From positions 1-64,000 of the forward strand of contig CALUPW010000010.1 of assembly GCA_944322785.1 (NCBI GenBank): 64,000 nucleotides of DNA, given 5' to 3'. Made by a program: the position numbers and the translations under genes. The notes beneath the pieces were generated by a model. It made no database searches, was not told where the DNA came from, and worked only from the letters and a program-made list of their open reading frames with translations. The DNA is from Candidatus Gastranaerophilales bacterium (GTDB lineage: Bacteria > Cyanobacteriota > Vampirovibrionia > Gastranaerophilales > Gastranaerophilaceae). Shown one piece after another: positions 1 through 64,000 of this stretch; positions within the stretch are counted from its first letter, which is position 1, and every line of letters begins with the position of its first letter.

Positions 1-33
1 CTTTTGTTGCGATGCAAAAGAAAAGAATGTACC
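1..33. repeat. right part of a GTAC-ended hairpin repeat, cut by the window edge
   Basis: The first bases are the 3' side of a long hairpin whose complete copy lies at 63915-63958. The sequence from 1 to about 74 matches 63927-64000 with a single C/G difference at position 33. This is therefore a dispersed repeat. A related hairpin with a different stem lies at 1807-1852. No protein is encoded. Confidence 0.8.
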
Positions 34-105
34 AAGTTCACTATCAAATGGATAAAGTGAAGCCATTTTCTACGGCTCGTGCCTCGCCTCGAAAAGAAGG
101 CAAGA

Positions 106-280
106 AAACACGCTTACTGTTTAATCACTACTAAACTCAACCCTAGCGGATTAACTCGCTTTGCTCGGACAAAATCCGCTTTATCGTTGTTTCGTTAAGT
201 AGTGATTGATACTTTTTACAATGAGTCCCCGACGGCTAATTGTGCTACCAATCCGTCACTCTGGCCTCCGAGCCGGAGTC
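106..280 (+). repeat. left arm of a ~175-bp inverted repeat flanking the first prepilin gene
   Basis: This segment is the reverse complement of 1621-1795 with only a handful of mismatches, by eye about 97 percent identity. It includes a GTCACTC...GAGCCGGAGTC palindrome. The arms enclose about 1.3 kb holding the promoter and the whole prepilin gene 646-1458. Together with the hairpin repeats outside them they form a nested symmetrical island. Confidence 0.85.
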
Positions 281-388
281 TGTCACCATACAGCCCTTAT
301 ACACACGCAAACAACACTAAAACACAACAGAAAGTCAATATAACATTAAAATAATGTAACAATTTAACTCCTCATACATTTAGAGGAC

Positions 389-417
389 TTGACAATATCC
401 GAATAAAGATATAAAAT
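389..417 (+). promoter_or_regulatory. sigma70-type promoter of the prepilin gene
   Basis: TTGACA at 389-394, a 17-base spacer, then TAAAAT at 412-417. Transcription would start near 424, giving an untranslated leader of about 220 bases. That leader contains several short inverted repeats, for example CTTAAC/GTTAAG and a GGGTTT/AAGCCC hairpin near 545-565. No known riboswitch was recognised in it. 281-388 holds nothing else that I can see. Confidence 0.6.
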
Positions 418-645
418 AAGTTTATAACAAATAGTTTTCTAAACACCTGCACTGGATGGTTTACCTTTCTTAACGGGTGAGGTTAAGAGGTGAAAAAGAT
501 GAACAATAGAGGAGCAGGAAGAAATATTTGTACATAGTTGGTTTCGGGTTTACGTGAAGCCCGGAGGTTATCAAGAAAGTATCGTATTCGGTGAGAGTAT
601 AGGTGATACGGTATTTTCAAACAGTAAAAAAGAAAGGTGAGAATT

Positions 646-1458
646 ATGACAAAATTCAAAGGTTTTACTCTTGCTGAAGTGTTAATCACTTTGGGTATCA
701 TCGGGGTAGTTGCCGCAATGACCATGCCTACATTGATTAACTCAACGCAGGGCGCCCAGTACAAAACAGCTTACAAAAAAGCATTATCAGTATTGTCTCA
801 GGCAATTGTTATGAACATCGCTCTTGAAGACTACGATTTGTCACAAACAGTTGAAGGTGGTGTAAACACCAAAACTCACGATGATGAATCTCAAACAATT
901 TATACATTGTTTAAAAACCGTATGAACGTTGTAAAAGTAGCAGATGATACAGACTTCCCTGCAGATGCAGTGAACGGCGATCCTGATTTCTATAAAGTTA
1001 TTGCAATTGGTGATGCTGAAGACAGACCGGATGAAGGACACTTCTCTGACGAAAACGGCGGTAACACAGCATTGACTGCTTGGGTAACTGCAAATCAACC
1101 GTTTGGTGATATGACTTACCTGTTTATGAACGATGGTATTGCATTTATCTTTGATAACGCTCAATATGAATGTGCAGAACAAACATCAACAACAACTGAC
1201 CAATACTGCTTCGGTTGGATTGACGTAAACGGTCAAAAAGGTCCTAACAGAGTTGTAGAATGTGATGCTAACACCTATACTCCAGGTACTGCTAATGCTA
1301 ACGGCGGTAACGCTGATACAGGTCAAGCTGATACTTCTGTAGGTGACAATGCTGTTTGTACAGTTACAAACCCGACAGATATTTATCCGGTTATGTTCTA
1401 CGGACAAACAATTGTTCCTGCAACAGCAGCTGGTCGTGCAGTTCTTTATGCAAAATAA
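646..1458 (+). CDS. type IV prepilin / pseudopilin-like protein
   Basis: A 270-residue protein expected to be a type IV pilin-family subunit. It opens with a short basic leader (MTKFKG), a prepilin-peptidase site G|FTLAEV with Glu5, and a long hydrophobic helix (LITLGIIGVVAAMTMPTLI). The C-terminal part has four or more Cys residues and the loop IDVNGQKGPN, which is shared with the other prepilin-like proteins in the window. ATG 646 is chosen because AAAGGTGAG lies just upstream; the GTG nine bases earlier sits inside that ribosome-binding site. The gene stands alone between inverted repeats. It could be a pseudopilin rather than a major pilin, and assembly genes other than pilT are not nearby. 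Confidence 0.85.
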   Translation: MTKFKGFTLAEVLITLGIIGVVAAMTMPTLINSTQGAQYKTAYKKALSVLSQAIVMNIALEDYDLSQTVEGGVNTKTHDDESQTIYTLFKNRMNVVKVADDTDFPADAVNGDPDFYKVIAIGDAEDRPDEGHFSDENGGNTALTAWVTANQPFGDMTYLFMNDGIAFIFDNAQYECAEQTSTTTDQYCFGWIDVNGQKGPNRVVECDANTYTPGTANANGGNADTGQADTSVGDNAVCTVTNPTDIYPVMFYGQTIVPATAAGRAVLYAK

Positions 1459-1576
1459 TTTTCGCATAATATAAGTTACAAAATGCGTCCTTCCGCAAGG
1501 AGGGACGTATTTTTTTTGACTCCGCACTGGGGCTGGAGTTAAAAAACAGTCCGCTCATAGCAACCACCAATACGTC

Positions 1577-1643
1577 ATTCTGACGCAAGTCAGAATCTGT
1601 CAATGCTGATTGAATAAATTGACTCCGGCTCGTGGGCCGGAGT
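1577..1643. repeat. pair of REP-like palindromes
   Basis: ATTCTGACGCAAGTCAGAAT at 1577-1596 and ACTCCGGC...GCCGGAGT at 1622-1643 are separated by a stretch of the CAATGCTGATT type. The same two-palindrome arrangement recurs at 1897-1963 and, translated in frame, at 33929-34048. Such elements resemble the palindromic repeats that give the peptide HSGLDPES in other bacteria. Confidence 0.75.
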
Positions 1644-1795
1644 GACGGATTGGTAGCACAATTAGCCGTCGGGGACTCATTGTAAAAACTATCAATCACT
1701 ACTTAACGAAACAACGATAAAGCGGATTTTGTCCGAGCAAAGCGAGTTAATCCGCTCGGGTTGAGTTTAGTAGTGATTAAACAGTAAGCGTGTTT
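1621..1795 (-). repeat. right arm of the inverted repeat flanking the prepilin gene
   Basis: Reverse complement of 106-280 with few mismatches. It contains GAGCAAAGCGAGTTAATCCG and GTAGTGATTAAACAGTAAGC, which match the left arm exactly when inverted. The arm overlaps the second palindrome of the REP-like pair at 1622-1643. Confidence 0.85.
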
Positions 1796-1806
1796 CTCTT
1801 TCTTTG

Positions 1807-1852
1807 GTACATTTCTTTCTCTTTGCATCGCAACAAAGAGAAAGAAATGTAC
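1807..1852. repeat. 19-bp GTAC-ended hairpin repeat
   Basis: A perfect inverted repeat begins GTACATTTC and ends GAAATGTAC, with arms of 19 bp and an 8-base loop. Its architecture matches the hairpins at 63915-63958 and 18650-18677, but the stem sequences differ. This suggests a structured mobile or REP-like family and not simple copies. Confidence 0.75.
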
Positions 1853-1896
1853 ACTATAAATAACATTGTTTAGCGTGCAATGACGTAAATTTTGTC

Positions 1897-1963
1897 ATTC
1901 TGACGTAAGTCAGAATCTATCAATGCTGATTTAAATGAATAGACTCCGAATCAAGTCCGGAGT
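1897..1963. repeat. second pair of REP-like palindromes
   Basis: ATTCTGACGTAAGTCAGAAT at 1897-1916, then the CAATGCTGATT linker, then ACTCCGAATCAAGTCCGGAGT-type palindrome at 1943-1963. This is the same design as 1577-1643 with point differences. Confidence 0.75.
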
Positions 1964-2105
1964 GACGTGAAGGGAACTGTCGGTAGTGACTGCTGTCGAA
2001 TTTTGGCGCCGTCGGCGCCGACGGGTGCAGGGTTGTAAAAAAAACAGGATTATGTTAACATCAACTTGTGTATTAGATTAGGGAAGAAGAGGGAGAAATT
2101 TCCAG

Positions 2106-3962
2106 ATGGTTTGTACTGTTAATTATACGGATGTTATCCGGAAAGCGCTCAAAGCTTTAAACAAAAAGAATTTTGCACTTATTATACACAGCGGCAGTTT
2201 TCCTGCGGCGTCAGGGGAAAATACAGGGTTCGGCTCTATAAACTCCAACGGCGGTCGGGAAGTTATTGATTATGCATCTGGCATTTTTAATGCAATTCAG
2301 CTCGGGCCCGCCGGAAAAACCAAAAGCTGTGATTCATCACCATATACGGGCACCATTTTTTCCGGTAATCCTTTGTTTATTGACCTTAAACAATTGACAA
2401 CCGATGAATGGAATAATATTCTGTCTGTTGAAACTTACAATGAAATTGTTAACGAAAACCCTAACAAAGATGTTAACAAAACCGCTTATTCATATATTTA
2501 TAAGCGTCAAAACGAGGCTTTAGAGGAAGCATGGAATAACTTCAAAAAAGTTGATAACCCACAATTGAAAAAAGAATTTGAAAGCTACAAGCTTGAAAAT
2601 GACTACTGGCTTGACAAGGACAGTTTATATGAAGCACTTTCAATTGAGCATGGAAATGATTACTGGCCTCTCTGGGAATCAGAAACCGACAAAAATCTGT
2701 TTAACCCTAAGTCAAATGAAGAAAAAATTGAGTTTTCAAAAAGAATTAACGAAATTTCGAAAAAATATGAAAACGAAATTGAACAGTATAAATTTATTCA
2801 ATTTGTTTTGAATAAACAGAACGAAAAAACAAGAGAATATGCAAAAGAAAAAAATATTAAAATGATAGCAGACCGTCAGGTTGCGTTTTCAGACCGTGAC
2901 ACATGGGCATATCAGTCTTTATTTTTGGAAGGCTGGATGCTGGGCTGCCCGCCGGATTATTTTTCAAAAGACGGACAGGCGTGGGGATTTCCTGTTATGA
3001 ATCCGGACAGAATGTACAATGACGACGGTTCTCTTGATGAGGGCGGAATTCTGCTTAAAAATTTATACAAAAAAATGTTCCGTGAAAACCCCGGCGGAGT
3101 TCGGATTGACCATATTGTGGGACTTATTGATCCGTGGGTTTACAAAGCCGGTAAAAAACCGAGAATAGATCAGGGTGCTGGCAGATTGTATTCATCTCCT
3201 GAGCATCCGGAACTTTCAAGATTTGCAATTGCAAGAATGGAAGATTTGGATATGGAGCTTGAAGCTGACAAAGAAAAACGGGTTAAAACCCTTTCTAAAG
3301 AACAAATTCACAAATACGGACGTTTGATTGAAAAAATTGTTATTGCCGCAGCTGAAGAAGAAGGGCTTGATAAGGATGCAATTGTTTGTGAAGACCTTGG
3401 AACATTGACAAATCCTGTCGCTGAGGTTATGAAAGAATACGGGCTTCAGGGAATGCGGCTCACACAGTTTGTTGTTCCGGAGAAACCGCTTCACCCATAC
3501 AGATGCTGCAATATTGACGAACGCTGCTGGGCTATGGTCGGAACTCATGACAACGAACCTATTAAAATGTGGGCAGATTCAATGGTTAACACTCATGAAG
3601 GGTATCTGCACGTCAAAAACCTCGTTGATGACTTGTTTGCGGAATGCGACAACAAAGACGAAATCATTACAAACATGACTAAAGATGCAGAATTTCTTGC
3701 TCAGACAAAACTTGTTGAAATTTTTGCCTCAAAAGCTGAAAATATCCAGATATTCTTTACGGATTTCTTTAAAATCTATGACGTTTACAATCGCCCGGGA
3801 ACATCCGGCGATGAAAACTGGAGTTTAAGACTTCCTGACAACTTTAAAGAGATTCATCCGATTAACCTTGCAAATATTTTGAAGCTTGCAATAATCGCAA
3901 GAGGTCATGAATTTGCAAATCAAAATCAACAATTGATTGACGAGTTGTCAAGTCTGGAATAA
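2106..3962 (+). CDS. malQ: 4-alpha-glucanotransferase (GH77, amylomaltase)
   Basis: Transfers alpha-1,4-glucan segments between maltodextrins in the cytoplasm, in maltodextrin or glycogen turnover. GH77 signatures are clear: SPYTGTIFSGNPLFIDL, IKMIADRQVAFSDRDTWA, GGVRIDHIVGL with the nucleophile Asp335, VCEDLGT with the acid/base Glu429, and GTHDNEP with the stabilising Asp482. At 618 residues it is longer than the ~500-residue Thermus-type enzyme. The extra length is mainly a charged Lys/Glu-rich helical insert at about residues 130-245. The gene stands alone, starts at the ATG 2106 after a GGGAG motif, and ends at a strong terminator. It may act with the GH13-like protein encoded at 36948-41432, but this is inference. 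Confidence 0.93.
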   Translation: MVCTVNYTDVIRKALKALNKKNFALIIHSGSFPAASGENTGFGSINSNGGREVIDYASGIFNAIQLGPAGKTKSCDSSPYTGTIFSGNPLFIDLKQLTTDEWNNILSVETYNEIVNENPNKDVNKTAYSYIYKRQNEALEEAWNNFKKVDNPQLKKEFESYKLENDYWLDKDSLYEALSIEHGNDYWPLWESETDKNLFNPKSNEEKIEFSKRINEISKKYENEIEQYKFIQFVLNKQNEKTREYAKEKNIKMIADRQVAFSDRDTWAYQSLFLEGWMLGCPPDYFSKDGQAWGFPVMNPDRMYNDDGSLDEGGILLKNLYKKMFRENPGGVRIDHIVGLIDPWVYKAGKKPRIDQGAGRLYSSPEHPELSRFAIARMEDLDMELEADKEKRVKTLSKEQIHKYGRLIEKIVIAAAEEEGLDKDAIVCEDLGTLTNPVAEVMKEYGLQGMRLTQFVVPEKPLHPYRCCNIDERCWAMVGTHDNEPIKMWADSMVNTHEGYLHVKNLVDDLFAECDNKDEIITNMTKDAEFLAQTKLVEIFASKAENIQIFFTDFFKIYDVYNRPGTSGDENWSLRLPDNFKEIHPINLANILKLAIIARGHEFANQNQQLIDELSSLE

Positions 3963-3980
3963 TCTGGTAATATGTTTGGT

Positions 3981-4010
3981 AAGGCGCCGTGTGCGCACGG
4001 CGCCTTATTT
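3981..4010 (+). terminator. rho-independent terminator after malQ
   Basis: The hairpin AAGGCGCCGTG / CACGGCGCCTT with a 4-base loop is followed by TTATTT. It lies 18 bases after the malQ stop and ends before the next ribosome-binding site, so it separates malQ from the lipoprotein gene. Confidence 0.85.
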
Positions 4011-4036
4011 ATTACGGAATATGGAGAAATGCTGAT

Positions 4037-4885
4037 ATGATAAAAAAGAGTTTTGCTGCATTATTTATAATACTGGCACTTGCATCCTGCGGAATTTGCA
4101 AAGAAGCAGACACCGGCACTGATGCCAAACTTATTTATAATGAGGGTGTTGAACTCTACAAACTCGGTGAATATGAACGTTCTATGAAAGCGTTTAAAAA
4201 AGCAACTGAAATTGATCCGGATTATATTGATGCCTATTACAATTTAGGGACAATACTTGAACAGCTGAAACAGTATAGAGAAGCTTTAACTGTCTTTAAA
4301 CAAATTATTGTCAGAAAGCCTGACGATTACGAATCTGTATATAAAGCAGCTGTTTTAAGCATGAAACTCGGCGAAAACGATAAAGCAAAATCATATCTTT
4401 CAATAATTCCGAACAGTGCAAACGTTGCCCCAAAGGCTCGAGAACTTGCGACTCAGCTTCAAACCGATATGCAGACAATTAAAACCGAGGAAAAAGCAAA
4501 ACAGGCTGAAGAAGCTAAAGTTCCGCAATCAAATAATGTTTTTAACAATCTTTCAAGCCCCACGGGTCTTACAACAGATAAAGAAGGAAATCTTTATGTG
4601 GCTGGATTTTCGGACAATACAATCTATAAAATTACACCTGAAGGGAAAAAGGTTGTGTTTTTAAAAGATGTAAGAGTAAACGGTCCTATCGGTATTGCAA
4701 GCGATGATAAAGAAAATATTTATATAGCGAATTATAACAACAACAACGTTTTAAAAGTTTCCGCAACAGGTGATGTTTCAGTTCTTGTCGGAAACGTGCA
4801 AAAGCCTTACGGACTTCATATTTCAGGGAATATTTTATATATATCTTCTCAAGGGAGCAACTCCGTTATTAAATATGTTTTATAA
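4037..4885 (+). CDS. lipoprotein with TPR and NHL-like repeats
   Basis: A 282-residue protein with a lipoprotein signal peptide: MIKKS start, hydrophobic core, lipobox LASC with Cys18 or so. It is then probably anchored in a membrane facing the periplasm. Residues ~30-130 hold TPR repeats (YNEGVELYKLGEYERSMKAF, YYNLGTILEQLKQYREALTVF). Residues ~165-280 hold NHL/beta-propeller-like blades (PTGLTTDKEGNLYVAGFSDN, PIGIASDDKENIYIANYNNN). No enzyme motif is visible; both parts suggest protein-binding or scaffold work. ATG 4037 is used because GGAG precedes it and the signal peptide starts there. The stop overlaps the convergent downstream gene by six bases. Confidence 0.8.
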   Translation: MIKKSFAALFIILALASCGICKEADTGTDAKLIYNEGVELYKLGEYERSMKAFKKATEIDPDYIDAYYNLGTILEQLKQYREALTVFKQIIVRKPDDYESVYKAAVLSMKLGENDKAKSYLSIIPNSANVAPKARELATQLQTDMQTIKTEEKAKQAEEAKVPQSNNVFNNLSSPTGLTTDKEGNLYVAGFSDNTIYKITPEGKKVVFLKDVRVNGPIGIASDDKENIYIANYNNNNVLKVSATGDVSVLVGNVQKPYGLHISGNILYISSQGSNSVIKYVL

Positions 4886-6535
4886 TCCCAATCGACTCTG
4901 AAAAAAATTGTTTAACAACACCGGCACAAGTCTGGCATTCAATGCGCTGAAGTCAAAAACAAATTCATTTACACCCGCTTTTTGAAGTGTTGTAATATTT
5001 GCAAAATCTTCAAGAATTTTATCTTCAAACATATGCATTCTGCAAAAACCGTCGCATGTAAACGGATAAATCTTCTTTAATGACGGGTCTTTCAAGGCAA
5101 ATCCGCCCCTGTGGCACGGAGCCTTGCAGGAAAGTCGGGAAATAATTGCACTGTCATTATTCAAAGGGCACAACCCCAGACTCGGAACCCTTATATTACC
5201 CGCAATTGTATATTTTCTGTTCGGAATAATACTCTTAATCTTTTTAATCGTTTGAATCGCACTTTCCATATCCGTAAACGAGGTAAAATCAACCGTATCA
5301 ATCGGTGCCAGATTGTTTAAACATTTAATTGACAAACTGTTTAAAAGATTTATTCCCTGACCGATTTCAATCGGAATATGGTTGATTTCATTATCATTAA
5401 TAACAGCCCAAAAGTATCCGATATTATTGATTATCAAACTGTCAGGAACAGGCGGTGACAACAACAGCTGCTTTACATACTCATAGACTCTGTCGAAATC
5501 CCTCTCTATCAAAATTCTCGGCGTTGAAAGCTGAAATTTTATATCATGCTTTTTACAGAACTTTTTAACCTTTGTTATAACTTCATTAAAACTGCTTGTT
5601 GCAAGATCGCATGTTGAAAGGATTTCACCATATTCAATCGAATAAACCGGATTTGTTCCTATTTTTTTTATATAATTTTCAAGCTCTTTTAACTGTGCAA
5701 GTTCGGATAATCTTAAATTAATTTTGAAATCATCCGACTTTTCAAAATTAATATCCCTTAAAACCCTTGCACGCTTTATTTCCCATTCAAAATTTTGAAT
5801 GTTGCGGCTAAATTTGAAATCTTTGCCTTCTGCGCAGACCATATCGCCCGTAAAATGATTTGTTTGATAAATGCTCTTTCTTACATGTTTAAAAGGAAGC
5901 TTATGATTTTTGAAAATCTTTGGTTTTGCAAGAATATTTTCAACAAGTTCAATTCCCTCAAGAATTTCCTCCGAATTTGCGAATTTTCCTTTGATTACAA
6001 CTTTATCGACAGCACCGGATTTTTTTATATCTTCGGCACACCAGGGCAGATTGTCCGAATCTATCGCAAGAGGGAGTTTAGTATATTTTTTGATTTTCGC
6101 AATGTTTTTAAGGTAAATTTCCTCTGTAATAATGATTTCATCGACTTTGTGAAAGTTGCTTATAAAATCAATACCTGAAAGATTGTGAATGTCAAAATAC
6201 GAATCAACTATTACTTTAAACGGAAGTTTAAAAACTTTAATTGCTTCAAGAATAGCAAAACTGTTTATGAAAATACCGTCAATCCCTGCTGTTTTAAGGA
6301 ACTTTAGCATTTTTTTTATTTCAGGAAGGTTTTCCTCTGTTATATCATGTTTAAAATTTATATAAATTTTACAATCATTTTTTCGAGCTTCATCAACAAA
6401 TTCGTTGACATATTCAAAATTATTATTAAGAAATTTTTTGTAATAAACATAATAATCCCGACAATGAGTATTTTTTGCAAACATTTCAATGTCTTCAGGC
6501 TTTTTTACCGGTGCAACAACCACAATATCTTTCAT
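4880..6535 (-). CDS. U32 peptidase-family-like protein
   Basis: A 551-residue protein whose N-terminal half reads as a TIM-barrel-like (beta/alpha) domain (IDGIFINSFAIL, VDEIIITEEIYL). The C-terminal part has a Cys cluster (GLCPLN, SCKAPC, TCDGFCRMH) followed by ITTLQKAGVNEFVFDF. This matches the pattern of U32 proteins (RlhA, TrhP, UbiU, UbiV), where clustered cysteines bind a 4Fe-4S centre and the proteins serve RNA or quinone hydroxylation. Which branch applies cannot be told from the sequence alone. It is a single gene, convergent with the lipoprotein gene. The family call is by pattern and is moderately sure; the substrate is unknown. Confidence 0.55.
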   Translation of the reverse strand: MKDIVVVAPVKKPEDIEMFAKNTHCRDYYVYYKKFLNNNFEYVNEFVDEARKNDCKIYINFKHDITEENLPEIKKMLKFLKTAGIDGIFINSFAILEAIKVFKLPFKVIVDSYFDIHNLSGIDFISNFHKVDEIIITEEIYLKNIAKIKKYTKLPLAIDSDNLPWCAEDIKKSGAVDKVVIKGKFANSEEILEGIELVENILAKPKIFKNHKLPFKHVRKSIYQTNHFTGDMVCAEGKDFKFSRNIQNFEWEIKRARVLRDINFEKSDDFKINLRLSELAQLKELENYIKKIGTNPVYSIEYGEILSTCDLATSSFNEVITKVKKFCKKHDIKFQLSTPRILIERDFDRVYEYVKQLLLSPPVPDSLIINNIGYFWAVINDNEINHIPIEIGQGINLLNSLSIKCLNNLAPIDTVDFTSFTDMESAIQTIKKIKSIIPNRKYTIAGNIRVPSLGLCPLNNDSAIISRLSCKAPCHRGGFALKDPSLKKIYPFTCDGFCRMHMFEDKILEDFANITTLQKAGVNEFVFDFSALNARLVPVLLNNFFQSRLGL

Positions 6536-6689
6536 AAATTTAATTATAGCTTTTTACGGATGAAAAATAAAGCTTTATAAATTTTTTTGAAGATTGAAAC
6601 ATAAATTCAACTTTACATTTCTTCACAAAACACTAAATAAAGGCAATTTTCAGGGAATGAAATACTTAATAGATATATAAAGGAATATA

Positions 6690-6714
6690 TCGGGATATAA
6701 AAGGAATATCCCGA
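6690..6714 (+). promoter_or_regulatory. perfect hairpin in the leader of the small-protein gene
   Basis: TCGGGATAT (6690-6698) pairs perfectly with ATATCCCGA (6706-6714) around a 7-base loop AAAAGGA. The hairpin lies about 50 bases before the start at 6766. Its loop carries an AAGGA that could mimic a ribosome-binding site. There is no T-run, so it is not a terminator; its role is unknown. Confidence 0.45.
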
Positions 6715-6765
6715 CGGAAATCTCACACACAACATTAATAGGAAAACTTCATAGGGAGGACACGT

Positions 6766-7008
6766 ATGGCAATAGGTGCAGAAGACTATATTGACCAATT
6801 GTTAGTCAAAAAATACGCAGAAGAAAAAGTAGATAACCATGACAACATGGAATCAATGGTTGACCCTCACAAAATGATGAGCGCAATGAATGATTACGCA
6901 AGTATGTCACGCAATATGATGCTCTTAAAACAAAAACTAAACATTGCATGTTATGCAATTAACGCACGTACGGCAAAATATCAAAAATCCCCTGCCGCAC
7001 AATATTAA
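6766..7008 (+). CDS. small conserved-looking hypothetical protein (80 aa)
   Basis: I do not recognise this 80-residue protein. It is soluble, helical and Met-rich (MVDPHKMMSAMNDYASMSRNMMLL), with no Cys cluster and no signal peptide. A strong GGGAGGA ribosome-binding site lies 6 bases before ATG 6766, and the leader carries a perfect hairpin, so translation looks real. The helical tail (LKQKLNIACYAINARTAKYQ) faintly recalls small rod-type flagellar/type III proteins such as FlgB. A FliI-type ATPase is encoded at 62095-63441, but this similarity is too weak to be a call. maf follows 55 bases later and may be co-transcribed. Confidence 0.7.
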   Translation: MAIGAEDYIDQLLVKKYAEEKVDNHDNMESMVDPHKMMSAMNDYASMSRNMMLLKQKLNIACYAINARTAKYQKSPAAQY

Positions 7009-7062
7009 AGATTGATATACCTTTTTTTTCTAGTACAATAGAGTAAAAAAGAGGTATAAACA

Positions 7063-7617
7063 ATGGGGAAAATAATCCTTGCTTCTTCGTCACCACGGAG
7101 AGCGGATATATTGAAACAACATAATATAATATTTGAAGTATTACCGTCACCGTATCAGGAAGATCATTCAGTGACGGATTTTTCTTATTCTTTTGTGGAA
7201 AGTCTTGCCTATAATAAAGCAAACGCTCTTGCTCCGCTTTTAAATGAGCCTGCAAAAGTAATCGGGGCTGATACGGTTGTTGTACTTGACGGAAAAATTT
7301 TGGGAAAACCTCATGATTATAATGAAGCTTTTGACATGCTTAAAAAACTTTCAGGCAGAAAGCATAAGGTTGTAACTTCTATTGCCGTAATAGACACAGC
7401 TTCAGGTAAAGGAAAAATCCGCTCTGTAACAAGCGTTGTAGAGTTTGAAAAACTTACAGACGAACAAATTGATTTTTATATAAAAACCTTCAAGCCCTAC
7501 GACAAAGCAGGGTCATACGGCATTCAGGAGATGCCTGAAGGTTACATTAAACACTATGAAGGAAGTTTAGAGAACATCATAGGATTATGTGCCGAAAAAG
7601 TTATTGAAATGCTTTAA
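7063..7617 (+). CDS. maf: Maf-family nucleotide pyrophosphatase
   Basis: A cytoplasmic house-cleaning enzyme that hydrolyses nucleoside triphosphates (dTTP/UTP and modified nucleotides in the YhdE type) to monophosphates. The 184-residue length is normal. Signatures are the N-terminal phosphate loop ILASSSPRR, the catalytic-site GADTVVVLDG, and YDKAGSYGIQ. The last favours the YhdE-like dTTP/UTP branch over YceF. The start ATG follows AAGAGGTATAAACA. It is preceded on the same strand by the 80-residue hypothetical and convergent with a prepilin gene 14 bases after its stop. Confidence 0.92.
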   Translation: MGKIILASSSPRRADILKQHNIIFEVLPSPYQEDHSVTDFSYSFVESLAYNKANALAPLLNEPAKVIGADTVVVLDGKILGKPHDYNEAFDMLKKLSGRKHKVVTSIAVIDTASGKGKIRSVTSVVEFEKLTDEQIDFYIKTFKPYDKAGSYGIQEMPEGYIKHYEGSLENIIGLCAEKVIEML

Positions 7618-7631
7618 AGCTTAGAGCAAAA

Positions 7632-8318
7632 TTAATAAGGCAAATTTTTAAAATAATCAGCCTCAGTCAAAGCTTTAATTGTACACCCGTAGCCGTTAGA
7701 GCTGTTTGTTGAATTCATTACACAATAAGTATCTTTAGGATAATAAGTGTCCGCATCACCAAAAGGCAGAAGCCTTCCTTTCTTGTTCAAATAAAAAGTA
7801 AAAATATCATATCCGAATTTGTTTGGCTTGTTATCAACATTATTTACATCAACTGCAATAAATATCTCAGATTCCATTGTTGCTGCAATACCACCAACAT
7901 CCAAAAATACAGTCATGTTACCATCTCTTGTATAAAATGCATAATCATTAAACTGTCCATTAGGAACACCTCCTGATAAAGTCTTGTAAGTGTCTTGAAT
8001 AAATTGCTTTGCTGTTGCATTTCCCCAAGTTATTCCACCTACATCCCTTGATGTCCCCATATATTTCTTTAAAAAACCACCAAAGGTACTAAAATCACTC
8101 CTGCTCAATTCTGTTACTCCGCCGTATTCATTTTCAATCACAAGCTGAATTGCTTGTGATAATGCTGAATATGACTTTTTGAAGCGGCTTTCTAAATCTT
8201 TATTTCTTATATCATTTATCAAAGAAGGCAATGTCATTGCAGCGACTATTCCTATAATACCAATTGTTATAAGAATCTCAGCCATAGTAAAAGCATATAT
8301 TTTTGTCTTGTCCAGCAT
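7632..8318 (-). CDS. type IV prepilin / pseudopilin-like protein
   Basis: A 228-residue protein with the leader MLDKTKIYA and the cleavage site A|FTMAEI, followed by LITIGIIGIVAAMTLPSLI. Residue -1 is Ala where prepilin peptidases usually meet Gly. The C-terminal third contains VDVNNVDNKPNKFGYDIFTF and a Cys pair ending in DYFKNLPY. This ending is nearly the same as that of the 33195-34215 prepilin (DYFKNLPK), so the two are close paralogs. It is monocistronic and divergent from an XRE regulator gene starting 146 bases away, which could control it. Confidence 0.85.
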   Translation of the reverse strand: MLDKTKIYAFTMAEILITIGIIGIVAAMTLPSLINDIRNKDLESRFKKSYSALSQAIQLVIENEYGGVTELSRSDFSTFGGFLKKYMGTSRDVGGITWGNATAKQFIQDTYKTLSGGVPNGQFNDYAFYTRDGNMTVFLDVGGIAATMESEIFIAVDVNNVDNKPNKFGYDIFTFYLNKKGRLLPFGDADTYYPKDTYCVMNSTNSSNGYGCTIKALTEADYFKNLPY

Positions 8319-8463
8319 ATTATCCTATCTCCCGATTTTTGTAACTGTACACTTATTTTATATTATTACTAAGTGTTTATCAATTATTATTAAGTGATTA
8401 TTACGTATTTTTTACATTTTTAAGTATATAAATAACTTAAAAAGATAAAAAAAAGAGTTTATT

Positions 8464-8796
8464 ATGTGTAAAATGGATAATAAAAAATTATTGGGTAAAC
8501 GAATTAAAGAAATACGCAAGCTAAAAAATTATACACAGGAAGAACTTGCAGAAATGATTAACTTGGAGACATCTTCTCTAAGCGGAATTGAATCAGGCAG
8601 ATTTTTTCCATCCTTGCACGTATTAGATAAATTATCTCAAACATTAGATGTTGAATTGATTGAATTCTTCAAATTTTCAACAGTCGATATTCCAAAAAAT
8701 TTGGATGAAGAAATTATAAAAATTATAACCAGCCAAAAAGCACAAAATAAAGTTATAATTTATAAATTATTAAATACCTTATTTCCTACAGCTTAA
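8464..8796 (+). CDS. XRE-family HTH regulator
   Basis: A 110-residue DNA-binding protein. Residues ~5-60 form a Cro/CI-type helix-turn-helix (KRIKEIRKLKNYTQEELAEM, SSLSGIESGRFFPSLHVLDKL). The C-terminal ~45 residues are helical and probably serve dimerisation. It is divergent from the prepilin gene 7632-8318 and convergent with the SEC-C gene. A second regulator of the same length class is at 16568-16894. The two share the layout of HTH plus short acidic tail, but no toxin partner is visible. Confidence 0.85.
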   Translation: MCKMDNKKLLGKRIKEIRKLKNYTQEELAEMINLETSSLSGIESGRFFPSLHVLDKLSQTLDVELIEFFKFSTVDIPKNLDEEIIKIITSQKAQNKVIIYKLLNTLFPTA

Positions 8797-8817
8797 ATTT
8801 ATTGATTTTTATATAAA

Positions 8818-10125
8818 TTATAAATTAGCTCCGCAGCATTTTTTAAATTTTTTGCCGCTTCCGCAAGGACAAGGGTCGTTGCGCCCGATTTTGGATATAT
8901 CAATTTTAGACAAATCAAGTTTTGGTTTTTCTTCGTTTTCCTCAATTATTCCGAGAGTTTGTGAAAATGCTTTTGACTTGTACAACACCGTTGTTGATGA
9001 ATAAATTTTTAAATCGTTTGATTTTCCTTTAAACTCCTTCAGCAAATCATCCAGTGTGTAACTTTTTTGAAGAATTTTGTTAACAACTTCCATGAAGTTT
9101 TTATGCTTAGCAGCAACACGTTTAATCAAATTAGCCGAAATCTTATCATTCAAAAGAAAATAGTTTACACATTTATCGTAGTTTCCAACGGATGTGATGT
9201 CTTCTGTTTCAAATATTTTGTTGAAAGTTCCGTAAAACGGGATTGCATACATACCCAGCTCTTTATCGAAAATAATTCCGACATCATAGATTTCTTCATG
9301 TGACGAAAAACCGCCCAGTGAATTTTCCAGAAAATTGTTGTAGCTGTTATTAAACTCTTTTACTTCAAAAAATCCGTAAGTTTCCGGAAGTTGAATTTTA
9401 TCCGTAAAATCTGACTTTTCGCCGGTTTCCGAATAATCATTGAACAGACCGATTAAATCATCTGCGAATTTGTTTGTTGTGATAACTTCATCTTTACCAA
9501 AAAATTCAATAAATTTGTTGTATATATTTGCGACTTCTTCCTCTATTTCTTTTTGTTTTTCCGGATTGTCAAGATATACAAGTTCCGGATTTTGAACGAT
9601 TTTGGCAACAGCATATCTGTAAGCTTCATCTTTTCTGGTTGAAGCCAGAACGCCGGAAATTTCAAGAAGATAACATCTGTCACCATGATGGAACAGACGT
9701 GCAACAACATACTGTCCTGCCCCTATTCCGCGAAAAGATGTCATTTTGACAAGTGATAAGGCTTCATAAACTTTTTCGTTTACAATATTATATAGGCTGA
9801 AACCGCTCTTTAAAACTTTTTTTACTTCAAAAACCGATGCGATTGATTGTTTCAATTCTCTGATTATTTTAACAGCATCATTTGAAAGCTCTTTTTTCTT
9901 TTCCAGATAGATATCAAAAACTGTTTTTCTTTCGTTCCCCAGACGCCGTTCAAAAATATAATTAAAACATGCCGCCTGAAATTGAACAGTGGTAGAAGAA
10001 TTGTTTAAACCGATTGTTTTTACATATTCGGCAAAATCCGGCTGTATGCTTTCATCCTGCCTTATAAAAAGCGCCAGATCTTTTATAATATCGTTAATTT
10101 CTTTCAATTCTTCTAAAATTACCAT
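8818..10125 (-). CDS. SEC-C motif protein of unknown function
   Basis: A 435-residue soluble protein ending in a textbook SEC-C zinc motif, [18 protein letters not shown]. This is the same zinc knuckle found at the end of many SecA proteins and in unrelated proteins. The rest is Lys/Glu-rich and helical with no recognisable enzyme motif. The SecA encoded at 44135-46771 lacks such a C-terminal motif. Start ATG 10125 follows GGGAGATTAG. It is a single gene, convergent with the XRE regulator. The motif is certain; the function is unknown. Confidence 0.8.
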
Positions 10126-10258
10126 CTAATCTCCCTCATCTATAAATGTTTAAAGTAATTGAGCCTGCCATTAGAATAATTTAAACAAATGTAAAATTCA
10201 ATACCCATAACAGGACAATTTGTTTAACAAAAACAGTAAAATATGCTAAAATTAAAAT

Positions 10259-10852
10259 ATGAAGAAAATATTTTTATTAATCGGAACTTTATTATTTGTA
10301 ACAAGCACAGCATTCGGATATTCAATGCCAAGGTGGGGCATGACATCTGTCGATGTTTATGTACCGGAAAACCAGTACACAGGAACAGTTCAAAGAGCTT
10401 TTAACACCTGGGCGGGTGCAACCGGCGGGAAAATGCGGTTTCGTTTCCGCACAACCGGATTTGCTGAAAACAATGCGCCTATAAGAGTTACTTTTAAAAA
10501 TGAACAGGCACCGTATTATATTGTAACTTCAAAAAGATTTGAAACAACCGGATATTTCACTAATATGGATGAAGGTTTTATAAACAGAGGACTTTTAACT
10601 GTCTATACAATAGACCGGAAAGGTGAGGCAATAAACACTGATGATTTATACGGAAGTCTGCTGTCAGAAATCGGATATATATTGGGTCTGGAAAAAGTTT
10701 ACGGCGACTGCAATGTTGGAGAGCATAAGACTGTTATGTGTCAGAATAATGTCGGTAAGGACAATGTGATTACCGATAAAGACCGTGATACAATCCAGAA
10801 AAAATACAGCCGTTCCAGTGAAGACATAAAAAATAAAAAATCCGGCAATTAA
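10259..10852 (+). CDS. secreted matrixin-like protein without the zinc-binding histidines
   Basis: A 197-residue protein with a clear signal peptide (MKKIFLLIGTLLFVTSTAFG). It has the layout of a bacterial matrixin-like (M10) domain: W-x(3)-VDVYVP, AFNTWAGATGGKMRFRF, then the active-site region. There the family's HExxHxxGxxH reads S136-E-I-G-Y140-I-L-G-L-E-K146. The general-base Glu137 and the Gly are kept, but all three zinc His are replaced. A Met (VMCQNN) still follows, as in the Met-turn. It should therefore be a non-catalytic paralog, perhaps a binding protein or inhibitor. A degenerate but expressed gene and a decaying one cannot be told apart, though the frame is intact. Confidence 0.75.
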   Translation: MKKIFLLIGTLLFVTSTAFGYSMPRWGMTSVDVYVPENQYTGTVQRAFNTWAGATGGKMRFRFRTTGFAENNAPIRVTFKNEQAPYYIVTSKRFETTGYFTNMDEGFINRGLLTVYTIDRKGEAINTDDLYGSLLSEIGYILGLEKVYGDCNVGEHKTVMCQNNVGKDNVITDKDRDTIQKKYSRSSEDIKNKKSGN

Positions 10853-11097
10853 GAATTATAGGATTAATATAGATCCCATAAATATTGATTTGACATTAAG
10901 GATTTTAGTGTTAATATTTTAGTTGTGTTTATCGGTTAAACACAATTTGATTTACACAGATTGAAATACAAAACCGTTTAAAAGATTTTAGTCTGCGTAG
11001 AGCTATTGAAAACTTAATATCGGGATGTAGCACTCTGCCGAACAAAACAATTGAGTATTGTTTTGTGAGAGGTTGGGAGCGCCATCCATTTCATCAT
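10853..11097 (+). promoter_or_regulatory. promoter and leader of tRNA-Pro(CGG)
   Basis: TTGACA at 10890-10895, a 16-base spacer and TAATAT at 10912-10917 form a good promoter. A hairpin TTGTGTTTA / TAAACACAA lies at 10923-10945, at the expected transcript start. Between 11020 and 11085 sits the tRNA-like structured element described separately. No protein-coding gene is visible. Confidence 0.6.
11021..11085 (+). ncRNA. tRNA-like structured element, copy A
   Basis: The element starts with CGGGATGTAGC, identical to the 5' end of the tRNA-Pro(CGG) that follows. It then holds a hairpin: CTCT/AGAG lower stem, an asymmetric GCCGA/G internal loop, a 10-bp upper stem (ACAAAACAAT/ATTGTTTTGT) and the pentaloop TGAGT. 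CATCC near 11082 can pair back to GGATG, giving a tRNA-acceptor-like closing stem. Copies B and C at 11338 and 11442 share the loop, internal loop and lower stem, with four compensatory changes in the upper stem. I know no named RNA family with this form. Confidence 0.6.
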
Positions 11098-11171
11098 CGG
11101 GATGTAGCGCAGCTTGGTAGCGCACCGTGTTCGGGTCGCGGGGGCCGCAGGTTCAAATCCTGTCATCCCGA
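11098..11171 (+). tRNA. tRNA-Pro (anticodon CGG)
   Basis: The acceptor stem CGGGATG/CATCCCG is perfect. The D arm is GCGC...GCGC, the anticodon stem CCGTG/CGCGG with loop TTCGGGT (anticodon CGG, G37), and the T arm GCAGG-TTCAAAT-CCTGT. The discriminator is A and CCA is not encoded. A T-run directly after the gene (ATTTTTTAA) may terminate transcription. Confidence 0.93.
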
Positions 11172-11337
11172 TTTTTTAATTGGAAACAAAATAGTTCCTG
11201 TATTAAAAAAAAATTTCTGTTGAAACAGGAAGTGATAATTGATATCAGGAACTTAATCGGCACAGCGCAGGGATTCCAAATTTTGATTAATATATAAACT
11301 AATAAGTCGGACCTTGCGACAACTTAATATTCTTTTT

Positions 11338-11420
11338 CGGGACGTGGCACTCTGCCGAGAAAAATGATTAAGTATCATTTTTCGAGAGGATTGGTAGCGT
11401 AGCTGCCAAGCTGCGATCCG
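11338..11420 (+). ncRNA. tRNA-like three-way-junction element, copy B
   Basis: P1 pairs CGGGACGTGGC with GCTGCGATCCG (10 of 11 positions, with G-U pairs). P2 is CTCT/AGAG, then the GCCGA/G internal loop, a 10-bp stem (GAAAAATGAT/ATCATTTTTC) and loop TAAGT. P3 is TTGGTAGC/GCTGCCAA with loop GTA. Together they form a compact three-way junction. The 5' strand of P1 copies the tRNA-Pro 5' end. The 3' side is complementary to the D arm of the tRNA downstream. Confidence 0.6.
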
Positions 11421-11441
11421 TGACAACTTAATATTCTTTTT

Positions 11442-11524
11442 CGGGACGTGGCACTCTGCCGAGAAAAATGATTAAGTATCATTTTTCGAGAGGATTGGTA
11501 GCGTAGCTGCCAAGCTGCGATCCG
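11442..11524 (+). ncRNA. tRNA-like three-way-junction element, copy C
   Basis: Identical in sequence and predicted fold to copy B at 11338-11420. It lies directly before the tRNA-Pro(GGG) gene, separated only by the 20-base T-rich spacer. Confidence 0.6.
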
Positions 11525-11545
11525 TGACAACTTAATATTCTTTTT

Positions 11546-11622
11546 CGGGACGTGGCGCAGCTTGGTAGCGTGCTACCTTGGGGTGGTAGAGGTCGCAGGT
11601 TCAAATCCTGTCGTTCCGACCA
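11546..11622 (+). tRNA. tRNA-Pro (anticodon GGG), CCA encoded
   Basis: The acceptor stem is CGGGACG/CGTTCCG with one G-U pair. The D arm is GCGC...GCGT, the anticodon stem CTACC/GGTAG with loop TTGGGGT (anticodon GGG), and the T arm GCAGG-TTCAAAT-CCTGT. ACCA follows the stem. A terminator-like inverted repeat GACTTGGCGAATC...GTGAGTC and T-run follow at about 11630-11667. Confidence 0.93.
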
Positions 11623-11666
11623 TTTAAAAAGACTTGGCGAATCAATTCGGTGAGTCTTTTATTTTT

Positions 11667-12044
11667 TTAACAAAGCTCCGCATCAGCTAAACCAAACTGC
11701 TCAAGAGAATTTTGTTTTGCTTGAATACAAATAAATTCAAATTCACCATCAGCGGTATTTTCAATTGTTCTTGCCGCATCCGGCAATACTTTTACAGCAG
11801 AACCTTCCTTAAGATTTACAGGCTCTCCGTCCACAGTAAGAATACCCTCACCTTTTAAAATGATATAAACCTCCTCATTTTGCTTATGCCTGTGGTTAAA
11901 AGGCACTTTAAATCCTCCCGGAACAGTATTAATTGATACTTCGCATCCGGACAACTCTAATTTGTCATGTAAAAATACTTTCCCATTCTCAAGTCGAATA
12001 ATTTCATCTAATTTTCCTAATTCTACATTTTTGTAATTTTTCAT
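11667..12044 (-). CDS. cupin-domain protein
   Basis: A small single-domain cupin of 125 residues. Cupin motif 1 reads PFNHRHKQNEEVYIILKGEG, giving His, His and Glu as metal ligands, and motif 2 follows as LKEGSAVKVLPDAARTIEN. The fourth ligand His of motif 2 is not obvious. Such proteins range from isomerases and dioxygenases to sugar-binding regulators, so no substrate is proposed. It lies 51 bases downstream of a marR-type gene on the same strand. A half-palindrome resembling the probable MarR operator lies just upstream of the start (12060-12074), so it is likely part of that regulator's regulon. Confidence 0.82.
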   Translation of the reverse strand: MKNYKNVELGKLDEIIRLENGKVFLHDKLELSGCEVSINTVPGGFKVPFNHRHKQNEEVYIILKGEGILTVDGEPVNLKEGSAVKVLPDAARTIENTADGEFEFICIQAKQNSLEQFGLADAELC

Positions 12045-12059
12045 AAAAATTCCCCTTTC

Positions 12060-12074
12060 GTTCGATATCTAACT
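12060..12074. promoter_or_regulatory. probable MarR operator before the cupin gene
   Basis: GTTCGATATCTAACT is an imperfect palindrome. Its right half matches the perfect palindrome upstream of the marR-type gene (12550-12565). The recurrence before both genes supports a common repressor. Confidence 0.45.
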
Positions 12075-12095
12075 ATTTACCTAAAAATTTTTGGG

Positions 12096-12518
12096 TTAGT
12101 TATTGCTTTCTTCTGCCATTTTTTCAAGAAGGTGGTCTATTAGTAATGACTCCTCATCTGACAAATTTTTGTACAACATTTTATTTAAATTTATCGATAT
12201 TTCATCAAATAAAACTTTGAATTCCAATCCTTTATCTGTTAGTGCAATATACGTAATTCTGTTGTCCTCTAATGATTTTTCTCGTTTAACAAACCCGAGT
12301 TTTTCCAGTTTATCAACCAGTACAGTTATTGTCGGTTTTGTACGGTGAATTTTTTTTGCAATATCATGCATTGTTGATTTTCCTTCTACATAAAGCACTG
12401 CAAGAATATCTCCATGACTCGGCACCAACCCCGCAAGACCGTTTTTGTTCAAGCTGTCAACTATAAACTTGTTTCCTTTTTCATGTATTCTTGATATTAA
12501 TGAGAGTGCTTTTTGCAT
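12096..12518 (-). CDS. MarR-family transcriptional regulator
   Basis: A 140-residue winged-helix regulator. The core is DILAVLYVEGKSTMHDIAKKIHRTKPTITVLVDKLEKLGFVKREKSLEDNRITYIALTDKG spread over residues ~38-98, with the wing at SLEDNR. Helices at both ends form the dimer interface. No Cys sensor is evident. It lies upstream of the cupin gene and has a perfect palindrome AGTTAGACATCTAACT about 30 bases before its start, consistent with autoregulation. The ligand is unknown. Confidence 0.88.
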   Translation of the reverse strand: MQKALSLISRIHEKGNKFIVDSLNKNGLAGLVPSHGDILAVLYVEGKSTMHDIAKKIHRTKPTITVLVDKLEKLGFVKREKSLEDNRITYIALTDKGLEFKVLFDEISINLNKMLYKNLSDEESLLIDHLLEKMAEESNN

Positions 12519-12549
12519 AACAAAATCTCGATATTTACATTTTAATTAT

Positions 12550-12565
12550 AGTTAGACATCTAACT
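12550..12565. promoter_or_regulatory. palindromic operator upstream of the MarR-family gene
   Basis: AGTTAGACATCTAACT has two perfect 7-base arms around CA, typical in size for MarR-family sites. It lies between this gene's start (12518) and the end of the ArsR-family gene. Confidence 0.5.
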
Positions 12566-12587
12566 TTTGTCAATAGCTTTTGGTTTT

Positions 12588-12938
12588 TCACTCGCAAATG
12601 TGCTCTAATGCTTTTTCAATTATACTTTTTACGTGATGATCATTAAGCGCATAAAATACATTCTTGCCTTTTTTCTTTGCTTTTACAAGTTTCGCTGTCT
12701 TTAAAACCTTTAATTGATGCGAAACAGCGGATTTTGTCATGTTTAATAAAACAGCCAGATCGCCTACGCACAATTCACTCTCATCCAGCGCCCACAAAAG
12801 CTTTATTCGTGTACCGTCACCCATTACCTTAAAAAAATCCGAAAGCTCGTATAATAATGTTTCCTCCGGCATTTTGGGTCTTAAATTTTCCACCAGATCT
12901 GGATTTATAGCCTCACAATCCGATCCTTTTATCTCCAT
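12588..12938 (-). CDS. ArsR/SmtB-family metal-sensing repressor
   Basis: A 116-residue winged-helix repressor. It carries the ELCVGDLAVLLNM helix with the metal-site Cys typical of CadC/SmtB-like sensors, then the recognition helix SAVSHQLKVLKTAKLV and the wing KKGKNVFYAL. The C-terminal helix ends with HHVKSIIEKALEHICE, which offers His, Glu and Cys ligands of the alpha-5 zinc site. ATG 12938 is preferred over an upstream in-frame start because GAAAGGAAACGG precedes it. It is divergent from a P-type metal ATPase gene, with operator copies at both promoters. It should release DNA when Zn, Cd or Pb is high. Confidence 0.88.
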   Translation of the reverse strand: MEIKGSDCEAINPDLVENLRPKMPEETLLYELSDFFKVMGDGTRIKLLWALDESELCVGDLAVLLNMTKSAVSHQLKVLKTAKLVKAKKKGKNVFYALNDHHVKSIIEKALEHICE

Positions 12939-12972
12939 AATTATCCGTTTCCTTTCTATTTTATTATACATA

Positions 12973-13085
12973 CAAATGAATAATTGTTCAACTATATAAG
13001 TTTTGTAACAAATTACATTTTACATCTTGAAAATTGAACAGTTGTTCAATTATAATAATTATATAGTTGAACAATTATTCATTTG
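12973..13085. promoter_or_regulatory. divergent operator region of the arsR-type gene and metal ATPase
   Basis: A 26-base sequence at 12973-12998 reappears as an exact reverse complement at 13060-13085. Each copy contains TGAATAATTGTTCA or its inverse, an ArsR/SmtB-type site. A third, perfect palindrome ATTGAACA-GT-TGTTCAAT lies between them at 13033-13050. One site sits at each gene's promoter and one in the middle. Confidence 0.8.
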
Positions 13086-13095
13086 AGAGGTAAAT

Positions 13096-14985
13096 ATGTG
13101 CGATTTCTGTAATGAAAATCATCACGTACACGAACACGAAGATTTTACCGGTCTGCAGATTTGCAAAATATGCATTGCTCCGGTATTTCTTATTTGTGCA
13201 ATTTGTATTGACATTTCAGATACATTAAAATTTTTATTATTTATTGCAGCATATTTAATTGCCGGTGGAGATATACTTTTAAAAGCATTTAAAAATATTA
13301 TTAAAGGTAAAATTTTTGATGAGAATTTTTTAATGGGACTTGCAACACTCGGTGCTTTTGCGATTAAAGAGTATCCGGAAGCTGTTATGGTAATGCTGCT
13401 TTACCGGATAGGCGAATACTTCCAGCATAGAGCTGTCGAAAAATCAAAAAAATCAATTACAGAACTTATGGATATTCGTCCGGATTATGCAAATATTGAA
13501 GAAAGCGGCAGACTTATAAAAAAATCGCCTGAAGATATTAAAATAAATGATATTATTATTGTTCAAACAGGTGAAAAGATTCCGCTTGACGGAATTGTGG
13601 TTGACGGAAGCGCTTCTGTTGACACATCGGCTTTGACAGGTGAATCTGTTCCCAAACAATTAAAAATCGGAGATGATGCCTTCAGCGGGTATATTAACAA
13701 AGACGGCTTTTTAAAAATCAAAGTAACAAAACTATTTAAACAGTCAACCGTTTCCAAAATACTTGAACTTGTTGAGCATGCAAGTTCTAAAAAAGCAAAA
13801 GCTGAGAATTTCATAACTAAATTTGCGAGATACTATACTCCGGCTGTTGTTTTTGGTGCTGTTATTCTGGCCGTTGTGCCGCCGTTTGTAACTGGCGGCA
13901 GCTTCGAAATCTGGTTTCAACGTGCTCTTACTTTTCTTGTAATTTCATGCCCATGTGCACTTGTAATTTCTGTTCCTTTGGGATTTTTCGCCGGGCTGGG
14001 CGCCGCTTCAAAATGCGGAATTCTAGTAAAAGGAAGCAACTATCTGGAAGCACTTTCAAAACCGGATACTGTTGTTTTTGACAAAACAGGAACACTTACA
14101 AAAGGTATTTTTAAAGTCAGCAAAATTTTCCCTGCTAACGGTTTTGAGAGAGATGAACTTTTAAAGCTTATGGCATATGCAGAAAACTATTCAACACACC
14201 CGATTGCAATATCGCTAAAAGAGGCTTACGGGAAAAATATCAACACAGACGACCTCAAAAATATAACAGAAATTGCAGGAAACGGAATAAAAGCCGTTAT
14301 CAAAAATGACACTATTCTTGCAGGGAATGAAAAACTTATGCAGGAATTTAACATTGAATACATGCCATATACTGCCTCAGGCACAGTAATTTATGCGGCA
14401 AAAAACAATCAATTTATGGGGCATATTGTGATATCCGATGAAATTAAGGAAGATTCCTACAGAGCAGCAGAACAATTAAAGAAACTCGGAATTAAAACAT
14501 TTATGCTGACAGGCGACAATGAAGATACTGCAAAAAATGTTTCAGAAAAACTTGGAATTGACAAACACTATTCGGGACTTCTGCCTTCCGAAAAAATTGA
14601 AAAACTGGAAGAAATTATTACAGGAAAACAGAAAGGGAAATCCGTTATTTTTATCGGCGATGGTATAAATGATGCACCTGTCCTGACAAGAGCAGATGTC
14701 GGCATCGCAATGGGCTGTCTTGGTTCTGATGCTGCAATTGAAGCTGCAGATGCCGTCATTATGGATGACAAACCGTCAAAAATTGTGGCTGCAGTCAATA
14801 TTTCAAAAAAAACAATGCGTATTGTAAAACAAAATATTATTTTTGCCCTCGGTGTTAAAGTTTTATTTTTGATTCTGGGCGCATTAGGATTTATGACAAT
14901 GTGGGGTGCTGTTTTTGCTGATGTCGGGGTGGCTCTTCTTGCTGTACTGAATTCGCTTCGTGCACTCCAATACAAAAATGTTTAG
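13096..14985 (+). CDS. P1B-type metal-exporting ATPase (Zn/Cd/Pb type)
   Basis: An inner-membrane pump of 629 residues that expels Zn(II)/Cd(II)/Pb(II) using ATP. Visible features are the TGES actuator motif (~181), the CPC metal site in the membrane helix (285-287), DKTGT with the phosphorylated Asp329, a THPIA nucleotide-binding motif, GDGINDAP, and C-terminal helices. The CPC motif and a DxG in the last helix (ADVGVALLAVLNSLRAL) fit the Zn/Cd group. There is no N-terminal HMA domain; a short Cys/His-rich tail (CDFCNENHHVHEHE) takes its place. It is divergent from an ArsR-type repressor with shared operators and is terminated by a hairpin. It could be called cadA or zntA. Confidence 0.93.
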   Translation: MCDFCNENHHVHEHEDFTGLQICKICIAPVFLICAICIDISDTLKFLLFIAAYLIAGGDILLKAFKNIIKGKIFDENFLMGLATLGAFAIKEYPEAVMVMLLYRIGEYFQHRAVEKSKKSITELMDIRPDYANIEESGRLIKKSPEDIKINDIIIVQTGEKIPLDGIVVDGSASVDTSALTGESVPKQLKIGDDAFSGYINKDGFLKIKVTKLFKQSTVSKILELVEHASSKKAKAENFITKFARYYTPAVVFGAVILAVVPPFVTGGSFEIWFQRALTFLVISCPCALVISVPLGFFAGLGAASKCGILVKGSNYLEALSKPDTVVFDKTGTLTKGIFKVSKIFPANGFERDELLKLMAYAENYSTHPIAISLKEAYGKNINTDDLKNITEIAGNGIKAVIKNDTILAGNEKLMQEFNIEYMPYTASGTVIYAAKNNQFMGHIVISDEIKEDSYRAAEQLKKLGIKTFMLTGDNEDTAKNVSEKLGIDKHYSGLLPSEKIEKLEEIITGKQKGKSVIFIGDGINDAPVLTRADVGIAMGCLGSDAAIEAADAVIMDDKPSKIVAAVNISKKTMRIVKQNIIFALGVKVLFLILGALGFMTMWGAVFADVGVALLAVLNSLRALQYKNV

Positions 14986-15004
14986 GTTTACTTTTATAAA
15001 ACTG

Positions 15005-15040
15005 CACAACAACCGGCTCCGGCTGTTGTGTTGCTTTTTT
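15005..15040 (+). terminator. terminator after the metal ATPase gene
   Basis: CACAACAACCGG / CCGGCTGTTGTG with a 2-base loop and one mismatch is followed by TTGCTTTTTT. It lies 20 bases after the stop. Confidence 0.85.
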
Positions 15041-15184
15041 CTCTCAAATTCCAAATAACTTAATCCTTAATAACAAAAACTTCATATTCATCCCTCAATT
15101 TCAGGATTTTTTTCTTAAACATTTGAAAATTATAATAAAAGATTGTATAATTGACAGGTAACTATAGTTAAGAGGGTAAACAAT

Positions 15185-16507
15185 ATGAAACTGCATATGC
15201 AAATCCTAATTGCACTTGGGCTTGGAATTAAACGTAACGGTCATATATTTTTAGGAATAATCGGCGGTATAATTGTCGGGATACTGCTTCACAGCCACCC
15301 GAATGTACTTGCCGCAAATATTTTAACATTTATAGGACAGATTTTCATAAGACTTATTCAGATGGTTGTTATACCGCTTGTTGTGTCCGCTATCGTAATA
15401 GGGATTACAAGCGTTGGCGACAACAAACAGCTCGGCAAATTCGGCTCTAAAATGGTGCTTTATTACGGAATTATCACAACTTTAGCCGTAATAATCGGTA
15501 CTGCACTCGCTTTAATTATAAAACCGGGTATAGGTGCAGCAAATTATATAGCTGAAAATGCAGCAACAGAAGTTCAGGCAACAGTTGCAGCAACAATGCA
15601 GCAGCAACAGGGAAATATTTTAAATATTTTCCTCGGATTTATTCCTAATAATCCGTTCCACTCTCTTGCTATCGGTGATATGGTTCCGATAATCGTATTC
15701 TGTTTAATATTTGCAATTGCACTTTCTAAAGTCGGCGATGTAAACCGTCCGATTGTTTCATTCTTTGAATCAGTATTTGCCGCAACCATGAAAATTACCG
15801 ACTGGATTATGTTTATGGCTGCCCCCGGTGTATTCGCTTTAACCGCAAGCGCTGTTTCAAGCTTTGGTATCGAAATTTTCTCAAGTATTTCAAAATACCT
15901 TCTTGTCCTTTTGATAGGATTTTTAATACAGTTATTCGTTGTTTATCCTCTGTTCCTCAAAAAAGTTTCAAAAGTTTCTGTTGTTATGCTTTATTCAGCG
16001 GTAACTGAAGCCATGATGGTTGCATTCGGAACAGCAAGTTCATCGGCAACTCTGCCTTTAACAATTGCATGCTGTGAAAAACGAGGAATATCTCATAAAA
16101 TTTCAAGCTTCGTTCTTCCTCTTGGTGCAACCCTCAATATGGATGGGACAGCACTTTTACAGGTTGTTGCCGTAATATTTCTGGCACAGGCATACGGCGT
16201 TCCGCTTGATTTATTCTTAATTATACAAATCGCAATTCTTGCAATAATTGCATCTTCAACATGCGCAGGAATTCCGGGCGCAGGATTGATTACCATTGCA
16301 CTGATTCTTAACGGAATGGGTCTAAGTCCCGAACAACTTGTAACAGGTTTTGCATTCCTATTCACGATTGAAAGAATTACGGATATGATGAGAACCCTTG
16401 TCAATGTAACATCCGATGTTGTTGTTGCAGCCGCAATTGCGGATAACGAAAACGAAATTAATTACGATTTGCTGAACAATCCGGCGGCTTATGAAGAAAT
16501 TGCGTAA
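15185..16507 (+). CDS. dicarboxylate/amino acid:cation symporter (SLC1/DAACS family)
   Basis: A 440-residue inner-membrane transporter that takes up glutamate, aspartate or C4-dicarboxylates with Na+ or H+. The hallmark motifs are present: the serine-rich hairpin SSSATLPLT, the NMDGTALLQ stretch in helix 7, and the second hairpin STCAGIPGAGLITIAL followed by ERITDMMRTLVNVTSD, which holds the substrate-binding Arg/Asp region. Eight or so hydrophobic helices are visible. Substrate choice cannot be read off. It has its own promoter region and a bidirectional terminator shared with the convergent XRE gene. Confidence 0.9.
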   Translation: MKLHMQILIALGLGIKRNGHIFLGIIGGIIVGILLHSHPNVLAANILTFIGQIFIRLIQMVVIPLVVSAIVIGITSVGDNKQLGKFGSKMVLYYGIITTLAVIIGTALALIIKPGIGAANYIAENAATEVQATVAATMQQQQGNILNIFLGFIPNNPFHSLAIGDMVPIIVFCLIFAIALSKVGDVNRPIVSFFESVFAATMKITDWIMFMAAPGVFALTASAVSSFGIEIFSSISKYLLVLLIGFLIQLFVVYPLFLKKVSKVSVVMLYSAVTEAMMVAFGTASSSATLPLTIACCEKRGISHKISSFVLPLGATLNMDGTALLQVVAVIFLAQAYGVPLDLFLIIQIAILAIIASSTCAGIPGAGLITIALILNGMGLSPEQLVTGFAFLFTIERITDMMRTLVNVTSDVVVAAAIADNENEINYDLLNNPAAYEEIA

Positions 16508-16530
16508 GAAGTCAAAACATTAAATACAAA

Positions 16531-16569
16531 AAAAACAGGCCTTGCGAATAACAAGATGCCTGTTTTTTT
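16531..16569. terminator. bidirectional terminator
   Basis: AAAACAGGC-CTTG ... CAAG-AT-GCCTGTTTT with an A-run before and a T-run after. It serves the symporter gene on the plus strand and overlaps the stop of the convergent XRE gene. Confidence 0.8.
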
Positions 16570-16894
16570 AAATCAAACTCTTTGCAAAATTATAAAAGAT
16601 TTTTAAGCGTTCTCTGTCATTTTTGATAAATTCCAAATTTTTCAAGATACTTGCATACATATCTTCATTTTCCAAATCTTCATCAAAAGAGAACAAATCC
16701 TTTGGTGTTACATTTAACACTTCAATTATCTTTTCTAAAGTAGGGGCAGTCATGAAAGCATTTCCCCTTTCAATACTGCTTAAGGTATTTGTTGCAATAT
16801 CTATTTTTTCAGCAAATTGTTCCTGGCTATAGCCCTTAATTTTTCTTAATTCTTTTATTTTTTGCCCTAACTGCTGCTGAATGTAACTTTTCAT
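16568..16894 (-). CDS. XRE-family HTH regulator
   Basis: A 108-residue Cro/CI-type regulator with the HTH at residues ~5-60 (GQKIKELRKIKGYSQEQFAEK, NTLSSIERGNAFMTAPTLEKI) and a short acidic tail (SFDEDLENEDMY). ATG 16894 is chosen because GGGTG lies just upstream; a GTG nine bases earlier is also in frame. It is divergent from the 17017 gene. Its likely operator, the palindromic AACATGTT region at about 16943-16962, overlaps the -35 box of that gene's consensus promoter. Confidence 0.85.
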   Translation of the reverse strand: MKSYIQQQLGQKIKELRKIKGYSQEQFAEKIDIATNTLSSIERGNAFMTAPTLEKIIEVLNVTPKDLFSFDEDLENEDMYASILKNLEFIKNDRERLKIFYNFAKSLI

Positions 16895-16957
16895 GAAAAA
16901 CACCCTTAAATTAAATTATAATGGGTAAATCAAACCAACCTAACAATGTTTAACATG

Positions 16958-16986
16958 TTGACACATAATGTTTAAAATTATATAAT
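16958..16986 (+). promoter_or_regulatory. consensus sigma70 promoter of the 17017-queF-yraN unit
   Basis: TTGACA at 16958-16963, exactly 17 bases, then TATAAT at 16981-16986: a perfect consensus match. The palindromic GTTTAACATGTTGAC overlapping the -35 box is a likely binding site for the divergent XRE regulator. Confidence 0.8.
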
Positions 16987-17016
16987 AAAATCGGCTATTT
17001 TTCAGGAGAAATTTTT

Positions 17017-17286
17017 ATGGATAAGAAATTAATTGCTGAACTTTGCGAAACCATAGAGCAATTTAATAAAGCCAACAATGTAAACCTCCATCTGTTACTA
17101 TCCCCGACGCTTAAATACAAAATTGTCGGATTTTACGGCATTAAAAATGAAATTGAACCGGTTATGGAAAAACTGATAAATTACCCCGGCTCAATTAACC
17201 TGGATATCAAGGAAAATACTGTTATATTTGAATCTCAAAATAAACCCTGCCAAAAAGAAATTATATACTTATTTAATATCAAATAG
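17017..17286 (+). CDS. hypothetical protein (89 aa)
   Basis: I do not recognise this protein. It is a soluble 89-residue alpha/beta protein with the end pattern GSINLDIKENTVIFESQ. AGGAG precedes the start and a perfect promoter lies 31 bases upstream, so it is very likely expressed. It is the first gene before queF, with 40 bases between. Nothing in it suggests a role in queuosine synthesis. Confidence 0.75.
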   Translation: MDKKLIAELCETIEQFNKANNVNLHLLLSPTLKYKIVGFYGIKNEIEPVMEKLINYPGSINLDIKENTVIFESQNKPCQKEIIYLFNIK

Positions 17287-17326
17287 TTTATTTTACAATA
17301 AAGATTATTTTTGCTATTCTGACACT

Positions 17327-18229
17327 ATGATACATAATCAGACAGACCAAATCGCATCGAAATATTTAGGCAAAAAAACGGACGGAAGCGAAACTTACGA
17401 TGCCTCACTTCTTGTTCCGATTCCAAGATGTGAAAACCGTGCACAATACAATATTGACAGTCAAAATCTGCCGTTTTCCGGATGGGACGTCTGGCACGCT
17501 TACGAATTTTCCGCTCTTACCGAAAACGGACTTCCCGTAACACGGGTTTTAAAACTTAAATACAACTGCGAAAGCGAGTTTCTGATTGAATCAAAATCTT
17601 TAAAATTATATCTTAATTCCTTCAATATGACCCGCATGGGCGAAACAACGGCAAAATGTCTTGCAATCTGCAAACAAAAAATCGAACAGGATTTGAGTGA
17701 AAAACTCAATACAGAAGTTGAAGCAAATTTTCTTGATAACAATGTGGAGCGGACTGAAATTTTCAACAACTTCCAAAATATTAGGGATTTCGTTGATGAA
17801 GACTGTTTAAAAATAGAAAATTTTAAAGAAGCACCCGAACTTTTGAATACAAAAGAGCTTGCCGATCAAAAGAATTTTTATCTCAAATTTGATTCTCTAC
17901 GTTCAAACTGTCGTGTTACACATCAGCCCGACTTTGGAGATATTTTTATTTACTACAAATCAAAAAAACAGATTTTGGAAGAAAGTCTTGTAAAATATTT
18001 ATGTTCTTTCCGTTCTGAATACCATTTTCATGAAGAATGCTGTGAAATGATTTTTAAAAGGCTTTCAAATATTCTGGATAAAGACGACGAACTTTTTGTA
18101 TGTGCGTTATATACAAGACGAGGCGGAATTGATATATGCCCTGCAAGGTGGAGCAGAAATTGTCTTATTGAAGATGCATTTCTTCTTCTTGATACGGCAA
18201 AATTTGCAAGAAACGGAATTAAACAATAA
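17327..18229 (+). CDS. queF: NADPH-dependent 7-cyano-7-deazaguanine reductase (long type QueF)
   Basis: Reduces preQ0 to preQ1 in queuosine biosynthesis, in the cytoplasm. The 300-residue length and two-part T-fold match the E. coli-type (YqcD-like) enzyme. The QueF signature ESKSLKLYLNSF is at ~88-99. The catalytic site LRSNC195RVTHQPD202FG follows, with the nucleophile Cys and the Asp seven residues later, as in E. coli. ATG 17327 is chosen because homology starts there; the upstream in-frame extension overlaps the previous gene. yraN follows after 11 bases. No preQ1 riboswitch is visible in the 40-base gap upstream. Confidence 0.93.
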   Translation: MIHNQTDQIASKYLGKKTDGSETYDASLLVPIPRCENRAQYNIDSQNLPFSGWDVWHAYEFSALTENGLPVTRVLKLKYNCESEFLIESKSLKLYLNSFNMTRMGETTAKCLAICKQKIEQDLSEKLNTEVEANFLDNNVERTEIFNNFQNIRDFVDEDCLKIENFKEAPELLNTKELADQKNFYLKFDSLRSNCRVTHQPDFGDIFIYYKSKKQILEESLVKYLCSFRSEYHFHEECCEMIFKRLSNILDKDDELFVCALYTRRGGIDICPARWSRNCLIEDAFLLLDTAKFARNGIKQ

Positions 18230-18240
18230 AGAGAGGAGTT

Positions 18241-18591
18241 ATGGACAAGCGCAAACTCGGTGCAAACGGCGAAAACATTGCCTGCAAATATCTTGAAAAA
18301 CAGGGGTATAAAATTCTTGAAAGGAATAAACATTATTCAAGATTTTGTGAGCTTGATATTATTGCAAAATACAAAGACACAACCGTTTTTGTAGAAGTTA
18401 AAACCCGTCGTACAAACGATTTTGGCACACCGGTTGAGGCAATTACAAAATCTAAATTTCAAAATATTGTAAAAGGTGTTCAGTATTATTTGTCGGAAAA
18501 CAAAGTTCATGATTACAGGATTGATGTTGTGGGGATAACTTTAAGACCGGAAATTAAGATTGAGCATCTTAAAAATGTTTCTCTCTCATAA
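18241..18591 (+). CDS. yraN: YraN/UPF0102 endonuclease-like protein
   Basis: A 116-residue protein of the YraN family, which has a Holliday-junction-resolvase-like nuclease fold. The family pattern is complete: GANGENIACKYLEKQGYKIL, CELDIIAKYKDTTVFVEVKTR (the D-x-E-x-K catalytic core), then KFQNIVKGVQYYL and YRIDVVGI. The cellular role is not well defined in the family. It is co-transcribed with queF (11-base gap, GAGAGGAG ribosome-binding site) and followed by a repeat island. Confidence 0.9.
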   Translation: MDKRKLGANGENIACKYLEKQGYKILERNKHYSRFCELDIIAKYKDTTVFVEVKTRRTNDFGTPVEAITKSKFQNIVKGVQYYLSENKVHDYRIDVVGITLRPEIKIEHLKNVSLS

Positions 18592-19340
18592 AATATGTTA
18601 TAAGAATTTATAGGGGACAATTCTTTTTCATTGTTACGATTTACCCATTGCTACTTTCTTGTACCGACAAGAAAGTACCGCAAAGAAGCTCTCGACCTTA
18701 TGCTACGTTCGCTAATCAATAGTAACCGTTTCGCTAAAGCAAGTGAACTCGCTTGCGCTCAAACAACACTTGCTTTGATATTATGAAACGGAACATTGAT
18801 TGCTCACTTCGCAGAGGTCGATTTTTTATCCTTTCATCTGGATTTGTCATTGCGAGAGAAAGCGAAACAGTCCGGCTTATTATCAATCGGCTGGATTCTT
18901 TCGCCTTGCGACTCAGAATGACGTGGCGGTGGCTGTGGGCGCCGACGGCGGCTCAATCGGCATCTGTCACCTCCGACAGCCACCTGTACATCACTCCGGG
19001 TTTGAGCCGGAGTCTTAAAACTGTCCGCTTGGAACGACCATCTTTACGTCATTCCGGACTCCGATCCGGAATCTATTCATTTCTATCGCTCCGCCGCAAT
19101 AGCGGAGTGAACAATAATTGCTGGCGAGGTAAACTTCAAAGGCCGGTATTGTCTGAGCGGAGCGAGTTTACCAGCCTTGATGCCGAGCCGTGCAGATTAT
19201 TAGTGAGAACGGATGCGTGGCGGCTGGTTTTATGAAACTTTTGCCACCAAAAGCACCGTCCGGAGGACTAAATCGAAAGTTTTATAAAAATATAGTAAAT
19301 TATTTGATTTGAAAATAATATTAAAATAACATATTTTATG
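18592..19340. repeat. repeat island (no credible gene), near-copy of 63450-63900
   Basis: About 750 bp without a gene. 18649-18925 is a near-identical direct copy of 63516-63795, including a hairpin TACTTTCTTGT-ACCG-ACAAGAAAGTA at its start. It continues into GTCATTGCGAGAG..., GGCGCCGACGGCG and ACTCCGG...CCGGAGT palindromes, and a second set ATTCCGG...CCGGAAT near 19050-19072. An open frame runs through it, but its product is repeat-encoded low-information peptide, so it is not called. The last ~80 bases are AT-rich and lead to the recF stop. Confidence 0.85.
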
Positions 19341-20444
19341 TTAAACAACCGCACCGTTTTCGATTTTGTAAATTTTCACATCCTTTAAAAATTCATCCTC
19401 AAAAAGCAGTGTATCAACTGATGTTATTACAACCTGCGTCGCATTTGTAATTGATTTTAAAAGATAATTCTGCCTGATATCATCAAGTTCCGCCAGTACA
19501 TCATCAAGAAGCAAAATCGGTTCATCCCCTGTTTTTTCCGTAATTATATCAAGCTCTGACAGCTTGAGGGCAAGAACCACTGTCCTCTGCTGCCCCTGAG
19601 AGGCAAACTTTGTGGCTTCATTATCATTTATATAAAATAAAATATCATCTCTGTGCGGCCCCACACAAGCCTGAGCACGTCTGATTTCTTCTGTTCTCCG
19701 TTCATCCAGCGATATTTTAAAATTTTTAACGATATCCTCAAGCTCTGTTTCTCCATCAAGAAAAGAACAATCATACTTGAGCCTTAATTCCTCGGTTTCA
19801 CTGATTATCCGGTGTTTCTCCCTTGCAATCCTTTCTATCTCAGACAGAAACTTTATTCTTAAATAAATTATATTGCTCCCGCAAATAACAAGCTGCTCGT
19901 TCAAAACATCCAGAAGCGTTTCATCAAGAGATGCACCTTTCACAAGCTCTTTCAGCAAATTGTTCTTTTGAATACGAATTTTGTCATATTTTGAAAGTCT
20001 TTCATCATATGCCGGATAAATCTGTGAAATTGCTCTGTCCAGCCAGTCACGCCTGTCTGATGGATTTCCCCGCAGCAAAAGTAAATCGTTCGTCGAAAAT
20101 AAAACCGTTTTTAAAACCTGTTTAAAATTTTTCGGAGTTGTTTTTACTCCGTTAATCTTCAAACTTCTTGTTTTTTCTTTTGTATAAACATAGTCAAGCT
20201 CAACAGACGTGTTTGATTTAATAACTTCAGCATTAATTTGAGCCGACTCTGATTGAAAATTTATTATCTCTATATTATTTGAAGTTCTTGGACTTTTTAG
20301 AGTCGACAAAAAATAAATACTCTCTAAAATATTTGTCTTGCCCTGAGCGTTTTTACCGATTATCAGGACTTTATCACATTCCGGATTAAGCTCTAAATCC
20401 TTACAGTTTCGATAATTTGAAAGTTTCAGCTTTACAAGTTTCAT
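19341..20444 (-). CDS. recF: DNA replication and repair protein RecF
   Basis: An SMC-like ATPase that loads RecA at gapped DNA through RecOR. The 367 residues show the family order: KLKLSNYRNCKDLEL, Walker A IIGKNAQGKTNILESI, an ABC-type signature FASQGQQRTVVLALKLSEL, and Walker B PILLLDDVLAELD followed by the D-loop. ATG 20444 is preferred over an upstream start because family members begin MxLxxLxLxNYRN. It is not in the usual dnaA-dnaN-recF cluster, as far as this window shows. Confidence 0.95.
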   Translation of the reverse strand: MKLVKLKLSNYRNCKDLELNPECDKVLIIGKNAQGKTNILESIYFLSTLKSPRTSNNIEIINFQSESAQINAEVIKSNTSVELDYVYTKEKTRSLKINGVKTTPKNFKQVLKTVLFSTNDLLLLRGNPSDRRDWLDRAISQIYPAYDERLSKYDKIRIQKNNLLKELVKGASLDETLLDVLNEQLVICGSNIIYLRIKFLSEIERIAREKHRIISETEELRLKYDCSFLDGETELEDIVKNFKISLDERRTEEIRRAQACVGPHRDDILFYINDNEATKFASQGQQRTVVLALKLSELDIITEKTGDEPILLLDDVLAELDDIRQNYLLKSITNATQVVITSVDTLLFEDEFLKDVKIYKIENGAVV

Positions 20445-20544
20445 AACAAAATTATACACTAAACAAAGGATTCTTTAAGAATATCTATTGTTAAAAAAAG
20501 ATAAGTAATGTAGAATTATAATGTAATAGAATAAGAGGTAAAGT

Positions 20545-20796
20545 ATGCTGCCAATCGTATCGGAAGAAACAGCTGCAAAGGTGTTTTCGGAAATATTTAA
20601 AGATATGCCGTCCTGGCGTAAAAAAATGATACACTATATTAAAGAAGAAAATCCGGAAGTAAATACAGCCATAATCGAAGCAGCAAACAATACCGACTTA
20701 GATCCCAAGGCTGTTGCACTTGGTGCATATATGACGTATGTGTTATTAGAGCTTGCAATGAAAGAAGATGACGCTTTAATAAATTTCAATGAATAA
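20545..20796 (+). CDS. small hypothetical protein upstream of pilT
   Basis: An 83-residue, largely helical acidic protein (MLPIVSEETAAKVFSEIFKDMPSWRKKMIHY) that I do not recognise. AAGAGGTAAAGT precedes the start. Only 31 bases separate it from pilT on the same strand, so a shared transcript is likely and a link with twitching motility is possible. No motif supports that. Confidence 0.75.
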   Translation: MLPIVSEETAAKVFSEIFKDMPSWRKKMIHYIKEENPEVNTAIIEAANNTDLDPKAVALGAYMTYVLLELAMKEDDALINFNE

Positions 20797-20827
20797 ATTT
20801 TAATTTTGATAAAGGCAGGTAAAAAAT

Positions 20828-21916
20828 ATGGTAATTGAAGAATTATTGGAAAAATTGGTTAAAGACGGAGGAAGTGACTTGCACATTTCAAGTAACCTGC
20901 CTCCGGCAATAAGAGTAGACGGCAAACTTACACGTGTGGATATGGAGCCGCTTTCACCGGATGATGTTGAAAATCTTCTTTTCCCTATGCTTTCTAACGA
21001 ACAAAGAAGAACACTTGAACAGAACTGGGAACTCGACTTTTCATACGGTATTGAAGGGTTAAGCCGTTTCCGGGTAAACTTCTACAAAGATAAAGGGAAT
21101 TATGCGGCCGCCTTCCGGACAATTACCGACAAAGTTCCGTCTTTTGACCAGCTCGGTCTGCCGGATATTGTAAGAGTAACTGCTGAAAAACCACGTGGAC
21201 TTATTCTTGTAACAGGTCCGACAGGTTCCGGTAAATCAACAACTCTTGCCGCAATGATTGACTATATAAACGAAACAAAAGCAGAACATATTTTGACAAT
21301 TGAAGACCCGATAGAGTTTGTTCACACCTCTAAAAAAAGTATTGTTCACCAGCGTGAACTGGGTATGGATACAAGAAGTTTTGCAAATGCACTTAAATCA
21401 GCACTGCGGGAAGACCCGGATATCATACTTGTAGGTGAGATGCGTGACCACGAAACGATTTCACTTGCACTGACCGCAGCTGAAACAGGCCACTTAGTGT
21501 TTGGAACACTTCACACCTCATCAGCTTCCCAAACAATCGACCGTATCATCGACGTATTTCCCGAAGGACAACAACAACAAATTCGTGTACAGCTAGCAAA
21601 CTCTCTTGTTGCAGTATTTGCGCAAACACTTGTACCAAAAACATTACCGAACGGACAGAAAAAAGGTCGTGTTATGGCTCAGGAAATCATGCTTGTAACT
21701 CCGGCTATTGCCAACCTCGTTCGTGAAAGTAAAGCAGCACAAATTTATTCAACTATTCAGATGAACACGGGTGTCGGTATGCAAACACTTGAAATGGCTC
21801 TTGCCAAACACTATAAAGCAGGAAATATTACATTAGAAGATGCCCTTTCAAAAACTTCCCGTCCTGATGAATTCAGACGTATGATTGAGTATCAGTCAAC
21901 TCCTACGGTTGAATAG
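20828..21916 (+). CDS. pilT: type IV pilus retraction ATPase PilT
   Basis: The hexameric cytoplasmic ATPase that depolymerises type IV pili, giving twitching or DNA uptake. The 362-residue length is normal. Seen are the N-terminal SDLHISSNLPPAIRVDG, Walker A GPTGSGKSTTL, the Asp box EDPIEFVH, Walker B ILVGEMRD, and the His box TGHLVFGTLHTSSASQTIDR. The C-terminal AIRNLIRE-like stretch reads AIANLVRESK. It is the only pilus-assembly gene in the window, while five prepilin-like genes are scattered around it. It is closed by a terminator. Confidence 0.94.
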   Translation: MVIEELLEKLVKDGGSDLHISSNLPPAIRVDGKLTRVDMEPLSPDDVENLLFPMLSNEQRRTLEQNWELDFSYGIEGLSRFRVNFYKDKGNYAAAFRTITDKVPSFDQLGLPDIVRVTAEKPRGLILVTGPTGSGKSTTLAAMIDYINETKAEHILTIEDPIEFVHTSKKSIVHQRELGMDTRSFANALKSALREDPDIILVGEMRDHETISLALTAAETGHLVFGTLHTSSASQTIDRIIDVFPEGQQQQIRVQLANSLVAVFAQTLVPKTLPNGQKKGRVMAQEIMLVTPAIANLVRESKAAQIYSTIQMNTGVGMQTLEMALAKHYKAGNITLEDALSKTSRPDEFRRMIEYQSTPTVE

Positions 21917-21937
21917 TATATAAATTTAAAACTTATT

Positions 21938-21966
21938 TACGGGGGTTTTTAGATAAAGCCCCCGTA
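21938..21966 (+). terminator. terminator after pilT
   Basis: TACGGGGG / CCCCCGTA hairpin with a T-rich loop, followed by TTTATTTTG. It separates pilT from lysS. Confidence 0.75.
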
Positions 21967-22027
21967 TTTATTTTGTTTGTGCTAAAATTTAATTGCAGTG
22001 TTAAAAACAAAAAAAGGAACAGCAATT

Positions 22028-23527
22028 ATGACACAACAGATAACTAACGAGCCGAATTCAGCAAAGGAACAAATTAGACAAACCCGTATTCAAAAGCTTG
22101 CTGATCTTGCAGATAAAGGTGTAAATCCTTATCCGTATTCATTTGACAAAGATATAAATGCAGCCGATTTACAAGAAAAATACAAATCGCTTGAAGCAGG
22201 AGTCGAAACTGAAGATGTATATTCCGTTGCAGGACGAGTAATGGCAATAAGAAACTCCGGAATGTTCATTGATTTGATGGATGCAACAGGGAAAATTCAA
22301 ATTTTTTCTCACAAAGAAAATTTATCAGAAGAACAGTTAAAGATTTTAAAACTCATTGATATCGGTGATATTGCCGGATTTAAAGGAACAGTAAGAAGAA
22401 CTCCACGGGGTGAACTTTCAATCAAGGCAACCTCATTAAAAATTTTATCAAAATCACTTCTTCCGCTGCCTGAAAAATTCCACGGTCTGACCGATGTTGA
22501 AACAAGATACCGCCAGCGTTATGTTGATATGATTGTTAATGAAGATGTCAGAAAAACTTTTGTTTTAAGAAGCAGAATTATTCAAAAAATTCGTGAATAT
22601 TTGACAAAACAGGGTTTTTTGGAAGTCGAAACTCCTATGCTTCATCCGCAGGCCGGCGGCGCCAACGCAAGACCGTTTATTACACACCACAACACACTTG
22701 ATATGGACATGTATTTAAGAATTGCGCCGGAACTTTATTTAAAAAGACTTATGGTGGGCGGACTTTCCGAAAAGATTTTTGAAATTAACAGAAGTTTCAG
22801 AAACGAAGGTATCGACATCCGTCACAATCCTGAATTCACAATGATGGAACTTTATCAGGCTTATGTAGATTATAATGAAATGATGGTTTTGACAGAAAAC
22901 CTTATTTCATCAATTGCACAGGAGCTTCTCGGCACCATGAAAATCCAGTATGGAGAAAATGAAATTGATTTAACACCTCCGTGGGACAGAAAAACTATGT
23001 TAGGTGCGATAAAAGAATACACAGACATTGATTTTAATAATGTATTTACAATTGATGAAGCCAAATCAAAAGCAAAATCAATCGGAATTGATGCCTCAGA
23101 ATGCGAAAACTGGGGTCAGGTACTTGATTTGATTTTCGAAGAAAAAGTTGAACCGCATTTGATACAACCGGTTCACATTATTGATTATCCACGTGATATC
23201 TCCCCGCTTGCAAAAGTACACAGAGATAACGAAAGACTGACCGAAAGGTTTGAAACCCGTGTAAACGGCTGGGAAATAGCAAATGCTTTCTCAGAACTGA
23301 CCGACCCGATTGATCAGAGAATGAGATTTGAGGCTCAGGCACGTGCAAAAGCTAACGGAGATGAAGAAGCAATGGAAATTGATGAAGATTTTATCTGCGC
23401 ACTTGAACACGGAATGCCTCCTGCAGGCGGTCTGGGTATCGGAATTGACAGAATTGTAATGCTTTTAACCAATTCTCCGTCAATAAGAGATGTTATAGCA
23501 TTTCCGACACTTAAAAAGAAAAGTTAA
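22028..23527 (+). CDS. lysS: lysyl-tRNA synthetase, class II
   Basis: Charges tRNA-Lys. A 499-residue class II enzyme with an N-terminal OB-fold anticodon-binding domain (SVAGRVMAIRNSGMFIDLMDATGKIQIF), motif 1 near ETPMLHPQAGGANARPF, motif 2 FEINRSFRNEGIDIRHNPEFTMME split over ~258-280, and motif 3 GLGIGIDRIVMLLTN. ATG 22028 is chosen: AAAAAGGAAC precedes it. It is a single gene closed by a strong hairpin terminator. Confidence 0.96.
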   Translation: MTQQITNEPNSAKEQIRQTRIQKLADLADKGVNPYPYSFDKDINAADLQEKYKSLEAGVETEDVYSVAGRVMAIRNSGMFIDLMDATGKIQIFSHKENLSEEQLKILKLIDIGDIAGFKGTVRRTPRGELSIKATSLKILSKSLLPLPEKFHGLTDVETRYRQRYVDMIVNEDVRKTFVLRSRIIQKIREYLTKQGFLEVETPMLHPQAGGANARPFITHHNTLDMDMYLRIAPELYLKRLMVGGLSEKIFEINRSFRNEGIDIRHNPEFTMMELYQAYVDYNEMMVLTENLISSIAQELLGTMKIQYGENEIDLTPPWDRKTMLGAIKEYTDIDFNNVFTIDEAKSKAKSIGIDASECENWGQVLDLIFEEKVEPHLIQPVHIIDYPRDISPLAKVHRDNERLTERFETRVNGWEIANAFSELTDPIDQRMRFEAQARAKANGDEEAMEIDEDFICALEHGMPPAGGLGIGIDRIVMLLTNSPSIRDVIAFPTLKKKS

Positions 23528-23544
23528 ACTTGAATTAAGATATA

Positions 23545-23574
23545 AAAAAAGAGCCTTATATAAGGCTCTTTTTT
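23545..23574. terminator. bidirectional terminator between lysS and a prepilin gene
   Basis: AAAAAAGAGCCTT-ATAT-AAGGCTCTTTTTT is perfectly symmetrical, with an A-run and a T-run, and serves both convergent genes. Confidence 0.9.
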
Positions 23575-23577
23575 AGT

Positions 23578-24264
23578 TTAATAATACTTAAACTCATAAT
23601 TGTCATTGATTACTCTTGATGTACAGGTCAATCCCGTACTTTTTACGTTGCATGTGTATGAATCATCCATTCCGCTCGGAACTATAACATCACCTTTTAA
23701 TACAAATGCAAAAATATCTTTTCCCATAGTATTCGGCAGATTGTCACCGTTTATGTCCGCAAGGAAAACAACAGTCGGTCTGTCAACATTTACGCCGAAA
23801 TCTCTCATTACAATCTCCGGCGGATAAACATTTATAATAACATTCATGCCGTCTGCAAGCGTAAACATATAGTTATAAAATTCAGTTTCTTTTAAATAAG
23901 GATACCCGCTTAAATACCACGAAGGATAGCGCCAGCAGCCGGGATCGTTTGAGCAAACTCTTACCGTTCTAAAGTATGGTTCATAGTAATTAAAAGCCTT
24001 TTCCGAGGCATCATGGGAGTAACCTTCCAAATCCCAGTAAACTGATGAATCATGATCTTTTATAACATACAAAGTCACCTGAGAAAGAACTGAATATATT
24101 TTTTTTATTGCAACAGCACTTTTTTGCTCCTCAGCATGTCTTTGTAATCCTGAATACGTTAATGATGCAACAATGCCTATAATTCCCATTGTCAGAATAA
24201 ATTCAGGGAGTGTAAACGCCCGCCAAAAGTTAGTCCTGTTTTTAAAATTAAAAACACCTGACAA
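23578..24264 (-). CDS. divergent prepilin / pseudopilin-like protein
   Basis: A 228-residue pilin-family protein with a 16-residue leader and the cleavage site A|FTLPEFILTMGIIGIVASLTYSG (Glu5 kept). It differs from its paralogs after the helix but keeps the loop ADINGDNLPNTMGKDIFAF and the late Cys pair (YTCNVKSTGLTC). The start is a TTG: GGAG sits 7 bases before it, whereas the ATG directly after that GGAG has no spacing and reads into a stop. The gene is divergent from bioF and convergent with lysS. Confidence 0.78.
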   Translation of the reverse strand: MSGVFNFKNRTNFWRAFTLPEFILTMGIIGIVASLTYSGLQRHAEEQKSAVAIKKIYSVLSQVTLYVIKDHDSSVYWDLEGYSHDASEKAFNYYEPYFRTVRVCSNDPGCWRYPSWYLSGYPYLKETEFYNYMFTLADGMNVIINVYPPEIVMRDFGVNVDRPTVVFLADINGDNLPNTMGKDIFAFVLKGDVIVPSGMDDSYTCNVKSTGLTCTSRVINDNYEFKYY

Positions 24265-24360
24265 TCCGCATCTCCTGTATTTGTTATAATATTTTCATAC
24301 CCGATTATACACTATTTTAAACATCTGGACAATCCTCCAAATTTATCATAAATTAATTGT

Positions 24361-25503
24361 ATGTATGAAAATTATTTAAAAACCCTTGAATTATTAAAAG
24401 AAAACTCACATTTTCGGGATATAAAAGATTTTGAACACAAAGACGAAAAATATATTTATTTTAAAGGCAAAAAACTATTAAATCTTTCATCTAACAACTA
24501 TCTCGGTTTTGCTGACAATAAAAATCTGACGGAGGAATTTTTGAACTATGCAGCAGACGAATATTCATTCGGAAGCGCCTCCGCAAGACTTTTAACGGGC
24601 AGTCTTCCTGTTTATAAAGAACTGGAAAATCTTCTCTGCAAATTATTTTCAAAAGAAAGTGCTCTTTTATTTAACAGCGGATATCACGCAAATATAGGAA
24701 TAACAAGTTCAATTGCCGGCAAAGGCGATGTAATCTTTTCGGACAAACTTAATCATGCCAGTATAATCGACGGAATGAAACTTTCAGGCGCCAAATTTTT
24801 CAGATATCTTCACAACGATATGGAAAGTCTTGAAAAACTTTTGATGCGGGAAAGAAATAATTTTAACAACGCAATAATCATAACAGAAAGCGTTTTTTCA
24901 ATGGACGGCGACATTGCGGATTTAAAAAAGATTGTTGAATTAAAAAAGAAATATAATTGTATTTTAATGGTAGATGAAGCGCATGCATTCGGGGTTTTTG
25001 GCGAAAAAGGCCTCGGAATATGTGAAACTCTTAATATTTTACCGCAGATTGATATTCTTGTCGGAACTTTCGGAAAATCAATCGGTTCAATGGGCGCCTT
25101 TGCTGTTGGTAACAGAATTCTAATCGAATATCTAACAAACCATGCCCGCTCTTTTATTTTTTCAACAGCTCTGCCGCCGATATCAATTGCGTTTTCCAAA
25201 TGGATTATTGAAAACAAACTGCCGCAAACGGATGAAAAAAGGAAAAATTTACTTTCACTTTGCCGCAATCTGGGATACCGGAGCCAGATAATTCCTGTAA
25301 TAATCGGCGGCAATGCACAGACTGAACAGGTATGCAAAAGACTTTTTGATGCCGGATATTTTACACTTCCGATAAGACCGCCGACCGTGCCTGAAGGTAC
25401 CTCAAGGCTTCGCCTTTCACTCACAACTGAAATTAATAAAAAGGATTTGGAAAACTTATGCAATACCATTGGCTTAACAGACAGAATAACAACAAAATTA
25501 TAA
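24361..25503 (+). CDS. bioF: 8-amino-7-oxononanoate synthase
   Basis: A PLP enzyme that condenses pimeloyl-ACP with L-alanine, the first ring-forming step of biotin synthesis. The 380 residues show the alpha-oxoamine-synthase pattern: LNLSSNNYLGFA, FNSGYHANIG, SDKLNHASIIDG, VDEAHAFGVFGEKGLG and TFGK239SIGSMGAF with the PLP lysine. The 3' end overlaps bioG by 46 bases, so translation is coupled. bioA, bioD and bioB are not in the window. No BirA-type operator was recognised upstream. Confidence 0.92.
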   Translation: MYENYLKTLELLKENSHFRDIKDFEHKDEKYIYFKGKKLLNLSSNNYLGFADNKNLTEEFLNYAADEYSFGSASARLLTGSLPVYKELENLLCKLFSKESALLFNSGYHANIGITSSIAGKGDVIFSDKLNHASIIDGMKLSGAKFFRYLHNDMESLEKLLMRERNNFNNAIIITESVFSMDGDIADLKKIVELKKKYNCILMVDEAHAFGVFGEKGLGICETLNILPQIDILVGTFGKSIGSMGAFAVGNRILIEYLTNHARSFIFSTALPPISIAFSKWIIENKLPQTDEKRKNLLSLCRNLGYRSQIIPVIIGGNAQTEQVCKRLFDAGYFTLPIRPPTVPEGTSRLRLSLTTEINKKDLENLCNTIGLTDRITTKL

Positions 25504-26147
25504 TATTTTTTGCAGGCTGGAGTTTTGATTACAAGCCTTTTGAATTTTTAAACTGCAAGGACTTTGATGTTCTGTTCATTTATGACTACAGCGAAGTTGA
25601 CAGGATTGATAATATTGATTTTATACAAAATAACACTGGCATAAGCGATAAATATGAGAAAAAGTTTTTGATAACATGGTCAATGGGCGTTTTTGCGGCG
25701 TTTTTGCTAAAAACAAGTCTGCCAGAATTTGAAAAGAAAATTGCTGTTAACGGAACACCTTTTCCAGTAAATGATAATTTCGGGATTCCGCAAAAGCCGT
25801 TTCTTTTAACTTTACGTCATGCAAAAACAAGTCTTGAGGGGAAATTTTATCAAAATATTTTTGATAATAAAGAGGAATTTGAAAGATATTCAAAAAATCA
25901 GGTATCCAGAACAATAGAAAACCGTGTTGAGGAGTTAAAAGCTCTTTATAATAAAATTAAGACAACAGAAATTCAATACAATGAGTTTTACGATTTTGCA
26001 CTGATAAGCCGCAATGATTTGATTATTCCAACCAAAAACCAGATAAACTTCTGGAAAGACAATGCGCCATACAAACTGCTTGATTGCGGACACTTTCCGT
26101 TCTATAATTTTACCGGCTGGGATGAAATTATAAATTATGCAAATTAA
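25458..26147 (+). CDS. bioG: pimeloyl-ACP methyl ester esterase BioG
   Basis: Hydrolyses pimeloyl-ACP methyl ester, ending the disguised fatty-acid synthesis of the biotin precursor. It has an alpha/beta-hydrolase fold with 229 residues. Seen are IIIFFAGWSFDYKPF, the nucleophile elbow ITWS75MGVFAAF and the catalytic His in LLDCGHFPFYNF. This is the DUF452/BioG pattern, with no similarity to BioH beyond the fold. It overlaps bioF by 46 bases and bioC by 11, forming a tight bioF-bioG-bioC operon. Confidence 0.88.
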   Translation: MQYHWLNRQNNNKIIIFFAGWSFDYKPFEFLNCKDFDVLFIYDYSEVDRIDNIDFIQNNTGISDKYEKKFLITWSMGVFAAFLLKTSLPEFEKKIAVNGTPFPVNDNFGIPQKPFLLTLRHAKTSLEGKFYQNIFDNKEEFERYSKNQVSRTIENRVEELKALYNKIKTTEIQYNEFYDFALISRNDLIIPTKNQINFWKDNAPYKLLDCGHFPFYNFTGWDEIINYAN

Positions 26148-26877
26148 CCCTAAATCAATTAAAAATCATTTTGAAAAAAGCATGGAAAAATATGACGAAA
26201 ATGCTGTCGTACAAAAATTCCTTGCCGAAATTTTGACAGATGAAACCGCAAAAATCCAAAAAGATTTCGGCAGTATTCTTGAATTAGGCTGCGGGACAGG
26301 ACTTTTGACCCGACAGATTGTTAAGAACCTATTATTTAAAAGTTATACGGCAAACGATTTGACGGAAAAATCAAAAAATTATATTGATAAAATATTAAAA
26401 AATTATACCTATATTGCGGGCAATGCACAGAAAATTTCAACAAACAAAAAATTTGATTTAATAATTTCCAATGCAATGTTTCAGTGGTTTAAAAACCTTG
26501 AAAACGTAACGGCAAATTTCCGCAATCTTTTAAACAAAGACGGCATTCTGGCATTTACAACATTTTCACCGGAAAATTTTCCTGAATTTAAAACAATCAC
26601 CGGACTTTCGCTTGATTATAAATCAGAAGATGAATTAAAAAATATTTTAGTAAAAAATTATGATATTTTAAAACTGGAAACCTTTAAAAAAACTCTTGAA
26701 TTTAACACTCCGCTTGAACTTCTCTATCACATGAAAAATACCGGCGTAAATTCATTATCCGGAAAGAACTGGACATTTGCCGATGTCAAAAACTTCTGCA
26801 CCGAATATTCCAAAATATTTGCTAAAACTACCCTTACATACTCCCCTATTCTTGTCATTGCCCGAAAGTTAAACTAA
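26137..26877 (+). CDS. bioC: malonyl-ACP O-methyltransferase BioC
   Basis: Methylates malonyl-ACP with SAM to start pimelate synthesis. The 246 residues carry the class I methyltransferase motif ILELGCGTGLLTRQI, the acidic loop ANDLTEKS, and the BioC-typical N-terminus (HFEKSMEKYDENAVVQKFLAEIL). It has SNAMFQWFKNLE in place of SNLALQW, and a late stretch TPLELLYHMKNTGVNSLSG like the family's LRHLKxTGVN. It is last in the bio operon. Confidence 0.9.
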   Translation: MQINPKSIKNHFEKSMEKYDENAVVQKFLAEILTDETAKIQKDFGSILELGCGTGLLTRQIVKNLLFKSYTANDLTEKSKNYIDKILKNYTYIAGNAQKISTNKKFDLIISNAMFQWFKNLENVTANFRNLLNKDGILAFTTFSPENFPEFKTITGLSLDYKSEDELKNILVKNYDILKLETFKKTLEFNTPLELLYHMKNTGVNSLSGKNWTFADVKNFCTEYSKIFAKTTLTYSPILVIARKLN

Positions 26878-27011
26878 AATTTCGTATCACAACAAAAATA
26901 AATAGATACTTTTATGTATTCAAATTTGTAACGAAAAAAAATATAATCTTTACATAAACACATGTTTATTATTAAAATAATGTATAATTTAAACAATTAA
27001 GGGGCGATAAT

Positions 27012-27656
27012 TTGTTGAACAATTACGAAAGCTTTGATAATTCTGAAACTTCCTCCAGAAAATCCGCACTTATTCAGGAACGCATAGGACTTGTTTCCAC
27101 TCACATGTATAAACAGTTTCTGGATTATCAGCATGCAACAATTAATACGAACGAAATCTTTATAAATATGTCATCAGATCTTCAGGATGTTGTTGATACG
27201 CTGAAAGAAGCTTTTTCGTCCCGGAACGTAACAACACAGAATATTTATCTTGACATCGACCCGCAAAAATCAGTTATTATCGTAAATATTTTGTGGCATA
27301 AAATAAGCTTTACTACCCGCTGCAACTTTCAGCCGCAGGCACTTTATCGGGAAAACGGACAGCACGTGTTTTCCGGAAGAATTATGGCAATCAGGGGTAA
27401 CTACTACGAAATTATGAAAGGCGTAATGGAACATGATGAGGAAATGGTCAGACTTCTTGATAATGAAATCGCCTCTCTTTTTGTTCCTGCCGAAAAAAAT
27501 CAGAATTCCATAATGAAAATTAAGCACCTTCCTAACCGTGAATTTTATCTTAATCAGGTGGATGCCCCCAGAGAGTTTGCTCTAAAAGTTGTTGAAACTA
27601 TTTGCGGCGGCGGATTTTATCATGAAGAAGGTGCAAGAAAAAGTTTTAATATATAA
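27012..27656 (+). CDS. hypothetical protein (214 aa)
   Basis: I do not recognise this soluble alpha/beta protein. It has no signal peptide, membrane segment or metal motif. Visible blocks are IYLDIDPQKSVIIVNILWHKISFTT and HEEGARKSFNI at the end. The start is a TTG with AAGGGG upstream; no ATG in frame serves better. It lies between bioC and a broken prepilin gene with no sign of linkage to either. Confidence 0.75.
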   Translation: MLNNYESFDNSETSSRKSALIQERIGLVSTHMYKQFLDYQHATINTNEIFINMSSDLQDVVDTLKEAFSSRNVTTQNIYLDIDPQKSVIIVNILWHKISFTTRCNFQPQALYRENGQHVFSGRIMAIRGNYYEIMKGVMEHDEEMVRLLDNEIASLFVPAEKNQNSIMKIKHLPNREFYLNQVDAPREFALKVVETICGGGFYHEEGARKSFNI

Positions 27657-27689
27657 CGTTTAATAAAGGAAATTAAAAAGGAGAACACC

Positions 27690-28550
27690 ATGAAAACACT
27701 GATTATACCTGAGAAACAGCCGGGGGGGCTTAAATAACCTTACTGCAACGTTTTTGAAAGGGTTAAAAGCCTTTTGCAAATACTTAAGACTTATTAAAAA
27801 ATCGTGTTTTCCTAATCTTATCTTTAATGTTTTCCGACTGCGACGCCCCAAGCTGGCTTTTACAATGGCGGAAGTCTTGATTACACTGGGGATAATCGGA
27901 ATTGTTGCTGCAATGACATTACCAACATTGATTGGCAATCATCAGAAAAAACAAACTGCACTTCAATTAAAAAAATTTTACTCAATAATGTCGCAGGCAA
28001 TTTTACGGGCAGAAGCCGACTATGAAAGTTTTGAATACTGGGATTTCGGTAATAACAACAATACTATTGAATTTGCAAAAAGATATTTTGTCCCTTATTT
28101 GAATATAATCAAAACTTATGAACCCGGAACATTTCCTGCTGATTTGGAATATTCATGTCTTAACGGGAATAACTGCAACGCATACGGGGATATTGAAAAC
28201 AATCCTAAATTTGTACTTATTGACGGAACAATGATAACTTCATTTGATTATGCAACAGGCGGAGCTGCATCAAAAATCCGATTATAAATATTATTGTGGA
28301 TTTGAACGGTTTTAAAAAGCCAAACAAATTCGGACGGGATGTATTTATGTTTTCAATGCAGAAAGAGCATGGATTTGTTCCATACGGAATCGGATACATT
28401 TCAAACTTTGATGACATACAAACATACGATAGAGAAAGACTTCTGAGCGCAGGAGATGAGCGCAACTGTAATCGTTCAAAAAATGGCATTTTCTGTGCAG
28501 CCGTAATTATGATGGACGGCTGGGAAATTAAAGACGACTACCCGTGGTAG
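27690..28550 (+). pseudogene. prepilin gene broken by two indels (G7 tract and an A5 run)
   Basis: AAGGAG and ATG 27690 open a short frame (MKTLIIPEKQPGG) that stops at 27735 after a G7 run at 27722-27728. One G less would carry translation into the prepilin frame (A|FTMAEVLITLGIIGIVAAMTLPTLI). A second break lies near the A5 run 28272-28276: the frame stops at 28285, while the conserved tail IIVDLNGFKKPNKFGRDVFMF continues one frame over to 28550. The two shifts cancel. Either it is a pseudogene or expression depends on tract length. A TTG at 27754 could start the middle part, but no ribosome-binding site precedes it. Confidence 0.75.
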
Positions 28551-28588
28551 CTACTTTTTAAATATATCTCGGAAAAATTATTCCAAAC

Positions 28589-28620
28589 TAAGCCCTTTAC
28601 AGATAAAAGTAAAGGGCTTA
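28589..28620. terminator. hairpin terminator
   Basis: TAAGCCCTTTAC / GTAAAGGGCTTA is a perfect 12-bp stem with an 8-base loop, followed by ATTTTAAA. It lies between the convergent broken prepilin gene and the 83-residue hypothetical gene and can serve both. Confidence 0.8.
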
Positions 28621-28644
28621 ATTTTAAACATATTTAATCAATTA

Positions 28645-28896
28645 TTATTCCAACGTAATTTTAGATGACATCTCAGCAACGATACGTGCGATATCAGAAC
28701 CGCCTATTGCAACTTCCAAAATCAACGGGCTGTGGATAAAAACTGTTTCGGAATACTCCATAGTGTCAACATTGATTACATCAAACTCAACATAATCCTC
28801 TCCTGCATAAACGAGTTTTCCGTATTCTCCGCCCATAGCCCAGCGGATAAACATATATTGTTGTTCAAATTCTTTTAATTTCTCAATTAAACGCAT
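28645..28896 (-). CDS. small hypothetical protein (83 aa), possibly Sm-like barrel
   Basis: An 83-residue protein that I cannot assign. The pattern of short strands (FIRWAMGG, GKLVYAGEDYVEFDVINVD, SETVFIHSPLILEVAIGG) resembles a small beta-barrel such as Sm/SH3-type folds, after an N-terminal helix (RLIEKLKEFEQQY). The start follows AAGGATTTAT. It stands alone, with a terminator downstream. The fold idea is inference from hydrophobic spacing only. Confidence 0.7.
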   Translation of the reverse strand: MRLIEKLKEFEQQYMFIRWAMGGEYGKLVYAGEDYVEFDVINVDTMEYSETVFIHSPLILEVAIGGSDIARIVAEMSSKITLE

Positions 28897-29038
28897 AATA
28901 AATCCTTAAAAAAATAACCTGAACCTTCCCCTGAAAGTATGGTCTATATTTATATTTTAGCTTTTTTTACGTGAAAGTCAAGCAAAAAATAAACAATTCA
29001 GCTGAAAGCTATGCATTGAAAGCTTTTTAAAAGATTAA

Positions 29039-29068
29039 AAAGCCGGATTTTTTTTATTTTTCCGGCTT
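29039..29068 (-). terminator. terminator after the EF-hand gene
   Basis: AAGCCGGA / TCCGGCTT with a T-rich loop. Read on the minus strand it is followed by TTTAATCTTTT, about 30 bases after the stop at 29101. Confidence 0.75.
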
Positions 29069-29100
29069 GATTTTGAATGTACAATTATTCCGCAGTAGTC

Positions 29101-29656
29101 TTATCTGTGATTCGTGGGTGGATTATCTGTGTTTTCTTCAACGATACTTAATGGAGCTTCCACCATACTCCTAAACTCATCAATATTCATAGATACATCA
29201 TCGCCTGCATACTTTTTAAAGTCTGCATACTTTTCTGCTATCAAATCAGCAAAATTTTGCCCTATGTTCGTCCCATAACCGTTTTCAAGACAATCTTTTA
29301 CAAAAGCTTTTATGTATTCATCTGCGGAAACTTTCAAATCCCCATCCTTATCTAACGACTTAAAGTTTTTTACAACAGGATCCTCCTGTGCCGGATTAAC
29401 ATTATAATTCTGCTGGTCTTTCATCATATTCTTCATAGCATTTAAACTTGTTTTTCTTGCACCTTTGTCTACTTCAGTTGCTTCCATTTTAGATGCACCA
29501 TCCGGCATTTTTGCAGAAGGGGTTTTATTCTCGCTTTTTTTTACTCCCGAAAATACTTTGGGAGTTATCTGTTTTGGGAGCGCCGGATAATTTCTTATTT
29601 CCTTGTTGATAAACAGCTGAATAGCCCATTCCTGTTGATTCTATAGGTCCAGTCAT
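29101..29656 (-). CDS. EF-hand protein, frame broken at an A8 tract
   Basis: AAAGGAG and ATG 29656 open a frame (MTGPIESTGMGYSAVYQQGN...) that ends at 29525 just after an A8 run (T8 at 29535-29542 on the plus strand). With one A less it joins the long frame ending at 29101. That part carries a canonical EF-hand loop, DKDGDLKVSADE (ligands at positions 1, 3, 5, 7, 9 and 12), and a second, degenerate one near DDVSMNIDEF. There is no signal peptide; the Ser/Gly/Lys-rich start resembles a disordered leader. ATG 29508 in the long frame lacks a ribosome-binding site. It may be phase-variable, use transcriptional slippage, or be an assembly error. Confidence 0.65.
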
Positions 29657-30010
29657 AAATTTCTCCTTTTCTCTTATTACTTATACATCACTCGTGTTTC
29701 GAAATCACTTATATTTCTTATAACGTTTTTTATTCCACAAAATTGACCATACCATACCATACCGCACAGTATAACAGGGGTTCAGGGAACACAAACTCGT
29801 TTTTACATTTTGTTACATTAACTTAAAACAATAAAAAAAAGTCACACATAGTTGTGCGACTTTGAACAATAATCTTGGGAGGAGATTTGGGGATAGTTGT
29901 ACATGCATGATAAGTCAAGCATGCTATTTTTGTTACATTAGTCATAAAAAATTTAATAAAAATTTACAATTGGTTGATTTTATAATAAAATTATCCTAGG
30001 AGAAAAAGTC
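29657..30010. other. intergenic region with SSR and possible small RNA
   Basis: This stretch holds the leader of the EF-hand gene, a pentanucleotide run of about three ACCAT units at 29744-29761, and a hairpin with flanking A-run at 29830-29863. A minus-strand promoter-like pair with a short transcript is described separately. The aroQ leader follows with TATAAT near 29983. No protein gene is visible. Confidence 0.5.
29832..29883 (-). ncRNA. candidate small RNA with CUCCUCC motif
   Basis: On the minus strand TTGACT (29913-29918), a 17-base spacer and TATCCC (29890-29895) could start transcription near 29883. The ~50-base product would contain CTCCTCCC, the complement of a Shine-Dalgarno sequence. 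It ends in a hairpin AAAGTC-CACAC...GTGTGACTTT and eight T: a proper intrinsic terminator with no other gene to serve. The -10 box is poor, so this is tentative. Confidence 0.3.
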
Positions 30011-30451
30011 ATGAAGATATTGGTGATTAACGGCGTTAATATGAATATGCTTGGCATACGGGAGCCTGAAAAGTACGGGCACATGACTTTAAAGGATCTG
30101 GAAAAAGAACTGTATGCATATTCATTTAAACTCGGCATTGACATAGAAACTTATCAGAGCAACCATGAAGGCGAAATTGTCGAAAAGATTCAACAGGCAA
30201 AAGATAATGCAGACGGAATTGTCCTTAATGCTGCCGCATATACACATACAAGCGTTGCCATCCGTGATGCCATTGCAGCTGTAGCCATTCCAACGGTTGA
30301 AGTCCATATGACTAATATCCATGCAAGGGAAGATTTTCGTCAAAAATCCTTGATTGCACCTGTCTGCACAGGTCAGATATCAGGATTTGGAATTGAAAGC
30401 TATAAACTTGCCCTGCAAGGGCTCTGTGAAATATTGAAAACAGACCGTTAA
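30011..30451 (+). CDS. aroQ: 3-dehydroquinate dehydratase, type II
   Basis: Third step of the shikimate pathway, cytoplasmic dodecamer. The 146 residues show the type II order: the N-terminal [17 protein letters not shown]22G with the catalytic Tyr, then [46 protein letters not shown] with the catalytic His, and [14 protein letters not shown]. The usual NGPNLN is changed to NGVNMN, a mild deviation. AGGAGAAAAAGTC precedes the start. It stands alone. Confidence 0.94.
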
Positions 30452-30453
30452 AC

Positions 30454-30789
30454 TTAATTTTGAAATTCTTTTACAAATCCGTCCATTAATCTTGCAGCAT
30501 TTTCATATCCGGATTGACTTTCAGCCAAATCAAAGAACTTGTTGGCTTTTTCAACAAATTCCGGATTTTTCAGCATAAACTGAATGTCTTTTTCGACAGG
30601 ATTTCCTTTGAACACAAGAGAGCGGCCGGTAACGGCAGAAGGCATCTGTGACAAATCCTGCATCTCAACCTGCGGGGAAGTTTCTTGAGAAACAGGTTCC
30701 TGACTTTGAGCCTGATGTTCTTTTTGCTGATCAAACTTCTGAACTCCGGAAAAATTCAAACTATTTGAGTTGTTATTGATTTCTCTCAT
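30454..30789 (-). CDS. hypothetical protein with disordered N-terminal half
   Basis: A 111-residue protein that I do not recognise. The first half is Gln/Ser/Glu-rich and probably disordered (QQKEHQAQSQEPVSQETSPQ). The second half is helical (EKDIQFMLKNPEFVEKANKF). Near the start is NSLNFSGVQKF, recalling the NPVSFKGYK start of the protein encoded at 36948. LVFKGNP occurs again mid-protein. GGATGTG precedes the start. It is convergent with aroQ, two bases apart. Confidence 0.7.
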   Translation of the reverse strand: MREINNNSNSLNFSGVQKFDQQKEHQAQSQEPVSQETSPQVEMQDLSQMPSAVTGRSLVFKGNPVEKDIQFMLKNPEFVEKANKFFDLAESQSGYENAARLMDGFVKEFQN

Positions 30790-31030
30790 GGTTCACATCC
30801 TTTACTTTCGGGGTGTACTTACACAAAGCACTATAATTTGCATGTTTATAATTATTATATACGATTTATATAAATTTGCAAATCTCACTCGCGCTTTTTT
30901 GTTCTAAAACACAAAAATCATTTTTTTTGCTAGTTTTTATAATAAAAATTACAAAAATTAATATTTCTATAAATTTAGGCAAAAATTTTATGTTTTAATT
31001 TATTATATAAATAAATAGCAGGGTTAAAAT

Positions 31031-32164
31031 ATGAATCTTATAAATCTCTTTTCAAGTATAAATTTAAAAGAAATCTTACAAAGGCTTCCGGATGCGGTTC
31101 TTGTGGTAGACGAGTCCGGACGGATAATCTGGAATAACAGAGAAGCTGAATTCCTCTTTAATATTGATACAACAGCGGAAGTTGACTATTATTTTGATGA
31201 TTTTGTAAGCAAAGGAATTGAACTGGCAAACCAGTCAGCTTCAAGAAGAACTCCGGTCATTGCAGGTGCAGTTACACAGGATGAACGGGAATTTTTCATT
31301 GAAATGAACGCCTCTCAGGTTGAAGATCAGCTTGTAATTACGGTTCGTGACGTTACGGCAATGACAAAAGTCCTTGCAAATGCCGAAAAAACAGGCCGGC
31401 TCAACAAAGACAAAAATATTCTGCTAACCAAACTTACCAACGATTTCAAATCTCCGCTTCAATCTATTGTCGGATTTTCAAACGCACTTCTTGACGGGCT
31501 TGGCGGCGAGATTACGGAAAAACAGGACAAATATGTACGAATTATTCAAAAAAATGCACATGAACTTTTGTATTTTATGGACAAATTCTTTGAATTTTCA
31601 AAAGCAGAATCAAATCTTGTACAGTTTGATATAAAAACTTTTGATGTAGCCAGTGTCGTTCAAGATGTAATTAAAAGCAATCAAAATCTTACAAAACCCA
31701 AAAATCTTGAAGTTATAATTGATGTTGAAGAACTGGCAAACAAAAAAATTACAACAGACGAAAGCGTTTTAAAGACCGCATTGCAGAATATATTTGAAAC
31801 CTCAACAAAACTGACCGAACGGGGTTCAATAACTATAAAACTTTTTAATCCGGAAATGGAAACAGTAATTCAAAGAGGCGTAAAAGTTATAAACAAGGCT
31901 GAAAATACCTCTTATCTGCAAATCTCAATAAAAGACAGCGGTATGGGCTTAAAGGAAAGTGAACTTGAAGGAATTTTTGAACCTTATTCGCAAATTGACA
32001 AGATGAATAAAAAGAATTTTGTAAGATCAATCAGCCTCGGAACGGTAAAAACTCTTGTAAACAGACTTCACGGAACCGTTTGGGTGCAATCAGAAGTTAT
32101 GAAAGGAACAACGTTTAATATTATTTTACCTGTGGAAAAAGGAATTATTTTAGAAGATGAGTAG
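31031..32164 (+). CDS. histidine-kinase-like sensor protein lacking the phospho-acceptor His
   Basis: A 377-residue soluble protein with a PAS domain (~13-115; AVLVVDESGRIIWNNREAEFLFN), a HisKA-like dimerisation helix (~125-190) and a HATPase-like domain (~225-370). The H box, normally SHELRTPL, reads T-N137-D-F-K-S-P-L: the histidine is Asn. The N box is weak (QNIFETSTKL), the G1 box is kept (IKDSGMGL), but the glycine-rich lid is reduced to SISLGTVKTL. It should not autophosphorylate in the usual way, and could be a scaffold or a partner kinase. Its stop overlaps the ATG of the ABC ATPase gene by eight bases, so the two are translationally coupled. Confidence 0.8.
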   Translation: MNLINLFSSINLKEILQRLPDAVLVVDESGRIIWNNREAEFLFNIDTTAEVDYYFDDFVSKGIELANQSASRRTPVIAGAVTQDEREFFIEMNASQVEDQLVITVRDVTAMTKVLANAEKTGRLNKDKNILLTKLTNDFKSPLQSIVGFSNALLDGLGGEITEKQDKYVRIIQKNAHELLYFMDKFFEFSKAESNLVQFDIKTFDVASVVQDVIKSNQNLTKPKNLEVIIDVEELANKKITTDESVLKTALQNIFETSTKLTERGSITIKLFNPEMETVIQRGVKVINKAENTSYLQISIKDSGMGLKESELEGIFEPYSQIDKMNKKNFVRSISLGTVKTLVNRLHGTVWVQSEVMKGTTFNIILPVEKGIILEDE

Positions 32165-33194
32165 CGTAAAACTAAAGAATGTTTCAAAAAAATACGACAG
32201 CAAAGTCGTAATAGACAGTATTGACCTTGAAATTAAAGACAAAGAATTTGTTGTACTGGTCGGGGCATCAGGCTGCGGCAAATCAACTATTTTAAGAATG
32301 ATTGCGGGACTTGAGGAGATTACGGACGGAGATATATTTATAGGCGACAAAAAAGTAAATGATATTCCGCCCAAGGATCGTGATATTGCATTTGTTTTTC
32401 AAAGTTATGCACTTTATCCGCACATGACGGTAAGAGAAAATATTGCATTCGGATTAAAAATGCGAAAAGTTCCGAAAGATGAAATTGAAAAAAAGGTTAA
32501 AGAAGCAGCTGAAATCCTTAACCTTACTGAATATCTTGACAGAAAACCGAAACAGCTTTCAGGCGGTCAAAGGCAAAGGGTTGCACTGGGGCGTGCAATA
32601 GTCCGCAATCCGAAAGTCTTTTTAATGGATGAGCCGCTTTCAAATTTGGATGCAAAACTTCGTGTTCAAATGCGTTCTGAAATAAAAAAGCTTCATGAAA
32701 AACTTCAAACGACATTTATTTATGTAACGCATGACCAGACCGAAGCTTTGACTATGGGCGACAGAATCGTTGTACTTGACAGGGGGGTAATCCAGCAGGT
32801 AGATACGCCTGAAAAAATTTACAACAATCCGTCAAACACATTTGTTGCAGGATTTGTCGGTTCTCCGCAGATGAATTTTATTGAAGCCGGAATTGAAGAC
32901 GGATTTGTAAAATTTGCAGATGTCAAAATTAAATTAAATACGCCTGTTGACTGCAAAAAAGTAGTTCTGGGTATTCGTCCCGAAAAAATGGTTTGTTGCG
33001 GGAATATAAAATTCAGAGCAAAAGTCGATATGTACGAACTTCTTGGAAGCGAAAAAATTGTTTACTTCAATATCGGAAATTCAAAATGCAGCGCAAAACT
33101 TCCGCCTGATTTTAAAATCGGTGACGATATTGAATTGAGTGTAAAAGAAGAAGATATTTATTTATTTGATTTTGAAACGGGCAGACGAATTTAA
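32157..33194 (+). CDS. ABC transporter ATPase, MalK/UgpC/MsmX type
   Basis: A cytoplasmic ATPase subunit of carbohydrate-type ABC importers, 345 residues. Seen are Walker A GASGCGKSTIL, Q-loop FVFQSYALYPHMTV, signature LSGGQRQRVALGRAI, Walker B VFLMDEPLSNLDAKL and the H-loop VTHDQTEA. The C-terminal ~110-residue TOBE-type regulatory region has the LGIRPEKM motif. No permease or binding protein is nearby, so it may serve several importers as MsmX does. Coupling to the kinase-like gene upstream (8-base overlap) is unusual for this family. The next gene is convergent and begins directly after the stop. Confidence 0.92.
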   Translation: MSSVKLKNVSKKYDSKVVIDSIDLEIKDKEFVVLVGASGCGKSTILRMIAGLEEITDGDIFIGDKKVNDIPPKDRDIAFVFQSYALYPHMTVRENIAFGLKMRKVPKDEIEKKVKEAAEILNLTEYLDRKPKQLSGGQRQRVALGRAIVRNPKVFLMDEPLSNLDAKLRVQMRSEIKKLHEKLQTTFIYVTHDQTEALTMGDRIVVLDRGVIQQVDTPEKIYNNPSNTFVAGFVGSPQMNFIEAGIEDGFVKFADVKIKLNTPVDCKKVVLGIRPEKMVCCGNIKFRAKVDMYELLGSEKIVYFNIGNSKCSAKLPPDFKIGDDIELSVKEEDIYLFDFETGRRI

Positions 33195-34215
33195 TTATTT
33201 TGGCAGATTTTTAAAATAATCCTTATCTGTTAAGGCTTTGTAGGTGCAGCCTGCACCGTTATAAATATGACTGGAAGTAGATGAACAATAGGAATCTATA
33301 TTATTATAGGTTGTTCCGGGAGCGCCCATCGGTAAAATTTTACCGTCATCTGTCAACTGGAACGTAAAAAGATCATGCCCCCACTTGTTTGGATTTTTGT
33401 TATATCCGTTGACATCCACTGAAATATAAACCGGACCTGTTTCGCTATTTTCCAATAGTATTAAACTCCCGTCCGTTAATACAAACTGCCCGTCATCAAT
33501 TAAAGCAAAACGCATTGTACCGCCGTTATATGTTTTATAAACACCTTTATATTTATCCTCTGCTATTTCATAAGACGGAATACATGCATCTGACTGATTC
33601 GAACCAAATCCGCAATCTCTCAATACAGAAAAATATTTAATTATTAATGATTTCAATTCCTGCGGGGATAACGAATTTGCCTTCAATCTATAACCGTTTT
33701 CTGCAAAATACATATCAAATGCCTGCTGGATAACGGAATAATTCTTTTTTAATCCGGCTTCAAGTTCTTTATGTTTACTGTTGTTAATCAGTGACGGCAG
33801 TGTCATGGCCGCAACTATGCCGATTATGCCGAGGGTTATAAGGACTTCTGCCATGGTAAAGGCAACTTTGCGGCTTTTTTCGTCACTCTTGCTATCAAAG
33901 TGGAGTCTGTTTCTATCAGCATTAATAGATTCTGAGTCAAGTTCAGAATGACGGAAAGAACATTGTGTGATTTTACCGCCTTCGTCACTCCGGCCCCCAA
34001 GCCGGAGTCTATTATCAACATTGATAGATTCCGGATCAAGTCCGGAATGACGTTTCAGCTTTTCGTACAATGATTCAAGGCATGTATTTTTGAGAGTCTT
34101 TAGACTTAAATTGTCCTTGTCTACAGAATGACATAAGGTTAAATCACAACAGGAGCCTCTTTTACGGGTTGCCCCCCCCCCCCTGAATTTCAATCATAGT
34201 CTGCTTTTTTACCAT
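33195..34215 (-). CDS. prepilin with long repeat-bearing leader; frame off at a G12 tract
   Basis: AAAGGAG and ATG 34215 open MVKKQTMIEIQGGGG, which reads through a G12 tract (C12 at 34172-34183 on the plus strand) and stops at 34162. With 11 G it would join the 33195 frame, whose pilin part begins KVA|FTMAEVLITLGIIGIVAAMTLPSLI and ends VDVNGYNKNPNKWGHDLFTF ... DYFKNLPK. Between tract and pilin are about 90 residues, partly translated from palindromic repeats (RHSGLDPESI, HSELDSESI). A TTG at 34193 is in frame but has no ribosome-binding site. No closer ATG precedes the cleavage site. This is the strongest phase-variation candidate here. Confidence 0.75.
33929..34048. repeat. three REP-like palindromes inside the prepilin leader
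   Basis: ATTCTGA...TTCAGAAT near 33929-33948, ACTCCGGC...GCCGGAGT near 33988-34009 and ATTCCGGATCAAGTCCGGAAT at 34028-34048, with CAACATTGATAG-type linkers. These match the intergenic elements at 1577, 1897 and 19050. Here they are read in frame on the minus strand without a stop. Confidence 0.8.
34172..34183 (-). repeat. G12 homopolymer tract in the prepilin leader
   Basis: Twelve C on the plus strand (G12 in the coding sense), 11 codons after the ATG. It is by far the longest homopolymer G/C run in the window. Its length decides whether the SD-linked ATG reads into the pilin. Confidence 0.9.
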
Positions 34216-34394
34216 TTTTAGCTCCTTTACTGTTATTTCAACATAAAAATTATATCAAAATTTACAAATATCAAATATCGTTTAATTGAATGAAATATCC
34301 GGTATTGATTTGACCGGAAATACGATTTTAAATAAAATTATTACAGTTAGTCTGGAAAGTTTGACTTGTTATAAAATAAAAGATAGGAGAAAAA

Positions 34395-35477
34395 ATGCTT
34401 GAATACTTTTTAGGTTCATATATTGTGACCATAGCAGGACTTCTTGGCGCATATTTCTGGGGAAACCATGTGGCACCCGGAACAGGCTGGACATGTGTTT
34501 TTATTGCAATTGTTTTGAGCGTTCTGGAAGTCAGTTTGTCTTTTGACAATGCGGTTGTTAACGCAATGAAACTGGAAAAAATGTCACACAAGTGGCGTCA
34601 CAGATTTTTGACATGGGGCATTGTTATTGCCGTATTCGGTATGAGATTTTTATTCCCGATTCTGGTAGTTTCGGTCTTTGCAAAGATAGGGATGTATGAG
34701 GTTGCAAAAATCGCAATGACGGATTCTGAGCAGTATGCACATTATCTTCATGAAACTCATGCGCCGATTGTAACTTTCGGCGGAACATTTTTGATGATGC
34801 TTTTCCTTAATTACTTCTTTAATCACGAAAAAGAAGTTCACTGGCTAAAAAAAATTGAAGCAGCACTTTCACACCTTGACCATTTTAAAGGAATTGAAAT
34901 TGTTATTACATTAATTGCATTAATGATTACCCAGCATTACATTCACGGAAGCCAGAACCACTATTCACTGCTTGCCGGAATTGCAGGCGTCGTAATTTAT
35001 CTGATTATTGACGGGGTTACTCATTACCTTGAAAAACATGAAGAAATGCGGCTTGCAAAATGTGCAGCAGACAATGTTAAATGCGGCGGATTAATTGCAT
35101 TTATTTATCTTGAACTGATTGATGCCTCATTTTCACTTGACGGCGTTCTCGGTGCATTTGCGCTGAGTAAAGACATAATCATTATATCTATCGGGCTTGC
35201 AATAGGTGCAATGTTTGTAAGGTCTTTAACAATTATGCTTGTTGAAAAGAAAACTCTTGCAAAATTTATTTATCTTGAATCCGGCGCTCACTGGGCAATA
35301 GGGGCATTGTCAATTCTGATGCTGATTTCCGCAATCAGAGAAGTTCCAGAGGTTGTAACCGGTTTAATCGGTTTGTTGTTCATTGTTGCGGCATTTATTT
35401 CATCAATTTTGCATAACAAAAAACTTGAAAGATGTATTGCTGATGAACAGATTGAGGAGAATCCCAATCAGGCATAG
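34395..35477 (+). CDS. DUF475 / TerC-superfamily membrane protein
   Basis: A 360-residue integral membrane protein with about nine hydrophobic helices. The TerC-type acidic motifs are present twice: VSLSFDNAVVNA (~45-60) and IDASFSLDGVLGAFAL (~230-250). The order and length fit DUF475. TerC proteins are linked to metal (Mn, tellurite) handling; a role in metal export is inference. A His-rich loop (HYLHETHAPIVTFGG; HYIHGSQNHY) could bind metal. AGGAGAAAAA precedes the start and a strong terminator follows. Confidence 0.85.
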   Translation: MLEYFLGSYIVTIAGLLGAYFWGNHVAPGTGWTCVFIAIVLSVLEVSLSFDNAVVNAMKLEKMSHKWRHRFLTWGIVIAVFGMRFLFPILVVSVFAKIGMYEVAKIAMTDSEQYAHYLHETHAPIVTFGGTFLMMLFLNYFFNHEKEVHWLKKIEAALSHLDHFKGIEIVITLIALMITQHYIHGSQNHYSLLAGIAGVVIYLIIDGVTHYLEKHEEMRLAKCAADNVKCGGLIAFIYLELIDASFSLDGVLGAFALSKDIIIISIGLAIGAMFVRSLTIMLVEKKTLAKFIYLESGAHWAIGALSILMLISAIREVPEVVTGLIGLLFIVAAFISSILHNKKLERCIADEQIEENPNQA

Positions 35478-35495
35478 CATTTAATTTTAATACAT

Positions 35496-35524
35496 AAAGG
35501 GCGACGGCTTCGCCGTCGCCCTTT
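35496..35524. terminator. bidirectional terminator
   Basis: AAAGGGCGACGGC-TTCG-CCGTCGCCCTTT: a 12-bp stem with a stable TTCG-type loop and T/A flanks. It lies between the DUF475 gene and the convergent ahcY. Confidence 0.9.
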
Positions 35525-35530
35525 TAAATA

Positions 35531-36820
<1,290 letters not shown>

Positions 36821-36947
36821 CTATAATAAGTATTATAAAATACAAAAAATTCAGATGAAATAAATGTAAAAATTTCTTAATAATAAGAGATATTTTGACA
36901 AAAATTTATCTTCAGGATAGTTCTAATTTTAGAAACAAGGAGTGTGT

Positions 36948-39900
36948 GTGAAAGTCAATTTTGATTTATACAACAGGCAGCGGAACAATTACAATCCGGT
37001 CAGCTTTAAAGGCTACAAAACTGTAAAAAATGACTACGGCGAAAGAATTTATGAATTTAATTATCCGTATGATTCGAAACTTTATGATTGCTATTTGGAA
37101 GTTTGTTCTGTTGAAACAGACAAAGATAAAAATTATTTTATCGTCGAAGGGTTGAAAAATTATCTGAGTCCCGACGGATATCTCAAACTTAAACCCGGCG
37201 TTAACCGTATAAATCTCGGAGAGGCTTTCGATTTGCAAGAAAACGAACCTTTTGCATACCATTATGCTCTTGTTCCGAAAGGTGCAAACAGAAATAACCA
37301 TGGAGTGTATCCTATTTATAAATTGGATGCGGGTGATTATATAAATTTCAAAAATTCTGGTGAACATGAAATTTATAACATTGTAACCGGCTCAAATCCA
37401 ACGACTAACGATATTGGTTCTATGAAACTCCTTATGCCGGATTTTTACAATCCGCTCTGGACTTATGATGATAATGGTAAAATTGTTAAAAATACAAAAT
37501 ACGACGACAAAATAAAAAATACGGCAAAAACTTTTTCAAACAAGCTCGGCGGCAATCTTGCCGGAATTGAAAAAGATGTGCGTGACGGGAAATTTGACGG
37601 ATATTCCAGAATAATCTCAACCCCGCTTTTTACGGACGACAGCTTGTCTTCTCATGCTTACTGGAATAAAAACTGCATGCAAATAGCACAAGGTCTTGGC
37701 AACATTAACAACTACGCATCACTACAAAGAGAAATGTTTAAAAAAGGTTTAAACTTTGTATCAGACGGTGCTTATGTAAATGAAGGTCTTGAAGGTATTC
37801 ACTTTAAACATGTACTGAAATGGGGAGAAAAATCACCATATTTTGAATGGTTCAAAGCTCAAAATTTAAAAAACGGTCCGCTTGCACTCGGGGTATTCAG
37901 TAAAAATACGGATTTTATCCGCCACCGTGTTGTTAATTCCCCCTATACATACAAACAGGACTTGCAAACAGGTAAGGTCGTCATCGGCAAAAACAGACTT
38001 TATGATTCTAAACAACCTACATATATTCAAATTTATGATAACAGACTTGTGAGTGATAAACTGAAAAATGATACACAGCATTTGATTAAAGAATATGATG
38101 TATTGAATACTGAAAATCTGCTGGATATCACAAACCACAATGATACTATAATGCCGTATGCGTTTGAAATTAATCCTGAAACTTACAATAAAAATATAGA
38201 ACGATTAAACGAATATAACAAAAATTTAAACAAATCTAAAAATATTAATTTGCATAAAACTATGGATTATGCAATTGGTATAGTATTTCCTGCAAACAAT
38301 AACACTGAAAAATTAAAAGATATACGTCACAAATTGGCAAAGGCAGTTGATGACGTTGAAAATACAAAAAAAGATATTAAATATCCGGCAAAAGTTGCTC
38401 TTGCAATAAACACAGCAAAATCTAAATTTAATCTTGATATTACGGATGATGAAGAAAAACAGCTGAGTAATACTTTACTAAAATTAAAAAATACAATACC
38501 TCTCGAAAGTTATCTGGGAACCCGTTTTGCCACAAAGTTTGAATATTTTGAGCTTGAGGAAAAAATTGAAGGAAATGTTACTACCTGGGATGCTAATACG
38601 GATATCCCCAAATTAAATTATATGTCCGGAAACGCAGATACCCAACAAATTAAAATGAATTACTCATATTATGACCAGCCTAAAGCCTCAAGTAAATTAA
38701 ATGCTAAAAGCTATGAAGTTCAGGATTATGCAATAACTTCAGCAAAATACTGGACAGGCAAAACCAGTGATATATTAAACCTCTATGTTGCGCAGCAGTT
38801 GAAAATAAATCCGGCTGATATTACAAATCCGGGCAAAATTTATACTAAGATTTTAAATCTAATTGACGGCGGAAATCTGCCCAAAAAACTTCGGTATCAG
38901 ATAAATTATGCAATTATACGTAATGTCTTGACCGGAGAATATGAACTTCAAGGTGATAAAAATGATCTTGAATACAAAAAATATCTTCTTGAAAGTCTGA
39001 TGAGTCTGCCATTAGACTCAATTGAATTTGGAGACGGACTTACTGCCGTACTGGGAAGTTCCTATATTTCCAAACGTGCAACAGATGAAAAATATCTGGG
39101 CAAATCCAGATATGAAATGTTCGTTCAGCATAATCCGCATATTTTACCGCAATATGCTTCAACATACGAAAAAATGGATGATATCTACCAGAAAGAACTT
39201 TTAAAGTTTGCAGATGAAATTATAACCAATCTAAATAACATAATGCCTGATGAAAATTCAAAAATATACGATGGTTATAATACCACAATCTATGGACGGT
39301 ATGTAATCCCGTACCTTGCAGAAATAATAACAAAGTTTGCAATTATCAAAGCACTTGCCCCGAATACACCTTTTAAAGTAAACGAAACCAACGGTGAAAT
39401 AACTTACGATTACAATAAATTAAAAGGAATTGACCTCCCTGCGCTTCATATTGTAGCATCAAGTCCGCAGGAAGAAGCACAACAAGTTCTTGCAAAACTT
39501 CAATCCGGAATAAAAAATATTTCGAATGAAGATAAAAAAAGACTCACAGAAACTTTATACGAAACAATACAGGGGACAACCGCAAACAGTTTCAAACTGG
39601 CTGAAATGATTACAGACCGCTTGAATGCAGGACTTGATTGGAGAATTGACGCAGCAAAAGATATCGGTGATATTGATTCTGTTAAAAGCGGCACTGAAAA
39701 AATCGGCAACGTTTGGCCGGATGTTACAAAATTCTGGAAACATTTTACCGATGCTGTTTATCAGCAAAACAGAAACGCATATATCGTAGCTGAAATTACT
39801 GACGAGGGTGTCCTATATAAAAATGGTCATGGAGATTTAACTTCAAAATATAATGATTCAAAAGAAATGATTAAAAAATTCCTGCGTGAAAGCAATATCA

Positions 39901-41432
39901 TTTCATTACCGAACTATTCACATTTCTTCACCTCAATTGTAAACTTCTTTGGATACCACTTTGACCGCAATGAAAAAGATGGAAATGACTACCATAACGA
40001 AAAAATCAGCAAAAGATTTAATGATAAGTGGAATGATTTCTTTGAATATATGCCCTACTCAGGTATTCTTAATTCATATAACTTTATAGGAAACCATGAC
40101 AAACCTCGTGTGCTGCATGGACTGATAATTAACACAAACTGGTACACCACCAATCTTACTGATGTAAACAATACATATTACAGAGAAAAAGCATTCCGTC
40201 TGCTAAATAACAAACACACCGGTCCGATTGTTACGGAAGCAAATTATGCAAACAAAGAGGAATTTGAAAAAGCAGCCATAATTGCAGTTGATGAACAAAA
40301 TCTTAAATTTACAAGCGGAAAGTCGCTTGCAATGGCAGATGCTTTATATGAAGCTTTCAAAAAAACATTCCAGTATAAAAATCCTCTGGGAAATGCAACA
40401 ATAAATCAAAAAACTGCCGAAAAAATTTATGCAGCAATAACTGATCTGGCAAGAGGACTTTACAAAGGTAAAAGAATTCACCCTGAAGGTTTCGGTGTCA
40501 AACCGATGGATGTTGCAATCGACATAATTTTTGAGGATGCAAAATCAGAACATCAATTAACATTGTCCGATACAGAACTTGAAAAATTAAAAGCAGAAAC
40601 ATTAAATACGGCACTTACACCTGCATTAAAGAAATTACGTGCAATGACAGAGGTTCTGGTAACAATGCCCGGACTGCCGACTTTATATGCAGGAGATGAC
40701 ATTGGTGCAACAGGTTATGAATCGGAGTCAAAAAACATATACCTGCAAAACCGCGGCGTTATTCACAACGAATGGCTTGACCCTACAAATACTAATTACA
40801 AATTTATTCAGGATCACTACGAAAAAATGAATAAATTAATGAAAATGAGAGGACGCAAAGAATTACATGCAATGAATGACGGGGCTCCGTTTGTCCTTGA
40901 TGTTCAGCAGGGCTGGGTAAACGACAATAGAAAGGACCGTGTCAACATTTCAGCTATACTAAGACAGGGTTCTGATAATTCCATTGTTATATCATTAATC
41001 AATCCAACAGGATTACAACATGGTTTTGAGCAGGACTATAACCCTCTTAAAGTGATACTTGAAAGTATCACAGTCCAAAACAATGATGTTAAAAATGAGC
41101 ACATTTTAACAAAAGGACTTGAGGAGAATACCATTTTATATAACGCAAATGATATAAATGATAAATATGTAGTTCGTCAACAAACAAAATATGAAAACGG
41201 ATATCCAGTACACTGCACCTTTATAAAACGCCTTGTAAAGGATGCTAACGGGCAAGAAAGAGATTCCGACATTATTCTTGACGGAACAACTCTGACATTG
41301 TATTCAAAACCGGACATTACACCTCAAAGAAAATGGATTAGCGACAGACCATACCCTATAGGTCCTATAGTAAATCCGAATAAAGATCTTGATGCAGATA
41401 AATTAGGTAAAAAACTTTCGCTTGTATTATAA
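36948..41432 (+). CDS. giant GH13-like (alpha-amylase superfamily) protein, 1494 aa
   Basis: A very long protein with the conserved blocks of a GH13 barrel spread far apart. Region I-like is NFVSD273GAYVNEG; region II is DWRID901AAKD with the nucleophile Asp; region III is YIVAE949ITDEG with the acid Glu; region IV is FIGNHD1051KP. Then comes MPGLPTLYAGDDIGATG. All three catalytic acids are present. About 600 residues are inserted between regions I and II, where GH13 enzymes usually have about 60-100. There is no signal peptide, so it may act on intracellular glycogen or dextrin, possibly with MalQ (2106). The start is GTG 36948 with AAGGAG five bases before. Substrate and product (hydrolase, transferase or branching) cannot be told. 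Confidence 0.8.
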   Translation: MKVNFDLYNRQRNNYNPVSFKGYKTVKNDYGERIYEFNYPYDSKLYDCYLEVCSVETDKDKNYFIVEGLKNYLSPDGYLKLKPGVNRINLGEAFDLQENEPFAYHYALVPKGANRNNHGVYPIYKLDAGDYINFKNSGEHEIYNIVTGSNPTTNDIGSMKLLMPDFYNPLWTYDDNGKIVKNTKYDDKIKNTAKTFSNKLGGNLAGIEKDVRDGKFDGYSRIISTPLFTDDSLSSHAYWNKNCMQIAQGLGNINNYASLQREMFKKGLNFVSDGAYVNEGLEGIHFKHVLKWGEKSPYFEWFKAQNLKNGPLALGVFSKNTDFIRHRVVNSPYTYKQDLQTGKVVIGKNRLYDSKQPTYIQIYDNRLVSDKLKNDTQHLIKEYDVLNTENLLDITNHNDTIMPYAFEINPETYNKNIERLNEYNKNLNKSKNINLHKTMDYAIGIVFPANNNTEKLKDIRHKLAKAVDDVENTKKDIKYPAKVALAINTAKSKFNLDITDDEEKQLSNTLLKLKNTIPLESYLGTRFATKFEYFELEEKIEGNVTTWDANTDIPKLNYMSGNADTQQIKMNYSYYDQPKASSKLNAKSYEVQDYAITSAKYWTGKTSDILNLYVAQQLKINPADITNPGKIYTKILNLIDGGNLPKKLRYQINYAIIRNVLTGEYELQGDKNDLEYKKYLLESLMSLPLDSIEFGDGLTAVLGSSYISKRATDEKYLGKSRYEMFVQHNPHILPQYASTYEKMDDIYQKELLKFADEIITNLNNIMPDENSKIYDGYNTTIYGRYVIPYLAEIITKFAIIKALAPNTPFKVNETNGEITYDYNKLKGIDLPALHIVASSPQEEAQQVLAKLQSGIKNISNEDKKRLTETLYETIQGTTANSFKLAEMITDRLNAGLDWRIDAAKDIGDIDSVKSGTEKIGNVWPDVTKFWKHFTDAVYQQNRNAYIVAEITDEGVLYKNGHGDLTSKYNDSKEMIKKFLRESNIISLPNYSHFFTSIVNFFGYHFDRNEKDGNDYHNEKISKRFNDKWNDFFEYMPYSGILNSYNFIGNHDKPRVLHGLIINTNWYTTNLTDVNNTYYREKAFRLLNNKHTGPIVTEANYANKEEFEKAAIIAVDEQNLKFTSGKSLAMADALYEAFKKTFQYKNPLGNATINQKTAEKIYAAITDLARGLYKGKRIHPEGFGVKPMDVAIDIIFEDAKSEHQLTLSDTELEKLKAETLNTALTPALKKLRAMTEVLVTMPGLPTLYAGDDIGATGYESESKNIYLQNRGVIHNEWLDPTNTNYKFIQDHYEKMNKLMKMRGRKELHAMNDGAPFVLDVQQGWVNDNRKDRVNISAILRQGSDNSIVISLINPTGLQHGFEQDYNPLKVILESITVQNNDVKNEHILTKGLEENTILYNANDINDKYVVRQQTKYENGYPVHCTFIKRLVKDANGQERDSDIILDGTTLTLYSKPDITPQRKWISDRPYPIGPIVNPNKDLDADKLGKKLSLVL

Positions 41433-41474
41433 ATCAAATTAATGACAGATACAGGGCCTCAGAAAAAATCTCAT

Positions 41475-42851
41475 TTATCTGAACAGTTTATGAATAAAGT
41501 CTGTTTTTGTTTCATCGTAAGGAGGGAACATTTTATCAGCAGCAGGATTATTTTTGCGGATTAAAATACTTTTCAAATGCGTAAACGTATCAAAGCTGTA
41601 TTTGCCGTGATATTTTCCGATGCCTGAATTTCCGATACCTCCAAAGGGAAGATTCGGGTTTACAATATGATTGATTGTATCGTTAACCGCCCCTCCGCCG
41701 AATGAAAGATTTTTCATAATATTTTTCCGGAAATCTTTGTCATTTGAAAAGATATAAAGTGCAAGAGGCTTTGACTTAGAGCGGACATTATAAAAAATAT
41801 CACTTACATCACTCCATTCAAGAACCGGAAGTATAGGTCCGAAGATTTCATTATTCATAGAAGGAGCATAAAAAGAATCTTCATTAATAATTGTCGGTTC
41901 AATATAAAGTCCGCATTCATCACAGTTACCGCCATAAACAATCTTGCAGTTTTCCTGTTCTATAATTGAGCGAAGCCGATAAAAAGCATCCGTGTCAATT
42001 ATTCGTCCGAAATCAGGACTTTCCTGCGGAAGAACGCCGTAAAATTTTCGTATTGATTTTATCATTTCATCAATGAGTGGCTGTTTAACAGTCTGCTTGA
42101 CAAGAACATAATCAGGTGCAATACAGGTTTGTCCAGCATTCATAAATTTTCCCCACACAATACGTTTTGCTGCAAGTTCTAAATCTGCAGTATCATCGAC
42201 AATGACAGGACTTTTTCCGCCGAGTTCAAGAGTATATGGAATCAATTTTTCAGCAGCTGCTTTTGCAACTTTTTTACCGGTTTCGGGACTTCCTGTAAAA
42301 AATATATAATCAAAATCACCTTTTAAAATATCTTCGCCTGACATTTCATCGGGCAGAATACTTTTTATAAAATTCGGATTATAAATCTCTTTTATCATCT
42401 GATGAATTACTTTTGAGGTTTCGGGTGTTCTTTTTGAAGTCCGCAAGACTGCACAGTTTCCTGCTGCAATTGCGCCGGCCAGAGGGCTTAGCGCCAATTG
42501 TACCGGATAATTGAAAGGAACCATTATCAAAACCGTTCCGTAAGGTTCTTTAATAATCATTGATTTTGCGGGCTGCAAAAATATTGGTGACATAACTTTT
42601 TCAGTCTTTACCCATTTTTTAAGATGTTTGATTATATAATTAATTTCTTTGATTACAAAACCTGTTTCAGTCGTATAAACTTCAAAAGGGCATTTGTGCA
42701 GGTCATGATAAAGAGCTTTTATGAACTCGGGTTCAAATTTAATAATTGCATCTTTTAAAATTTTAAGCTGTTCAATACGAAACTCAATACTTTTTGTTCT
42801 GTTCGTATGATAAAAATCGTTTATTCCGTTTAAAATTTCATTTATATTCAT
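41475..42851 (-). CDS. aldehyde dehydrogenase, class 3-like
   Basis: An NAD(P)-dependent oxidation of aldehydes to acids. The 458 residues and absence of an N-terminal extension fit the ALDH3/fatty aldehyde group. Seen are PFNYPVQLALSPLAGAIAAGN, the cofactor motif FFTGSPETGKKV, the general-base Glu in LELGGKSPVIV, and the catalytic Cys in NAGQTCIAPDYVLV. The C-terminus shows LPFGGIGNSGIGKYHGKYSFDTF. The substrate is unknown. It lies 47 bases downstream of ychF on the same strand but need not be functionally linked. Confidence 0.9.
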   Translation of the reverse strand: MNINEILNGINDFYHTNRTKSIEFRIEQLKILKDAIIKFEPEFIKALYHDLHKCPFEVYTTETGFVIKEINYIIKHLKKWVKTEKVMSPIFLQPAKSMIIKEPYGTVLIMVPFNYPVQLALSPLAGAIAAGNCAVLRTSKRTPETSKVIHQMIKEIYNPNFIKSILPDEMSGEDILKGDFDYIFFTGSPETGKKVAKAAAEKLIPYTLELGGKSPVIVDDTADLELAAKRIVWGKFMNAGQTCIAPDYVLVKQTVKQPLIDEMIKSIRKFYGVLPQESPDFGRIIDTDAFYRLRSIIEQENCKIVYGGNCDECGLYIEPTIINEDSFYAPSMNNEIFGPILPVLEWSDVSDIFYNVRSKSKPLALYIFSNDKDFRKNIMKNLSFGGGAVNDTINHIVNPNLPFGGIGNSGIGKYHGKYSFDTFTHLKSILIRKNNPAADKMFPPYDETKTDFIHKLFR

Positions 42852-42898
42852 ACAAAAATTAAAACCCGCCTGAAAAATTTGTACAATTGCCAGAGAGA

Positions 42899-43996
42899 TT
42901 AAACTGAAAATCTAAAGTGGACTAAATCGCCGTCCTGAACAACGTAATCTTTTCCTTCAAGACGGGTAACACCTTTATCTTTGCAGGCTGCATAAGAGCC
43001 GCATGCAACAAACTCCTCATAAGGCGTAATTTCTGCTCTGATAAATCCTTTTTCAAAATCCGTATGGATAACGCCTGCAGCCTGCGGTGCTTTGGCTCCT
43101 GCAGGAATAGTCCATGCATGTACTTCTTTTTCGCCTGCGGTAATAAACGTTCTTAAGTTCAAAAGTTTGTAAACGGATTTTATCATACGGTTGATTCCGC
43201 TATCTTCAACTCCTAATTCTTTTAAATATTCTTTTGCCTCCTCTTCACCAAGTTCAGCAAGTTCTTCTTCAATCTTTGCGGAAATCAAAACAACCTCTGC
43301 ACTGTGTTTTGAGGCATAATCCTGAACCTGTTTTGTATAATTATTTCCGTCTTTCAAATCGTACTCGGAAACATTTGCCGCATAAATAACAGGTTTTGTG
43401 GACATAAGATTAAGCTGTTTTACAACAGGAATTTCATCTTCGTCAAAATATTCTTTAATATTGATAAAAGTCCCTTCGGACAAAAGTTCTGTTAATTTTT
43501 TAAGGACTTTATCTTCAAGCACAGCTTCTTTGTCGCCGCCTTTTGCCTGTTTGGAAATTCTTGCCTGACGGCGCTCTACAGATGCCAAATCAGCAAGCGC
43601 AAGTTCCGTGTTAATAATTTCAATATCATCAAGCGGATTTACACGACCGGAAACGTGGATTGTATTCGGGTCGTCAAAACATCTTACAACCTGAATTATT
43701 GCATCGACTTCACGAATATTATGAAGAAACTGATTTCCCAAACCTTCGCCTTTACTTGCGCCTTTGACAAGCCCTGCAATATCGACAAACTCAATTGCTG
43801 TCGGAATTATTTCGTTTGTTTTGCAGAGTTTGGCAAGCACCTCAAGCCTTTCATCAGGCACGTTTACAACACCTACGTTCGGCTCAATTGTACAAAACGG
43901 ATAATTTGCACTCTGTGCATTTTTTGCACTGGTTAAAGCGTTAAATAAAGTCGATTTTCCAACGTTCGGTAATCCTACAATCCCTGTTCTCAGCAT
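42899..43996 (-). CDS. ychF: ribosome-binding ATPase YchF (OLA1 type)
   Basis: A TRAFAC-class protein that binds ribosomes and hydrolyses ATP in preference to GTP. The 365 residues show G1 GLPNVGKSTLFNAL, G2/G3 IEFVDIAGLVKGASKGEGLGNQFL, the long coiled-coil insertion and a C-terminal TGS domain (FITAGEKEVHAWTIPAGAKAPQAAGVIHTDFEKGFIRAE in pieces). The G4 NKxD motif is changed (AANVSEYD), which is typical of this ATP-preferring family. It is likely co-transcribed with the aldehyde dehydrogenase gene. Confidence 0.95.
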   Translation of the reverse strand: MLRTGIVGLPNVGKSTLFNALTSAKNAQSANYPFCTIEPNVGVVNVPDERLEVLAKLCKTNEIIPTAIEFVDIAGLVKGASKGEGLGNQFLHNIREVDAIIQVVRCFDDPNTIHVSGRVNPLDDIEIINTELALADLASVERRQARISKQAKGGDKEAVLEDKVLKKLTELLSEGTFINIKEYFDEDEIPVVKQLNLMSTKPVIYAANVSEYDLKDGNNYTKQVQDYASKHSAEVVLISAKIEEELAELGEEEAKEYLKELGVEDSGINRMIKSVYKLLNLRTFITAGEKEVHAWTIPAGAKAPQAAGVIHTDFEKGFIRAEITPYEEFVACGSYAACKDKGVTRLEGKDYVVQDGDLVHFRFSV

Positions 43997-44134
43997 ATTT
44001 ATATTCCTTTTTATTTAATTTATATTTACAAAGATTATATTATACTAAACATGAGATTTTACCAATATTGAGCTTTGTTATTCTGTTATATTATTAAATA
44101 ATTTATCTATCTCTTTTAGCTTTTTAAAATAAGG

Positions 44135-46771
44135 TTATTCCATTTCCTCAGTCGGACCGCCGATTACCTGAACACCAAATTTCGTACGGAAAAGGTGGCG
44201 GACTGTATCTTCCTGAATTTCGTACATCATTTTATTGAACATTTCATAAGCTTCACGTTTGTATTCAAGAAGCGGATCTTTTTGTCCGTAAGCTCTGAGT
44301 CCGATGCTGTCACGAAGCATATCTATATTGTGGAGGTGGTCAATCCATTTGTTGTCAACTACACGGAGAAGTATATCTTTTTCCAGATTTCTGATTACAT
44401 TGTCATCCGAAAATGCAGTTTGAGGGGTGAAATCAGGATCATATTTTTCCAGAACTTCATTATAAAAATTTATCACTTCTTCTTCATGGTCACGATAAGC
44501 TTTTATTGCAAAATCTTTAACTTTTGCATAAATTGCATCGAACCGTGAATTTTGAATATCGCTTATTGTAATAAACGAAAGCTGGGGAACTATTGAATGA
44601 AGTTCTTTGATAAATCTTTCCAAATCCTCATAAATATATTCCTCAGGATGTTGTTCAGGTGAAATATAACTTCTTAAAAGTCTGTCGATTTCTTTTTCTA
44701 TCATAAAGTAAATATCATCGGACAGATTTTTCCCTGCCAGAACCTTGCGGCGCTGTGCGTAGAATTTTTCACGCTGAACGTTCATAACATCATCGTATTC
44801 AAGAACTGATTTTCTTATATCAAAGTGATAGGTTTCAACTTTTTTCTGGGCTGATTGAATTTGATTTGAAATGAGTTTTGACTCTATTGCCATATTTTCC
44901 TCAACCTGAAGCATGTTCATCAATGAGGTAATTTTGTCGCCGCCGAAAATTCTCATCAAGTTGTCCTCAAGTGAGAGGAAGAACCTTGTTGAACCGGGGT
45001 CGCCCTGACGTGCGGCACGGCCTCGTAGCTGGTTGTCAATACGTCTTGATTCGTGGCGTTCGGTTCCGATTACATGAAGTCCTCCGGCTTCAACGACTTT
45101 TGCATGTTCGGCTTCGGTTACTTTGCGGGATTCGGCAAGAACCTCATCCTTAATCTTTTCATAATCGGGAGAATCCGGTGTAATCCCCATTTCTTCAAGT
45201 TTTTCTTTTGCCAGAAATTCTGCGTTACCGCCTAACAGAATATCTGTTCCGCGTCCCGCCATATTTGTTGCAATGGTAACTGCCCCGACTCGTCCTGCCT
45301 GAGCAATAATATAGGCTTCTTTTTCGTGATGTTTTGCGTTCAATACATTGTGTTTGATACCTTTGTTTTTCAATAGTGATGATACATATTCTGATTTTTC
45401 AATACTGATTGTACCGACAAGAACAGGACGTCCGATTTTGTTCATTTGAATAATATCATCTACTACTGCATTATATTTTGCTCTTTCTGTTTTATAGATT
45501 ACGTCCGGATAATTTATTCTTATATCCGGTTTGTTTGTCGGAATTGTGGTAACTTCCAGATTGTATATTTTTCCGAATTCGGCTTCTTCTGTCATCGCAG
45601 TACCGGTCATGCCGGCAAGTTTCGGGTAAAGTCTAAAGAGGTTCTGGAATGTTATGCTTGCTAAAGTTTGTGTTTCATCCTGAATTTTTACGCCTTCTTT
45701 TGCTTCAACTGCCTGATGAAGACCGTCTGACCAGCGTCTGCCTTCCATCAAACGCCCCGTAAATTCATCAACAATCATAACTTCGCCGTTTTTAACAACG
45801 TAATCGGTATCACGAACAAAAAGTTCTTTTGCCTTTAATGCTTGAAGAAGGTGGTGAGCATACTGGGTATTAATATCAAACAAATCCTTGATATTCAACA
45901 GTTCCTGCGCATGGTCAATTCCTTCTTCTGTCAGAATTATATTTTTATTTTTTTCATCAACTTCGTAATCAATATCTTTTTTCATCTGCGGAGCGATTTT
46001 TGACATCAATTTATAAAGTTCTGCTGATTTTTCAAGGCGTCCGCTGATAATCAATGGTGTTCTTGCTTCATCTATCAAAATTGAATCGACTTCATCTATA
46101 ATCGCATAGTTATAAGGTCGCTGAACAAGCATATCCAGACTTCCGGCCATATTGTCACGCAGGTAATCAAATCCGAATTCGTTATTGGTACCGTATGTAA
46201 TATCACAATTGTAGGCGGCTTTTTTTGCGGCAAAATCATCTGCTGTACGCCCGCCGGAAAGAATTACGCCGACAGTAAGCCCCAGAAATTTGTAAATTTT
46301 TCCCATCCATTCACTGTCACGTTTGGCGAGGTAATCGTTAACGGTAATTACGTGAACACCTTTGCCGGTCAGAGCATTCAGGTATGCAGGAAGAGTTGCA
46401 ACAAGAGTTTTACCTTCACCTGTTCTCATCTCTGCGATATGACCGTTATGAAGAAAATAGCCTCCGATAAGCTGAACGTCAAAGTGACGCATATTTAAAA
46501 CTCTTTTGCCGGCTTCACGAACGGTTGCAAATGCTTCGGGAAGAATTTTGTCCAACGCTTCTTTTTCCAGTTTTCTGTCTGTATTAAAATCGTCACTTGT
46601 CGGACGTTTTGCAAGTATTGCTTTAAATTCATCCGTTTTTGCTCTTAGTTCCTCATCGGTCAGCTGCTCAAACTGCGGCTCAAGTGCGTTTATATGGTCG
46701 ATTATCCCCTGAATACTTTTTACTTTACGTTCGTTAGGGTCGCCCAGAAGTTTCAACAATAAGCTTATCAT
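44135..46771 (-). CDS. secA: preprotein translocase ATPase SecA
   Basis: The motor that drives unfolded preproteins through SecYEG. At 878 residues it is close to the usual length. Seen are Walker [37 protein letters not shown], the cross-linking domain, the Walker-B/helicase motifs [15 protein letters not shown], and [23 protein letters not shown]. The usual C-terminal Cys/His zinc (SEC-C) tail is missing: the protein ends [15 protein letters not shown] motif is instead found on the unrelated protein at 8818-10125. It is a single gene. Confidence 0.96.
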
Positions 46772-46940
46772 TATAAAATTTTCCTCTCCATTATAGTCTT
46801 GATGTTACAAGTTTAGCATGGACAAAGGGATTTTAACATACGCCTTAACAAAAAAATAATAATTCCCTTTGGATAAAGCCTGTTTTCCCTGTGATTTTTT
46901 ATAAAAATTAAGTCCCGCACAAATTTACGGGACTTTTATT

Positions 46941-48731
46941 TTATGAATTGAACATTGTAAATGTTTTTTCTACGTTGTTATTAATCAGGTTTTTGACCGT
47001 ATCATACTCGGTTGTAAGTGATGAAATTTCAAGGTCAAGTTTTTTCATATCAACTTCCAGTTCTTCTTCTTTATAGTTCAGACGGCTTTTCTTCTGGGTA
47101 TATTCTAGTTCTGCCTGAGTAATTGCATCATCATCAGTTACCTCAACAACATACCCGTTATCCAGATATCTGTCCTGATAATAGTAGAAGTCACTGCTCA
47201 GTGATGAAATAAAATATGTAGCGTTTTTCAATGTATTGCTCAAATATTCTTCATCATCTATCTGATCGTTTTCAACCCATCCGTTCTGACAGATATTGTT
47301 GAACATTGCACTGTAAAACTCTGCAACATAATATTCATCTGATGAATTTGCATTTTGATTTTTGACTGTCCACATATAGTAAGGATCATCGGTTACATAG
47401 CTTGAATTTGCGCCGTCTGTTGTAATGTAATAAGTTTGGTCGTAACCGTTAAGCCCCTGTGCATAGAATGTCATAAAGCATTCTGCAAGATTTGACAAAC
47501 TGATTGCCTGAGTACCGTAGTTTTTGTTTTTGTTAGCATTTTTCATTACCCAGCCGTTATAGTTGTCGGCTTCGTTTACGGCATCTTTAAACGCATCGGT
47601 TGAATGGTTTCTGTTGCCAAGATCACGGCAGTCGCCAAGCAGAGCCATTGTTTGCTGTACTGCGTACTGGAATGCTTGAGTTGTTGTTCCGCTCGTATCG
47701 TTTTCCATATCAAACAATGTGTAGAATGCATTAAACATATCGTTTAAGAAGTAAACGAGGGCTTTTTCCTGCTCGGTAGCTTCTGTTTCCCAGCCGGATT
47801 CATCTTTATTAAGCCAGCTTACCAGACCGTCATAAGCGAATCCTAAGGTGAATGCAGATAACACACCCGCAACAAGTTTTTGCCAGAAGCTTGCTTTAAC
47901 CTTGTCGCCTGTCATTGCAAATGTTATATCCTGAGTAAGCAAATCTGACAGAGTAAAGCTTGTGTCGGTTGTAATACTGTGATTTTTGGTAAAGAAGTTT
48001 GAATTTGCATCGCCTTTATCGCCGATGCTTGTTTTTAAATCCAAATCTATATCTACAGCGTTACCGTTTTCATCCTGTGCATTACCGAACTCAAAAGTCA
48101 ATGCATCAGCAAGGTTTTTATCGGCAGTTGTTCCGTTTGCACCGTTTGCAATAACGTTATCAATATACAAAAGAAGGTCATTGATACCCATTGCGGACGC
48201 TTGAGTTTTGTCAAAGAGCGGAGCACCGATACCGACATTACTCATTAAACCTATATCACGGCAGGTAGTTGCTGAAGATTCACTCATACCACCGTTTTTA
48301 ACCATTTGATTGATAAAGTTTGCATACAACTCGTCATATAAAGTTATATCTTTACCTGTAACCGGATCTTTACCGGTAACTTTATTGTTAATACCGCCTT
48401 CCGGAATACCGGCTGCTCTTGCAGCTGCTGCCATTTTGCTGTCAAGCACAACCCGTCCGTCACGTGTTGTAACAAGATACGGAGTATAATTGTTAACAGC
48501 AGACGGACGCATCATAATGTCATAACTTAAATCAAATGCATTATCTCCTGTTCCGTCCGGATCCCATACAAGTTTTGTTTTATTTAAGGCAACCTGATAT
48601 TCTTCAGATGCCTTTTCCAGTTCACGGGTAATGGACAGCTTTTCCTGAGCTATCTGCATAGATTGAAATTCGCAGTTCGCTTTTCTGGCTGTTATGGCTA
48701 AAAATCTCGCTTGTGATGCCGCCAATCCCAT
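46941..48731 (-). CDS. large hypothetical protein with helical ends (possible secreted/axial protein)
   Basis: A 596-residue protein that I do not recognise by name. It lacks a Sec signal. Both ends are helical coiled-coil-like segments: MGLAASQARFLAITARKANCEFQSMQ... at the start and LNYKEEELEVDMKKLDLEISSLTTEYDTVKNLI at the end. The middle is Asn/Asp/Gly-rich and beta-like. Helical ends around a variable middle are the layout of flagellin- and hook-type proteins exported by type III systems. A FliI-type ATPase is encoded at 62095, so type III export is a testable idea. That link is inference only. Confidence 0.65.
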   Translation of the reverse strand: MGLAASQARFLAITARKANCEFQSMQIAQEKLSITRELEKASEEYQVALNKTKLVWDPDGTGDNAFDLSYDIMMRPSAVNNYTPYLVTTRDGRVVLDSKMAAAARAAGIPEGGINNKVTGKDPVTGKDITLYDELYANFINQMVKNGGMSESSATTCRDIGLMSNVGIGAPLFDKTQASAMGINDLLLYIDNVIANGANGTTADKNLADALTFEFGNAQDENGNAVDIDLDLKTSIGDKGDANSNFFTKNHSITTDTSFTLSDLLTQDITFAMTGDKVKASFWQKLVAGVLSAFTLGFAYDGLVSWLNKDESGWETEATEQEKALVYFLNDMFNAFYTLFDMENDTSGTTTQAFQYAVQQTMALLGDCRDLGNRNHSTDAFKDAVNEADNYNGWVMKNANKNKNYGTQAISLSNLAECFMTFYAQGLNGYDQTYYITTDGANSSYVTDDPYYMWTVKNQNANSSDEYYVAEFYSAMFNNICQNGWVENDQIDDEEYLSNTLKNATYFISSLSSDFYYYQDRYLDNGYVVEVTDDDAITQAELEYTQKKSRLNYKEEELEVDMKKLDLEISSLTTEYDTVKNLINNNVEKTFTMFNS

Positions 48732-48848
48732 TTGCTGCCCGTTTTCCTTTCAATTCAGCTTAGTAACAATTCTTTGTTATGGTTAACGACATTTGCGGGT
48801 CAAAACTTTAAAATAATATAATATGAATGTTACAAAATTTAACATTTA

Positions 48849-48887
48849 GACAGAGCGGCGCAAGGCTAAGCCTTGCGCCGCTCTGTC
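48849..48887. terminator. 18-bp perfect hairpin at the end of the phage module
   Basis: GACAGAGCGGCGCAAGGC-TAA-GCCTTGCGCCGCTCTGTC followed on the plus strand by CCCTTTTTATTT. It lies six bases beyond the stop of the last minus-strand phage gene. On the minus strand the T-run is poor, so it may block read-through in either direction and mark the module edge. Confidence 0.7.
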
Positions 48888-48892
48888 CCTTT

Positions 48893-49123
48893 TTATTTCA
48901 CCGTTATTATGAAGTCATAAATCTTATCAATTTTATCTTTCATTTCGCTGAACTGCTCTTTTAAATCATTGAAACTGTGGATTGATACAAATTTTTCCTC
49001 AATATCTTCTATAATTTCACGGTGTTTCTTTTCAAGCTGTTCGGGGGTGACAACTATCCTTTGCTGTATCAAAAATATCATTACGGCAACTATTACGGGG
49101 GAATAATGTAAAAGAGTTTCCAT
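48893..49123 (-). CDS. small phage-type membrane protein (holin-like candidate)
   Basis: A 76-residue protein with one N-terminal membrane helix (YSPVIVAVMIFLI), then a charged coiled-coil segment (EKKHREIIEDIEEKFVSIHSF, SEMKDKIDKIYDFI). It is the last gene of the phage module. Such single-span coiled-coil proteins are common at phage lysis loci; a holin or spanin role is possible but unproven. The amidase lies at the other end of the module. Confidence 0.6.
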   Translation of the reverse strand: METLLHYSPVIVAVMIFLIQQRIVVTPEQLEKKHREIIEDIEEKFVSIHSFNDLKEQFSEMKDKIDKIYDFIITVK

Positions 49124-49161
49124 TTTATAATCTTCCTTAATTTTACATTTTGTTATACTGA

Positions 49162-49875
49162 TTACAATTTGCTTAATAGTTTGTATGAACTGATAAATAA
49201 GGGATGTGACTTTTTATAATCTTCAAGCGGAACTGACTTTTCGCAGTCGCCGAAGTTTGAAATCTTATGAGATTTTAAAGAGCCGAAAAATTGCTTTATT
49301 TTACATTGATTTATGATTGAGGGAACAATATATGTTTTGCCGGTATTTTCTTTTAACTTTGAAACCAGATCCGCTTCATCACGGTAATTTGTTATTATAT
49401 CATCGTAATTCATATCTTCCACAAGTAATTTTCTGCTGATACCGAACGGATTAAAAGTTATTGTTTTGATTTTGTTTTTTATACCTGTATATGTTGCTTC
49501 GGTTCCGCCTTCGCTGTGTCCGGTCAAAGTCAGAGTATCATTATAAAATCCGTATTTTTCTTTACATTTTTTATAAAAATAATCAGCTATACGCATCTGC
49601 ATATTTTTACCGAGAATACCCATAATCAAATTTTCCAGGTGATCTTTAACGCTTTTGCTGTCTGTTCCCAGATAACAAATTACATATTCATTCCCGTCTG
49701 AATAAAGAATACCTTTAAAATTTGTTTTTGTATCGTGAAAACTTTCTTTTTTCAGCCATTTGCCGAAAATTTTGGTATCTTTTGCATAAGTCATTGCATC
49801 AGGCGCAAAAATACACAAATTTTTATATATATTTGCTTTTTCATGAGCTTGCGTTGTTTTCGCTTTATTTTCCAT
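49162..49875 (-). CDS. lipase-like serine hydrolase in the phage module
   Basis: A 237-residue alpha/beta-hydrolase-like protein. The nucleophile elbow is LTGHS121EGGTEATYTG, followed by ITFNPFGIS, a spacing typical of class 3 lipase-like and DUF2974-type proteins (GHSxGG then NPFG). There is no signal peptide. It sits between the terminase gene and the last small membrane-protein gene. It could help lysis by attacking lipids, or could be a cargo gene. The Asp and His of the triad are not certain. Confidence 0.7.
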   Translation of the reverse strand: MENKAKTTQAHEKANIYKNLCIFAPDAMTYAKDTKIFGKWLKKESFHDTKTNFKGILYSDGNEYVICYLGTDSKSVKDHLENLIMGILGKNMQMRIADYFYKKCKEKYGFYNDTLTLTGHSEGGTEATYTGIKNKIKTITFNPFGISRKLLVEDMNYDDIITNYRDEADLVSKLKENTGKTYIVPSIINQCKIKQFFGSLKSHKISNFGDCEKSVPLEDYKKSHPLFISSYKLLSKL

Positions 49876-49908
49876 AAAATTCCTTTCTTTAAATTTGTCT
49901 TTGTCCGT

Positions 49909-51198
49909 TTATAATTTTATCGGCCAGTAGTAGTCTACAAGATATGATGCCGCATCCATAGGATGTGACAAAAATTTCAATTCCTTTGATTGTTTTATCT
50001 GCTGATAAGTCGGAATATCTATTTTTGATGAACCTTCCCGATATTTTAAGTTGTAGATGTTATAGAGAAGTTTTTCGCATTTTTTATCTACATATAAACA
50101 AATTTCTCCGTCTGCTGAGCGGACTTTTGCGTTAAATGCCGCAATTCGGTTTTTTATGGGCGGATTAAATGCTTTTATTTTTATATCTACGTCATATCCG
50201 TATTTTAAAAGTTTTTTCTTTATGATGACGTAGTTTGTATATTCGCTTGTGCAGGAACGATTGTCACCCGATGCGTCACCGTTTATTATTATTCGGGCTT
50301 TGTGATTCGGGTATCTTCTGCAAAATTCGTCACATGCTTTTGCGGTTGTTGTATTTTCCATTACTATTTCATCAAAATAAAAAACTTTGTCGTCAGTCTT
50401 GTGTGCAAGAACCCATGCCATCGGATCTACGTTAAAGTCGCAGCTTATATGTAAATCCATATCCGGACAATATTGAATATCACGTATATTTTCCTCGCTA
50501 AAATCCTTGACCACAAGTCCGTTATTATATTCGCCGTTTTGAGCAAGTACAAAAATTTTATAATACTGTTCATCATAAAGTTTTTTGAGTTCTTCGCAAA
50601 AACCTTCGGGTAAATATATATTTTCCGTTGTCGGGGCTGTTATAAGACGGTAGTTCGGAGCCGTGTTATCTACAAATGTTTTGTAAACCCAGCCTCTTTG
50701 CATTTCCGGATTTGTATGCCCGAAAATTCTATATGTAAAATTTTTCCACCATGGTTTAATTTTTTGACGCATACGGCTTATTAACATTTTGAAGGTATCA
50801 TACGGTATATCCGACATCTCCTCTATCTCAGCAAAGCCTAAATTTAAAGATTTTAATTTATTCGGCTCATCAAAATGTCTGAAAAGTATTTCACTCCCGT
50901 TTTTAAATGAAATTTTTTGAAGCGTTGATGACCATTCATAGTCAATACCTTCCGTAAAATTCATGTTTTCAAGATGTTCAAAATAGCTTTGAAGTGTTGT
51001 ATCTCGTACCAACGTATAGGTTTGGGCACCGACAAGCCCTCTTATCCCCGGGAATTTTATACTTAAAAGAATTCCCAGAAGAGAACCGGCAAATGTTTTG
51101 CCGGATCCGTACCCGCCCTGATAAACCGCCACATCCAGTGTATAATTGTGCGGAATTTCAAGGAATTCCCGCTGTGCTTTTAATAATTTATATTTCAT
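49909..51198 (-). CDS. phage terminase large subunit
   Basis: The ATPase/nuclease that packages phage DNA. The 429 residues contain Walker A YQGGYGSGKTFAGSLL (~25-40), a Walker B-like AEIEEMSDIPYDTF, and the nuclease-domain acids HISCDFNVDPMAWVLAH (first Asp) and IINGDASGDNRSC. Domain order is normal. The start MKYKLLKAQREFL (ATG 51198) is preferred; an upstream in-frame ATG 51264 gives a 22-residue low-information extension. It is preceded by the portal gene (129 bases, in the direction of transcription) and followed by the lipase-like gene. Confidence 0.9.
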   Translation of the reverse strand: MKYKLLKAQREFLEIPHNYTLDVAVYQGGYGSGKTFAGSLLGILLSIKFPGIRGLVGAQTYTLVRDTTLQSYFEHLENMNFTEGIDYEWSSTLQKISFKNGSEILFRHFDEPNKLKSLNLGFAEIEEMSDIPYDTFKMLISRMRQKIKPWWKNFTYRIFGHTNPEMQRGWVYKTFVDNTAPNYRLITAPTTENIYLPEGFCEELKKLYDEQYYKIFVLAQNGEYNNGLVVKDFSEENIRDIQYCPDMDLHISCDFNVDPMAWVLAHKTDDKVFYFDEIVMENTTTAKACDEFCRRYPNHKARIIINGDASGDNRSCTSEYTNYVIIKKKLLKYGYDVDIKIKAFNPPIKNRIAAFNAKVRSADGEICLYVDKKCEKLLYNIYNLKYREGSSKIDIPTYQQIKQSKELKFLSHPMDAASYLVDYYWPIKL

Positions 51199-51326
51199 TA
51201 CTCTATCCCTCTTGTCCTCTCCTCCTAAAAAAGAAAAGGTGCCGCCGGTGTGATGAGGAGCCATAGGTAATGCTGTATAAGCGGCACCGAATGAAAGGAT
51301 AACAGACTTACAAAAGTCTGCAAGAA

Positions 51327-53015
51327 TTATGTGTTGGTATTATTTAAGGAGGATTTAGACGGTGATGTTTCCTCTTGTTTTAAAAAATGATTTGAATTTT
51401 CTATCCCGTACTGTTCCAGAACGAATTTGAAGCATTCCAGCCAGTCAATATTTTTAGATACATCCGGAACTTCCGCAAAAGACTGCACAACCTCAAAAAG
51501 TTCTTTTAAACGTAATTTGCGTTCAAAGGTCGCTTTTCTGTCGCCGTAACGGTAAATATAGTTTCCATTACGGATTTTGTCATCAATTTTAAGAAATGTC
51601 GTACTGCCTTTGTCGTTAATTCCGATAACTTCCTCGCCGATTTTAAAGTTTGCAATTATTTCCGCTGTTTTTTCAACCATCGGAACAATTACTTTTCTGT
51701 TTATTGCATCAAGCAGCATATTCAATCTTGCTTCCTGCCCGTTTGCAGAATAATTAAGTTCCGTTGCGGTACGGGCAGTTGATTGCGTGTTGCCAGCCAT
51801 GTTTTTAAAGATTCCTGTTGCACTTTCGATTGTTGATTTGAAGTAATTTAAGAAATCCCAGCCCACCATAGCTTTATCAAAACTCAAAGGTATAGGCTGA
51901 TTTGGCATTAATGCCGAGTCATACTCGATAATTTTTCCGGGCTTAACCTCCTGCTCTCCGTTAAAACAGCCTTTAGGCGCAAGGTATGGAGGATTCATCA
52001 TTAATGCCAGTGCATCTATTTGCTTATTTAATATGGTTGAAGATATGTTATTTAAAACAAGAGCGACTCTTAAAGGTGAAATGCCCCGTCCTGTTGAAGG
52101 CGACTCTATTATGTTTGCATGAATAAACGGATTAATCACAAAAGGATTAGGTTCAAATCGAATAATTTCTCGGCGTGCACCGACTACAACCAGCCAGTTT
52201 TTAAGCAGAGTACCGTCGTCAAGTTCAATATCCCCCCAGTATTCAAGAATTTCGACTTTATTTTCCTCAGCTGCTTTGTCACTATTTCTCGTTTTTTTGC
52301 CTGCCACCACCTCTTTCAATGTTTCAAGTTTTTCGTCTGTCAGTAAATTATTTGATTTATCAGAACGAAGTTCGTCTATTGTAGAATACGTTCTGTAAAT
52401 CTTTGCACATCTGTCCCAGTTGTCACAATCGTATTTGTCAAAAACAAAGTCTTCTGCTTTTATATGTTTTACTTTTGCATTGTCATAAACTATTTTTTCC
52501 TCAAGAACAAACGTTTTATGTTCAGGATTTTCAAGCTGCTCTTTTACGGTAAGGGCACGTCTTGTCTGCTTAATCTTTGTTTCCCAGCCAACAAAAAGCG
52601 TACATTCACCGGTTTCTACAATACTGTCAATAACTTTTTCAATTTCATCTTCAAGTTTCATCTGTTCAAATGTATTTACAAGCATTGCTTTTTGTTTGTT
52701 TGCGTATTCCTGACTGTCCGGTGTCACGCCTGCTACATCAAACATTGCCTCAGGATGAGAATATAAATTGTCACTGATATGCGATTTTAACGTCTGCGCA
52801 AGTTCATATATATCGGGCAGACAAATCCTGTTGTCCCAGCCGTTAAGCTTTGGCATATCCGTGTTGTATATAGTATCACGCATTATTCTGTTGTCCGTAA
52901 TCTGGCTTGCACGCAAATCATCATATTTGTCATATTTGTTTGTAATATCATTTACGAGCAGTGTTTCCTGCTCGGGAGTTATTTTTTTTGTTAAATCTTC
53001 TGTTTCAATTTTCAT
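51327..53015 (-). CDS. phage portal protein (podovirus type)
   Basis: A 562-residue portal or head-to-tail connector. It has the pattern of podovirus/P22-like portals: DNRICLPDIYELAQTLKSHISDNLY, a central IDALALMMNPPYLAPKGCF, and the long helical stretch with TGIFKNMAGNTQSTARTATELNYSANGQEARLNMLLDAINRKVIVPMVEKTA in pieces. ATG 53015 is preferred because AAAGGTAAAT precedes it. The gene before it encodes a GNAT enzyme. Confidence 0.85.
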   Translation of the reverse strand: MKIETEDLTKKITPEQETLLVNDITNKYDKYDDLRASQITDNRIMRDTIYNTDMPKLNGWDNRICLPDIYELAQTLKSHISDNLYSHPEAMFDVAGVTPDSQEYANKQKAMLVNTFEQMKLEDEIEKVIDSIVETGECTLFVGWETKIKQTRRALTVKEQLENPEHKTFVLEEKIVYDNAKVKHIKAEDFVFDKYDCDNWDRCAKIYRTYSTIDELRSDKSNNLLTDEKLETLKEVVAGKKTRNSDKAAEENKVEILEYWGDIELDDGTLLKNWLVVVGARREIIRFEPNPFVINPFIHANIIESPSTGRGISPLRVALVLNNISSTILNKQIDALALMMNPPYLAPKGCFNGEQEVKPGKIIEYDSALMPNQPIPLSFDKAMVGWDFLNYFKSTIESATGIFKNMAGNTQSTARTATELNYSANGQEARLNMLLDAINRKVIVPMVEKTAEIIANFKIGEEVIGINDKGSTTFLKIDDKIRNGNYIYRYGDRKATFERKLRLKELFEVVQSFAEVPDVSKNIDWLECFKFVLEQYGIENSNHFLKQEETSPSKSSLNNTNT

Positions 53016-53052
53016 ATATTTACCTTTCTTTGATATTGCTTTAAAAATTCTT

Positions 53053-53592
53053 CTAATCCTCATAATTCACAAGATCTGATTTTAAAAGCGAATACACTTC
53101 AATATCCTGCATTTTTCCGTTTTTTAAGGTTTCACCACGCAAAATTCCGTCTTTTTTGAAGCCTGCAAATTTTAATATGTACCTTACCCGATAGTTAAAA
53201 GGGTAAATCTGTGCTTTTACTTTTTTAAGTCCAAGATCAGTAAAACAGTATTTAAAAAATGACACTGCGGCTTTTTTCGTAAAATTTCCCCAGTATTTCC
53301 GCTCAACACATGTTGTAATTTCAAAACTGTGAACTTTTTCCGTATTGCCAATCGGGTTGTCAAGGTAAACAAATCCTGCAAATTCATCATTTTCCTCATT
53401 CAGCATTACAAAAAACATATCACCGCATTTTTCAATCATATCAACGATATTTGTAAAGCTGACTTGTTGTGCATAATCATCATTTAAAAATTTTGCGTAC
53501 CGCAGGTATAAAAAAATTACGTTTGATAAATATTCGGTATTTTGATAACGGGAATTCTTCCGGTCTATTATTAGTCTTACAAATTTACACAT
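53053..53592 (-). CDS. GNAT-family acetyltransferase in the phage module
   Basis: A 179-residue RimJ/RimL-like N-acetyltransferase fold: VMLNEENDEFAGFVYLD (beta strands 2-4), YWGNFTKKAAVSFFKYCFTDLGLKKVKAQIYPFNYRVRYILKFAGFKKDGILRG in pieces (acetyl-CoA loop and helix), ending in EVYSLLKSDL. GNAT genes occur as cargo between structural genes in many gut phages. The target is unknown. It overlaps the previous gene by 16 bases. Confidence 0.8.
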   Translation of the reverse strand: MCKFVRLIIDRKNSRYQNTEYLSNVIFLYLRYAKFLNDDYAQQVSFTNIVDMIEKCGDMFFVMLNEENDEFAGFVYLDNPIGNTEKVHSFEITTCVERKYWGNFTKKAAVSFFKYCFTDLGLKKVKAQIYPFNYRVRYILKFAGFKKDGILRGETLKNGKMQDIEVYSLLKSDLVNYED

Positions 53593-53948
53593 ACTTTCTC
53601 GAATTTTATATATGCATCATCTGTTGAAAATGTGCTCATTTCCCCGTTAAGAATCTTGTTCCGAATGTTGTTTTGAAGTCCCAGCAATGCCTCTGCTTGA
53701 AGCCCGTTTATATAAGTTTCAAGCTTGGTTCGTCTGTTGTAAAATTTGTAAACCGCATATTTTGAAAAGATGTATTCTTTCGGAGCCTCGCTGATTTTTG
53801 TATAAACTCTTGGCTGCCGCTGCGCTTCAAGTTCTTTTGCCCGCTGCATTTCATCTTTAAATTCGGCTTCTATTTTCATTTTGATAAGATCGTCAAGGCT
53901 TGCCTGACTTAAAAGCATTTCTTCAATATCTTCGTCTTTGTTTTTCAT
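53577..53948 (-). CDS. phage hypothetical protein (123 aa)
   Basis: A highly charged helical 123-residue protein (EFKDEMQRAKELEAQRQPRVYTKISEAPKEYIFSKYAVYKFYNRR in pieces). I do not recognise it. ATG 53948 follows AAAGGAAGATT. It lies between the small terminase and the GNAT gene. Overlaps suggest a single transcript. Confidence 0.7.
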   Translation of the reverse strand: MKNKDEDIEEMLLSQASLDDLIKMKIEAEFKDEMQRAKELEAQRQPRVYTKISEAPKEYIFSKYAVYKFYNRRTKLETYINGLQAEALLGLQNNIRNKILNGEMSTFSTDDAYIKFEKVCVNL

Positions 53949-53979
53949 ATAATCTTCCTTTCTTATGCTGTATTCCGGA

Positions 53980-54414
53980 TTAAATTTTGTTATCATCCAG
54001 ATTGGAAATTGTTATTATTTTTGCCTCTTTATATTCGTTTTCATCGCTATTTGAGTTGAATCCTAAATATTTGCAGAGGCTTTCAAGAGCTTTCAGACCT
54101 GCCGATGTATCACGAAGTTTCTTCTTGCCTGTATAATTGCCTTCCTTATCAAGAATTTCTTCTTCTTCAAGAGAAAACTCCGCTATTTGCAAAAGTTTCT
54201 GAATTACATAACCTTTATGAACCCTCAATGATGAAATCTGCTTCTTTAACTGCTCTTTAATCTCGTTTATCACCATATTGTCCGACAAAAGATTGTTTGC
54301 AATTGTTTTTAAATCTCTTGATTTATATCCGGCTTTTTGAGCTGAAAGTTCACCGTCAAGTGACTTTATATATTCGGCTACAAACCGTTTTTGCTGTTGT
54401 GTTAAATTTTTCAT
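53980..54414 (-). CDS. phage terminase small subunit
   Basis: A 144-residue protein with the Terminase_2-type N-terminal HTH (LTQQQKRFVAEYIKSLDGE, SAQKAGYKSRDLKTIANNLLSDNMVINEIKEQL in pieces) followed by an oligomerisation helix (GLKALESLCKYLGF). It recognises packaging sites on phage DNA. Unusually, it is 2.8 kb away from the large subunit gene, with the portal gene between them. Confidence 0.82.
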   Translation of the reverse strand: MKNLTQQQKRFVAEYIKSLDGELSAQKAGYKSRDLKTIANNLLSDNMVINEIKEQLKKQISSLRVHKGYVIQKLLQIAEFSLEEEEILDKEGNYTGKKKLRDTSAGLKALESLCKYLGFNSNSDENEYKEAKIITISNLDDNKI

Positions 54415-54504
54415 ATGTTTACATTTCTTAGTAAAGTTTGTATTTTTCAGAAAAAAATTGTATAATAATATTGCTATTTATATTTCGGCTAGTGTAAATC
54501 TTAA

Positions 54505-54540
54505 CAGGGGGGAATGAAAACTTCCTGTTTTTTTTTGCTT
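54505..54540 (+). terminator. hairpin with T-run inside the phage module
   Basis: AACAGGGGGG...TTCCTGTT followed by a run of nine or ten T on the plus strand. It points against the direction of the phage genes, so it would stop antisense transcription. On the minus strand it is only a hairpin in the 141-base gap before the small terminase gene. Confidence 0.4.
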
Positions 54541-54555
54541 ACACCTGCTCAAAAA

Positions 54556-55194
54556 CTAATAGCGGTATAGTTTTACGGAGGGAGTAGAATTTGCATCAAC
54601 GGAAATTTTTGAGCGCATGTTTGCAAGTGCACTATTGTACATGCTAAGCCAGTATGCAAATTTTACATGCTGCGGATTGGATTTTAGACGCATGCAGGTT
54701 CCGTAAACCAGAATCGGTTCGGCAAATACGTCCGGGATAAGAGAAGTATCACCTTCGTTTTTAAGCGATTTCTTTTCATTTCCGTTTATATCTTTTGCGG
54801 TGTCTGCCGTGTAATAAATTACATTAATCTGTTTGTTTTCAGCAAATTCCGGCAGAAGCAGCTTGTCGTTAAAACTGCTGTATGTGTGCGACGGAGCCTT
54901 TTGCATTATAAAGTCCCCAGGTTTATCAAAGTATTTATAAACATGACCGTCAATCACAATTGATGCAATTTTGCCATTTATAGTGTTATCTATTTCCGAC
55001 TCATTTGCCGGTAATGAGAGGGTTGTTTTTCTGAGTTTAAAGTTCCAGTTGTCGTATCCGCATACTTCCGTATTTATAACGTTAATTATATTTTTTATTT
55101 TTTTATGGTCATTTTTGATAAGCTCGGAAAATGCATTCACTTCTTTATAACTCAGTTCAACCAGACATTTATTAACTAGTTCAAAATAATTCAT
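54556..55194 (-). CDS. phage head-tail adaptor-like protein
   Basis: A 212-residue protein with the layout of podovirus adaptor proteins (T7 gp11 / P22 gp4 type). The N-terminus is MNYFELVNKCLVELSYKEV, then a helix KKIKNIINVINTEVCGYDNWNFKLRKTTL in pieces, a beta-rich middle, and a C-terminal helix pair (AEPILVYGTCMRLKSNPQHVKFAYWLSMYNSAL). The assignment rests on pattern plus position beside scaffold and capsid genes. Confidence 0.6.
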   Translation of the reverse strand: MNYFELVNKCLVELSYKEVNAFSELIKNDHKKIKNIINVINTEVCGYDNWNFKLRKTTLSLPANESEIDNTINGKIASIVIDGHVYKYFDKPGDFIMQKAPSHTYSSFNDKLLLPEFAENKQINVIYYTADTAKDINGNEKKSLKNEGDTSLIPDVFAEPILVYGTCMRLKSNPQHVKFAYWLSMYNSALANMRSKISVDANSTPSVKLYRY

Positions 55195-55267
55195 ATGTTC
55201 TCCTTGGTTTGATAAATCTGCCGGACGGCAGGTTTTACCGTCCGGAGATTTATTTAATTTGCCTTGA

Positions 55268-55957
55268 TTAACGAATCAATCCTTTTCGCAATTGTTCCAT
55301 AATTGCCCGCTCATTTTTGGCAAATTCAGCACCGTTCATTTTGCCGATTTGCTCACGTGTAAATACCCTTGCATTTGCATCAGCCGTGTTGGAATTTTGA
55401 GCGTTTGCCCGTAATTTCTTTTTAGCGGCTTCGTTTTCGTCATTTAATGATTTCGCATGAGCTTGATTTTGCAAATATCCGTTTACGGCGCTTTGTTCTA
55501 ACGCTTCTATCAACTGCGATATCCGCAAAATTTCATCCTTGTCAACAATCGCATTTGAATTCTTTAGATAATCCAGTACCTGATTTCGACCGTTTTGTTT
55601 AAAGAAATCCGGATTTTCTCGCAGGAAATCTTCAATACCTGAAACCGTCATATTTTTTGGTGCCTGAAATGTTTCGATTTGTCGTTGTTTAACTATAAAT
55701 TCCTGGGCCTTATTAAGAATGTAGTTCAACAAATGTTGTCCTTGTACCGGATTTATAATACCTGCCTTCATAAAGTTATCGATAATTGATATATCTCTTA
55801 ACGCAGTATTTCTGGCTGCATCCATGTAATCCGTTGTATTACCATTTGTAACGAAAGTCTGTACACCTCCGGCAGAAGGTATGGAATATTGGGAATTTAT
55901 TGCTGACTGCTGAGGTACGGCAGCAGATGAAAATTGATTTAATACATTATTGTTCAT
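55268..55957 (-). CDS. probable phage scaffolding protein
   Basis: A 229-residue, mostly helical protein rich in Gln, Asn and Ala with a charged C-terminal tail (KKLRANAQNSNTADANARVF, MEQLRKGLIR). A disordered start (QFSSAAVPQQSAINSQYSI) and helical body next to the capsid gene are typical of scaffolds. No sequence motif proves it. Confidence 0.5.
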   Translation of the reverse strand: MNNNVLNQFSSAAVPQQSAINSQYSIPSAGGVQTFVTNGNTTDYMDAARNTALRDISIIDNFMKAGIINPVQGQHLLNYILNKAQEFIVKQRQIETFQAPKNMTVSGIEDFLRENPDFFKQNGRNQVLDYLKNSNAIVDKDEILRISQLIEALEQSAVNGYLQNQAHAKSLNDENEAAKKKLRANAQNSNTADANARVFTREQIGKMNGAEFAKNERAIMEQLRKGLIR

Positions 55958-56041
55958 TATAATCTCCTTTTATTTTCGGGGAAGCACCCTTAAACATAAA
56001 AAAGGTTTAAGGGTACTTTTATAAAGCCTGAGAAGCAGACA

Positions 56042-56899
56042 TTAGGCAGCTGACGGATCTTTTACAACCATCTTTGCAAGAGCTTTAGGTTGAACCGTTT
56101 TGGCACCATACAGGTAAAGCCCTCTTACTAAATCGGAGAAACTGTCTTGATCTCTCAAGCTTTCAATTTTTGCAAGCTGTGATGCGAATGTGATAGCATC
56201 GTTTGTTCCGGCTAAAATATAATATTTATCTGAAACTGCTGTAAGATTTGTGCTGACAAGTACATCCATGCCCGCAATTCTTCCTATTGCGCCTTCTCTT
56301 AAGGTTTCATCGGCAACGTTGTTTGCACCGATAAATTCCGTACTTTGAAGAAGATATGATTCAACAAGCGGGTTAATTACAACCCATGGACGTTTGCCTG
56401 CTTTTACAGCATTTGAATCTTTCAATTTCATTGCAAGATTTACAAATTGTTCGTAAATTGTTGTTTTGCTTAATGTAACAGGAGTTGTGTCTGAACCTAC
56501 AATGTTATTTGAATCTACATTTGCATGCATTGACAGAAGGTAGGTATCCTGAACTTCTTCAATTGCATTTTTTGCATTTGTAAGGTGTGCTTCCATAATA
56601 TCGGCATTTGACTGAACCTGCGCAATGTCATTGATTTTGAAGGCAAAGAATTTTTTCTGGTCAATTACAAGATCAGATGAAGTCGGAGTCAATTCACTGT
56701 ATGTAATTGAGCTTTCTGACAATGTATTGATTGTAACAGGGGCGGGAGTTATAATTTTAACTTTATCCCCTTGATTTTTAATTTCACCTTCATAGTTTCT
56801 GTTTACACACTGAAGCATAACGCAATCTTTTTCAAGCATTGTATTAAGTTTTGCACTCCAGATTTCCGGAATAAATACAGAATAAGAATTTTCAGCCAT
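56042..56899 (-). CDS. phage major capsid protein
   Basis: A 285-residue HK97-fold-like capsid protein of the P22 gp5-like or gp10-like class. Seen are an N-terminal FIPEIWSAKLNTMLEKDCVMLQCVNRNYEGEIKNQGDKVKI in pieces and KFFAFKINDIAQVQSN. The middle holds PWVVINPLVESYLLQSTEFIGANN, and the C-terminus GRIAGMDVLVSTNL followed by YILAGTNDAITFASQLAKIESLR. This pattern is widespread in phage capsids annotated from gut viromes. Confidence 0.82.
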   Translation of the reverse strand: MAENSYSVFIPEIWSAKLNTMLEKDCVMLQCVNRNYEGEIKNQGDKVKIITPAPVTINTLSESSITYSELTPTSSDLVIDQKKFFAFKINDIAQVQSNADIMEAHLTNAKNAIEEVQDTYLLSMHANVDSNNIVGSDTTPVTLSKTTIYEQFVNLAMKLKDSNAVKAGKRPWVVINPLVESYLLQSTEFIGANNVADETLREGAIGRIAGMDVLVSTNLTAVSDKYYILAGTNDAITFASQLAKIESLRDQDSFSDLVRGLYLYGAKTVQPKALAKMVVKDPSAA

Positions 56900-56960
56900 T
56901 TTTAAATTTCCTTTCGTGTTTTAAATTAGTAAACAATAATATAAAATTTAATGAACGGTG

Positions 56961-58481
56961 CTAGTCGTCATTATAAATTTCTCTGAATTGAAGCCCGATA
57001 ATTGCAACGTCTTCTGTAGTTAAAGAACCTTCGACACATAGTTGTATCGAATAATTCGCGCCTGAAATTTCGGCTTTTTCAAGAACATCTTTGTTTATCG
57101 GCCAGACCGGAATGTCCGCATCTTCAGGTGTCCAGTGGCAGGGCAAATTATCTGAAGTATTATCATCTGCCCAGATAAGATGTTCAAAATGTATTGAATA
57201 AATTTTTTCGCCATCATCTGCAACCTGACTGTCATAGTCTTTGTATATGGAAAAATTGAAGTTATTATCGTTGGCGTCATCAAGTATGAAATAAAATTCA
57301 TCAATAATTTTTCGATGAAACGCATTACCGATTGCAAGAAACGGAGATTTCCACATAAATTTTACGGGTTCACCATTAAAGGTTGTGCCGTAATCTTCTA
57401 TATAAATTTTTCCGCTCGAATCGCCGGTTATGACATTATCGTTAAATATTGCAGCAGTTGTGATATTTTGAGGAATTATACGTTTGTACCACGCCTTATT
57501 TACATAATCGTTAATCCATACCGTATGGTAATAATCCTCGGCATTATAGGGAATAAAATACCACATCTGATTTTTATTTTCATAATGAACACAAATCGCA
57601 TCCGCAAGAAGAGTTTTGTTAAAATTGTCAAACTCCGGTCTTATATTTCTTGAAATTTCCGAGCCTAACTGTATTTGATTAAGTTCTCCCACCTGTTCAA
57701 GCGCATAGATACCGGATGATAAAAAATACTGTTTGTTTTCGACATTTACAACACTTCTCGGGGCAACGGTTCCCTTATCCGCAAAAGGAACTATCGCAAA
57801 ATCATCCGCACTTGTTCCTGTTAAAAGATAAACTTTATTTCTTTTATAAATTGCAAGATAGTCCTTATATGATTTCAAAGCCGTTATTTCATCCGTATCT
57901 GTATGGAAATCGCTTATATATCCGGCGTCCCCTTCTGTTGTAAAATCACTGTAGGTGCCAAGCCCTGAATAATAAATTGTGGAACCGCTGGCAACCCATA
58001 CACGGCTGCGGTAAACAGTCAGGACATTCCCAGTAACAGCAAGACCTGAAGCGTCCTTAAGATTGCAGTCTACAATTTCAAAATCTTCATTATTTTTTAT
58101 ATAAAACAGCCCGTCTTTTTCGGTTATTACGAGAACACCGTTCAAAAATGATACGAAATGCGGTTTCTTTCCTGCAAGAGTTTTTTCAAGCTGTGTAAGA
58201 GATGTAGTCTGCGGATTATAAATATAAATTTTACCGCTTTCAGTTGTTATAACCAGTTTTCTATCATCTTTATCCGCCATCTCATGAAGTCCTGTGACGG
58301 CTTCCTGCACGGACAATGTACACAAAATCAAATTACCTGCCTGTTTTTTTATTCCTCGGTTTTTGTAAATTTCAATATTTTCGGCATCTGCCCAGCTCAT
58401 TTTTTTTGTATCCAGACCGAGTTCTGTTTTGGTCAAAGACAAATTTATCCCGCCTGATAAATTGTAATAAGCAGTTTCCAT
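56961..58481 (-). CDS. phage tail nozzle-like beta-propeller protein
   Basis: A 506-residue protein with repeated beta strands (KLVITTESGKIYIYN, PHFVSFLNGVLVITEKDGLFYIKN, RVWVASGSTIYYSGLG, DYLAIYKRNKVYLLTG), ending in a jelly-roll-like region. This is the pattern of podovirus tail hub/nozzle proteins (P22 gp10 or T7 gp12 type). ATG 58481 is preferred because GAGG precedes it. It lies between the amidase and capsid genes. No tail-fibre or tape-measure gene accompanies it. Confidence 0.65.
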   Translation of the reverse strand: METAYYNLSGGINLSLTKTELGLDTKKMSWADAENIEIYKNRGIKKQAGNLILCTLSVQEAVTGLHEMADKDDRKLVITTESGKIYIYNPQTTSLTQLEKTLAGKKPHFVSFLNGVLVITEKDGLFYIKNNEDFEIVDCNLKDASGLAVTGNVLTVYRSRVWVASGSTIYYSGLGTYSDFTTEGDAGYISDFHTDTDEITALKSYKDYLAIYKRNKVYLLTGTSADDFAIVPFADKGTVAPRSVVNVENKQYFLSSGIYALEQVGELNQIQLGSEISRNIRPEFDNFNKTLLADAICVHYENKNQMWYFIPYNAEDYYHTVWINDYVNKAWYKRIIPQNITTAAIFNDNVITGDSSGKIYIEDYGTTFNGEPVKFMWKSPFLAIGNAFHRKIIDEFYFILDDANDNNFNFSIYKDYDSQVADDGEKIYSIHFEHLIWADDNTSDNLPCHWTPEDADIPVWPINKDVLEKAEISGANYSIQLCVEGSLTTEDVAIIGLQFREIYNDD

Positions 58482-58483
58482 AA

Positions 58484-58981
58484 TTAAACCTCTTTCGCTT
58501 TTGATATATACCACTTTATTTTTGAGCGCATGAAGCTGCCGGCTTCATTTTTACCTACCCACGGATACGGCGGTATATAAGTAACATCTATTTTTCCGGA
58601 ACTTGTAGTGTTCGGATTTTTTATCCCGAATTCATAATGTGACATGACATTTGCCGGGACAACCGGAATATTATACTGTTGCGCCAGCTCGGCGCATAAC
58701 TTCATTGCTGATTCAAACTGTACGGGCGTAATCGGATAATTTCCGATTTCTCCGCTGTTTTTAAAACCTCTCATTGCGCACATTGCAATCCCGATAGAAC
58801 CTGTATTCCCGCCTCCGGTATGCGCCGCATATCCGCCTGCCGTACATCTGATATTGTCCTGAGGCTCAAATAAACCTTTATGAATTTTCCCGTCTTTATC
58901 AACTAAAAAATGATAATACTTTTTCTCGCCCGCAGTCGGATAGTAGCCTCCTGCAGTCCAGTGAATTATGATTCTTTTCAT
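58484..58981 (-). CDS. N-acetylmuramoyl-L-alanine amidase (endolysin)
   Basis: A 165-residue Amidase_2 domain that cuts the lactyl-peptide bond of murein for phage release. Zinc ligands can be read: IIIH7WTAG, MSH115YEFG and GKID132VTYIPPYPW (the AmpD-like Asp). Also seen is HTGGGNTGSIGIAMCAM. It ends two bases after, in reading order before, the nozzle gene. There is no signal peptide or wall-binding domain. Confidence 0.9.
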   Translation of the reverse strand: MKRIIIHWTAGGYYPTAGEKKYYHFLVDKDGKIHKGLFEPQDNIRCTAGGYAAHTGGGNTGSIGIAMCAMRGFKNSGEIGNYPITPVQFESAMKLCAELAQQYNIPVVPANVMSHYEFGIKNPNTTSSGKIDVTYIPPYPWVGKNEAGSFMRSKIKWYISKAKEV

Positions 58982-59001
58982 AGCTTGCCTTTTTAAAATT
59001 A

Positions 59002-59205
59002 TTATTTTTCTAACAGTTCGGGATTTTTTATGAAAAATAATACTGCAGCATTGACTCTGTTTCTTGCATCAAGTTTCAGTTGAATTCTCATCATATGAGT
59101 TTGTACAGTTCTTTCCGAAATCCTTAATTTGACACCGATTTCTTTATCTGAATAACCTCTGGCAACCAAAGTCAAAACTCTCACTTCCTTTGGAGATAAT
59201 CTCAT
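59002..59205 (-). CDS. stand-alone LuxR-type (GerE) HTH protein
   Basis: A 67-residue protein that is almost only a LuxR-type DNA-binding domain: LSPKEVRVLTLVARGYSDKEI, ISERTVQTHMMRIQLKL, with the family Glu, the recognition helix and the Val/Gly positions present. There is no receiver or autoinducer domain. As the second gene of the phage module it is a good candidate for a late-gene activator. Confidence 0.85.
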   Translation of the reverse strand: MRLSPKEVRVLTLVARGYSDKEIGVKLRISERTVQTHMMRIQLKLDARNRVNAAVLFFIKNPELLEK

Positions 59206-59410
59206 TATCTTAATTCCTATATTAATTAAGGTTATTGTTGGTTATTTTTTAATATATCGTACACAAAACTCCCGTAATTAATAATATTTCTGTCTAAAAA
59301 AAGAGGGAGGAAAGTTCCTCCCGCAAGAGTAAGATAATTTAAGAATAATTCCGTTTTAAAACGGCTTTCTGTGTATCTTAGAGTTGGAGCTTTCTGTAAA
59401 AATTTCAGGT

Positions 59411-59809
59411 TTAAGACTTTAAAATAACATTATCATCCTTATAGAAATCTATATTTTCATATTTACCGATTTTCAATGTGCTTAAATTTGAAGAACAAAA
59501 ACGTTTTTTACCGAATTCCGAATAACACCAGTTGTTTCTGTTAATCGGTGGTATGACAGGTTTGTAATCTTCTTGTTCATAAAGTATCAGCCGTTTCAAT
59601 CTGTCAAAAAATTTGACTGCTTTTTGATTAACTTTACGGATAATTGAAACTTTGTTGTCTTCAGTCTTTCGAGTAAGCTGGACTACCGTATGCCCGCAAA
59701 CCGGACATTCGTCAAGATAATCAACTCTGCAAAGACTAAAACCATCTTCAGGTTTTACAAAATAAGTTTTTGTCCGGCGCATCGCACCGCAACAATGAAT
59801 ATATCCCAT
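59411..59809 (-). CDS. zinc-ribbon phage protein
   Basis: A 132-residue protein with a zinc ribbon built from HCCGAMRR and DECPVCGHTVV. It is followed by basic residues (KVSIIRKVNQKAVKFFDRLKRLI) and a Tyr/Asn-rich tail. ATG 59809 is chosen because GGGAGAAATA precedes it. As the first gene of the module, behind a promoter with two inverted repeats, it may be regulatory or DNA/RNA-binding. I do not know its family name. Confidence 0.7.
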   Translation of the reverse strand: MGYIHCCGAMRRTKTYFVKPEDGFSLCRVDYLDECPVCGHTVVQLTRKTEDNKVSIIRKVNQKAVKFFDRLKRLILYEQEDYKPVIPPINRNNWCYSEFGKKRFCSSNLSTLKIGKYENIDFYKDDNVILKS

Positions 59810-59871
59810 TATTTCTCCCGTTACGGCTGAATTTTTCTTCCCTTCTGATATCTGTTTCAACCGTGTTTACA

Positions 59872-59950
59872 TTTTGAGTATAAACTATTCTCAAAATTAT
59901 AAAAGTCCGCAGTTTTACTTACGTAGTTTTGCGTAAGTAAAATTACGGAC
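59872..59950 (-). promoter_or_regulatory. promoter and operator region of the phage module
   Basis: On the minus strand TATAAT lies at 59896-59901 with no good -35. Directly upstream is a 19-bp inverted repeat with wobble positions (59905-59923 with 59932-59950, 8-base loop). Directly downstream, over the start point, is a second one, TTTTGAG-N11-CTCAAAA (59872-59896). A weak -35 flanked by operators suggests activator and repressor control. The larger repeat may also terminate zupT. Confidence 0.5.
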
Positions 59951-60021
59951 AGAAAGGAGCAAAAAACAGCAGTATTACAGGGCTGTAAACTGTTATTTTT
60001 TATATACTCAACAAATAAATT

Positions 60022-60825
60022 TTAAGGATGCCCCAAGAAAATCAAACCTGCCCAGATAAAGAGCATGCCTGTAACAATTCCAATCATTGAAAGGTGCCAG
60101 TTGCCGTATTCACGAGAGAGGGGAAGAAGTGTATCAAACGACAGGTAAATCATAATTCCCGCAACTGCCGCCAGTAAAATTCCGACCAGAACCTGCGGCA
60201 AAAACAATGAAAATAAAACCATACCGATTAATGCGCCGATAGGTTCGGTAATTCCTGAAAGTGCCGCATAAAGCATTGCATAACGTTTTTTGCCTGTTAC
60301 ATGATAAATCGGGAGTGCAACAGCAATTCCTTCGGGGATATTGTGTATTGCAATAGCAAGCCCGACAGAAATCCCGAGTGTTACATTCTGTGTTGTAGTT
60401 AAAAATGTTGCCATACCTTCAGGAAAATTGTGAACACAGATTGCAATTGCCGTTAACAGCCCCGCACGCTTAATTTTGTGACGGTGTGCGCAGGGAGCTT
60501 CAGGATTTGCAAGTTCATCAGGATCGATGTGATCCGGCAGAAAATAATCAATCAATATAGCCACGACAATACCGATTATAAACCCTGCAAATACCATCCA
60601 TTCATGCATATTCGGGTAATTTACGGAAAGCATTTCGGAGGCTTCCGGTATAATATCGGTGAATGAAAGGAAAATCATGACACCTGCAGAAAACCCTAAC
60701 CCTACAGAAAGTGCCCGCAAATTGTCCCTTTTAACCATAAACGCAATTGCGCCGCCTATTGCAGTCGTAAGTCCGGCAAAAAGGGTCATCAACATTGCGA
60801 TTGAAAAATTCTGCGGTAATGTCAT
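60022..60825 (-). CDS. zupT: ZIP-family zinc transporter ZupT
   Basis: An inner-membrane importer of Zn(II) and other divalent metals, 267 residues with eight hydrophobic helices. The paired binding-site motifs are CVHNFPEGMATF and AIHNIPEGIAVALP, with a cytoplasmic His-bearing loop (CAHRHKIKRA). The same segment encodes an exporter of the P-type class at 13096, so the cell has both import and export of such metals. No Zur box was recognised near the start. Confidence 0.93.
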   Translation of the reverse strand: MTLPQNFSIAMLMTLFAGLTTAIGGAIAFMVKRDNLRALSVGLGFSAGVMIFLSFTDIIPEASEMLSVNYPNMHEWMVFAGFIIGIVVAILIDYFLPDHIDPDELANPEAPCAHRHKIKRAGLLTAIAICVHNFPEGMATFLTTTQNVTLGISVGLAIAIHNIPEGIAVALPIYHVTGKKRYAMLYAALSGITEPIGALIGMVLFSLFLPQVLVGILLAAVAGIMIYLSFDTLLPLSREYGNWHLSMIGIVTGMLFIWAGLIFLGHP

Positions 60826-60969
60826 AATTTCATCTCCGAAACTATTCTATCACAAAGGAAAAGTATATATTAATAAAAATTTTAATTATTTATTTTACTA
60901 TATAGCGAACTCATTTTTATAATTAAAATAAATAAAAAGCTATACAGCTTTATACAGAATTGAAATTAA

Positions 60970-61963
60970 TTAAAATCCAACTATAGGACTAACCCAATTC
61001 CTATTAAGATTAACATCTACATCTCCGCTATGATATATATTTGTATCCACTCTTACACGCTGATTTCTCAACGCATTAGAATAGTTATTTAAAGCCTCTA
61101 TTTGTTTTTTCTGTATATATTGTTGGGCTTCGTAAGCTTCTCGCTGTAATCTTATTTGCTCTTGCTGTAGGGCATATGCCTTTTCTTGTTCAATAATCGT
61201 CAACTCATTCTTAACAACCGCAGACATACAATTATGTAAATCTTGATTATTTAACGATGAGGTACGACATATTTGATAATTATTATTGTATCGTTTCTTC
61301 TTATTAAACCAATACATCAAGTTTTGATGAGTAACATTTAGCATATTTATCATTTCATTGCTTAACTTATGCTTAATAGTTTCAGCATAGTACAAATCTT
61401 CTGCTATATTTTCTATATTCAAACTACAAATTTGTACCCAATAACTGGTATATATATTATCTTCCAGAAGTTTTTGTCTACAAACTCTATTTTTAGAAAG
61501 ATACACCTCTCGTTTCTCTTTATTATGTTTTATTTCTAACTTTACTGAATTTGAGAGATTTAACACACTAGCAAAATTATTAACATCCATTTTGTTAAGC
61601 TTTATTCCATCAATTTTAATAATTTCATCTCCTGCATATAACCCAACAGTTTGAGCCGAAGAATCTGGATAAACATAAGTTACAAAAGCCTTAGGAGCAA
61701 GAGCTCCTGACCATGGACTACGAGCATAAGAATCTACTATATATTTAAACCCATAGTCATAACTACACTCCATATTAGAATTATCCATCAATGGTGTTGT
61801 CTTATTTATCCCCGAATTTAAAACTACTTCTCTCTTTGAATTATTGTAGTTAACGGTTTTTAACGGATTGTAAAAAGGTTTAGTATATCTATAATTAGGA
61901 GCTGAATCCACTATATTGCAAAATCCGAATATTAAAAAAAAACAGAACAATAAACTTCCTCAT
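60970..61963 (-). CDS. secreted PDZ-domain protein; start frame depends on a T9 tract
   Basis: About 330 residues with one PDZ domain at ~100-160 (VYPDSSAQTVGLYAGDEIIKIDGIKL) and a Gln/Glu-rich coiled coil near the end (LQQEQIRLQREAYEAQQYIQKKQ). ATG 61963 gives MRKFIVLFF and stops after a T9 run (61934-61942). With T8 it gives the fine signal peptide MRKFIVLFFLIFGFCNIVDSA and joins the long frame. Alternatively a TTG at 61950, seven bases after GAGG, starts the long frame directly, with a poorer signal lacking basic residues. There is no protease domain, so the PDZ domain is probably a binding module. Confidence 0.65.
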
Positions 61964-62010
61964 AACCGAATCTTTCATCAAAAAAACAATACCTATATAT
62001 CATGAACTAT

Positions 62011-62072
62011 ATTGTGATTTTTGTCAAGGGTTGCGCATTTACATCAATTTATACTATAGTAAAAATCACAAT
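62011..62072. promoter_or_regulatory. 12-bp inverted repeat around the PDZ-gene promoter
   Basis: ATTGTGATTTTT (62011-62022) and AAAAATCACAAT (62061-62072) are perfect inverted copies 38 bases apart. A minus-strand TTGACA (62022-62027) touches the first copy, with a weak CATGAT -10 17 bases on. The pair could bind one regulator on both sides of the promoter. Confidence 0.4.
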
Positions 62073-62094
62073 TGAGCTTAGAGTAATTCAATAA

Positions 62095-63441
62095 TTAAAT
62101 TTCGACATCTTTCATCATATCAACCAATGTACCGATTGTTGTATCCATACTTACAATATCTGTTGTCCGCTGCTGCAAAAATGCATTAATTTTCGGCATC
62201 ATCTCAATTGCAACATCAAGCTTGGGATTTGTTCCGGGCTGATACATACCGACATCTATCAAATCCTTGTTTTCACGGTACAAAGCCATTATTGCACGCA
62301 TTTTTCCGGCGGCTGCCTTATGCTCCGGTGTTGCAATTGATGACATAAGCCTTGAAATACTACCCAGAACATCAATTGCGGGATAGTGGTTCATCTCGGC
62401 GACCTTACGTGACAAAAATATGTGCCCGTCAACAATACCCCGCACAATATCAACAATCGGATCGGATATATCGTCGCCTTCCATCAAGACGGTATAAAGT
62501 GCCGTAATTGAACCTTTAGGACTGTTTCCCGCACGTTCCAGAACCTTTTGAAGCCATGAAAATATTGACGGCGGATACCCTTTCATTGTCGGCGGCTCAC
62601 CGATTGAAAGCCCGACTTCACGTCCTGCCATCGCACATCTTGTAACCGTATCCGTCATTAGAAATACTTTTTTCCCTTGATCCCTAAAGTATTCACAAAC
62701 AGCCGTTGCAGCCTGCAGAGCTTTTTGACGTATTAACGGAGGCTGGTCACCTGTTGAACAAACAAGAACTGATTTTTTCATACCTTCTTCCCCCAGAGCA
62801 TCCTCAACAAACTCTTTAACTTCCCTTCCTCGTTCACCGATTAAGGCAACAACGTTAACATCCGCATCGGAATTTCTAGCAATCATACCGAGAAGCGTAC
62901 TTTTACCGACACCGGAACCGGCAAACAAACCAAGACGCTGTCCGCAGCCCATTGTCATACAACTGTCAATCGCACGAACACCTGTTGAAAATATTTCCGT
63001 AATAATCGGACGCTCAAACGGGCCTGGCGGCGGCCCTTCAATGGGGCGCCAGGTTGCACCTGTTGTATCAAGAGGTTTGCCGTCAATCGGCTCGCCCATC
63101 GGGTTTATAAGCCGTCCCAAAAGAAAATCCCCGACAGGAATGATAATCGGTTTGCCCATAGATGTAACAAGACTGCCCTGACCGATACCGTTCCCGTCCA
63201 GAAGCAAAAGAAGTTGTGCGGCCTCACCTTTAAAAGCGACGACTTCTGCAGGCTTTTTTTCTCCGGAATCTGTTTCAATATAGCACAAGTCCCCGATTTT
63301 AAGCCCCGGAAGTTTAACTTCCACCGTCAACCCCAAAAGTTTTGACACTGTACCTTTAAACTTAAAAAGAGTTGTTTCATCCAGTTTATTTTTAACTCTC
63401 TGTTTTAAATCAGCAAGCCTGCTGTCATCCAAGTTCTGCAT
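62095..63441 (-). CDS. fliI: flagellar/type III secretion ATPase, FliI-SctN family
   Basis: The hexameric ATPase at the base of flagellar or injectisome export. The 448 residues are of normal length. Seen are Walker A GLFAGSGVGKSTLLGMIAR, the GERGREVKEF loop, Walker B VFLMTDTVTR, GSITALYTVLMEGDDISDPIVD in pieces, HIFLSRKVAEMNHYPAIDVL and the C-terminal helical domain. The GRINPMGEPIDG-like turn fits FliI. No other export gene (fliH, fliJ, flhA) is adjacent. It cannot be decided here whether a flagellum or a non-flagellar system is served. The gene is monocistronic as far as seen. Confidence 0.9.
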   Translation of the reverse strand: MQNLDDSRLADLKQRVKNKLDETTLFKFKGTVSKLLGLTVEVKLPGLKIGDLCYIETDSGEKKPAEVVAFKGEAAQLLLLLDGNGIGQGSLVTSMGKPIIIPVGDFLLGRLINPMGEPIDGKPLDTTGATWRPIEGPPPGPFERPIITEIFSTGVRAIDSCMTMGCGQRLGLFAGSGVGKSTLLGMIARNSDADVNVVALIGERGREVKEFVEDALGEEGMKKSVLVCSTGDQPPLIRQKALQAATAVCEYFRDQGKKVFLMTDTVTRCAMAGREVGLSIGEPPTMKGYPPSIFSWLQKVLERAGNSPKGSITALYTVLMEGDDISDPIVDIVRGIVDGHIFLSRKVAEMNHYPAIDVLGSISRLMSSIATPEHKAAAGKMRAIMALYRENKDLIDVGMYQPGTNPKLDVAIEMMPKINAFLQQRTTDIVSMDTTIGTLVDMMKDVEI

Positions 63442-64000
63442 AACAGAATTATAATGAGAAAAAGAGGAAAAGACAATTTATTTACATAAAGATTGTTATA
63501 AGAATTTTACCACTCTGCTACTTTCTTGTACCGACAAGAAAGTACCGCAAAGAAGCTCTCGACCTTATGCTACGTTCGCTAATCAATAGTAACCGTTTCG
63601 CTAAAGCAAGTGAACTCGCTTGCGCTCAAACAACACTTGCTTTGATATTATGAAACGGAACATTGATTGCTCACTTCGCAGAGGTCGATTTTTTATCCTT
63701 TCATCTGGATTTGTCATTGTGAGAGAAAGCGAAGCAATCCGGCTTATTATTATCAATCGGCTGGATTCTTCGCCTTGCGACTCAGAATGACGGGACGGTG
63801 GCAGTTGGCGCCAACGGCGCATCAATCCGACACCCGTCGAACAACTCAACGTCACTCCGGCCTTTGAGCCGGAGTCTATTTATTTAAATCATTTTATTAT
63901 TTATTATTTATAATGTACATTCTTTTCTTTTGTTGCGATGCAAAAGAAAAGAATGTACGAAGTTCACTATCAAATGGATAAAGTGAAGCCATTTTCTACG
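63442..64000. repeat. repeat island, near-copy of 18649-18950 plus the window-start repeat
   Basis: 63516-63795 is a near-identical direct copy of 18649-18925, about 44.9 kb away. It starts with the same TACTTTCTTGT hairpin and contains GTCATTGTGAGAG and CAATCCGGC parts. It runs into GGCGCCAACGGCGC, ACTCCGG...CCGGAGT, then the GTAC-ended hairpin at 63915-63958. The last 74 bases repeat positions 1-74. No credible gene is present. Confidence 0.88.
63915..63958. repeat. 18-bp GTAC-ended hairpin repeat (complete copy)
   Basis: GTACATTCTTTTCTTTTG and its reverse complement flank an 8-base loop TTGCGATG. The right side and following sequence match window position 1 onward. Compare the 19-bp hairpin at 1807-1852, where the loop CATCGCAA is the inverse of this one. 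Confidence 0.8.

Follow-up and report, generated by a model that had tools for sequence, protein, structure and literature searches.

Nostoc genomes reportedly carry SDR elements, which Elhai et al. in 2008 are said to have described as very small dispersed hairpins with compensatory changes, nested in other repeats, and whose published families are reportedly 21 to 27 nt long. In REP/REPIN-RAYT systems, non-autonomous short palindromic extragenic repeats occur in tandem clusters, with REPINs consisting of inverted REP doublets (PMC3116915). Rickettsia palindromic elements (RPEs) are palindromic repeats of 105 to 146 bp that lie within RNA genes (tmRNA, RNase P RNA) and are able to encode in-frame peptides, and MITEs such as RUP, ERIC and YPAL are small non-coding repeats with both filled and empty sites (both PMC2229807). 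For SDR5 of Nostoc, insertion into HIP1 is described as always occurring at one position (PMC4390886).

Here we describe a hairpin of 40 nt, termed H, first seen beside two tRNA-Pro genes in a window of 64,000 nt (contig CALUPW010000010.1, positions 1 to 64,000) of a Candidatus Gastranaerophilales bacterium. In our analysis H appeared to behave most like the Nostoc SDR elements, and loosely like REPs or RPEs, though we do not claim membership in any of these groups. Like SDR elements, H is small, dispersed, nested in other repeats and subject to compensatory changes; unlike them, it is ~40 nt long with another sequence and architecture. It differs further in its preference for tRNA arms, in the replacement of ~5 nt and in having been found in Gastranaerophilales alone. 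With REPs it shares short palindromic extragenic form, tandem clusters and lack of autonomy, but H occurs singly or in direct tandem and not as inverted doublets, and no RAYT (Y1_Tnp) gene was present in its own genome (G000) or in the high-copy genomes G007, G010 and G032. RPEs resemble H as palindromic repeats of RNA genes, whereas H is far from their length at 40 nt and resides in partial tRNA copies. As with MITEs, filled and empty sites were found for this small non-coding repeat, but for H alone neither terminal-repeat ends nor a target-site duplication was found, and its target instead loses 4 to 7 nt and gains 1 to 4 filler nt. We noticed no autonomous relative with the same ends as H among the about 290 loci read. 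The literature covered by our search, which left most subscription journals outside its scope, held no earlier description of H.

The tRNA-Pro locus

Rfam and ARAGORN identified two intact genes, both on the plus strand, as the sole tRNAs of the window: tRNA-Pro(CGG) at 11098-11171 (RF00005, 60 bits) and tRNA-Pro(GGG) at 11546-11619 (RF00005, 59.8 bits). One unit (A) preceded the former and two identical 104-nt units (B and C) preceded the latter, all on the same strand. Units in the window ran from a leader through an 11-nt copy of the tRNA 5' end and the 40-nt hairpin H to a tail in which the tRNA sequence was taken up again after a gap of ~5 nt. Upstream of unit A lay the boxA-like leader motif TTGAAAACTTAATAT (11006-11020); in relatives without unit A, the corresponding leader adjoined the tRNA directly at orthologous loci. 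Unit A itself began with CGGGATGTAGC (11021-11031), which repeats nt 1-11 of the tRNA-Pro(CGG) that starts at 11098, followed by H (11032-11071) as ACTCTGCCGA-ACAAAACAAT-TGAGT-ATTGTTTTGT-GAGAG, assigned from covariation and a covariance-model match of 72.5 bits at 11030-11073. In its tail (11072-11097), junction analysis placed the tRNA-like G-TTGGGAGCGC, with GCAGC missing, ahead of a short spacer to the tRNA; the same tail and spacer were also found before tRNA-Pro(TGG) on contig C3.

Units B (11318-11421) and C (11422-11525) were exact direct repeats, with model matches at 11347-11390 (71.2 bits) and 11451-11494, respectively. Each comprised a leader copy (11318-11337 and 11422-11441), a tRNA 5' copy (11338-11348 and 11442-11452), H (11349-11388 and 11453-11492) and a tail (11389-11421, holding a second hairpin, and 11493-11525). 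A third leader copy, GACAACTTAATATTCTTTTT (11526-11545), stood directly 5' of tRNA-Pro(GGG). More widely, a recurrent leader motif, TTGAMAAYTDAATA, was observed ~5 to 25 nt 5' of many tRNAs and units, in the window (11006-11020 and 11318-11337) and in relatives, and is reminiscent of the boxA-like motif in rRNA leaders.

An earlier note on this DNA had read the locus as three copies of a tRNA-like RNA of about 84 nt. The copies it listed, starting at 11021 (A), 11338 (B) and 11442 (C), were indeed present, each with CGGGAYGTRGC, the CTCT/AGAG stem, the GCCGA/G loop and the TRAGT loop, and the four pairs by which A differs from B and C in the 10-bp upper stem were all compensated. Because B equals C, however, the window alone yields two independent copies. 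CGGGAYGTRGC proved to be the 5' end of the adjoining tRNA-Pro and not part of the element; elsewhere, this segment matched whichever tRNA was near. The complete three-way junction assigned to B and C was recovered for B (-32.6 kcal/mol, z -3.8), but A folded as a single long interrupted hairpin (-27 kcal/mol, z -3.5), and a closing stem was clear at some loci only. In an own-versus-swapped duplex test of 79 units, the closing stem formed by the tRNA-derived 5' part had a median rank of 0.36 and was best in Leu-GAG/CAG, Met and some Pro. The tRNA-like three-way junction was therefore abandoned as the conserved unit in favor of the 40-nt hairpin H.

The failure to match a known RNA family held up: in Rfam 15, which includes the T-box, no family reached its gathering score and none matched over H at E<=10, so a T-box or other known RNA was rejected. 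RF00005 matched the two real tRNA-Pro genes and no unit, even at E<=10.

Fold and covariation of H

As a single strand, H folds as A-CUCU-GCCGA-(~10 bp)-URAGU-(~10 bp)-G-AGAG. Across 54 distinct 40-mers there was practically no variation in the lower stem CTCT/AGAG or in the GCCGA/G internal loop, while nine of the 10 pairs of the always-paired upper stem were altered on both sides. The covariation score was 0.405, compared with 0.128 after shuffling and at most 0.110 for slid structures. Paired cells amounted to 99.7% versus 44 to 63% with partners slid, the former value being inflated by selection of rows for a paired upper stem, which affects the change counts and the slid control less. When the 5' ten-mer served as the sole anchor of a search, 189 of the 201 distinct cases retrieved also had the 3' motif, mostly with 9 to 11 contiguous pairs. 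Where no paired stem was required beforehand and only a loose mismatch limit applied, G-U outnumbered A-C by 20 to 4, and tandem GA/AG pairs recurred in a subset of copies. Together these biases indicate a strand-specific fold, belonging to this strand either as RNA or as single-stranded DNA. The tip was usually TRAGT, with TAAAT and CCGGT-type tips additionally present in G018.

K-turns consist of a CUC/GAG stem, a bulge, tandem GA/GA pairs and a second stem. By sequence alone, the pattern CUC-UGCC-GA.../...GA-GAG of H resembles such a motif, with an apparent C-stem, bulge, tandem GA/AG variant and NC-stem, differing in a bulge of four nucleotides and not three.

The central proposal of the earlier note, a conserved folded element with real covariation, is thus sustained, with covariation above its controls and, as described below, homologs linked to tRNA genes; neither of the two outcomes that the note had named as refuting it came about. 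Covariation is not by itself proof of RNA function, since hairpin stems can also stay paired through template switching (PMC8794818).

Distribution and linkage to tRNA genes

Copies of H were sought with blastn and with a covariance model based on eight of them. The model found 12 copies in G000 and hundreds in relatives, many of them linked to tRNAs. Eleven of the 12 had a tRNA no more than 600 nt away, a placement expected for 2.6% (42 tRNAs, 1.95 Mb; p about 4e-17), their neighbors being Pro (three genes), Ile, Val, Leu-GAG and Leu-TAG, plus Leu-CAA on the opposite strand. Copies adjacent to a tRNA numbered 13 of 49 in G007 and seven of 50 in G018. H occurred in 213 of 241 sampled genomes of Ca. 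Gastranaerophilales, at one to 59 copies per genome, and in a phylum-wide sample of 386 genomes none was found outside this order (164 of 164 positives inside). Only a few genomes of the family (G021, G151, G163) were free of H. In a named collection, matches came mainly from Ca. Gastranaerophilales/Melainabacteria and unlabeled gut MAGs. Public records labeled Heliobacteriaceae, Clostridiaceae or Clostridia also held H (L075, L078, L122, L126) and may be mislabeled Gastranaerophilales MAGs. A phage, plasmid or viral origin was rejected, as those collections, viral contigs included, gave no H match at the sensitivities used.

A tRNA or tmRNA, of many types overall, lay no more than 500 nt from 106 of the 178 distinct H contexts; of the 106, 86 were upstream on the same strand and 14 on the opposite strand. 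H at tRNAs sat inside a partial tRNA copy, derived from the 5' half when on the same strand and from the 3' end (T-arm) when on the opposite one, and the intact tRNA was retained beside the interrupted copy. An intron within a tRNA was rejected, since the same-strand units read have no tRNA 3' half and an intact tRNA follows.

Linkage of this strength, mainly upstream on the same strand, would suit a cis-acting RNA of tRNA leaders: a co-transcribed, K-turn-like, protein-bound structure controlling processing, antitermination or tRNA dosage, with the remaining copies as escapees. RNA-type covariation with G-U over A-C and tandem GA pairs, recurrence of the leader motif before many units and tRNAs, and long persistence at tRNA-Ile, where H was maintained across species, also speak for it. 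Of 41 tRNAs surveyed in G000, however, 13 had end copies and 28 had none, and orthologous tRNA-Pro genes exist without units. The occurrence of H in repeats remote from any tRNA and, at several loci, in the opposite orientation to the tRNA likewise makes a poor fit to a dedicated tRNA-leader RNA, the closing stem is not general, and other hairpin types occupy the same slot. We therefore regard a cis-acting role as unlikely.

Of the 13 tRNAs with end copies, ten had them upstream as 5' copies, Leu-CAA and Gly-TCC had 3' copies only, and Val-GAC showed both signals. Most of these copies held H, with other fillings at Leu-CAG, Thr-CGT, Phe and Gly, so the general feature is the tRNA-end copy, which H fills most commonly. 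A second hairpin type, ACTCC-GC..TRAGT..GAA-GGAGG, was seen in the unit slot of tRNA-Val and tRNA-Pro (L012, G000:C7:33000-34300; L186; L153), alternating with H in a tandem array upstream of tRNA-Val(GAC). Upstream of tRNA-Leu(CAG) (L287, G000:C13:31200-32100) lay two units of ~150 nt with another TRAGT hairpin, GGAAATGATTAAGTATCATTTCC, without the CTCT/GCCGA base. Unrelated fillings occurred in partial end copies of tRNA-Thr CGT (L262), tRNA-Phe (L268) and tRNA-Gly TCC (L277), the last being a downstream copy that repeats the tRNA 3' end.

Repeat tips

Many H copies away from tRNAs occupied the tips of other palindromic repeats, as in CATCCTGAGC-H-GCGAAGGATC compared with the H-free CATCCTGAGCAAAGCGAAGGATC, and within a repeat family one member could contain H and another a short loop. 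An exact-anchor search for empty sites returned only three cases because the host repeats diverge. Composite repeats with H accounted for much of the copy number in G007 and G018. In G018 (L241-L260), H with TAAAT and CCGGT tips lay within another dispersed repeat of high copy number, tctagcattttgcg-H-gtagaccccatg. In G007 (L204, L223 and similar), widespread CATYCTGAG...CGAAGRATC palindromic repeats had tips that vary freely yet are self-complementary, which suggests tip turnover.

Such palindromic tip variation, the capacity of template switching to maintain paired stems (PMC8794818) and the other fillings of tRNA-end copies could be accommodated by passive hairpin evolution, in which slippage duplicates tRNA ends, template switching makes and keeps paired tips, and recombination exchanges them, neither a mobile element nor selection on the fold being involved. 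Across the order and in unrelated contexts, however, the lower stem and GCCGA/G loop hardly vary, which requires a common source sequence; moreover, the fold is strand-specific and the junctions follow a common target rule. We consider a purely passive origin quite improbable. Neither a cis-RNA role nor template switching easily explains why contexts that are unrelated have both a constant base motif and a shared junction rule.

Junctions and locus dynamics

For the junction analysis, each unit was compared with its own tRNA, and 60 of 80 same-strand units were alignable. The left junction of H was sharp, and 4 to 7 nt of the target were replaced in 58 of the 60 units, many of which are related by descent, so that the rule rests on far fewer independent events. 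Replaced same-strand segments nearly all began with GNA (GCAGC, GTAGC, GCAGTT, GCACC, GGAAT and similar), and H was followed by 1 to 4 filler nt, usually starting with G. Opposite-strand copies mostly replaced GGANTY-like T-arm segments, including that of tmRNA. Unit positions in the tRNA (nt 8, 11-12, 17-20, 26-27, plus the T-arm) were unlike those of a single-target integrase. A tyrosine-integrase att site, considered since insertion restores the tRNA end, was set aside on the reasoning that the units are ~80 to 150 nt, gene-free and at varied tRNA positions.

Within the genus, orthologous tRNA-Pro loci were filled, empty or multiplied; in other species (G001, G002, G009, G011) the same tRNA-Pro pair carried A- and B-type units, a B-type unit only, an alternative hairpin or nothing. 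At empty loci the leader adjoined the tRNA, and at filled loci that leader sat upstream of the unit, from which it follows that the inserted segment ends with a fresh tRNA 5'-end copy. Unit A had identical tail and spacer but different upstream leaders before tRNA-Pro(CGG) and tRNA-Pro(TGG), a pattern that copying of the segment from gene to gene would produce.

H as a probable mobile element

We conclude that H is probably a miniature non-coding mobile foldback element of ~40 nt, apparently among the smallest mobile DNA elements and, in the genomes sampled, restricted to Ca. Gastranaerophilales. It would spread by insertion into hairpin-forming targets, namely the 5' side of the tRNA D-arm and anticodon arm, the T-arm on the opposite strand and repeat tips, with the target probably recognized as folded single-stranded DNA or RNA. 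At tRNA genes, only events that duplicate the tRNA end (leader and 5' half) would survive, H being tolerated there presumably because a complete tRNA end is regenerated. Tandem duplication may then raise the number of units, as may copying from one tRNA gene to another with the same 5' end. Against mobility count the lack of Y1 transposase in G000, G007, G010 and G032 and of RVT_1 in G010, G018 and G032; in addition, part of the high copy number may reflect composite repeats spreading H passively, and near-ubiquity in one family together with tRNA-Ile persistence could signify a useful RNA.

Y1 transposase and reverse transcriptase were both rejected as mobilizers, as co-occurrence does not match copy number: Y1 genes were found in 15 of 59 relatives, and neither their presence nor that of the RVT_1 family, absent from G010, G018 and G032, tracked the number of H copies. 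H might still descend from a REP/RAYT or IS200-type (Y1) system, as a dead, non-autonomous remnant after loss of the transposase in most genomes, given its REP-like size, hairpin form, dispersal and clustering, the Y1 genes in relatives and the single Y1 gene ~0.3 kb from an H copy in G018. Set against this are the lack of correspondence between Y1 presence and H copy number and the fact that we noticed no gene-carrying element flanked by H in the loci read, and we judge such descent very unlikely.

Mobile units so small are barely documented. In the H family, filled sites number in the hundreds, orthologous sites without H are available, the junction rule can be defined and the target, tRNA arms, is near-universal, which makes the mechanism testable. 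It also carries a warning, in that covarying "structured RNAs" beside tRNA genes can be mobile hairpins within tRNA fragments. More speculatively, and with some doubt on our part, H might represent a new minimal class of mobile element, a 40-nt fold recognized as RNA or single-stranded DNA and inserted site-specifically into tRNA arms and hairpin tips with loss of a GNA-starting ~5-mer, possibly via tRNA or RNA intermediates and without a known transposase, that would be reshaping tRNA leaders across the order.
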